A stretch of 29,702 bases of DNA from a virus. The stretch is taken from the IMG/VR virus record IMGVR_UViG_3300048840_000158, positions 1 to 29,702 of that record. The stretch is one strand, 5' to 3'. Shown here in pieces: positions 1-29,702 of this stretch. Position 1 is the first letter of the stretch; the number at the start of each line of letters is the position of its first letter. The position numbers and the translations under genes are program-made. The notes beneath the pieces were generated by a model. The model ran no database searches, was not told the origin of the DNA, and saw only the letters and a program-made list of their open reading frames with translations.

Positions 1-1473
1 CGAAGTTTTAACGCTCCTTTTTACTGCTGCTAATAGTTGATTTTGTGTCCAGTCGTACTTAGCCACGCCCTCCATCACCTTCTCGTCTGCCCGGCCCTCG
101 GCTATGAGATAATATATATACACCGTCTGCCGTTGCCCTGGCCGGTGGAGCCGCTTATTTAATTGTTTATTCAAGGACAGCGACCAGTTAAGCCCGAACC
201 AGACCAGCACATGACCGGGGCCTTTCTGCAGGTTCAGGCCATGCCCCGCGCTCTCGGGGTGGACGAACATAATAGGGATCTGCCCCGCGTTCCAGGCTGT
301 CACAGCGTCGGGCCGGTCCCGGATGTCGATCCCCTGGGGCAGCCAATCCCGCAAGCGGGCGAGGTCGTGCTTAAAATTGTAGCCTATCAGTATGGGCTCG
401 CCCTTGTGATAACTCAGGATGCTGGACAGCGCCTCTAGCTTAGCGATATGCAGCACGGCCCATTCGGTCCCCTCGGTATAGACGGCCCCGTTACAGCACT
501 GTAGGAGCTTGCCGGCCAGGACCCCCGCGTTTACCGCCTCGACCTCCTGGCCGTCGAGCGCCAGCACCATGTCGCGGGCAAAAGCGTCGTACTTCTCAGC
601 GGCCGCGGGGTCAAGCCGTATGCTGACGGGAATGTGCTTACACTCCGGCAGCTTGGCCTCAGACGGAATGGCTATACATATATCCTTTATAGCCGCCGCT
701 ATCTTCTCAGCTGACCCCTCCTTGAGCGCAAACCCAAACCCGTTAAAATTCTTGTCAAAATATTTTTCCTTGTATGCCGTAAAGGTACGGCCCAGGCGCA
801 GACCGCCGTCAAGGGTATAGACCAGGGGCCAGAGGTCGACCAGGCCCTTACTCGTCGGCGTGCCGGTCAGGTGGACCAGGCTTTTAATCTGCGGCCGTAG
901 GGCGCACAGGGCGCCGAATCGCGTGTACCTTGATGGGAACGCCGTGAACTCCCGGCAGAGGGTCAGGCAGGCACGGGCGCGGGGCGCGTGCTCGTATATC
1001 GGGCAGTCGTCGGCGTGCTGACAGGAGGCCGTCGCCGGGCGGCTCTTGCGCTTGCCGCTCTTAAAGCCCTTAGCGTCGTCAAAGATTACAAAGTCAAACG
1101 GCCAGGACTTGCCGGCCAGCTCCGCCAACCAAACGAAATTCTCCTGATTTATGATGTATAGATCCGCGGCCGACTTCACGGCGGCGAGGCGGGCGGGCGC
1201 GTCCCCGAGTATAACGCTGAGGCGCAGGCCGGCGGTGTGCGCCCATGCCTCGACCTCGGCGGGCCATGTCTCGCGGGCGACGAGCTTAGTCGATACTACC
1301 AGCGCCCGGCGTACTTCCCCGGCCTTGAGCATATCGACAAGGGCGGTCAGCGTGGCCGAAGTCTTCCCGAAGCCCATGTCGCTGAACACGGCGCAGAATG
1401 GATTATCGCGGATAAACTGGGCCGTGAAAACCTGGGAGTCCCGCAGTAGGAGCTCGGAGAGTTTAGTTGTCAT
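1..1473 (-). CDS. SNF2/DEAD-like phage helicase, C-terminus cut by window edge
   Basis: Superfamily 2 helicase/translocase of the SNF2 type found in phage replication modules. I translated the minus strand from ATG 1473 and it stays open to base 1, giving 491 residues. Walker A is DMGFGKTS at residues 32-39. The motif II position reads FDDAKGFK (131-138) instead of DEAH. Motif III is LTGTPTSKG, motif V contains ESAGHGLNL, and motif VI is HRPGQRQ. Between motifs II and III lies a Cys/His-rich insert (C151, H153, C157, H162, C169, C173) that I do not expect in this family and that could bind zinc. The start overlaps the VRR-NUC stop by ATGA, so the two are probably translationally coupled. The family is usually 450-550 residues, so little is missing. 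It is expected to act on phage DNA in replication or recombination. Confidence 0.9.
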   Translation of the reverse strand, partial: MTTKLSELLLRDSQVFTAQFIRDNPFCAVFSDMGFGKTSATLTALVDMLKAGEVRRALVVSTKLVARETWPAEVEAWAHTAGLRLSVILGDAPARLAAVKSAADLYIINQENFVWLAELAGKSWPFDFVIFDDAKGFKSGKRKSRPATASCQHADDCPIYEHAPRARACLTLCREFTAFPSRYTRFGALCALRPQIKSLVHLTGTPTSKGLVDLWPLVYTLDGGLRLGRTFTAYKEKYFDKNFNGFGFALKEGSAEKIAAAIKDICIAIPSEAKLPECKHIPVSIRLDPAAAEKYDAFARDMVLALDGQEVEAVNAGVLAGKLLQCCNGAVYTEGTEWAVLHIAKLEALSSILSYHKGEPILIGYNFKHDLARLRDWLPQGIDIRDRPDAVTAWNAGQIPIMFVHPESAGHGLNLQKGPGHVLVWFGLNWSLSLNKQLNKRLHRPGQRQTVYIYYLIAEGRADEKVMEGVAKYDWTQNQLLAAVKRSVKTS

Positions 1474-1805
1474 GGCTCGAAGCTCTCAATGCCTATGGCT
1501 GTCATCGCACCATTGATGGCAAAGTAAGCGTGATAATTCATGAGGTCTATAAAGCTCTTAGCCTTGGCGATGCTGTCACAGCACCGGCAGGGTATGCCGG
1601 CAGCGCTCAGCTCCTCGGCCCGCCTGCGCTGCGCTGGCGTGGCCTTTTTGCCGGGGGCCTTATACTCTATCGTGAAGCACAGCCCGGCCTTAAAGTGTAT
1701 CCTGTCGTGAAAGCCGACCACTCCGGGCGCGTTGCCTTTGTAGACTAACCAGCCCAGGCTCCGGGCGTACTCCGTGCCGGCTTTTTCGATGTGTTTTTCT
1801 AACAT
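1470..1805 (-). CDS. VRR-NUC domain nuclease
   Basis: Small 111-residue protein matching the stand-alone VRR-NUC (PD-(D/E)XK) nucleases of phages. An N-terminal helix with E12 is followed by GFHDR at 31-35 (family form G-x-PDR), then IEYKAPG with E47 and K49, then a Gln-containing helix start (TPAQ, 56-59). These are the expected catalytic positions. Stand-alone VRR-NUC proteins are structure-specific endonucleases and in phages usually sit beside an SNF2 helicase, as here. The ribosome binding site GGAGTG lies inside the end of the upstream tiny membrane gene, whose stop is one base away. The end overlaps the helicase start by four bases. Confidence 0.87.
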   Translation of the reverse strand: MLEKHIEKAGTEYARSLGWLVYKGNAPGVVGFHDRIHFKAGLCFTIEYKAPGKKATPAQRRRAEELSAAGIPCRCCDSIAKAKSFIDLMNYHAYFAINGAMTAIGIESFEP

Positions 1806-1806
1806 A

Positions 1807-1896
1807 TTATTTTTTCACTCCAGCGATTAAAAAAAGGACTAGCGACACAATGGCGATCACTGTCCATAAGGCTACCCAGCGAATAAGCTCAATCAT
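1807..1896 (-). CDS. 29-residue single-pass membrane protein
   Basis: Tiny gene starting at ATG 1896, whose A is the last base of the TAA of the preceding tiny gene (TAATG overlap). A short N-terminus (MIELIRW) is followed by one hydrophobic segment, about residues 8-27 (VALWTV...FLIAGV), and a KK end, which suggests C-in topology. The stop TAA lies one base from the VRR-NUC ATG, so it sits in a tightly packed operon. No family is recognised. It could be an early membrane-acting effector, but the sequence does not decide this. Coding status rests on the tight overlaps and the clean membrane segment. Confidence 0.5.
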   Translation of the reverse strand: MIELIRWVALWTVIAIVSLVLFLIAGVKK

Positions 1897-2003
1897 TATA
1901 TAACCCCCGTCATTCCCGCGACTGCGAGCAAAAAGCTCCCGGCGCAGAACACCATAACAAACAGTACGAATATAGCTGCCAATATCTCTATTACGGTTTT
2001 CAA
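1896..2003 (-). CDS. 35-residue single-pass membrane protein, TTG start
   Basis: Begins at TTG 2003, inside the stop region of the HAD phosphatase (TTTTGA), with a strong GAGGGGG ribosome binding site about 6-8 bases upstream. The product starts MKTVIEIL, is hydrophobic over about residues 5-29 (ILAAIFVLFVMVF followed by CAGSFLLAVAG) and ends MTGVI. Its TAA overlaps the next ATG by one base, so the two tiny membrane genes form a coupled pair. No family is recognised. The pair could interact with each other, but nothing in the sequence proves that. The TTG start and the strong Shine-Dalgarno sequence argue that it is real. Confidence 0.5.
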   Translation of the reverse strand: MKTVIEILAAIFVLFVMVFCAGSFLLAVAGMTGVI

Positions 2004-2443
2004 AAGTCCCCCTCAGCTACTTGCAGGCAGCGGTAGCCCGCAGCGCGCCACGCCTTTACGACGCGGGTACGGTCTTCGAGCACGAAGGCCACGCGGTCGG
2101 GCGTGTATCCCTCCTCCAGCGCCCGCTCGACCTTGACGATTGAGTCGCAGCGGTGATCGCCGTTTTTGCGCATTATGAGGCAGGGGAACCGGATAAACAA
2201 CAACTTATCGGTCAACCATTTATTTGTTAGCGCCCGCTCGTTTTCGCTCCGAGCGGTAATAAAATTGACATCATAGACTTCGAAAAGCGCGTCTATCAAA
2301 TCAAGCATCTCATGGATAGGCGCGTCTTTGTGCGCGTCCTTGTAAAATGCTTCCCAGTCTACTGGCTTATCTTTGAGCAGGTGAACGCGGTGGTCGATGT
2401 TGGCGATAGTGCCGTCAATGTCGCATAAAACTATATTTTTCAT
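2000..2443 (-). CDS. HAD-superfamily phosphatase, polynucleotide-kinase 3'-phosphatase-like
   Basis: 147 residues from ATG 2443, chosen because AAAGGAAT precedes it; the reading frame opens 13 codons earlier without a ribosome binding site. HAD motif I is LCDIDGTIA (D8, D10), followed by DHRVHLL and DWEAFY, a pattern typical of the phosphatase domain of T4 PseT-like polynucleotide kinases found alone in many phages. Motif II is FITARSE. Motif III/IV is near the C-terminal FVLEDRTRVV. No kinase domain with a P-loop is present, so only 3'-end or nucleotide dephosphorylation is plausible. It would act in DNA or RNA end repair within the replication module. The substrate cannot be read from sequence. 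Confidence 0.75.
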   Translation of the reverse strand: MKNIVLCDIDGTIANIDHRVHLLKDKPVDWEAFYKDAHKDAPIHEMLDLIDALFEVYDVNFITARSENERALTNKWLTDKLLFIRFPCLIMRKNGDHRCDSIVKVERALEEGYTPDRVAFVLEDRTRVVKAWRAAGYRCLQVAEGDF

Positions 2444-2466
2444 ATTATTCCTTTTACTCCAAATTT

Positions 2467-2643
2467 CTACCTTAATGTCCACGCAGCCGCAATCCCTTGG
2501 ACAAAACCAGTGCCGATACCAGTGCCCAAAGCCCCGCTAATAGGGTTAGGTAACGAGAATAGCAACGCAACTACGTAATACAAACAAAAGGCGGCCGCAA
2601 ATGCGCCACCACCGAAAAGAATAAAATACTTGATACTGTTCAT
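2467..2643 (-). CDS. 58-residue Gly/Ala-rich membrane protein
   Basis: Starts at ATG 2643 behind AGGGAG and ends at TAG 2467, 24 bases before the phosphatase start. After MNSIKY comes a hydrophobic segment at about residues 7-30 (FILFGGGAFAAAF then CLYYVVALLFSL), then PNPISG, a Gly-rich second segment with GTGIGTG, and a short WTLR end. This fits one firm and one weaker membrane span. I do not recognise the family. With the two tiny genes downstream it makes three small membrane proteins inside a replication operon. Confidence 0.5.
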   Translation of the reverse strand: MNSIKYFILFGGGAFAAAFCLYYVVALLFSLPNPISGALGTGIGTGFVQGIAAAWTLR

Positions 2644-2691
2644 TAGTGCTCCCTATAAATTCAAAAAGAAATTTTTATTGCGTACAACCGC

Positions 2692-2859
2692 CTACATCAC
2701 GGATGTTTTATCTAACATCCTCACTCCCAGCCATTCGCGCAGGGCCAGGCGCACCTGGCCGGCGAACGTACGGCACTCACGCTTAGCGATTTTGTCGAGT
2801 TCGGCTTTTTCCTTCACGCCGATGCGGATTTTAACCACCTCTGTCTTTTCTGCTTTCAT
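2692..2859 (-). CDS. Ribbon-helix-helix (Arc/CopG-like) DNA-binding protein
   Basis: 55 residues from ATG 2859, with GGAGG upstream inside the end of the preceding gene and an ATGA overlap. The order beta strand (VVKIRIGV, 8-15), helix (KEKAELDKIAKRE), turn (CRTFAGQ) and helix (VRLALREWLG) is the ribbon-helix-helix pattern. Such proteins bind DNA as dimers through the strand and usually repress their own or nearby operons. In an early operon it could limit replication-gene transcription. Targets are unknown. The ATGA coupling fixes the start. Confidence 0.65.
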   Translation of the reverse strand: MKAEKTEVVKIRIGVKEKAELDKIAKRECRTFAGQVRLALREWLGVRMLDKTSVM

Positions 2860-3059
2860 GCTAGGGCCTCCAAGTTTATTATATGGTTCATTTCATCGAC
2901 TATTGCCTGCCGAGTGGTGCGGCCTTTTTTTGTGCCGATGCGAAAATTGAGCTTTTCCATTTGCATATATACGCCGCCGTACTGGTCTTCGATGAACGTG
3001 GTGCCATCGAGGATGTACTTGCCGTCTTTTGTTCTTGTGACATCTTTGGTTGAATACAT
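2856..3059 (-). CDS. Hypothetical protein, 67 residues
   Basis: Starts at ATG 3059 behind AGGGGGACG and overlaps the ribbon-helix-helix gene by ATGA. The N-terminal half looks like a small beta unit (DGKYILDGTTFIED, YGGVYMQMEK). The C-terminal half is basic then helical (RIGTKKGRTTRQ, EMNHIINLEAL). I do not recognise a family. Coupling to the downstream regulator suggests the two are made in similar amounts. Confidence 0.55.
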   Translation of the reverse strand: MYSTKDVTRTKDGKYILDGTTFIEDQYGGVYMQMEKLNFRIGTKKGRTTRQAIVDEMNHIINLEALA

Positions 3060-3071
3060 TACGTCCCCCTA

Positions 3072-3335
3072 CTAAAGCACGTTAAGTTTAGAAATAATTT
3101 TAACTTTCCCCGTCTCCCGGCTTGCCGTTGACGCGGAATTATACTGCTGCCGACGTGCGCCGGTCCGGGAAGTCCAGCCGAGCTGAGTCTCGCCGTCTAC
3201 CTCTAAGACCCGCGCCACTTTCGCCCGCTTTTCGGTTATCTTCTGTAACTCCGCCTTGATTGTCACTGAGCGCCAGCCCGCGCCGACAAGGACGCTGCTG
3301 TTATATTCGGCTGTTATGATGTTTGAGTTTTGCAT
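3072..3335 (-). CDS. Hypothetical basic protein, 87 residues
   Basis: ATG 3335 was chosen because AAAGGA lies just upstream; the longer frame has no ribosome binding site and would run into the predicted promoter. The protein is rich in Lys, Arg and Thr. It contains a strand-like segment ending SSVLVGAG, then WRSVTIKAELQKI, then EVDGETQLGW. No known domain was recognised. It is the first gene downstream of the 3380-3408 promoter and leads the small-gene part of the leftward operon. Confidence 0.5.
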   Translation of the reverse strand: MQNSNIITAEYNSSVLVGAGWRSVTIKAELQKITEKRAKVARVLEVDGETQLGWTSRTGARRQQYNSASTASRETGKVKIISKLNVL

Positions 3336-3379
3336 TTTGCTTTTTCCTTTTGTTGATTTGTTTGATTTCCTATACTTAT

Positions 3380-3408
3380 AATATAACACAAAAGACAACA
3401 AAAAGCAA
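3380..3408 (-). promoter_or_regulatory. Candidate sigma70 promoter for the leftward small-gene operon
   Basis: Reading leftward, TTGCTT (3403-3408) and TATATT (3380-3385) are separated by exactly 17 bases in the AT-rich gap after the DNA polymerase gene. The same -35 hexamer, TTGCTT with a 17-base spacer, occurs in the main leftward promoter at 7888-7916. This supports a secondary start driving 3335 to 1. Pattern only; no start site is known. Confidence 0.5.
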
Positions 3409-3429
3409 CTATTATTTTATTTATTTTTT

Positions 3430-5370
3430 TTATTTCCTATATCTCCCGGCCTCGTAGCCGTCCGCATCGACAGGCAGGCCCTCGGCCCAGGGCGGGTTAA
3501 TGCGCATAATTTCGTTAAATTCGTCTATTGACCCGTGGCCGATGGGCACTTCGGCGATAATTTCGTCGTGCACCGTAAAGACTACTGGATAGCCGGCAGC
3601 TTCCAGGAGTGGGAGCTTATGCGCTAAAAGGTCACAGGCCGCGCCGCTTACGATATTTTCGACCAGCTTGCCGCCGTAAGTGCTCTGCTCTACATACTTG
3701 TGTGTCGTAGAGTCCACGCCCCAAAAATACACCTGGTCGCCCCCGAATTTGCCCTCTTGCAGGCTGGGCCGGTGGTACGCCAAGCGCCGACCGCTCGGGA
3801 GCTGACAGTATAAAAACCGATTGAGCCCAGACCCAATTACTTTAAACTTCACTCCCCGGACAGCGTGGACAGTGCCGGGCTCGTAGACCGCAGCCACGGC
3901 GGCGGCCTCCACGTCATACCAGTAGGAGACTATAGCTCTATTCTTTTCCCGCCAGGCTTTGATTATGACCTGAGCCTCGTCGTCGGGTATCTTCACGCCG
4001 TAAACTTTCGCAAACTGCTGGAAAGCGCCGACGCCCCCCTGGTAGCCGCAGGCCAGCTCGATGACTTTGCCGATAGTGCGCTGGGCCTTAGTCACGCCCT
4101 CGTAGTAGGTCTTAAAAGCCGCGGCGGCGTTGACTTTGTAAATGTCTAAGCCGTTACGGTACGCATCCAGGCCCGTGTCATCGCCGGCCAGGTATTTTAA
4201 AACTCTGCTTTCAATCTGCGAGAAGTCGCTGGCAATAAACCGGCAGCCCTCGGAGGGGATTATCATACCCCGCAGGCAGGAGCTCAGGGCCTCCAGCGGC
4301 TCGTCGTACAAATCAGCCAAGAGCTCCGGGTCCCGGTATTTAAAAAGTTTTATGCAGTTGTCGGTATCATAAAAAGAGGGCCTTGGTAAATTCTGCGGCT
4401 GGAAAAGATTACCAGACCAGCGCCCAGTGGCCGCCCCGTGCCAGCGTAGTAGCCCATGGGCCCGGTCAGAGCCAGCGTGGATTATATCAAGTAGCTTATC
4501 ATATTTAGCGAGTGAGGCTTTTTGAACACGCAGACGGGCCTCTATAACAGCCTTGGGCAGCGCCGCCAGGCCGGGAACCTGGGCAACATCCTTTAAATAT
4601 TCGCTTTGGGCATTTGCGAGCGTTACGCCCAGGGGGGCCAGGTATTCGGCAAGCTGCTTACCCGATCCGATATTCGCCAGCGCGCCCCCGGTCAGGTCAT
4701 AAACCTTTTTATCTTCGGCCTTTTTGGCCCGCTCACGTATATATATAGCGTCCCTGACGGCTGGCAGGTCGAAGCGCACCCCCCGCAAATTAATGGCCCT
4801 GTCATGCTCCCACGTCTGCCTCGACGCCGTCTGCAGGTCGGGGAGGCGGTTGTCTATCTCACGCTCCGCTATTACGTCCTGTTTGCAATACTCGATAAAC
4901 TTGTTAAACTCTCCGGGCGCGTCCTGGGGCCGTATGCGTCTAGTTAAGCCCCGGCCCTTTTGCGGCTTGGAAAAGATATTAATAAGACGCTTGCCCTCCT
5001 TATCTTTAGCCACGTCGGCGGGCAGGCCCAGGGCCTCACAGCACCCGGACAGGGACCGGGGCAGGGCCAGGGCGGCGGCCTTGGCGGCTACATCATTCCA
5101 TTGTTTTATAGGGGGCACCGGCCATTTGAGTACATTTTTAATTATGCAGTATTCAAAAAAATCATTCCACGCGTGCCAACTGCACGAATGGACCAAAGGA
5201 TCAAGCCACGTGACGGACTGGCCCGGCAGCCAGATCCAGGGCTCGCCGCCATCGGCTGTCCACGCCAACATAAGCACCTCAGTGCTGGGGTGCATAGAGT
5301 AAGCCCAGGGGCCGACCTTTATCAAGTCGGCCTCTGAGTAGGTTTCTAGATCAAGGTATAGTCTCCGCAC
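3430..5370 (-). CDS. Family A DNA polymerase with 3'-5' exonuclease domain
   Basis: 646 residues, the usual size of phage PolA-type replicases lacking the 5' nuclease. The start is GTG 5370 with AAGGG upstream, seven bases after the ssDNA-binding gene stop. Exonuclease motifs are DLET (D7, E9), WHAWNDFFEY (Exo II) and YCKQDV (Exo III). Polymerase motif A is SDFSQIES with catalytic D382. Motif B ends in the ELACGYQGG segment with Y443, the nucleotide-selecting Tyr position. Motif C is VHDE (H601, D602). All key residues are present, so it should be an active proofreading replicase. It sits directly after the ssDNA-binding protein in one operon. Confidence 0.95.
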   Translation of the reverse strand: MRRLYLDLETYSEADLIKVGPWAYSMHPSTEVLMLAWTADGGEPWIWLPGQSVTWLDPLVHSCSWHAWNDFFEYCIIKNVLKWPVPPIKQWNDVAAKAAALALPRSLSGCCEALGLPADVAKDKEGKRLINIFSKPQKGRGLTRRIRPQDAPGEFNKFIEYCKQDVIAEREIDNRLPDLQTASRQTWEHDRAINLRGVRFDLPAVRDAIYIRERAKKAEDKKVYDLTGGALANIGSGKQLAEYLAPLGVTLANAQSEYLKDVAQVPGLAALPKAVIEARLRVQKASLAKYDKLLDIIHAGSDRAHGLLRWHGAATGRWSGNLFQPQNLPRPSFYDTDNCIKLFKYRDPELLADLYDEPLEALSSCLRGMIIPSEGCRFIASDFSQIESRVLKYLAGDDTGLDAYRNGLDIYKVNAAAAFKTYYEGVTKAQRTIGKVIELACGYQGGVGAFQQFAKVYGVKIPDDEAQVIIKAWREKNRAIVSYWYDVEAAAVAAVYEPGTVHAVRGVKFKVIGSGLNRFLYCQLPSGRRLAYHRPSLQEGKFGGDQVYFWGVDSTTHKYVEQSTYGGKLVENIVSGAACDLLAHKLPLLEAAGYPVVFTVHDEIIAEVPIGHGSIDEFNEIMRINPPWAEGLPVDADGYEAGRYRK

Positions 5371-5377
5371 TATGCCC

Positions 5378-5950
5378 TTAAAAAGGTAGATCGTCCATAC
5401 CGCTTACGGTGTCGAAGCCCTCGACGCCGGACAGCGACCCGAAGCCCTCAGTAGCCAGCTCCTCGGAGACGTAGCCGCCGTCGAAGCTCTCGCCGTCGGC
5501 GGCGAACTGGACAGCCAAAAGTTTGGCGTTTACACGCTTGCCGTACTCGTTGGCCTGGCCCCACACTTCGATCTTGACGTTGACGTAACAGCCAGAATAA
5601 ATTTTATTATCCTGTTCTGTCATGCGCGTCATGTCGCTATGGAGCACTACCGGCGGGTGCTTGGCGTTGGCCTTGAGAATGAGGGAGTTTTCCGGGTACT
5701 CCTCGCGCTCCGCAGAGGGCACCCGCAGACACAGCTTATCGCTAGCCGGCGGGAACTTTTTGAGCTTTTCATTCTCTGCGATGGCCTGAGCCATAGCGGC
5801 CTTTACCTCAGCGATATAAGCCGCGTGCTCTTTTTTGTCGAGTAAGATCGTGATGTTCGGCCCGAAACTCTCGCCGTTCTTTCTTGTGACTGTCCCGTAA
5901 AGCTGCGGAAAGCTGCAGCGGACCCCTTTGATCATGATGTGTTTTCCCAT
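5378..5950 (-). CDS. Enc34-type phage single-stranded DNA-binding protein (DUF2815)
   Basis: 190 residues from ATG 5950 behind AAAGGAC. The sequence pattern matches DUF2815/Enc34 ssDNA-binding proteins: KGVRCSFPQLY near the start, a central beta-rich core with KLCLRVPSAEREEYP, then IYSGCYVNVKIEVW, and an OB-fold-like C-terminal region. The tail is Gly/Ser/Asp-rich and ends DDLPF, like the acidic, Phe-terminated tails of bacterial SSB that recruit partners. It lies between a nuclease-like gene and the DNA polymerase, as in many siphophages, and should coat replication intermediates. Confidence 0.87.
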   Translation of the reverse strand: MGKHIMIKGVRCSFPQLYGTVTRKNGESFGPNITILLDKKEHAAYIAEVKAAMAQAIAENEKLKKFPPASDKLCLRVPSAEREEYPENSLILKANAKHPPVVLHSDMTRMTEQDNKIYSGCYVNVKIEVWGQANEYGKRVNAKLLAVQFAADGESFDGGYVSEELATEGFGSLSGVEGFDTVSGMDDLPF

Positions 5951-5991
5951 TTTTTTTGTCCTTTCGTTGACGTTGTGTGTTCTGGGTTAAG

Positions 5992-7290
5992 TTAATCTAA
6001 AAATGATAAATCTGTTTCGTCCTGAAAGCCCGCGGGCGCTATGCTCGGGCGCTTGTCTGATTCAGGCACTATCTTAGTGGCTCCGGCTGGTCGCGTTATC
6101 GCCTTGGCCGCCAGCGCGCCATACCGCTTTTTGTAGTCGTCGGGGCGTGCCTTTTTGAGCTTGGCCTCGGCCTGGGTAGGGGAGATAATGTTAATAACCT
6201 CATAGTCGGTTTTTTTAAGCCCGGCTGTGCGGAGCGCGGCGATTATGTCCGCCTCGTCCTCTATTGACCAGGCCCTGTTTCCGGTGGTCGCCACGGGCTT
6301 AAGCCCTGGCACGTCCTCGCCGGCCATGAGCTTGTCAAGTATCAAGGCATACAGCTCTTTAGCCCAGGCCTGGAACAGGTTGATGCTCTGCCACACGCCG
6401 GACAACTGGTCGTTTTTAATCTCGTGGACATTAACCAGGTCCGCATCGGTTACAGGCTTAGCCATGACCTCGGCCTGAGCCCCCGCGTCCAGCTTCGAGA
6501 AGCCCTCGACGGCTACGGCGTAGCCACCGGCAGCGCGGGCTAGGCAGGTCTTACGGATTTTACACCATTGACAGCCTTTTTCCGACGGGGTGAAATCTTC
6601 GGGCCTTATCCAATCGGGGTTATTATATAGGTCGTAAGCAAGATTGGCTTTTGATCCGGGTTTTGTGCCAGGTTTTGAGCTGACTTCGTTATCGGCCCAG
6701 TCGTAGAGGTCATTAACACTCATGGGGTGCTCGCTAATTGAGTCCATCCTGGGCTGTACTATACACAGCACCACGGTGTTTATAGCCTTGAGCTTTAGGG
6801 TGTTTATAGCGCCTAAGGCGTAGAGCATCATCTGCTTGTTACGCTCCGCGCTCACGCTTATGCCCTTGCCGTACTTAAGATCGACAACGTGCAGGCAGGT
6901 GTTGCCGTTGGACAGAAAAACGAAGTCAGACGTGCCGAAGCCCTCCGGCGCCCAGGGGCTATAATCGACTTTGAGCTCGACGTGTCTATCTTCCATCGCG
7001 TGAGTCGTCAAGAACAAGTAGTCGAGATATACGCCCACGGCGTCGACCATTTCCTGATCTACTGTTATATCGTAGCCGTCGACCTTGTGCACTGTCCCTA
7101 GATATTCGTCTGGGTAAGGGGGAACGCCGGGCCTTAGACACAGCTCGGCGATCTTGTGGGCACAGGTGCCCTCGGCGGCGTAGATGCTGGTGTCGTCTAC
7201 GGCCCCGGCCAGCTTCTCAGCGCCCAGGGACGCGGGGCAAGTTAGCCACTTTTCTGCTGAGCTCGCGCTCAGTATAGCGTGTTTCTCCAT
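5992..7290 (-). CDS. DUF2800 protein, RecB/Cas4-like PD-(D/E)XK nuclease with Cys cluster
   Basis: 432 residues, typical of DUF2800 phage proteins. The N-terminus has the family SSAEKWLTCPAS segment. A nuclease core is suggested by VVDLKYGKG with D137 and K139. C18 and a distant CxxCx5C group (C240, C243, C249) reproduce the Cys pattern of Cas4/AddB iron-sulfur nucleases. It therefore probably holds a 4Fe-4S cluster that pins the nuclease fold; this is inference from the pattern. Ser, Lys and Pro-rich C-terminal residues follow. Its ATG overlaps the upstream TAA (TAATG). The place beside the ssDNA-binding protein suggests a role in recombination or DNA-end processing. Confidence 0.8.
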   Translation of the reverse strand: MEKHAILSASSAEKWLTCPASLGAEKLAGAVDDTSIYAAEGTCAHKIAELCLRPGVPPYPDEYLGTVHKVDGYDITVDQEMVDAVGVYLDYLFLTTHAMEDRHVELKVDYSPWAPEGFGTSDFVFLSNGNTCLHVVDLKYGKGISVSAERNKQMMLYALGAINTLKLKAINTVVLCIVQPRMDSISEHPMSVNDLYDWADNEVSSKPGTKPGSKANLAYDLYNNPDWIRPEDFTPSEKGCQWCKIRKTCLARAAGGYAVAVEGFSKLDAGAQAEVMAKPVTDADLVNVHEIKNDQLSGVWQSINLFQAWAKELYALILDKLMAGEDVPGLKPVATTGNRAWSIEDEADIIAALRTAGLKKTDYEVINIISPTQAEAKLKKARPDDYKKRYGALAAKAITRPAGATKIVPESDKRPSIAPAGFQDETDLSFLD

Positions 7291-7769
7291 TATTCACCGC
7301 CTTTTAGCGTTGCCAGCGCGTGTTTAGCTATATTGAAAAGCTCGGCGAGCTTTTCGGCGGGAACGTCGCTGAGCTTTTCGGCGCCGACTTCGGCGAGGAC
7401 AATTTTGCAGTTGTCCCGGCCCTTGCCCTTGGGGCTGCTCTCTACGATCTCGACGAGCACGCCGCGGACCTGCTCGACCGTGACGGGGGCGGGCTCCGGC
7501 GCGGGGGCGGCGGGTTCGGCTACGACTTCGGGGGCGGGGGCTGCCTTGGGTTTTTCTGCCTTGGGCTTTTCTGCCTTGGGCTTTGCGCTTTCAACTTCGA
7601 CTACATTGAAGTCCGCGGGGGCCTGCTCCTGCGTGCCCTCTCTGTACGACTTAACAGCGCCGTCGACCTGGGCCTGTAGGTCAACGTAGGCGGTCATGAG
7701 TTCTTTTATTGCCGCAGTGTTCTGTAACAGCGCGGCGGTGTTCTCTTGTAACAAGTTTTCAATCGACAT
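7290..7769 (-). CDS. Hypothetical protein with Lys-Pro-Ala repeat linker
   Basis: 159 residues from ATG 7769 (AAAGGA upstream). An in-frame ATG at 7835 also has AAGG-type spacing and would add 22 residues, so the start is uncertain. Residues 1-45 form a helical, Asn/Thr/Ala-rich segment (NTAALLQNTAA). A disordered linker with KPKAE repeats and Pro/Ala stretches follows. The C-terminal 60 residues look like a small folded helical domain (TVEQVRGVLVEIV, AEVGAEKLSDVP). Similar proteins open replication operons in other phages, but no function is assigned. It is the first gene after the main leftward promoter. Confidence 0.6.
   Translation of the reverse strand: MSIENLLQENTAALLQNTAAIKELMTAYVDLQAQVDGAVKSYREGTQEQAPADFNVVEVESAKPKAEKPKAEKPKAAPAPEVVAEPAAPAPEPAPVTVEQVRGVLVEIVESSPKGKGRDNCKIVLAEVGAEKLSDVPAEKLAELFNIAKHALATLKGGE
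7541..7585 (+). repeat. Three 15-bp tandem repeats encoding the KPKAE linker
   Basis: The unit CTGCCTTGGG plus five T-rich bases occurs three times in a row with only one or two differences. It lies in the middle of the 7290-7769 gene and encodes the Lys/Pro/Ala linker on the minus strand. In-frame slippage here would change linker length without a frameshift. Confidence 0.75.
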
Positions 7770-7887
7770 TTTAGTCCTTTCGTTTGGGTGTTTGGGGTGT
7801 TCCGGGGGTGGGGCGAAGTGTAGAATTTGCTGCATTTCCTTTTATCCTTTTTTGATTTTTGTTTTTTGCTTTCGGAACGCTTCTATT

Positions 7888-7916
7888 ATAATAATTCCAT
7901 ATCGCCGAAAAAGCAA
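7888..7916 (-). promoter_or_regulatory. Main leftward early promoter candidate
   Basis: Reading leftward, TTGCTT (7911-7916) and TATTAT (7888-7893) are separated by 17 bases. It lies 118 bases before the first leftward gene start at 7769. It is back to back with the rightward promoter at 7941-7969; 24 bases separate the two -35 boxes. Confidence 0.55.
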
Positions 7917-7940
7917 GGAAAAAAATAAAAATAATTTTTT

Positions 7941-7969
7941 TTGAAAAACAGGGCGATTTTATATATACT
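7941..7969 (+). promoter_or_regulatory. Rightward early promoter
   Basis: TTGAAA (7941-7946) and TATACT (7964-7969) with a 17-base spacer, followed by AAGGGAG and ATG at 8001. This is close to the sigma70 consensus and sits in the AT-rich divergent gap, so it should drive the 8001-12429 operon. Confidence 0.7.
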
Positions 7970-8000
7970 AAAAGTACACAGTTTTTTAAGGGAGATACGA

Positions 8001-8201
8001 ATGGGAAATACTAATCTAGTCCGCAGCCCCGCAGAGGTGCAACGCTTTTGCGAAGACCTGCTCGCCCGCATCGGGACGAATAAGGAGCAGATAGCGGCTT
8101 ATGTATTAAAAGTAGAAGGCCCGCGCCACGGCATTAACCGCGAGCGCCTGCGTGCGGTGAAAAAGCGGGGGCGTGCGGCGAAAAGGCGGGGGCTAAAGTG
8201 A
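8001..8201 (+). CDS. Hypothetical basic protein, 66 residues
   Basis: First gene of the rightward operon, starting at ATG 8001 behind AAGGGAG; the frame upstream runs through the promoter and is not used. The N-terminal 45 residues are probably helical (SPAEVQRFCEDLLARIG, NKEQIAAYVLKVEG). The C-terminal 20 residues are very basic (KKRGRAAKRRGLK), which would suit nucleic-acid binding. Its TGA overlaps the GTG start of the methyltransferase (GTGA). No family was recognised. Confidence 0.6.
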   Translation: MGNTNLVRSPAEVQRFCEDLLARIGTNKEQIAAYVLKVEGPRHGINRERLRAVKKRGRAAKRRGLK

Positions 8202-9007
8202 CGGCGATAAAATTATTTAACGACCACTTTCAAAACTACAAAACTTACGGCATCCCAAAGGCTCAGTTAATACTCGCGGACATCCCATATAACCTGGGTA
8301 ATTATGCTTATGCTTCAAACCCATCATGGTATGAAGGCGGGGATAACAAAAACGGGGAGAGTAAACTAGCCGGTAAGGAGTTCTTTGATACCGACAAGGA
8401 TTTTAGGCCCGCTGAGTTTATGCACTTTTGCAGTAAAATGCTAAAGAAGGAGCCAGATAAACCAAATCAAGCCCCCTGCATGGTTGTATTTTGCGCTTTT
8501 GATCAGCAAATGTATTTAATTGAGTTGGCTAAAAAGTATGGATTAAATGGGTATATTAACCTTGTATTCAGGAAGAATTTTAGCGCCCAGGTGCTTAAAG
8601 CTAATATGAAAATAGTCGGCAATTGTGAGTATGCCCTGGTATTTTACAGAGACAAGCTCCCGAAGTTCAGAAATAACGGCAAGATGATTTTTAATTGCAT
8701 GGATTACCAAAGGGACACTGAGACAAAAAAAATTCACCCTACTCAAAAAAGCATCCATGTTATTAAAAGGCTTATTGAAATATTCACTGACCCCGGCGAC
8801 GTGGTAATTGATCCCGTGGCTGGGTCCGGTGTCTCTTTGATCGGGGCCATGCAGATGGATCGTAAAGCCTACGGATTTGAGATAAAAAAAGATTTTTATT
8901 TAGCGTCCTTAGACTTGATAAAACAAGAGGGACTTTATAAAAGTAAAATCATAAGCCTTTTTGATACCCCGGCAATAAAGCACGAACAAATGGACATATT
9001 GAACTAA
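8198..9007 (+). CDS. DNA adenine-type methyltransferase (N4/N6 class, beta order)
   Basis: 269 residues from GTG 8198, coupled to the preceding gene. The catalytic motif IV is ADIPYNLG (D28-I-P-Y31), a D-x-P-Y variant of DPPY seen in phage methylases. The AdoMet-binding motif I is DPVAGSG (205-211), followed by AYGFEIKKDFY. Motif IV before motif I is the beta-class order. No restriction gene is nearby, so it is an orphan methylase, most likely protecting phage DNA from host restriction or marking it. Base composition is more AT-rich than the neighbouring primase, hinting at separate acquisition. The target sequence is unknown. Confidence 0.88.
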   Translation: MTAIKLFNDHFQNYKTYGIPKAQLILADIPYNLGNYAYASNPSWYEGGDNKNGESKLAGKEFFDTDKDFRPAEFMHFCSKMLKKEPDKPNQAPCMVVFCAFDQQMYLIELAKKYGLNGYINLVFRKNFSAQVLKANMKIVGNCEYALVFYRDKLPKFRNNGKMIFNCMDYQRDTETKKIHPTQKSIHVIKRLIEIFTDPGDVVIDPVAGSGVSLIGAMQMDRKAYGFEIKKDFYLASLDLIKQEGLYKSKIISLFDTPAIKHEQMDILN

Positions 9008-9022
9008 AGGAGAATAAAACAA

Positions 9023-9199
9023 ATGAAAAAAGATAAAACAGTAAGGATTTCCGGCGACGTGTCCCCGCACCATGACGCGAGCTTTAAGCTAATCAAGGGC
9101 TTTTACTCATGTAAAAATAACGGCGAAGCGCTACAGAGGATCATCGACCTCGCGCTGCCCATGGTGATTATAAAGCTAAAAGCCAAAGGCGGTAAATGA
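9023..9199 (+). CDS. Small protein, possible ribbon-helix-helix fold, 58 residues
   Basis: Starts at ATG 9023 behind AAGGAG and ends in an ATGA overlap with the next gene. A strand (KTVRISGDV) is followed by a helix region (SFKLIKGFYSC), a turn (KNNGEA) and a second helix (LQRIIDLALPMVI). This could be a short ribbon-helix-helix DNA-binding unit, but the match is weak. The Lys/Gly end KAKGGK is repeated as KTKGGK in the next gene because the junction has been duplicated. Confidence 0.55.
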   Translation: MKKDKTVRISGDVSPHHDASFKLIKGFYSCKNNGEALQRIIDLALPMVIIKLKAKGGK

Positions 9200-9413
9200 T
9201 GGATGTATATAAAACATTCAAGGGCTTTAAAGTGCCGGGTATCCCGCATTTAGAAACTCAAGAGGAATACTGTGCATATATATTAGATGCAGATATGTGC
9301 CGGCACGTTGACTGCGAAGAATGTATCTATAACCAAGCTGACAACCGGCGCGGGTTAGGGGGATTAGCGGCTTTTAACGAATGGAATAAAACCAAAGGCG
9401 GTAAATGATGGAT
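9183..9413 (+). repeat. 22-bp direct repeat marking a tandem duplication (copies 9183-9204 and 9392-9413)
   Basis: The two copies are identical over 22 bases (beginning CCAAAGGCGGTAAATGATGG). Each spans the end of one small gene and the start of the next. After each copy come related sequences encoding TFKGFK. A second shared stretch, AACGAATGGAATAAA, lies at 9376-9390 and 9555-9569. Confidence 0.85.
9196..9408 (+). CDS. Small Cys-rich protein, tandem paralogue 1
   Basis: 70 residues, starting in an ATGA overlap. It begins MMDVYKTFKGFKVP and has C26, then a Cys group C35-x4-C40-x2-C43 (CRHVDCEECIY), then FNEWNKTKGGK. The Cys arrangement suggests a small metal site. It aligns with the next gene at both ends (TFKGFK near the start, ECI and NEWNK near the end), so the two are tandem duplicates. 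Function unknown; such small Cys proteins are common beside phage primase genes. Confidence 0.65.
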   Translation: MMDVYKTFKGFKVPGIPHLETQEEYCAYILDADMCRHVDCEECIYNQADNRRGLGGLAAFNEWNKTKGGK

Positions 9414-9590
9414 ACATTCAAAGGGTTTAAAATACCCGAGACTGCGACCCGGAGGCCGGTATGGTGCGAATCCGCACGGGCCTGGAAACTTTGCTGGACC
9501 GTGAGCTGCCAGGAGTGCATCTTTGGCCCCTCTCAAAGAAACATTGACGCTAAAAACGAATGGAATAAACAACGACATGACGAATTTTAA
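9405..9590 (+). CDS. Small Cys-rich protein, tandem paralogue 2
   Basis: 61 residues, starting in an ATGA overlap with its paralogue. It begins MMDTFKGFKIP and has WCES, KLCW and SCQECIF, giving four Cys in a pattern like paralogue 1 (C21, C30, C35, C38), and ends NEWNKQRHDEF. The middle has diverged, while the ends and the junction DNA are nearly identical. Its last 14 bases overlap the primase start at 9577. Function unknown. Confidence 0.62.
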   Translation: MMDTFKGFKIPETATRRPVWCESARAWKLCWTVSCQECIFGPSQRNIDAKNEWNKQRHDEF

Positions 9591-11841
9591 AGCCCTACAC
9601 GGCAGGGCGCTAATCGACGCCGGTTATAAGTTAGTACCCATCAAGGCCGGGGCCAAGTACCCAGGGGCGAAGGGCTGGCCGGACATACGGGCCAAACACG
9701 CGGACGTAGACAAATGGGCAAAGAGCCCCTACTATGGCGGCCTGGGCGTCCTGGGGAAGTTCACGCCGGGCATAGACATCGATGTGCGCGACCCCACCCT
9801 GGTCGCTCTGCTCGTCGCCTGGTGTCGCGACCACATCGGCCCCGCCCCCATTCGCACCGGCAACCCGCCCAGGGTGCTGATCCCCTGCAGCCCACCGCCG
9901 GGGGGACTGGGGCCGGACGCATCGGACAAGTTCACCGGCCCGGACGGCAACGCGCATCAAATAGAGATTAAGGCCACGGGCCAGCAGTGGGTGGCCTACG
10001 GCGTGCACCCCGGCACGGGCAAGCCCTACGAGTGGAGCCACGGCGAGCTGTCAGAGCTGGACGCGGACTGGCTGCCCGTCCTCACCGGGGAAAAAATACA
10101 GGCGCTTTTTGACTACTTTTATTCAATTATCCCCGCCGGCTGGGTCCGAAAAGAGCGCCCCCGGCGCGACCCCGTCGGCGTAGTGACAGACGACGCCACG
10201 GTCCGGGGCGCGGTGTCCTTTGAAAATTACAAGCCCCCCTTACACATAACGACGGATCGCCTCCGCCTCATGCTCCGGCAGCTCGACCCCGACGCGGGGC
10301 ACGATCTTTGGTTACAAGTCGGCATGGCCCTATATCACCAGTACGAGGGCGGGGCCGAAGGGCTGGACCTTTTCGCGGAGTGGTCCCAGCGCTCGGTAGA
10401 CTACGACTACGCAGAGATTCAAACACGCTGGCCGACCTGGGGCTCAGGCGCCCGCTCTCCGATAACGGCGGCCTCTATCGTCGCGCTCTACAACGACACG
10501 GTAAAAAAAAAGGACGATCCAACCCTACGCCGAAAGCCCAGGGAGCTGTCCGGCTGGGTTAAGCGCTACGGGCTCGTGGAGCAGCCAGACGCGACCGAAG
10601 TCTACGACATGGGGGTCGAAGCCCATATCGCTAAGCGCCGGATGCTGAGGGCCTTCCGCGAGCACACCCAGGCGTACACCCACCGGACGCTAGGAGAGGA
10701 CGGCTCCGAGAAGATCACGCCCATGGCCGACGCCTGGGCTAAGTCCCTGGACACCCGACACTTTGCCGGCTACACGTACCAGCCAGGCGACGGGCGATAT
10801 TGTAAGCGCAGGCACAGCTACGGGGACGACGCGGAGTATATCAACACCTTCTATTTTCCCCCACACCCGCCCGAAACAGTACTCGGAGACGACCCCCGGC
10901 TAGACGTTTTTATGGATTTTATCAGACACCTTTTCCCTGAGGACGAGGAACGCGCCTGGCTCCTGCAGTGGCTCGCCAGGATGATCCAAAATCCGGGGGT
11001 GCGATCATTCGTGACGCCTATTAATATTACGTCGACGACGGGCACCGGCAGGGGAATTTTGTTTGAAATACTCATGGCGATGGTCGGGGGGCATAACTGT
11101 CACGATGTGAGCAAGGACGATTTAGAGGGCAGATTTAACGGCTTTTTAGACAAGTGTATCCTGGCCGTGGTCCAGGAGATAAAAGCCACCACCGGGGAAA
11201 AAAAATATCAGATGTGGGAGCGCATGAAATCGCTTTTAGCCGATACTGTTACCAACATTCAGCCAAAGGGCAAGGATAGCTACACGGCGAGCGTGTACGC
11301 CAATTTTCTTATGTTTTCAAACAACCTTGACGCGCTGCCAATCCCCGATTTAGACGAGCGGCGGATATACGCCATGCGGGGGCCTAAGGACTGTCTAAGC
11401 ACCCAGCAGATAGATAGGGTAATCGCCTGGAGGGATAACGCCGACAATATAGCGGCCCTTTTTAACTACTTCCAGAGGCTCCCATTTGACCCTTCTATCT
11501 TCAAACGCGCCCCGGCATCGGAGACAAAAAAGCAGATGATCCTGGCCTGTGGTGGGGCAGAGGAGGGGGATCTGAGCGAGTGGCTGGCTACCAAGGCGCC
11601 CCCGGTTTTTGACTTTGAATTTGCCCAGCAAGCGCTTTTAGCCTTCTCGTCGGACTTCGCGGAGTCTGGCGTAAATCGTAAATTGTTCCGCAGAAAGTTA
11701 TCAGATAAGGGGTACAGCTCTAAGCGAATACGCACCGGCGAGGAGAGAATTTACGTTTATTATAAGGACGATGGGGCGAACGGGAACCCCGAGCGGCTCC
11801 GGACCGAGTTCGAAATGTTGCGCAAAGGCGTGCCGTTCTAA
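9577..11841 (+). CDS. Primase-polymerase/helicase fusion (AEP prim-pol + PriCT + DUF5906-like)
   Basis: 754 residues from ATG 9577. The frame opens earlier at 9523, but that lies well inside the upstream gene. Residues about 1-190 are an archaeo-eukaryotic primase domain: GIDIDV gives D67 and D69, and HQIEIKATGQQWVAYGVHP is the conserved downstream strand. About 225-310 fits a PriCT domain (LWLQVGMALYHQ, FAEWSQRS). About 440-660 is an SF3-like P-loop domain with TGTGRG, where R492 replaces the usual Walker Lys, a variant I believe DUF5906 proteins also carry. A small winged-helix-like end follows. It should prime DNA and load or drive unwinding at the origin. It is the only primase seen and complements the family A polymerase. 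Confidence 0.9.
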   Translation: MTNFKALHGRALIDAGYKLVPIKAGAKYPGAKGWPDIRAKHADVDKWAKSPYYGGLGVLGKFTPGIDIDVRDPTLVALLVAWCRDHIGPAPIRTGNPPRVLIPCSPPPGGLGPDASDKFTGPDGNAHQIEIKATGQQWVAYGVHPGTGKPYEWSHGELSELDADWLPVLTGEKIQALFDYFYSIIPAGWVRKERPRRDPVGVVTDDATVRGAVSFENYKPPLHITTDRLRLMLRQLDPDAGHDLWLQVGMALYHQYEGGAEGLDLFAEWSQRSVDYDYAEIQTRWPTWGSGARSPITAASIVALYNDTVKKKDDPTLRRKPRELSGWVKRYGLVEQPDATEVYDMGVEAHIAKRRMLRAFREHTQAYTHRTLGEDGSEKITPMADAWAKSLDTRHFAGYTYQPGDGRYCKRRHSYGDDAEYINTFYFPPHPPETVLGDDPRLDVFMDFIRHLFPEDEERAWLLQWLARMIQNPGVRSFVTPINITSTTGTGRGILFEILMAMVGGHNCHDVSKDDLEGRFNGFLDKCILAVVQEIKATTGEKKYQMWERMKSLLADTVTNIQPKGKDSYTASVYANFLMFSNNLDALPIPDLDERRIYAMRGPKDCLSTQQIDRVIAWRDNADNIAALFNYFQRLPFDPSIFKRAPASETKKQMILACGGAEEGDLSEWLATKAPPVFDFEFAQQALLAFSSDFAESGVNRKLFRRKLSDKGYSSKRIRTGEERIYVYYKDDGANGNPERLRTEFEMLRKGVPF

Positions 11842-11863
11842 AAAATAAACATAAGGAGGTATT

Positions 11864-11998
11864 ATGATTAGAAAGGTATTATGTTTCTTTGGATTCCATC
11901 GTTGGCATTATTGGAAAGATTATGATAATGTAGGACGAGATTGTATTTGTTGCTATAAAGTACAGCTCAGAGATACTCCAAAAGGGAGGTATAAATGA
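11864..11998 (+). CDS. DUF1660-like small zinc-binding protein, 44 residues
   Basis: ATG 11864 has a perfect AAGGAGG. The product reads MIRKVLCFFGFHRWHYW, then DYDNVGRDCICCYKVQ, with two short Cys/His elements (C7, H12, H15; C29, C31, C32). The FxFGxHxW opening and the CxxC-type end resemble the DUF1660 prophage family. It ends in an ATGA overlap with the next gene. The DNA is more AT-rich than the primase. A small nucleic-acid or protein-binding zinc module is the best guess. Confidence 0.6.
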   Translation: MIRKVLCFFGFHRWHYWKDYDNVGRDCICCYKVQLRDTPKGRYK

Positions 11999-12177
11999 AA
12001 AACAGCGAGTATAAATGTGCGATGTGCGGCGATGTATTCGAGAAAGGTCAGTCAGACGAAGACGCGAAAGACGAATTACAGGACGTATTCCCAGGCTTTG
12101 AAATCGCCGATTGCGATTTAGTGTGTGATGATTGCTATAACAATTTAATGGGTAATAACGGAGAACGGTTTTTCTGA
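11995..12177 (+). CDS. Zinc-ribbon-like protein, 60 residues
   Basis: Starts in an ATGA overlap with AAGGGAGG upstream. It has two CxxC knuckles: YKCAMCGDVFEKG (C8, C11) and LVCDDCYNN. An acidic middle (SDEDAKDELQDVF) separates them. This is a known small phage zinc-ribbon layout. Function unknown; possibly an adaptor or inhibitor of a host protein. Confidence 0.7.
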   Translation: MKNSEYKCAMCGDVFEKGQSDEDAKDELQDVFPGFEIADCDLVCDDCYNNLMGNNGERFF

Positions 12178-12198
12178 CAACAACAAGGAGGAGTACAA

Positions 12199-12429
12199 AT
12201 GAAATGTGAAATATATGAAGAAGGGAAAAAAGACGAAACGGTATATATTAAAATGGAGGACGGTGGCGAGCGTATAATGTTTAAAGCTGTCGATGAGCGA
12301 GGACATCATATGACAACTATATGTTCAATCGGTAAATTTAATGGCACTCTTTATCTCCATCGCGACGTAAACTCAAGCTTGGGCTTGGCACTGGATGAAG
12401 ATGGGTGCATAATGATTGAAAAGACATAA
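12199..12429 (+). CDS. Hypothetical protein, 76 residues
   Basis: Starts at ATG 12199 behind AAGGAGGAG. Mostly beta strands are predicted by eye (KKDETVYIKMEDGG, MTTICSIGKFNGTLYLH, LDEDGCIMIEK). No family recognised. It is the last gene of the rightward early operon; the terminator lies about 95 bases downstream. Confidence 0.6.
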   Translation: MKCEIYEEGKKDETVYIKMEDGGERIMFKAVDERGHHMTTICSIGKFNGTLYLHRDVNSSLGLALDEDGCIMIEKT

Positions 12430-12522
12430 CCACCAACAACAGCAACCGCGCTGTTCAACGCCGAGACAACGAATATCGGATAAAAAATAAAAAGTAACAC
12501 AAGGGCAATACAAAAAGCATAC

Positions 12523-12554
12523 AAGGCAATACACTGTATTGCCTTTTTTATTTT
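12523..12554 (+). terminator. Rho-independent terminator of the rightward early operon
   Basis: AAGGCAATACA at 12523-12533 pairs perfectly with TGTATTGCCTT at 12535-12545. The stem runs into TTTTTTATTTT. On the other strand no T-run follows, so it should stop rightward transcription only. Confidence 0.8.
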
Positions 12555-12575
12555 GTCTTTAGTTTTTTGGGTTTT

Positions 12576-12934
12576 TGTCCCATGTGGTAACGGGACACGG
12601 GACAAGTACGGGACACCCCGGAGCCCTTATTCCATAGGGCTTAGAGGGATTCTGTCCCGTTGTCCCATAACTTTCTTAAAAATACTAGGTGAGATAAAGA
12701 GAGTCGTGTATATAGTATAAAGGGGGTTTTACACGAATGGTTTTTACAATGGGGGGTGAGTGAAAAAGTGACGGGACACGGGACAAACAGGGATCAAAAC
12801 CTCTGGAACCCTTATAGAATAAGGGCTACAGCCTGTCCCGTTACTTTTATTTTCGTGGGACAGACGAAAAGTAACGGGACAGAACCCCTTTTTTAAGCTA
12901 AAAAGGGGAAAAGGGCTTTTTTTCTAACGGGACA
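12576..12934. repeat. GGGACA/TGTCCC iteron-like array with nested dyads; candidate replication origin or operator region
   Basis: Twelve copies of GGGACA or its complement lie in 359 bases, against about 0.2 expected by chance. Forward copies start at 12592, 12599, 12610, 12773, 12780, 12857, 12876 and 12929. Reverse copies start at 12576, 12653, 12661 and 12834. Two modules share one design: the 16-mer ACGGGACACGGGACAA (12590-12605 and 12771-12786), then a small hairpin (AGCCCT/AGGGCT at 12622-12641; CCCTTAT/ATAAGGG at 12809-12825), then CTGTCCCGTT (12652-12661 and 12833-12842). The whole 12430-12997 stretch carries no supported gene. Its position near the primase gene fits an iteron origin; operator sites for the adjacent ribbon-helix-helix protein are the alternative. 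Confidence 0.7.
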
Positions 12935-12963
12935 AAATCACTAAAAATACGCAGTGGTATGTC

Positions 12964-12991
12964 TTGTTTTTTGTCGTGTATTATGTATATT
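12964..12991 (+). promoter_or_regulatory. Candidate promoter for the ribbon-helix-helix gene, possibly leaderless
   Basis: TTGTTT (12964-12969) and TATATT (12986-12991) are separated by 16 bases. Transcription would begin at about 12998, exactly at an ATG that has no Shine-Dalgarno sequence. It directly follows the GGGACA array, so array-bound protein could control it. Confidence 0.35.
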
Positions 12992-12997
12992 AATTGT

Positions 12998-13213
12998 ATG
13001 ACAATCAATAACAAATTTGAAAAGCTCACAACCAAAAGCGCAAGGCGTCAGCTTGTGTCTATGCGAATGGACCCAGACGTTTACGCGCAGCTTGACGCTA
13101 TGGCGCGGAGAGATAACCGGTCAAAAAGCAACATGATTGAGAAGCTAATCAAATCACAGATTATGAGAGACATGGCCGACACACGCATGGCCGTAGACGA
13201 TTTACTTAAATGA
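12998..13213 (+). CDS. Ribbon-helix-helix (CopG-like) regulator, 71 residues
   Basis: The pattern RQLVSMRMDPDVYAQLDAMA, then NRSKSNMIEKLI, is a clear ribbon-helix-helix: strand with alternating residues, helix, turn with RSKSN, helix. No good ribosome binding site precedes any in-frame start; ATG 12998 was chosen because it coincides with the expected transcription start, and ATG 12959 is the alternative. It lies immediately after the GGGACA array and so is the best candidate to bind it. Its role could be autorepression or copy control. This is inference from position. Confidence 0.7.
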   Translation: MTINNKFEKLTTKSARRQLVSMRMDPDVYAQLDAMARRDNRSKSNMIEKLIKSQIMRDMADTRMAVDDLLK

Positions 13214-13232
13214 AGCCTTGGGAGGGCACACA

Positions 13233-13721
13233 ATGAGAACGGGTGAAGTATCGACAGGCTTTAAAGTAGACAGCCAGGGGCAAATCGACCCTGAAAAGAT
13301 TATAGCTCGCATGAGGTGCGATTTAAGGGCGCAGGTCGGGGACATTTCGGACAGGCTGCAGCGACACGAGGAACAGGCAGAAAATTTAAGGGTGATGCTG
13401 GAAGAAAAAGCGGCGGAGGAAAAAGAACTAGACGACATGGAAGTAAAGGCCGCGATGGACAGCATAAAAGACATTTTTAAGAAAAAATCACAGTGCCGTT
13501 TTATTGAAATTGATGGCCGGGGCGTTTATCATTACGTTTTGGAATACGAAAACGTGCCAATACCCTTTAATCTGGCCCCTGAGCTCTTAGAAGCCTTTAA
13601 ATCTATGGCCGTGCATTTTATCAAGGACGTGCAGGATAGGGCCCCTAGCAGCTTCCTGAGCCGCCCTGGGCTAATGGAGCAAGCGGGCAATATGCTGACG
13701 GCTGACGAGGCAATCCAATAA
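13233..13721 (+). CDS. Hypothetical coiled-coil protein, 162 residues
   Basis: Starts at ATG 13233 behind GGGAGGG. Residues about 25-90 are strongly helical and charged (RMRCDLRAQVGDISDRLQ, LEEKAAEEKELDDMEV), probably a coiled coil. A beta-rich part follows (CRFIEIDGRGVYHYVLEYE), then APELLEAFKSMAVHFI. No family was recognised. It follows the regulator with a 19-base gap and is likely co-transcribed. Confidence 0.6.
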   Translation: MRTGEVSTGFKVDSQGQIDPEKIIARMRCDLRAQVGDISDRLQRHEEQAENLRVMLEEKAAEEKELDDMEVKAAMDSIKDIFKKKSQCRFIEIDGRGVYHYVLEYENVPIPFNLAPELLEAFKSMAVHFIKDVQDRAPSSFLSRPGLMEQAGNMLTADEAIQ

Positions 13722-13737
13722 AATGAAAGAGGTAAGA

Positions 13738-13788
13738 ATGTTTAAACAGTACAGAAGAAAACGCATATCAGAAATGCGCCCGTTGTAA
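13738..13788 (+). pseudogene. 5' fragment of a split small phage gene (MFKQYRRKRISEMRP...)
   Basis: With AAAGAGGTAAG upstream of ATG 13738, it encodes only MFKQYRRKRISEMRPL before TAA. From memory this matches the start of a small phage family that continues as PYVPGE..., then VSISxAD, then GDMIARNPKNH. The remainder of that family is found 200 bases downstream at 13992-14126, after an intervening gene. So this is the front half of a broken or split gene. The 16-residue peptide may still be made. Confidence 0.45.
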
Positions 13789-13819
13789 GACATGGTCAAA
13801 ATTAAAATAGGAGTGCGCT

Positions 13820-14014
13820 ATGGATATTGAAAAAATTGCATCTGCCGTGCATGTCGCTTATTGTGACGATTATTTGAAACGCAAAGGGATCCCATATTGG
13901 ACAAATGGGGATTATTCATTGCTAAATGAGGAAACGAAGGAGATAGATCGCGCCACCGTGCGAGCTGTTTTACGCGCACTAAAAGAACAAAGTGTCCATT
14001 TCCGAAGCGGATAA
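13820..14014 (+). CDS. Small RyR-domain-like protein inserted between the split gene halves
   Basis: 64 residues from ATG 13820 behind AGGAG. It reads MDIEKIASAVHVAYC, then KRKGIPYWTNGDYSLL, then EETKEIDRATVRAVLRAL. The PYW...Y..L.EETKEIDR pattern is like small phage proteins related to the RyR repeat (ligand-binding in other contexts). Its last 23 bases overlap the 3' fragment. Function unknown. It appears to have been placed inside another small gene. Confidence 0.65.
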   Translation: MDIEKIASAVHVAYCDDYLKRKGIPYWTNGDYSLLNEETKEIDRATVRAVLRALKEQSVHFRSG

Positions 14015-14126
14015 AAAAAATGGCAGCCCAAAGGCCGGGGACATGATTGCCAGAAACCCCAAAAACCATGAAGAACAATGGTTAGTAGCTAAACAATATT
14101 TTGAGGATAACCTTGAGCTAATTTAA
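13992..14126 (+). pseudogene. 3' part of the split small phage gene (VSISEADKKNG...)
   Basis: Reading from GTG 13992: VSISEADKKNGSPKAG, then DMIARNPKNHEEQW, then LVAKQYFEDNLELI and stop. DMIARNPKNH..QWLVA..YF..NLE is a recognisable conserved C-terminal part of a small phage family whose N-terminus is the 13738-13788 peptide. It overlaps the end of the intervening gene in another frame. A GTG start is possible but no convincing ribosome binding site is seen. It may be translated by coupling, or be a remnant. Confidence 0.5.
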
Positions 14127-14146
14127 TAAACTGAAAGGGATACACA

Positions 14147-14350
14147 ATGGCAAAACCTGAAAATGTAAACGACCTACTCGATGGGCACAAAGTCGAGAGC
14201 TGCGGAAATTGCGTCTACTTGCTCGATAAGGCCGGGATAGACGACAACTGCCGGCGCTTCCCGCCGAACTACCAAAGGCGGTTCCCGGAGGTCCAAAAAT
14301 CGGATTGGTGCGGAGAGTACAAAGCCGGGCAGCCGACGGTCAAGCGCTGA
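14147..14350 (+). CDS. Small Cys-motif protein, 67 residues
   Basis: Starts at ATG 14147 behind AAAGGGAT. The pattern SCGNCVYL ... NCRRFPPNYQ ... SDWCGEYK (C19, C22, C34, C54) is a familiar small phage protein with four Cys, likely a metal site. No function is known for the family. Its end overlaps the end of the Mor-like gene on the other strand by 11 bases (convergent). Confidence 0.72.
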   Translation: MAKPENVNDLLDGHKVESCGNCVYLLDKAGIDDNCRRFPPNYQRRFPEVQKSDWCGEYKAGQPTVKR

Positions 14351-14648
14351 CGAAGTAGAGCCTGTTATCGGGGTCTTTGACCACCTGCGTGGGCTTCGGC
14401 CTGGGGCTGTTTAGGATATTGTAGACGGTCTTAGTGCTCACGCCCAGCTCGCGGCTCAGCTCGTTCACTGATTTATTCCCTTTGACCTCGTCCAGCTGTT
14501 TGCGGAGGACGGCGGGACCCATGGTCTTAGGGAAATAAATCGTCATCCCGCCGACGGCATCGATTAATTTTGATAAGCCGTCGGTGCCGATGGCATCGGC
14601 TATAAGCCGGAGGTTTTTACTGGGTAGGTCTTCAATATCAATCCGCAT
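14340..14648 (-). CDS. Mor-like transcription activator, 102 residues
   Basis: Matches the Mor/C activator family of phage Mu. The N-terminal part has IDIEDLPSKNLRLIADAIG, a dimerisation segment, and MTIYFPK. The C-terminal helix-turn-helix contains SVNELSRELGVSTKTVYNIL. In Mu, Mor activates the middle promoter and C the late promoters. ATG 14648 was chosen because a promoter (14655-14683) predicts transcription starting exactly there, giving a leaderless mRNA; an ATG at 14663 lies within the promoter itself. It points at the inverted head operon and is the likely late-gene switch. Confidence 0.78.
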   Translation of the reverse strand: MRIDIEDLPSKNLRLIADAIGTDGLSKLIDAVGGMTIYFPKTMGPAVLRKQLDEVKGNKSVNELSRELGVSTKTVYNILNSPRPKPTQVVKDPDNRLYFVSA

Positions 14649-14654
14649 GAGTAC

Positions 14655-14683
14655 AGTATACATACATAACCAGGAGGTAACAA
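14655..14683 (-). promoter_or_regulatory. Promoter of the Mor-like gene, overlapping the divergent gene's ribosome binding site
   Basis: Reading leftward, TTGTTA (14678-14683) and TATACT (14655-14660) with a 17-base spacer. Six bases separate the -10 from ATG 14648, so the mRNA should begin at or next to the A of the start codon. The AGGAGG of the rightward gene at 14685 sits inside the spacer. Confidence 0.55.
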
Positions 14684-14684
14684 A

Positions 14685-15149
14685 ATGGAAATGAATCAGG
14701 AAATAAAAACAATAATTGAAAAAAATCTACCGGCTCATGTCGGGGCGGTATTACAAGAGAGGCTTAGAAAAGCTGACGATGACGAAAAGCGTTTAGGGGA
14801 AGTTCAGAAACACGTCGACCAAGCGCGCACAGAAAACATAACTCTGCGTGCTGACAATAAACTTTTAAAAGAGATGGAAACAGCACACGAAACGGTCCTT
14901 GCAAAGATAGCAGAATTAAAAGAACTGGAGAGAGATCGGCGGGTGTTTGAGGCTGAAACAAAACTTCAATGTGCGCTTTCCGAAAATGCAAACATGGTTA
15001 ATTTCGTTGGAATGGTGTTTAAATCGCCGGTTTATAAAAACAAGATAAATCAAGATAAAAACTATTTATCGGAGTGGGATCACAACGCACAACAATTTGT
15101 TTACAGGCCGGCAGGTGCCTGCACGACAGAAGAACGAACTGAGGAATAA
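14685..15149 (+). CDS. Hypothetical coiled-coil protein, 154 residues
   Basis: Starts at ATG 14685 behind AGGAGG. Residues about 15-105 are helical and charged with heptad character (ERLRKADDDEKRLGEVQK, ELKELERDRRVFEAE). The C-terminal part has ENANMVNFVGMVFKSPVYK and ends in a short acidic tail. Proteins with the VFKSPVYK end occur in other phages without known function. It stands alone on the plus strand between two leftward operons and converges on the G-like gene three bases away. No terminator is visible there. Confidence 0.6.
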   Translation: MEMNQEIKTIIEKNLPAHVGAVLQERLRKADDDEKRLGEVQKHVDQARTENITLRADNKLLKEMETAHETVLAKIAELKELERDRRVFEAETKLQCALSENANMVNFVGMVFKSPVYKNKINQDKNYLSEWDHNAQQFVYRPAGACTTEERTEE

Positions 15150-15152
15150 AAT

Positions 15153-15692
15153 TTAAATCCCTTTGAGCAGGTGCCGCGTGAGGATGTCCTCAGCCTCCCG
15201 GACATCACCGGCGCGCATGCTCAGATAGGGCCGGGCCGGAATTTTTATGTCGTGGGGCTGAGTGAATTTAGTGCCCGCTGGGTAAGTGCCGTCTTTTTTC
15301 ATAAATACGGCCTTGCCGTCTTTAACGAAATACGGCGTACCGCCGGGGTGCTTTATTGTCCCCCCGAGCTGGTGGATGCGGGCATACGCTGAATTGCTCC
15401 CGGCTACGGCCTCCCACTTGGTGTATTCAGCGTGCACGGACGAGGCCAGGTGGCCCCGCTGCTGTAGTATTTTGCCGGGCCACGTCCCTTTTTTCTTACG
15501 CTGGGCGATAGTGCCGGCCTCTAGCGCCGCCCATTTCGGGAAGCGTCCCTCGGCGGCGAAGTTGTCCTCGGCGGACTCAAGCAGCACTTGGCTAATAGAG
15601 CGCATCGCGGGGGCGGTGTCCTTTGCGCTCGCCTGCAATTTAGCGAATAATTCTTTTATTTTTTTATCATTAATTTTGGCTACTACCTGCAT
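15153..15692 (-). CDS. G: Phage virion morphogenesis protein, Mu gpG-like
   Basis: 179 residues from ATG 15692 with AAGGA upstream. It has family features of Phage_tail_S/gpG: LLESAEDNFAAEGRFPKWAAL, then GKILQQRGHLASSV, then AYARIHQLGG and IPARPYLSM. In Mu-like phages it acts in head-tail joining or tail completion. It is the last gene of the leftward head operon and overlaps the F-like gene by 23 bases. Confidence 0.85.
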   Translation of the reverse strand: MQVVAKINDKKIKELFAKLQASAKDTAPAMRSISQVLLESAEDNFAAEGRFPKWAALEAGTIAQRKKKGTWPGKILQQRGHLASSVHAEYTKWEAVAGSNSAYARIHQLGGTIKHPGGTPYFVKDGKAVFMKKDGTYPAGTKFTQPHDIKIPARPYLSMRAGDVREAEDILTRHLLKGI

Positions 15693-16521
15693 CCGGGAGG
15701 TCCTTTTTTGGGGTTCTACGAATCACTTTAGCGTTGGCGGCCTCCACTATCACGCGGCGCAAGTTCTCAAGCGCCTGGCCCTTAGTCCACAAAAATTTGG
15801 GGTACTTCGACGCCTGGGGCTTCCAGGGCACCTTGCCGGGGTTATTGGCAAAGCCCGTGTCGGGGCGCTTGAAGCTGTCCGCGGTCGGCTTTCCGTCTTT
15901 ACGCAGCGCCGCCTGGGCCTTTTTAGCCGCGTCGATGCGGGCCGGGGCCTGCCGCCGGGAGAGAGAGCGCACGCGGCCCCTGTCATTGTATTCATTCGGC
16001 GGATAGAAAGTGTCCCAGTGCGCTGAGCCGACCGGGTGGACTTGGCCGTCAAGCGCAAGGCCCAGGGCCCGGGTGTTCGGGTCGATAACCGAGACGTGCA
16101 TTAAATACGGGCGCTCGTCTTTGTTGTCGAGCTGTTCTTTATACCGGCCCGCGTTAAAAGCGGCCTGCGTGTTGGTGTTGTATATGGTGCGGAGCCGGTG
16201 GGGACTGCCGAGCTGGACTTTTTTCCCGTCCACGATCTCGCGCCCCCACCAGCCTTTGGCCCGCAGCTTCGGCTCGAGCTGCTTTTGGAAGTCTCTGAAA
16301 GTAGTGCCATTCTTTACGGCGGACGTGACCTCGTCGCGAATGTCTTTTAGTACGTCCATTTTCATGGCCTTGGCGACGGTGAAAACTTGATTGTGTGCGC
16401 TGTCTAGTGTATCGTCCCAGCGCCAGCTAAAGGCGAAACCCTTTTGTTTCAGGAAGGCGACGGCCTTCTCAGGCGGGAGCTTGACAGCGGTCGCGAGTAG
16501 TGTCGGTGTAAATTCAGGCAT
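15670..16521 (-). CDS. F: Minor head/head morphogenesis protein, Mu gpF (SPP1 gp7)-like
   Basis: 283 residues from ATG 16521 with GGAG upstream. N-terminal helices (PPEKAVAFLKQKGFAFS) are followed by the core HRLRTIYNTNTQAAFNAGR and the end WDTFYPPNEYNDRGRVRSLS, which are the hallmark segments of the phage Mu F/SPP1 gp7 family. These proteins sit at the portal vertex and aid DNA packaging or ejection. The C-terminus is Lys-rich and disordered. It lies between two tiny genes and G. Confidence 0.87.
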   Translation of the reverse strand: MPEFTPTLLATAVKLPPEKAVAFLKQKGFAFSWRWDDTLDSAHNQVFTVAKAMKMDVLKDIRDEVTSAVKNGTTFRDFQKQLEPKLRAKGWWGREIVDGKKVQLGSPHRLRTIYNTNTQAAFNAGRYKEQLDNKDERPYLMHVSVIDPNTRALGLALDGQVHPVGSAHWDTFYPPNEYNDRGRVRSLSRRQAPARIDAAKKAQAALRKDGKPTADSFKRPDTGFANNPGKVPWKPQASKYPKFLWTKGQALENLRRVIVEAANAKVIRRTPKKDLPDAGSSQN

Positions 16522-16654
16522 CTAGCAAGCTCCAAAAGTTGTCATCTATAATTTCGGCAATATCCGGGTTCATCGGGTATTGTTCATCAAAAAAATACTT
16601 GATATTTTCTTCAAAATCGGGGGGCAATTCTTTTTTATTTTCAGAGTCAGGCAT
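16514..16654 (-). CDS. Small acidic protein, 46 residues
   Basis: Starts at ATG 16654 and ends TGA 16514, overlapping the F-like start by eight bases. The product is acidic (MPDSENKKELPPDFEENI) and ends AEIIDDNFWSLLDA. No family is recognised by function; it lies between portal and F in a head operon, so a capsid-assembly role is possible. The start and stop overlaps use the same eight bases ATGCCTGA at both ends, which supports that it is translated. Confidence 0.55.
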   Translation of the reverse strand: MPDSENKKELPPDFEENIKYFFDEQYPMNPDIAEIIDDNFWSLLDA

Positions 16655-16847
16655 CGGGCCCCCGCTCTATCGGCCCTGACCACGTGCCGCCCAGCTCCGC
16701 CGGGGACTTGCACTGGATCGAGTTATGAAAGTACACCCGCACCCCGGCATGAGTGCCGGCTACCTTGACGATCTCCGGCTGGGCGCTATCCGCACGCCGC
16801 CACCAATAAAAGCCAAAGTCACAGGGGACGCTAATAGTCCAGGTCAA
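16647..16847 (-). CDS. Small hypothetical protein, 66 residues, TTG start
   Basis: Begins TTG 16847, overlapping the portal TGA (TTGA), and ends overlapping the next small gene by ATGCCTGA. The product has a strand-rich, aromatic character (ISVPCDFGFYWWRRADS, PEIVKVAGTHAGVRVYF, GGTWSGPIE). FYWWR...PEIV is seen in other small phage proteins that I recall, without function. It is placed between portal and F. Confidence 0.6.
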   Translation of the reverse strand: MTWTISVPCDFGFYWWRRADSAQPEIVKVAGTHAGVRVYFHNSIQCKSPAELGGTWSGPIERGPDA

Positions 16848-18376
16848 CGCTCTTGCCCCGCGCTGAGGTGCCCGGCGACCTCGCTCACGAACACGGCTTT
16901 AGTCAGTAGGTCGTCGAGCTTGCTGGTGTCCAGGCTGTCAAAGAGAGAGTTAGACCGCAGGGCGCTAAATATGTCTTCGTAACTCTTGCCGGCCTCGAAT
17001 AATTTAAAGATTGGTTTAAGGAACTGGTCGGCGCCCATTTGGAGCTGAGCGTCGGTGATGGACTGCTGCATCATGTCGAGCGCGTGCTGATCTTTAAACC
17101 GGCTTTTAGCGGCGAACCGGGAAAAGATTTGCTTATCGTCTACCGGGGTGCCGGGCTTTTTGTCATCGTCCCCAGGCTCGGGCTCTGGTTCATCGGCTTT
17201 TAGGGTGAAGTCGTCCTCCTCCATGCCGTGAGAATCGACTATATACTTGGCGGTGGGCCTCCAGCCGATGTCAAATAGAATTTTATCGCGCTCGGCCAGG
17301 GTGACATCGACCTCGTATTCTTTTTCAAGGATGAAAAGCGGGTAATCCGGCCCGCCGAAGTTTACGGTGTTGAAGATGGCGTTAAATTCATTCATTGTTT
17401 GCTCGGCCATGTGTTTATCCATCAAAATTATATCGTCCCGCACTTGCAGGGCGGCGTCCTCGCTGCCGAGCTTGCCGGGCGTGCTGTCCAGCGCGCCGGT
17501 GTGGCCCAATATGGCCTTGCTGATTTCCGAGTTACACCAGCGGATAAACCGCTCATATACATCTATACTCGATTGTTTGCCCTTGGCTTCGAGCAGTTCA
17601 ATTTTCGTGTTTTCCGGGAAGGCGGCGCACGCGTCCTGGATCAAGTTTTCCAGCTGGTCGACGGCCCGGTCGTATTCCTCGGAGCCGGATGACCGGGGGA
17701 GGTACGCTATAGCGAAGGGCATACCATATTTTTCACCGTAAGTGACCCAGAACTTGACCATGGCCTGCTTGAAGATTACGGGCCAGTAACACTTGGACAG
17801 CTCCGCCGTGCCGTATGGGTTTTTATACGAGGGCTGATAGCGGGAGGTGATAAAGTGATTAGGTGGTAATAATTCGCCTTCAAATGAAGCGTTTTTGCTT
17901 TTAAATCTCAGCACATTGTCATTGTCAAAGACGAACCACTCGGGGGGCTTAGCGACGATGTCCTTGGCCCATAGCTTGCCGGTGTCGGCCAGGAGGGTGT
18001 TGTCCCAGAGTATTTCCATCGGCTGATAGCCGCGCAGAAAGCCGTTAAGCACCTGGTCAAGTATGCGCTGAATGTCCAGCCGCGCGTATTGCTCTTGAAA
18101 AACCTTGAGCTGCCTAGAGCTGGCCGTGCCCTGGTCCAGCGACCACTTGAATTTTTGCACGCCCGCCTTGCGGCTCACGATGGCGGCTGACAGGTGCGCG
18201 TCGGTGAGCAGAGAGTCGTAGATCGTTTGATCCTCATTTATTGCTTGCAGAATGAGGTCGGGGTCGGGTAGAAAGCTGCCCAGCGTGCGGAAGTCCGACG
18301 ATGTGCTGCGGGTGGCTATTTCTGTCCGGCGCATACCGCGCAGGGCTTTGCCCAAGGATTCGGCGAAATTAAACAT
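16844..18376 (-). CDS. Portal protein, Mu gp29-like (DUF935)
   Basis: 510 residues from ATG 18376, with AAGGGG upstream and an eight-base overlap with the terminase gene. DUF935 features include LLTDAHLSAAIVSRKAGV, NGFLRGYQPMEILWD, NHFITSRYQPSY and the AKYIVDSHGM region. The protein should form the ring at the head vertex through which DNA passes. An acidic Pro/Glu/Asp linker (EPEPGDDDKKPGTP) precedes the C-terminal helices. Terminase, portal, F and G follow in the Mu order. Confidence 0.9.
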   Translation of the reverse strand: MFNFAESLGKALRGMRRTEIATRSTSSDFRTLGSFLPDPDLILQAINEDQTIYDSLLTDAHLSAAIVSRKAGVQKFKWSLDQGTASSRQLKVFQEQYARLDIQRILDQVLNGFLRGYQPMEILWDNTLLADTGKLWAKDIVAKPPEWFVFDNDNVLRFKSKNASFEGELLPPNHFITSRYQPSYKNPYGTAELSKCYWPVIFKQAMVKFWVTYGEKYGMPFAIAYLPRSSGSEEYDRAVDQLENLIQDACAAFPENTKIELLEAKGKQSSIDVYERFIRWCNSEISKAILGHTGALDSTPGKLGSEDAALQVRDDIILMDKHMAEQTMNEFNAIFNTVNFGGPDYPLFILEKEYEVDVTLAERDKILFDIGWRPTAKYIVDSHGMEEDDFTLKADEPEPEPGDDDKKPGTPVDDKQIFSRFAAKSRFKDQHALDMMQQSITDAQLQMGADQFLKPIFKLFEAGKSYEDIFSALRSNSLFDSLDTSKLDDLLTKAVFVSEVAGHLSAGQER

Positions 18377-19886
18377 GAAAACCCCTTGTAATTAAGTGTT
18401 TTTTGAAAAGACTTTGCTTGCCCCCATAGCCGGAGGTCAGGCCGTGGGCGCGCTCGCGGGGCCGGGACGTGAAGGCCACGGGGCCGGTGCGGCGCTCGCG
18501 CATCCAGTTTAAAAATAGCGTCAAGCTGTCTACTATATCGTCATGCTTGAGAGCGGGAAAGCCGGCGCACTGCTCTACGAGTTGGGCCGCGAATATGTTG
18601 TCCTTCGGGAGATACACATTGCCCGCCTCGATGGTGCCGACGCAGGTTTTCGCTCTGGCGATTTTGTCGCTTACCACTTTGACGGCTTTGACGGGTAGCT
18701 TCGTGGTAGCTTGCAGTTCGGGTATTAAGTCCTGGCCGCTCGACCTGTCTTCTATAATTATATCCGTGGCCGGGTGCAGGGTGTCCAAAAGTATCGCTTG
18801 CCGGCGCAGCTCGGGGAACTGGGCTTTTTCGGCCCAGCCGTCGACCAGATAATAGCCCTCGGGGAAAACGGCCCAAATAGTACACACAGCGAAGTCGTTT
18901 TCCTGGCCTTTTTTGTGCGCCGTGTCCCAGGAGTGAACTATAAGATCGGGGCGCTTTTGGCTGAGTACCTCATACCACTTCCACCACGAGCGTTTAAAAA
19001 TGTCCCCCTCGGCGGCGACGGAGTTCTGCAGAAACTGGTTAGCATACCCCCGCGATCCCAAGTCTGTTTTATTTAGCGCCAGGGCTTCGCGATCCATTCT
19101 TTTCGGGTCTAGTAGTCCGTCAATGTAATTTTCCTCGGCTTCTTTGGGGCTTACGTTGTCAAGGTCGGTCAGCTCTGCGGGTAGGCATATATGACGTATG
19201 GGCCTGTCTTTTTCCAGTAGTACCCCGGTCGGGTCCCCCTCGGCGAGACGCTGCATTATCAGGATCGTGGGAGTGAGTTTTTTATCGACTTTACGCGTGG
19301 AAAGAGTCTCTGACATCCACGCGGCCGCTGTTTTCAGCTCTGCGGCTGATACCGCTTTTTTCGGATTAATGGGGTCGTCTACTAGGATGATGTGCGCATG
19401 GCTGCCGGTGATGTTCCCTCCGACGCCCACCGCCTTGCGTGACCCCTGCTTAGTGTTTTCATAGCTCCGCTTTAAATCCATGTCGTTTTTCATCACTATG
19501 AGCCCAGGGTATAGTTCATTAAACTTATCGCTTTTGAGTATATCCCTGGACTTTATAGCGAGACCGGCCGCGAGGTCGGAGTCATGTGACCCACCGATAA
19601 ACCGTAAAGGGGGGTCATTCACCCAGCACCAGGCGGGGAACATGACAGAGCCGATTGTAGATTTAGACGTGCCCGGCGGGACGTTTACAATTAAGTCGTA
19701 CTCGCTCGGCTTTCTTTCAAAAACCCGCCCAGCTACGGCCTGCAGCTCGTCGCATAGATATTTGATGTGCCAATTATCTACGAAGTCGTCCGGTACGATC
19801 ACGTCCCAGAAGTACTTGAGGAAGTGGTAGAGTGAGCGCCGGCAAAGCTCCGCGTTTATGGCCGCTTCCTGGGCTTTTAAATTCAT
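18369..19886 (-). CDS. terL: Terminase large subunit, Mu gp28-like
   Basis: 505 residues from ATG 19886, overlapping the DUF5681 stop (ATGA). ATPase Walker A is PPGTSKST (70-77) and Walker B is IILVDD with D170-D171. The nuclease domain begins at HSWDTAHKKG with D321. IIEDRSSGQDL and KHDDIVDSL give the other acidic residues. It packages DNA into the prohead as ATP-driven motor and nuclease. All catalytic acids are present. It partners with the small-terminase candidate upstream and the portal downstream. Confidence 0.92.
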   Translation of the reverse strand: MNLKAQEAAINAELCRRSLYHFLKYFWDVIVPDDFVDNWHIKYLCDELQAVAGRVFERKPSEYDLIVNVPPGTSKSTIGSVMFPAWCWVNDPPLRFIGGSHDSDLAAGLAIKSRDILKSDKFNELYPGLIVMKNDMDLKRSYENTKQGSRKAVGVGGNITGSHAHIILVDDPINPKKAVSAAELKTAAAWMSETLSTRKVDKKLTPTILIMQRLAEGDPTGVLLEKDRPIRHICLPAELTDLDNVSPKEAEENYIDGLLDPKRMDREALALNKTDLGSRGYANQFLQNSVAAEGDIFKRSWWKWYEVLSQKRPDLIVHSWDTAHKKGQENDFAVCTIWAVFPEGYYLVDGWAEKAQFPELRRQAILLDTLHPATDIIIEDRSSGQDLIPELQATTKLPVKAVKVVSDKIARAKTCVGTIEAGNVYLPKDNIFAAQLVEQCAGFPALKHDDIVDSLTLFLNWMRERRTGPVAFTSRPRERAHGLTSGYGGKQSLFKKHLITRGFHV

Positions 19887-20245
19887 TCTTTTGACTTGAT
19901 TTTAGATAGGAGCCGGGAGAGCGTGGCTAATTCCTCGATTGACAGAGCCGAAACGTCGTAGTTATCTATCAAACCCTCGGGCGTGGAGCCCTCGGCCTTC
20001 TCGATAGCCAGCTTAATGGCCGGGATGTCGCCGATTGCGGCTTTTTTCAGGACGGCCAGGGTTGACAGGCCCATGTAGTCGAGTATCTCGCCCGTCTCCG
20101 GGTGGGCCTTGCCGGTATCGACGGCCAGGAACTTTTTAAACACGGTCGAAAAACTCTTGGTGCCCTTTGGCTTCCCCGCGGGGTTGCCCGACTTACCTTT
20201 TTTAAAAAGTCTCAAGTTTTTCAGTGAGTTAGGGTGTGTCGCCAT
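19883..20245 (-). CDS. DUF5681 protein, probable small terminase-type subunit
   Basis: 120 residues from ATG 20245. The N-terminus LFKKGKSGNPAGKPKGTKSF is the DUF5681 signature; helices follow (LSTLAVLKKAAIGDIPAIKLA, SIEELATLSRLLSKI). In many phages a DUF5681 gene lies directly before terL, which supports a DNA-recognition role in packaging, but this is not shown for the family as a whole. It is the first gene of the leftward head operon. Confidence 0.75.
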   Translation of the reverse strand: MATHPNSLKNLRLFKKGKSGNPAGKPKGTKSFSTVFKKFLAVDTGKAHPETGEILDYMGLSTLAVLKKAAIGDIPAIKLAIEKAEGSTPEGLIDNYDVSALSIEELATLSRLLSKIKSKE

Positions 20246-20265
20246 AATCCCATAGTCTGTAAAAC

Positions 20266-20284
20266 TCTAAGAAAAAACCTTAGA
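20266..20284. promoter_or_regulatory. Dyad in the divergent late-gene gap, candidate activator site
   Basis: TCTAAG (20266-20271) and CTTAGA (20279-20284) form a perfect dyad with a 7-base AAAAAAC centre. It sits in the 68-bp gap between the two divergent late operons, where I find no good sigma70 promoter on either strand. That suits activator-dependent late promoters, such as those used by Mor/C. The link to the Mor-like protein is inference. Confidence 0.4.
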
Positions 20285-20313
20285 AAATTACAAAGACAAT
20301 CACGCGCGAAAAT

Positions 20314-21420
20314 ATGAATAATGGGGTTTATATGTGGGCTGAACTTTTCGAGACCGGTAAACAAACCGACAGCAACGGCTGGGCGAACACCTGGACTACA
20401 GGCGATATAGACGATATAGTCGCCAATTCAAAAGGGGAAAAGCCCATCACTATTGAGCACCCAGGGCAAGGCAAGCTGAGCAAAGCCGCCGCCTGGGGTT
20501 GGTTCGACGGTTTCAAGCGCGAGGGCGACAAGCTCTTCGGTAATATTTCTGATCTAGTCCCCGAGTTCGCCGTCATGCTAAAAAATAAGATGTTTCCAAA
20601 ACGCAGCGTCGGTCTAGTCAAGCGCAAAGACGGCTGGGAGCTGGATCACGTGGCCTTTTTAGGCAAGAAAGCGCCCGCAGTTAAGGGCCTGGCAGATATA
20701 GCCTTTTCCGCGTCCGCCTCGACTTTTCAATCAGATACAGAGAATTTAGACGTTTCCCAATTCATTAAGGAGAATACCATGGATTTAAAAGAAATACAAG
20801 CCAAGCTTGACGAGGCAACGAGCCAGATCGCCAGCTTTGAGGCTGAAAAAACAGAGAACGCGGCCAAGCTGGCCGCCGTTGAAGCCAAGTTCACCGCCCT
20901 GGAGGCAGAAGCGGACAAGGCAAAAAACGATGGTGTTGAGCTGACAGCCGTTAAAAACAAGCTGGCCTTCGCCAAAAAGCAGAATGAAGACCTCAAAAAG
21001 TCCGTCGACGCCATCAATTCTCAGCTCAAAAGTGCTGAGTTTGAAGCGTTTTTCAAAGAGGTCGCCGCAGTCGGCAAAGCATTGCCCGCCGAAAAAGACG
21101 ATATCATGGTCATCATGGAGAGCTTGGACGGCCAGGAGCCCCGCGACTTCGCAACCGCCGACGGCAAGACAGTGAAGAAAACCGTCCTGTCTATCTATCA
21201 AAACAGCATCCGCAACCGCGTCGCCGTGATGGATTTCAGCGAGCAGGCACTCAATAACCAGGTAAGACTGGACGAGAAAGCCGCCAACGCCGAATTAAAA
21301 CAAAAGATGATCGAATATGCGGACAGCCACAAGATGAACCTGGGCGAAAACGTCCGGGTGATTCAAGAGGCCGTATTCGCCGCTAACCCTAAACTCAAGG
21401 CCGCCGTCATCGGCGCATAA
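20314..21420 (+). CDS. I: Prohead protease fused in frame to scaffold, Mu gpI-like
   Basis: 368 residues if ATG 20314 is used; ATG 20332 (MWAELFETG) has GGGG upstream and may be the true start. The N-terminal 155 residues resemble the Mu I protease: WAELFETGKQTDSNGW, ITIEHPGQG, AAAWGWFDGFKREGDKL, MFPKRSVGLV. From residue 156 the sequence is a long charged coiled coil (EIQAKLDEATSQIASFEAE), typical of scaffold. A strong internal ribosome binding site precedes M156. The protease cleaves scaffold and head proteins during maturation. It is the first gene of the rightward late operon. Confidence 0.85.
   Translation: MNNGVYMWAELFETGKQTDSNGWANTWTTGDIDDIVANSKGEKPITIEHPGQGKLSKAAAWGWFDGFKREGDKLFGNISDLVPEFAVMLKNKMFPKRSVGLVKRKDGWELDHVAFLGKKAPAVKGLADIAFSASASTFQSDTENLDVSQFIKENTMDLKEIQAKLDEATSQIASFEAEKTENAAKLAAVEAKFTALEAEADKAKNDGVELTAVKNKLAFAKKQNEDLKKSVDAINSQLKSAEFEAFFKEVAAVGKALPAEKDDIMVIMESLDGQEPRDFATADGKTVKKTVLSIYQNSIRNRVAVMDFSEQALNNQVRLDEKAANAELKQKMIEYADSHKMNLGENVRVIQEAVFAANPKLKAAVIGA
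20779..21420 (+). CDS. Z: Nested in-frame scaffold protein, Mu gpZ-like
   Basis: In the middle of the protease gene, AAGGAG lies eight bases before ATG 20779, which is in frame (M156). Translation from there would give a 213-residue coiled-coil protein identical to the protease C-terminus. Mu makes its scaffold Z, and lambda its Nu3, from internal starts in the protease gene in the same way. The ribosome binding site is stronger than that of the full-length start, which fits the need for excess scaffold. Confidence 0.75.
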   Translation: MDLKEIQAKLDEATSQIASFEAEKTENAAKLAAVEAKFTALEAEADKAKNDGVELTAVKNKLAFAKKQNEDLKKSVDAINSQLKSAEFEAFFKEVAAVGKALPAEKDDIMVIMESLDGQEPRDFATADGKTVKKTVLSIYQNSIRNRVAVMDFSEQALNNQVRLDEKAANAELKQKMIEYADSHKMNLGENVRVIQEAVFAANPKLKAAVIGA

Positions 21421-21432
21421 GGAGACTAACTC

Positions 21433-21810
21433 ATGGCTAGAAAAGTAGAAGGCGCAGTCGCCTCATTCACAGCGGGGGCCGACCTTAGCGCCGCGACCCT
21501 TGTCAATACCCTCGTTGGGGTAAATTCCAGCGGCAATATTATCACCCCCACCACTATAGTCAGCATGGCCATAGGCACACTGCTTGAGGGCGGAGTAACC
21601 GGGCAGAACTGCTCAGTACAAATTCAGGGCATCGCTAAAGTAGTGCTCGGCGGGACGATAGCGTCCGGCGTGCGCGTCGGCGTTGAAGCAGCATCTGGCA
21701 AGGCGATCGCTCTTGCATCCACAGCGGTTCCAGTAGGGACGATCTTAGTCGGCGGTGCCGAGGACGAGCTGGGCGAACTTTTAATCGGGTCCGCTACAGC
21801 GGTCGCATAA
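21433..21810 (+). CDS. Capsid decoration-like protein (DUF2190-type)
   Basis: 125 residues from ATG 21433 behind GGAG. The sequence is Gly/Ala/Val-rich with repeating strands (TAGADLSAATLVNTLVGV, SVQIQGIAKVVLGGTI, VPVGTILVGGAED), the pattern of DUF2190-like capsid cement proteins. It lies between protease and major capsid, where phages place decoration proteins. It would bind the outer shell. Not certain from sequence alone. Confidence 0.65.
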   Translation: MARKVEGAVASFTAGADLSAATLVNTLVGVNSSGNIITPTTIVSMAIGTLLEGGVTGQNCSVQIQGIAKVVLGGTIASGVRVGVEAASGKAIALASTAVPVGTILVGGAEDELGELLIGSATAVA

Positions 21811-21825
21811 GGAGGGATAAGTACA

Positions 21826-22815
21826 ATGTCAACAATTCAAAAGTCCGCGCTGCTTCCGCAGTATATACAAGAGGCTTCCCTCATGTATCGCAACAGAAAT
21901 TATATCGCCGGTATGGTATGCCCTACCCTCGATATAATGAGCCCTTCGGCCAAAATCACCACCTACAACAAGGGCGATTTTTTCCGCAACGAGGCCCGCA
22001 CACGCGGCCCCGGCGCAGAGCCGAACGTAATCGGTTTCAAAACCGGTTCAACCTCTATCTTGACCACTCAATATGACGCGGCCTACGAGATCACAAAAGA
22101 GGACATCAAATACCAGGGGCTCACAGGCGGCCCGACTATCGACATGAAGGCCGACTCCGCGCTGCTGGCAACCGACAAGCTCGACATTCTGGTTGAGAAG
22201 GAGGTCGCCGACCTGATTAATGAAACAGTGTGGTCAAGCGTCTCCGCCGGCGGCACTGACGCAGAAGGCCTTTGGGCGCCTGCCGGGTCGACTAACACCT
22301 TTTTAGAAGACATCGACCTGGGCCTGAAGACCATCCTCGGCAATACGGGCATGAAGGCCAACACCTTGGTGATCGACTACAAAACTTGGGTCAATCTCAA
22401 GAATGTAGACGCCATCAACGCAAGGCTAAAGACCACTGACGACAAAACCCTCCAGCCTCAGCGCCTTGCCTCCCTCCTGGAGCTTGACCGCGTGCTGGTC
22501 GGCAGCGCCATCTATTCGACCGCCGTTGAGAAACAGGACGGGACAGACTTCACAGCCGCAGACATCTGGGGCGGGGTCAACTCAACCAAAGGCATGGGCT
22601 TTTTGTGCTATGTGCCAAGTGTCGCCGGTCTTCGCGTGCCTTCTGCGATGTATCGCCCACGTACCAAAGCGCTGGACTCCGGTCTATACCGCGGCGTGTG
22701 GGAGCACGTGTATCCTTCTCAGCACAAGTGGATCATCCAAGCTATCGAAGAGTTCCAAGTTTTGGCCACCGGCCTCGACTTGGGCTATCTGTGGAAAGAC
22801 ACACACACAACCTGA
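21826..22815 (+). CDS. Major capsid protein
   Basis: 329 residues behind GGAGGG. The position after protease/scaffold and decoration genes, length, and segments such as YRNRNYIAGMVCPTLDI, TTQYDAAYEITKEDI, LVEKEVADLINETVW, GNTGMKANTLVIDYKTW and FLCYVPSVAGLRVPS fit HK97-fold capsid proteins of Mu-like and related phages. No long N-terminal delta domain is present, consistent with a separate scaffold. It forms the icosahedral shell. Confidence 0.85.
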   Translation: MSTIQKSALLPQYIQEASLMYRNRNYIAGMVCPTLDIMSPSAKITTYNKGDFFRNEARTRGPGAEPNVIGFKTGSTSILTTQYDAAYEITKEDIKYQGLTGGPTIDMKADSALLATDKLDILVEKEVADLINETVWSSVSAGGTDAEGLWAPAGSTNTFLEDIDLGLKTILGNTGMKANTLVIDYKTWVNLKNVDAINARLKTTDDKTLQPQRLASLLELDRVLVGSAIYSTAVEKQDGTDFTAADIWGGVNSTKGMGFLCYVPSVAGLRVPSAMYRPRTKALDSGLYRGVWEHVYPSQHKWIIQAIEEFQVLATGLDLGYLWKDTHTT

Positions 22816-22821
22816 TAATGA

Positions 22822-23250
22822 ATGGCGTACAGCACACAAGCAGACATCTTACTGAGACTGTCCTCGGCTACGCTGGGGCAGCTCACAGACGACACGGGCG
22901 CGGGGGCGGTTCAGGCCGCCACCGTCACGCGTGCCATCGCTGACGCTGACGCCGTCATTGACAGTTACATACGCGGTAAAAATACAACGGGCAACACGGA
23001 TGTGGCTGTCCGCTTGTATAGCGTAAACCTCGCAATATACAACCTCTACACCCGCCGCAACCCCGACATAATACCGGAGGGCATCACGGCGGGGCGTGAG
23101 GACGCGATGGCATGGCTCAAAGCCGTTCGCGATAACAAGGTGCTGATAGACGATTCAACGAGCGCCGCCAATACCTCCTCTTTTATTCAAGTCAATAAAA
23201 CATCAAGCAATAAGGTTTTTACCTCTACTGTTTTGGATACATACAGGTGA
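22822..23250 (+). CDS. Head-tail connector, Mu gp36-like (DUF1320)
   Basis: 142 residues starting six bases after the capsid stop. It opens MAYSTQADILLRLS and has TRAIADADAVIDSYIRGK and AREDAMAWLKAV-like segments (GREDAMAWLKAVRD) of DUF1320. These are adaptor proteins of the neck. No strong ribosome binding site is seen, so translation is probably coupled to the capsid gene. The stop overlaps the next GTG start. Confidence 0.82.
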   Translation: MAYSTQADILLRLSSATLGQLTDDTGAGAVQAATVTRAIADADAVIDSYIRGKNTTGNTDVAVRLYSVNLAIYNLYTRRNPDIIPEGITAGREDAMAWLKAVRDNKVLIDDSTSAANTSSFIQVNKTSSNKVFTSTVLDTYR

Positions 23251-23711
23251 GCATAAATCTAAACACAATAGAAAATTATTTTGTGACTACCCTCGCGGCT
23301 GCGCTCACCACCGTACAGGTGCAGGCATGGCCGGACGACTATCGGGCGTACGTGAGCAAGTTCAACGCCCCGAAGGGGGCGCTCCTAGTGCGGTACAACG
23401 GGTCGGACTACACGCCCGACCCCCCGGAGCCCAACGGCTTGGAGATATTGGTTCAAGAAAGGGAAATGCGCTGGACTGTTACGATATTCATGCGTAATGC
23501 TTTCGGCCATGACGCGGCGGACGTTTTCACGGACGGCATTTATACACTAATCGGCGGCGTAGTGGCTGCGATGTCAGGCAAGACGGTTACAGGCTTAACA
23601 GATTTGACAGTGATATGGCCCAGGCGCGACTATTTCGTCGCCAAGCTGGAAAATTCAATTTATGTATACGAAGTCGAGTTCGGGGTATCCGGGCCGGAGG
23701 CTGTAGCATAA
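23247..23711 (+). CDS. Neck/tail-completion protein, Mu gp37-like (DUF1834)
   Basis: 154 residues from GTG 23247 (GTGA overlap). DUF1834 features are TIENYFVTTLAAALTTVQVQ at the start, GALLVRYNGSDY, RWTVTIFMRNAFGHD and FVAKLENSIYVYEVEF. Mu gp37 lies in the same place after gp36. It is likely a head-tail joining or tail-terminator component. Confidence 0.8.
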   Translation: MSINLNTIENYFVTTLAAALTTVQVQAWPDDYRAYVSKFNAPKGALLVRYNGSDYTPDPPEPNGLEILVQEREMRWTVTIFMRNAFGHDAADVFTDGIYTLIGGVVAAMSGKTVTGLTDLTVIWPRRDYFVAKLENSIYVYEVEFGVSGPEAVA

Positions 23712-23724
23712 GAAAGGCGATAAC

Positions 23725-24234
23725 ATGAAACATTTAATTTTTCTTTTACTTTTTTCCTTGCTCAGCGGACAGACTGAAAACTGGCTAACAGTTGAAAACA
23801 GCTACGGATGCAGCTCGGGGGCCGTCGGGATAGCGGACGACTCCCTGCGCCTTGACCGGGACTGTGACGGCACGTTCGATACGGTGCTGGTGGAGGACAC
23901 AAGCAAAACCCTGCCGACAAACAGAGCAAGTAAATATTGGTATCAATGGCACATAGACACCGCCACGGTGGGCACGCCCGACTCGGCGACTTATAAAGAG
24001 GTGATAATGTGCGCATCAAAGGTGCTGGGCGGGTGGATCTATGGGGTAGATTTGACCTCTAACACCGACCAGACCGTAGACTCGATAGTTACTGTAACCT
24101 ATGGGTCAACCGGTTACGGTGGGTATGAGACTTATTTTTCTATGTGCGACTCCATTAAATTTATTACGCGCGTGCTCGCGGGATCGGGGACAGATACAGT
24201 TATAATCCAGAAGCGGGCTTTAAAAACATACTAG
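23725..24234 (+). CDS. Secreted protein with signal peptide and calcium-loop motif
   Basis: 169 residues behind AAAGGCG. A typical signal peptide is present (MK, hydrophobic residues 4-13, then SLLSGQ). The mature part is beta-rich and Tyr/Thr-rich. It contains LDRDCDGTFD, a DxDxDGxxxD loop (D44, D46, D48, D52) like those of dockerin, thrombospondin type 3 and EF-hand calcium sites. No lipobox Cys is seen, so it should be released or periplasmic. It sits among neck and tail genes, where an exported protein is unexpected. Function unknown; host-surface alteration or superinfection exclusion are guesses. Confidence 0.65.
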   Translation: MKHLIFLLLFSLLSGQTENWLTVENSYGCSSGAVGIADDSLRLDRDCDGTFDTVLVEDTSKTLPTNRASKYWYQWHIDTATVGTPDSATYKEVIMCASKVLGGWIYGVDLTSNTDQTVDSIVTVTYGSTGYGGYETYFSMCDSIKFITRVLAGSGTDTVIIQKRALKTY

Positions 24235-24242
24235 GGGGCGGA

Positions 24243-24464
24243 GTGAGTGAAGGACACGAGGAAATATTTAGCCGGCTCAGCGTCTTAGACATAGGCTGCG
24301 CAAGGATGGATGAAAGAGTTATGAACCTTGAGAGGAATCACCAGGACGTTAAAAAGGGATTGCGGGCGATTGAGATCCAAAACTCGAAGAATTTGAAAAT
24401 AATTTTATTCGGTATAGGATTAATCACGTCGCTGATTAACGGAGCAATTTTATACTATAAATAA
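24243..24464 (+). CDS. Holin/XhlA-like protein: coiled coil plus C-terminal membrane span
   Basis: 73 residues from GTG 24243, with GGGGGCGG upstream. Residues about 5-48 are charged and helical (RMDERVMNLERNHQDVKKG). Residues about 51-71 are one membrane segment (KIILFGIGLITSLINGAIL). This is the layout of XhlA-type membrane proteins, which help lysis in some phages. No endolysin is in the window. Its TAA overlaps the next ATG (TAATG). Other coiled-coil membrane roles are possible. Confidence 0.6.
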   Translation: MSEGHEEIFSRLSVLDIGCARMDERVMNLERNHQDVKKGLRAIEIQNSKNLKIILFGIGLITSLINGAILYYK

Positions 24465-24916
24465 TGGCAGCTTTAAAGACAACCTTAATCGGCGCTATAA
24501 AAACAGGCATGGCGGGTATGACCATAGCCAACGGCTTTAACTTTAATTGGGGCGATATAGACGATTACATCCCAGCCAGCCGTGTTTACCCGTGTTCTTT
24601 TCTGCATTTTACCGATGAAATAGCCATTGACGAGGACTCAAACACCGTCGACCACTATACAAATGATTTTGAATTGACCTTTGAAACAATGATAAACAAC
24701 ACCGGGGCCGCCGATGCTAATATGGACCAGTGCGAAGACGATTATAAACATTTAATGGCCGATTTAACGACGACGCTAAGGGCTGCGGGGATGATAGACT
24801 ACACTTATCTATCGTCAGAGCGCACATATACGAACGTCCGGGCGCATCCCGGACGGCTGCGCGTCACTTTTAATATAAAATATCGACAAAACCAGTTTAC
24901 ACCGAGTTCAACTTAG
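24464..24916 (+). CDS. Probable tail terminator/completion protein, 150 residues
   Basis: Starts in a TAATG overlap. It opens MAALKTTLIGAIKTGMAGMT and continues with VYPCSFLHFTDEIAIDE, TNDFELTFETMIN and a final strand RLRVTFNIKYRQNQF. An N-terminal helix followed by strands and a long acidic helix fits tail-terminator proteins, which sit directly before the tube gene in siphophages. Assignment rests on place and shape rather than a firm family match. Confidence 0.55.
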   Translation: MAALKTTLIGAIKTGMAGMTIANGFNFNWGDIDDYIPASRVYPCSFLHFTDEIAIDEDSNTVDHYTNDFELTFETMINNTGAADANMDQCEDDYKHLMADLTTTLRAAGMIDYTYLSSERTYTNVRAHPGRLRVTFNIKYRQNQFTPSST

Positions 24917-24925
24917 GAGATCATT

Positions 24926-26362
24926 ATGCCAGCTTGCACAGGCGGACTATTAACCCGCACAAAAAATATCCTTTGGCGCATTGAGGACACCTGCGGCACA
25001 GCCGAGACTCTGGCAGCCGCCGACGGCATATCACGCTTGACCGTCGACAGCTCGGCGGAGTACGTCGCCCCCAGGGAAGATAGAGACCTTGCTCAATCCA
25101 CTTTGAGCCGCACCGGCACGCTTGAGAGCACCAAAGCAATAAATATTAATGTGACATCGGAGCTTAACACTCCCGACACTATGGTGCTCAGCGGCCTTGT
25201 AGATGAGGACGTGGAGTCTATCCTATATCAGAGTGGTAATTTAATTAAATACACTTTTGCTGGTGCACCCACCATGACAGATGTCGCTGTAGGTCAATAC
25301 CTTTTTGTCCATTCTGCCGCTGATGCGAGCAATAACGGGACTTTTCCTATTGCTATCGTCGGCTCGGATTACGTCACTGTGATAAACCGCAGCAGGGACG
25401 ACATCACCGACGACGTGGCCGCAGCCAGCACAGCGGTGGCGGATATATGCTATCCCCTTGAGTATGCCCCGGCTATTGAGGCTTGTTCTCAGGACATCAA
25501 TATCGTGCGACAGATAACGGTCGGCACTGTAACCGTCGGCACTGGCTTTGTGCGGAATCAGACGATAACGGGCGGGACATCCACAGCTACAGGCCGCGTT
25601 TTAGTGGACCTGCCCATAGGTGCAGGCGGGCAGTTGTATTATCAGCTTTTGACCGGCGTTTTCCAGACCGGCGAGTTAATCACCGGCCCCGCTTCAGGCA
25701 GCGCTACCAGCTCCAGCGGCCCGTCAACGGCGGGCTATTCAGTAGTACCTAAGTCGAGCAACCAGGAGGCCATCACCGCCCGCCAGGAGGAAGACGGCTA
25801 TCAGTGGACAGCCCGGTCAGCCATGGGCGAAATGACGATGGCTTTTGAGAGTTCAAAAAAAGCCGCAGTCAGCTTTGCGCTACAGGGTGCTAAGAGCTCG
25901 GCAGGCGACCAGGCGCTTACGACCGTTACGAGATACACAGAGCAGCCGCCCATACTCAAGGCCGCCAACATCTTGATCGGGTCTTTTTCCCCCGTGGTGC
26001 AGGCCATGGCCTTCGCGCAAAACAATGAAATTTCAATGCGCCAAAACGCCAACGCGACCGGCGACAGCGGCTTCGAGTCGGCCAGGATAACGGGCCGCCG
26101 CCCGACTCTCACGATAACGATGGAGTGGGAGCTCGCGGCTAACTTTGACATAATTACGGGCTACGACGCTGGCACAGATTACGCGCTTTCTTTTAACGTC
26201 GGCTCGGCAGCCGGTAAAAAGGTCGTTTTCTACGGTGATGAAGCTGAAATCTCCGCACCGTCCTTGAGTGATGACACGGGCCGCCGAATGGTGGATCTGG
26301 AGTTTTTGCTCAAGGGCACGGGGAGCAACGTAGACCGGGAATATGAGTTTCTATTCATTTAA
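24926..26362 (+). CDS. Major tail tube protein with inserted beta domains
   Basis: 478 residues behind AGGAG. The start (RTKNILWRIEDTCGTAETL, AEYVAPREDR) and end (TLTITMEWELAANFD, MVDLEFLLKGTGS) look like siphophage tail tube proteins. The length is well above the usual 200-300 residues. The extra part, about residues 105-270, holds two beta-rich inserts: one with GQYLFVHSAADASNNGTF, the other with repeated GxxITG-like turns (NQTITGGTSTATGR, GELITGPASGSATSS). Such inserts usually project from the tube surface. It precedes the chaperone and tape measure, as expected. Confidence 0.75.
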   Translation: MPACTGGLLTRTKNILWRIEDTCGTAETLAAADGISRLTVDSSAEYVAPREDRDLAQSTLSRTGTLESTKAININVTSELNTPDTMVLSGLVDEDVESILYQSGNLIKYTFAGAPTMTDVAVGQYLFVHSAADASNNGTFPIAIVGSDYVTVINRSRDDITDDVAAASTAVADICYPLEYAPAIEACSQDINIVRQITVGTVTVGTGFVRNQTITGGTSTATGRVLVDLPIGAGGQLYYQLLTGVFQTGELITGPASGSATSSSGPSTAGYSVVPKSSNQEAITARQEEDGYQWTARSAMGEMTMAFESSKKAAVSFALQGAKSSAGDQALTTVTRYTEQPPILKAANILIGSFSPVVQAMAFAQNNEISMRQNANATGDSGFESARITGRRPTLTITMEWELAANFDIITGYDAGTDYALSFNVGSAAGKKVVFYGDEAEISAPSLSDDTGRRMVDLEFLLKGTGSNVDREYEFLFI

Positions 26363-26385
26363 TCATTAAGCTGAAAGGTGCGGAC

Positions 26386-26787
26386 ATGGAAGCTATAAGC
26401 GAAAGGGCGAACCGGGTATATATATGCCTGGCAGACCGGACAGAACCAGAAGAAAAGCAGACGCTTTTTATAATCGGGGATCTGAACCCGGCAGAGGAGG
26501 CGTATTTACGAGACGCTTACTCTACCGACGAGGACGGCAACACGGTTATAAAGACCGGCACGGAATTTTATAGGGCGCTTAATGTGGGCCTGATAGCGGT
26601 CGAAAATCTCACGGCAGGCGGGGAGACGGTCGAAGTGACAAGGGACCCAGCTAAAGGCCGTCTCCCTGGGGGCAAAGCGCCCTGGGGCGATTCTCTAAAG
26701 CGCATCCCGCGGCAGGCGCGCGACGAGGTGGCACTAGAGATAATCAAGGCCACGCTTTTGACGGAGTCCGACTTAAAAAACTTGTAG
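26386..26787 (+). CDS. Tail assembly chaperone, short form (G-like)
   Basis: 133 residues behind GAAAGG. It lies between tube and tape measure, the fixed place of siphophage tail chaperones. The product is mixed alpha/beta and acidic (NRVYICLADRTEPEEKQTLF, NPAEEAYLRDAYSTDEDG) and ends LLTESDLKNL. Near its end is the slippery heptamer A AAA AAC, and the -1 frame continues open to the tape measure gene. The short form should be the majority product; both forms bind the tape measure during tail assembly. Confidence 0.82.
   Translation: MEAISERANRVYICLADRTEPEEKQTLFIIGDLNPAEEAYLRDAYSTDEDGNTVIKTGTEFYRALNVGLIAVENLTAGGETVEVTRDPAKGRLPGGKAPWGDSLKRIPRQARDEVALEIIKATLLTESDLKNL
26775..26781 (+). promoter_or_regulatory. 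Programmed -1 ribosomal frameshift site (A AAA AAC)
   Basis: In the zero frame the bases read TTA AAA AAC TTG TAG, which contains the canonical slippery heptamer A AAA AAC two codons before the stop. GGAG lies at 26763-26766, eight bases upstream, in the place of a stimulatory internal Shine-Dalgarno. GCCC soon after (26787-26790) could pair with GGGC about 20 bases further on. Confidence 0.85.
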
Positions 26788-27122
26788 CCCTTGCCGGTAT
26801 ATTTAACGGGCATATCGACCCCGACGCTGAGGTAAAACGAGTTGTATGTCATCAATGCCTGGGGAAAGGATGTAAAGATTGCCGACAAGGGGAAATTACA
26901 CACGAGGGGCCGCTACTTACAACCGCCGACGCGGACTTCGACAGGTATGTTTGGCTAAAAAATTACAACGCGTTTCCTTATGCGGGCGGGCTGTCTTCTC
27001 AGCCGGCGCGGTTCCTGCGCGTGGTGGGGTTTTGTGATTCTGTTTCAAGTGTATATTACAGGCTCGAAAAAGAAGCTAAAAAGCGCGCCGAAGCTATGTT
27101 TAAAAAGACTAAGGGTAAATAA
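26781..27122 (+). CDS. Frameshift extension of the tail chaperone (GT-like, T part)
   Basis: The -1 frame after the slippery site reads LVALAGIFNGHIDPDAEVKR, then VVCHQCLGKGCKDC, and continues 113 codons to TAA 27120-27122. There is no good independent start, so it is made only by frameshifting, giving a fusion of about 245 residues from 26386. The extension has a CxxCx4CxxC group (26847-26882) and a Lys-rich helical end (EKEAKKRAEAMFKKTKGK). Its TAA overlaps the tape measure ATG. As in lambda G/GT, the T part is expected to contact the tape measure. Confidence 0.82.
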   Translation, partial: LVALAGIFNGHIDPDAEVKRVVCHQCLGKGCKDCRQGEITHEGPLLTTADADFDRYVWLKNYNAFPYAGGLSSQPARFLRVVGFCDSVSSVYYRLEKEAKKRAEAMFKKTKGK

Positions 27123-29152
27123 TGCCAGCTAAAAACACGGTTGAAGTAAAACTCACGCTAAAAGACCAGATAAGCAAGGCTTATTCCAAGGTACGCAAGA
27201 CCGTCACGACGGAAAACACGAAGACTAAAGAAAGTTTAAAAGGCGTCGAGCGGCAGGCAAAGGCCACACAGATCAGCCTGGGCGGCGTCGTCAAGGCGGC
27301 GGCGGGCTTTTTTGTTTTTCGTGAGGCCAACCGGCTTATAAGAGAGTCGATCCAGCTCGCGGGCGTACAGCAGCAGGCCGAGGCGAAGGTCGCGGCGGCC
27401 ATTAAGTCCACGGGCGGGGCTGCGGGGTTGACTGCCGACGAGCTCAAGAAGATGGCATCCGGCCTGCAGAAAGTAACGACGGTCGGCGACGAAACAATTT
27501 TACGCGGCCAGGCCATGCTCTTGACTTTTACTAACATCGGAAAGGACGTTTTCCCCCAGGCCACTGAAACTATGCTGGATATGGCGCAGGCCATGGGCAC
27601 AGATGTAAAAGAGTCGGCCATACAACTGGGCAAGGCGTTAAACGACCCCATAATCGGGGCTACTGCTTTAAGGCGCGTGGGTGTGGCGTTGACAGACCAG
27701 CAGACAAAGATGATTAAGGAATTTGTCCAGGGGGGCGACCTACTCTCAGCGCAAAAGGTGATTTTAAACGAGCTGCAAGTGGAGTTCGGGGGCCTCGCGC
27801 GCGCTATGGCTGAGACAGACGCGGGGCAGATGGCCCAGTTAAATAACCGCCTCGGGGACATAAAGGAAACTTTAGGCGCCGAGCTTTTGCCTGTTTTTAA
27901 TGACTTGACAAAGTCATTCGTAGAGTTTTTAGAGGAAGGCGCAAAGACCGGGGAGCTTCAGGAAAATTTCAGGAAGTTAGCAAATTTTATTCGTGTAACC
28001 GGCGCCGTTTTCATCGACGCGACGCGCGGCTGGGCGCGTATTATGGGTCTGGCGGAAAGATTTAACGCAAGCCAGGAAGTAAGCCGGCAAGAGCGGGCGG
28101 CGCGCATAGCAAAGGGCAGAGCGGGCGAACACCAAGCGCTGTTAAATTTAGCTGCGGCATACAAGCGCCAGGGCGCGGCGCTTGTGGACTTCAATGCTAG
28201 CATTATGTCCGGGAGCGCATTGACTGAGGCTTTCGACAAGATAGATAAGCAATCTAGGAAACACGTCAATGTCGAGCGCACCGGCGCGCTGCGTGGCGGT
28301 AAGGCGGCGGCCGGCAGATCCGGGGGAGTTAGCGGGGGGCCGAGCGCCAAGGACAGCCCCGAGTTTGCTCAGGCCATAGCGTTACAGGGTGAGATAGAGC
28401 TGGCGCTCATGTCGGGCCGCGAGCGCGAGCTGGCGGAGCTGGAAAACCATATATTAAACAAACAAGCCATACTTTTCGCCGCGGGCGCAGACCAAACAAA
28501 TCTAGTCGAGCTTGAAAGGTCGCAGCGCGCGGGAATTAATGACAAATGGGACACTATCGAGCGCGACAAGGCCAAAGAGCAGGCCGACAAGCTCCTGGCT
28601 ATAAAGCGCGCTGAAATAAACGCTCAAATGCAGCTAGGATCACAGATAATCGGTTTAGGTAAGGCGATATTCGGCGAGAATAAAGCGCTATTCGTCGCCG
28701 AGCAGAGCCTCGCAGCCGCCCGCGTGATCTTTAACGGCATGGTCGCGGCATCGGCAGCGGTAGCCCCACCACCCGCCGGGCTCGGCCCCATAGCTGGATT
28801 GCCCTTAGCTGCGCTCATAAGAACAGAGACCGTTTTTGCCGTGGCCACCATCATGGCCCAGACGATTAAGGGCTTTGCAAACGGCGGCTTTATAAATTCG
28901 GGGTCGACGCAGGGAGACAACACCCTCGCGCGCGTGAACCGGGGCGAGGTAGTCCTGAACACCGCCCAGCAGCGCAATTTTATGGACATGGCAAACGGCG
29001 GCGGGGGAAACTCCATCACCTTTGAGGCCCCCGTTATTAACGTCGCCAACGGCAACCCCCAGGTAATCGCCCAGGCCGTGACAGAGACTTATCAAGAGCA
29101 GATCCGGCGCTTTGCCGATATGCAGCGCGACGCGAGGGTCTTACAGATATGA
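27122..29152 (+). CDS. Tape measure protein
   Basis: 676 residues from ATG 27122 with AAGGG upstream. Long helical, Ala/Gln/Lys-rich stretches (EVKLTLKDQISKAYSKVRK, QQQAEAKVAAAIKSTGGAAG) surround the tape-measure core seen in many siphophages (LTFTNIGKDVFPQATETML, IQLGKALNDPIIGATALRR, ADTDAGQMAQLNNRLGDIK-like segment). Near the C-terminus is a hydrophobic region (about 535-585) and the family-typical FANGGFINSG...VNRGEVVLN. It sets tail length and is ejected ahead of DNA. The size implies a tail of roughly 100 nm by the usual 0.15 nm per residue rule. Confidence 0.92.
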   Translation: MPAKNTVEVKLTLKDQISKAYSKVRKTVTTENTKTKESLKGVERQAKATQISLGGVVKAAAGFFVFREANRLIRESIQLAGVQQQAEAKVAAAIKSTGGAAGLTADELKKMASGLQKVTTVGDETILRGQAMLLTFTNIGKDVFPQATETMLDMAQAMGTDVKESAIQLGKALNDPIIGATALRRVGVALTDQQTKMIKEFVQGGDLLSAQKVILNELQVEFGGLARAMAETDAGQMAQLNNRLGDIKETLGAELLPVFNDLTKSFVEFLEEGAKTGELQENFRKLANFIRVTGAVFIDATRGWARIMGLAERFNASQEVSRQERAARIAKGRAGEHQALLNLAAAYKRQGAALVDFNASIMSGSALTEAFDKIDKQSRKHVNVERTGALRGGKAAAGRSGGVSGGPSAKDSPEFAQAIALQGEIELALMSGRERELAELENHILNKQAILFAAGADQTNLVELERSQRAGINDKWDTIERDKAKEQADKLLAIKRAEINAQMQLGSQIIGLGKAIFGENKALFVAEQSLAAARVIFNGMVAASAAVAPPPAGLGPIAGLPLAALIRTETVFAVATIMAQTIKGFANGGFINSGSTQGDNTLARVNRGEVVLNTAQQRNFMDMANGGGGNSITFEAPVINVANGNPQVIAQAVTETYQEQIRRFADMQRDARVLQI

Positions 29153-29702
29153 CCTTCGGCGGCCAGACGATAACCTTTTTATGGGGCTATGTGCCTAAGA
29201 CCGCGCTGGCGATCCAGTGGGTTCAATCCGGGTCGGAAAACTGGACCGGCAGCGACCGGGGCGTGGGCGAAGATGTTTATGAGTCCCGGCTGTCCTTCCG
29301 TGGCACTTTCGCTGAATTGACTTTGCTTGATACAGTGCTGCACCAAAACAGGGAAAATTTCAGTATAACCTGCGGGACGGGTGAGGAAATATTCGGGGCT
29401 GAGGTCGATTACTCCGGGGCCTTGGATGTAACCGTCACGAGGTACGGCACGATCCGTCGGGCGAGTTATTCGGCCTATACACTGGATTTAACATTAAGGC
29501 TTTTGGTCCCTACTTTCCAGAGCGTGACCCCGTCGCTGGCCGGGCTGATTTTGAATTATAGGTACACAACTAACACGGAAATCGACACTTACAACCAGTA
29601 CACCTACGACGGCACGGCAGATTATAAAGACCACGGCACAGACCCCGGCATATTTGAGGCTGTATATTTACAGACCGACGCGGAAATGAAGATAATCAGG
29701 CG
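29149..29702 (+). CDS. Distal-tail-like minor tail protein, 3' end outside the window
   Basis: Begins ATG 29149 in an ATGA overlap with the tape measure gene and stays open to the end of the window (184 codons). Segments are strand-rich: TITFLWGYVPKTALAIQW, SRLSFRGTFAELTLLD, ASYSAYTLDLTLRLLVPTF. Position directly after the tape measure suggests a distal tail or baseplate hub protein. No family-specific motif is certain, and the missing C-terminus limits the call. Confidence 0.6.
   Translation, partial: MTFGGQTITFLWGYVPKTALAIQWVQSGSENWTGSDRGVGEDVYESRLSFRGTFAELTLLDTVLHQNRENFSITCGTGEEIFGAEVDYSGALDVTVTRYGTIRRASYSAYTLDLTLRLLVPTFQSVTPSLAGLILNYRYTTNTEIDTYNQYTYDGTADYKDHGTDPGIFEAVYLQTDAEMKIIR

Follow-up and report, generated by a model that had tools for sequence, protein, structure and literature searches.

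Gene content and architecture of the intergenic array

The window, i.e. the whole stretch of 29,702 bases analysed here, is a linear IMG/VR virus record (IMGVR_UViG_3300048840_000158). It encodes a primase-helicase (Table 1) whose ATG lies at position 9577 within an open frame beginning with a TTG at 9523, and whose helicase part resembles the primase structures of phage NrS-1 (6k9c/6k9e, E=2.6e-17). For the C-terminal region AlphaFold predicts a winged-helix-like domain as a local block with pLDDT values mostly between 78 and 90, while the full-length model, with a mean pLDDT of 55.6, is too poor for use. The PDB matches of this domain are weak (none with E <0.06) and are mostly winged-helix proteins. 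K716 and R717 (approximately positions 11722-11727) are placed by the model on the first strand of the predicted wing, beside the helix-turn-helix.

The other strand of the window carries the genes of a family A DNA polymerase, an Enc34-type ssDNA-binding protein and a DUF2800 nuclease-like protein. Portal and terminase genes of the Mu-like type lie about 4-7 kb downstream on the opposite strand, and F-like head genes are encoded as well. A Mor-like late activator (14340-14663) follows the early region and precedes the Mu-like head genes of the opposite strand. The window appears to be a mosaic in which a Casjensviridae-like replication module is combined with a structural module of the Mu-like type.

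The array is located 735 bp downstream of the primase stop, with small ORFs in between. It follows an intrinsic terminator-like site, as expected from the original prediction that it lies behind the early-operon terminator, and the ribbon-helix-helix (RHH) gene that had been noted after it is matched by Pfam (Table 1). The exact count of 12 GGGACA/TGTCCC motifs within 359 bp (12576-12934; strand order -+++--++-+++) was confirmed, and no other hexamer of the window is as strongly clustered. When the window was dinucleotide-shuffled 100 times, the best count for any hexamer per 359 bp was 4-6, never above six, and in shuffles of the intergenic stretch 12430-12997 GGGACA occurred 0.40 times on average and four times at most. 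The division into two matching modules was likewise reproduced. The 16-mer ACGGGACACGGGACAA is present at 12590-12605 and 12771-12786, CTGTCCCGTT at 12652-12661 and 12833-12842, and both modules follow a common plan of forward GGGACA, a small hairpin and reverse TGTCCC. Both hairpins are supported by the fold z-scores of the modules (-4.5 and -3.8), and the perfect 16-bp inverted repeat of module B reaches z = -7.7. A reversal of GC skew at the array, suggested as a check, was not seen: the skew follows the coding strand and keeps its sign across the array.

Table 1. Features at the end of the primase operon and in the adjacent array (window positions).
Feature	Position	Strand	Description
Prim-Pol + PriCT_2 + DUF5906 (SF3-type) primase-helicase	9577..11841	+	Pfam PF09250, PF08707, PF19263; putative initiator
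C-terminal winged-helix-like domain of primase-helicase	11599..11769	+	AlphaFold E-H-H-H-E-E; putative iteron-binding domain
Intrinsic terminator-like site, end of primase operon	12523..12545	+	fold z -4.4
Module A	12576..12668	.	TGTCCC 12576; GGGACA 12592, 12599, 12610; TGTCCC 12653, 12661
Module A hairpin	12622-12641		AGCCCT..AGGGCT
AT-rich spacer between modules A and B	12669..12770	.	65% AT versus 47% in the window; partly alignable with relatives; candidate melting region
Module B	12771..12882	.	GGGACA 12773, 12780; TGTCCC 12834; GGGACA 12857, 12876; inverted repeat 12833-12848/12867-12882
Module B hairpin	12803-12831		CTGGAACCCTTATAGAATAAGGGCTACAG
Distal GGGACA	12929..12934	+	GACA site at the equivalent position in the arrays of some relatives
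Ribbon-helix-helix (CopG/Arc-like) protein	12998..13213	+	PF01402; directly after the array

The array locus in close relatives

Seven virus records contain primases that are 53-58% identical to that of the window. In one of them (G005, primase 53% identical) GGGACA recurs in steps of 10 bp and forms two inverted modules; this array follows the primase operon and precedes the small terminase gene. Five others (L397, L399, L400, L401 and L395) harbor 8-11 copies of CAAGACA downstream of the primase and almost no GGGACA; the module layout of these five arrays equals that of the window, and the spacers are partly alignable. In the seventh relative, L402, no array was recognised. The distance between array and helicase gene amounts to about 2.8-5.6 kb in several relatives. 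Judged from these sequences, the locus is conserved in close relatives and the GGGACA word mostly is not. The conservation demanded of the prediction is therefore found for position and layout, kept with another word, but not for the motif itself. The scarcity of GGGACA in the flanks of most close relatives, which taken alone would have counted as a refutation, lost this meaning with the CAAGACA arrays.

About ten sites differ together between the two groups, CAAGACA versus CGGGACA, and the direction of the change may be either way. That all these sites switched together points to a trans-acting, sequence-specific protein that reads the word. Within the window's family, a small sample of two GGGACA and five AAGACA sequences, the predicted wing pair is K-R in both GGGACA members and x-Q in all five AAGACA members. 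An assignment of this pair to a recognition helix was dropped, as the model puts it on the wing strand. In addition, a run of about 41 in-phase 15-bp direct repeats was observed near the contig start of one relative (L395:1166-1945, G002).

Arrays behind helicase genes in other phages

For a wider survey, loci were picked by their helicase protein and not by the motif, which yielded 73 AAA_25 genes with enough flanking sequence. The array region was set to -100 to +400 bp relative to the stop, and hexamers with -log10 p >= 6 were taken as strongly enriched. Such an array was found at 52 of the 73 AAA_25 genes versus 22 of 833 control windows; at -log10 p >= 10 the numbers are 27 genes and 3 control windows. 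At least four GGGACA motifs occur in only two of the 73 loci. GGGACA is thus one word among many, and a search by motif oversamples it. The remaining words, among them GGTAAC, GGTACA, CGTTGC, GGGTCA, AACTCC and more, depend on the lineage.

Covariation between word and protein was examined in 38 AAA_25 proteins of this protein-selected set, which do not belong to the window's family. The comparison was corrected for helicase-core similarity. In pairs sharing a word, the similarity of the winged-helix-like region exceeded the expectation by +0.138 (0 of 5,000 permutations, p<0.0002), while the N-terminal primase part did not covary with the word (-0.017, p = 0.73). The outcome was the same when the last 30 residues of the proteins were dropped and motifs were counted beyond the stop.

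Among named phages, Casjensviridae with the same replication genes contain iterons downstream of the primase gene; their words are others, namely AAGGTCCGAAT, TTTATTACAAAC and TCCGGGACA. Only 7 of 16 named Prim-Pol-DUF5906 phages pass the array threshold, compared with 11 of 339 controls, and phage BIP-1 has no hexamer array 3′ of its primase. Within the protein family of the window the arrangement is thus frequent, though not found in all members.

GGGACA arrays themselves are widespread. The module pattern (GGGACA, GGGACA, 12-42 bases, TGTCCC, 3 bases, TGTCCC) matches at least 120 stretches in virus contigs, versus a single match for the backward-pattern control, and at least 120 stretches in bacterial genomes of many phyla, some of which may be chromosomal repeats. 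One Acidobacteria MAG (RPQK01; e.g. L281, L294, L296 and L304) carries GGGACA modules on many contigs, possibly as a dispersed chromosomal repeat and not as an origin. At least six clustered GGGACA motifs were present in 291 loci, 136 of which contain an AAA_25 helicase, alone or together with Toprim or Prim-Pol. In 115 of these 136 loci the array is located at the 3′ end of the AAA_25 gene, 105 of them starting between -148 and +49 bp from the stop codon. The same 3′ placement is found for VapE genes, although no homology was detected between VapE and AAA_25 C-termini, GGGACA being common to both types.

The CCCT..AGGG hairpin is present in 34 of 131 non-redundant arrays, but in only 64 of 4,645 control windows of the same length. 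In 25 of these 34 arrays it is flanked by a forward motif on one side and a reverse motif on the other, as in the window. A 9-mer scan of the arrays identified CCCTAAAGG, CCCTTTAGG and CCCTATAGG as recurrent non-motif elements. Fifteen long array records in which the fetched locus contained no AAA_25, VapE or DUF5906 gene were scanned over their whole length for AAA_25 and VapE; AAA_25 matched above the curated cut-off in only three and VapE in none, so that other readers of the word may exist.

Proposed origin and alternative readings

Position 3′ of the helicase gene, concerted switching of the word and its covariation with the helicase C-terminus together argue for an iteron origin. Most probably, the array is a replication origin whose iterons are bound by the C-terminal winged-helix-like domain of the primase-helicase. 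Copies of the protein, bound to the GGGACA iterons via this domain, would assemble on the two modules around their hairpins. The intervening AT-rich spacer would then open, the SF3 helicase would load on the opened DNA and the Prim-Pol domain would prime the exposed strands. Several observations weigh against this reading, namely the distance of the array from the primase stop with the intervening small ORFs, the patchy occurrence of arrays among named Prim-Pol-DUF5906 phages including BIP-1 as well as the lack of a recognised array in L402, the origin of the covariation signal in AAA_25 proteins, the GC skew without a flip, and the GGGACA arrays in records without a recognised helicase of the AAA_25, VapE or DUF5906 families. 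On a broader scale it appears rather likely that AAA_25, VapE and DUF5906 phages share one origin plan, in which inverted pairs of a word of 5-7 bp, often enclosing a CCCT..AGGG hairpin, are clustered behind the helicase gene and read by a C-terminal winged-helix-like domain of the helicase; the word would diversify fast and change at all sites together (CAAGACA versus CGGGACA, with many further words).

The statement that no phage origin with this motif had been described agrees, for the word, with the literature searched, in which no GGGACA/TGTCCC origin was retrieved; one match that was inspected was a PCR primer. The kind of origin, iterons directly 3′ of an initiator helicase, is however known from the SaPI/PICI satellites. 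In their origins, an AT-rich region flanked by two sets of iterons is found 3′ of the replicative helicase gene (PMC7581432, PMC6092414), and the C-terminal domain of SaPI Rep helicases binds iterons directly downstream of its own gene (PMC7581432). Similarly, modules A and B flank the 65% AT spacer, and the covariation described above suggests a C-terminal reader in AAA_25 helicases. Satellite iterons immediately follow the helicase gene, which also applies to most GGGACA/AAA_25 loci (-148 to +49 bp); the distance is 735 bp in the window and about 2.8-5.6 kb in several relatives. Unlike the satellites, the window represents a full phage with its own Mu-like portal, terminase and head genes, arrays are found widely in other phage-like contigs as well, and its iterons form inverted pairs around CCCT..AGGG hairpins. 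On the best reading, the array would work like a PICI origin, but in a full phage and with hairpin-centred inverted pairs.

Other systems share single elements. In pRN1 (ORF904) the origin is a 100-nt stem-loop directly 3′ of a Prim-Pol/SF3/winged-helix gene, and a pRN1-like stem-loop origin 3′ of the gene has been proposed for phage BIP-1 (PMC4234260). The combination of Prim-Pol, SF3 helicase and C-terminal winged helix is the same here, but the single stem-loop of approximately 100 nt without iterons contrasts with the 12 iterons in two modules of the window. The oriV of RSF1010 resembles the array in combining iterons with small hairpins (ssi) near a RepA-type helicase, with RepA as helicase, RepB' as primase and RepC (PMC4234260); there, the separate initiator RepC reads the iterons, and no such protein was identified in the window. 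In PLE satellites the iteron sequence and the initiator DNA-binding domain covary, as found here for AAA_25 helicases, and are exchanged as modules (PMC8263062); however, their RepA_N initiator lacks helicase and primase and their iterons are three repeats of about 30 bp. Contrary to P4 with its alpha protein and origin, where the primase is of the Toprim type, the window employs Prim-Pol (PF09250) with DUF5906.

To our knowledge, most metagenomic phages have no mapped origin. If the rule holds that the origin lies directly behind the primase-helicase gene and that its word can be taken from the sequence alone, origins could be called in many uncultivated phages. The paired words and C-terminal domains would then provide a natural data set for an initiator-iteron recognition code, in which concerted switching is directly testable, and the satellite-type origin would extend to whole phages.

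That the array serves for packaging, as a cos or pac site recognised by the small terminase, is unlikely for the window phage. The array of close relatives does lie directly before an HNH or small-terminase gene, 27 of the 63 AAA_25-adjacent arrays with sufficient flanking sequence have a large-terminase gene within 3 kb, and in Casjensviridae a distance of about 550-680 bp separates the cos ends from the stop of the primase gene. In the window, however, the array does not adjoin a small-terminase gene; the terminase is Mu-like, encoded on the opposite strand about 5-7 kb off, yet the array accompanies the replication genes. Furthermore, no large terminase was detected in 34 of the 63 loci with the limited set of HMM seeds, the cos annotated in Nazgul and Enc34 lies further out than the iterons, at the end of the record, and the word covaries with the helicase C-terminus.

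Even less probable is an operator for the RHH regulator, which the original prediction had offered beside an origin. Arc/CopG proteins bind short repeated sites, and the RHH gene directly follows the array. Nevertheless, no RHH match was obtained in the records of any of the seven relatives, six of which carry a homologous array; this absence argues against the operator, as do the HNH or small-terminase genes that follow the array in most array-bearing relatives and the occurrence of GGGACA beside helicases across unrelated phages. The RHH protein is a neighbour and probably not the ligand of the array, while the origin alternative has gained from the comparative evidence. Comparably improbable is a dual use, in which the origin iterons would also serve in autoregulation of the primase operon or as a partition/incompatibility site. 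Iteron origins often have both roles, and doubled GGGACA arrays (22+30 and 21+28 copies) exist in contigs of about 95 kb, but the array of the window is behind the primase gene instead of in front of it, and no partition genes were recognised among the proteins scanned nearby.

Doubled arrays of 17-30 copies each were observed at L103:510-2100, L106:3511-5099, L077:9132-11520 and L122:2364-3407, the two halves being mostly about 0.5-0.7 kb apart. The contigs of L103, L106 and L077 (93-96 kb) gave no AAA_25 or VapE match, and the 735-738-aa neighbours of the doubled arrays in L077 and L103 gave no Pfam match. At L102:3740-4138, GGGACA modules are located on the 5′ side of a VapE/DUF5906-type gene, and the hairpin CCCTTATTCTATAAGCCCTT of this locus is closely similar to that of the window.
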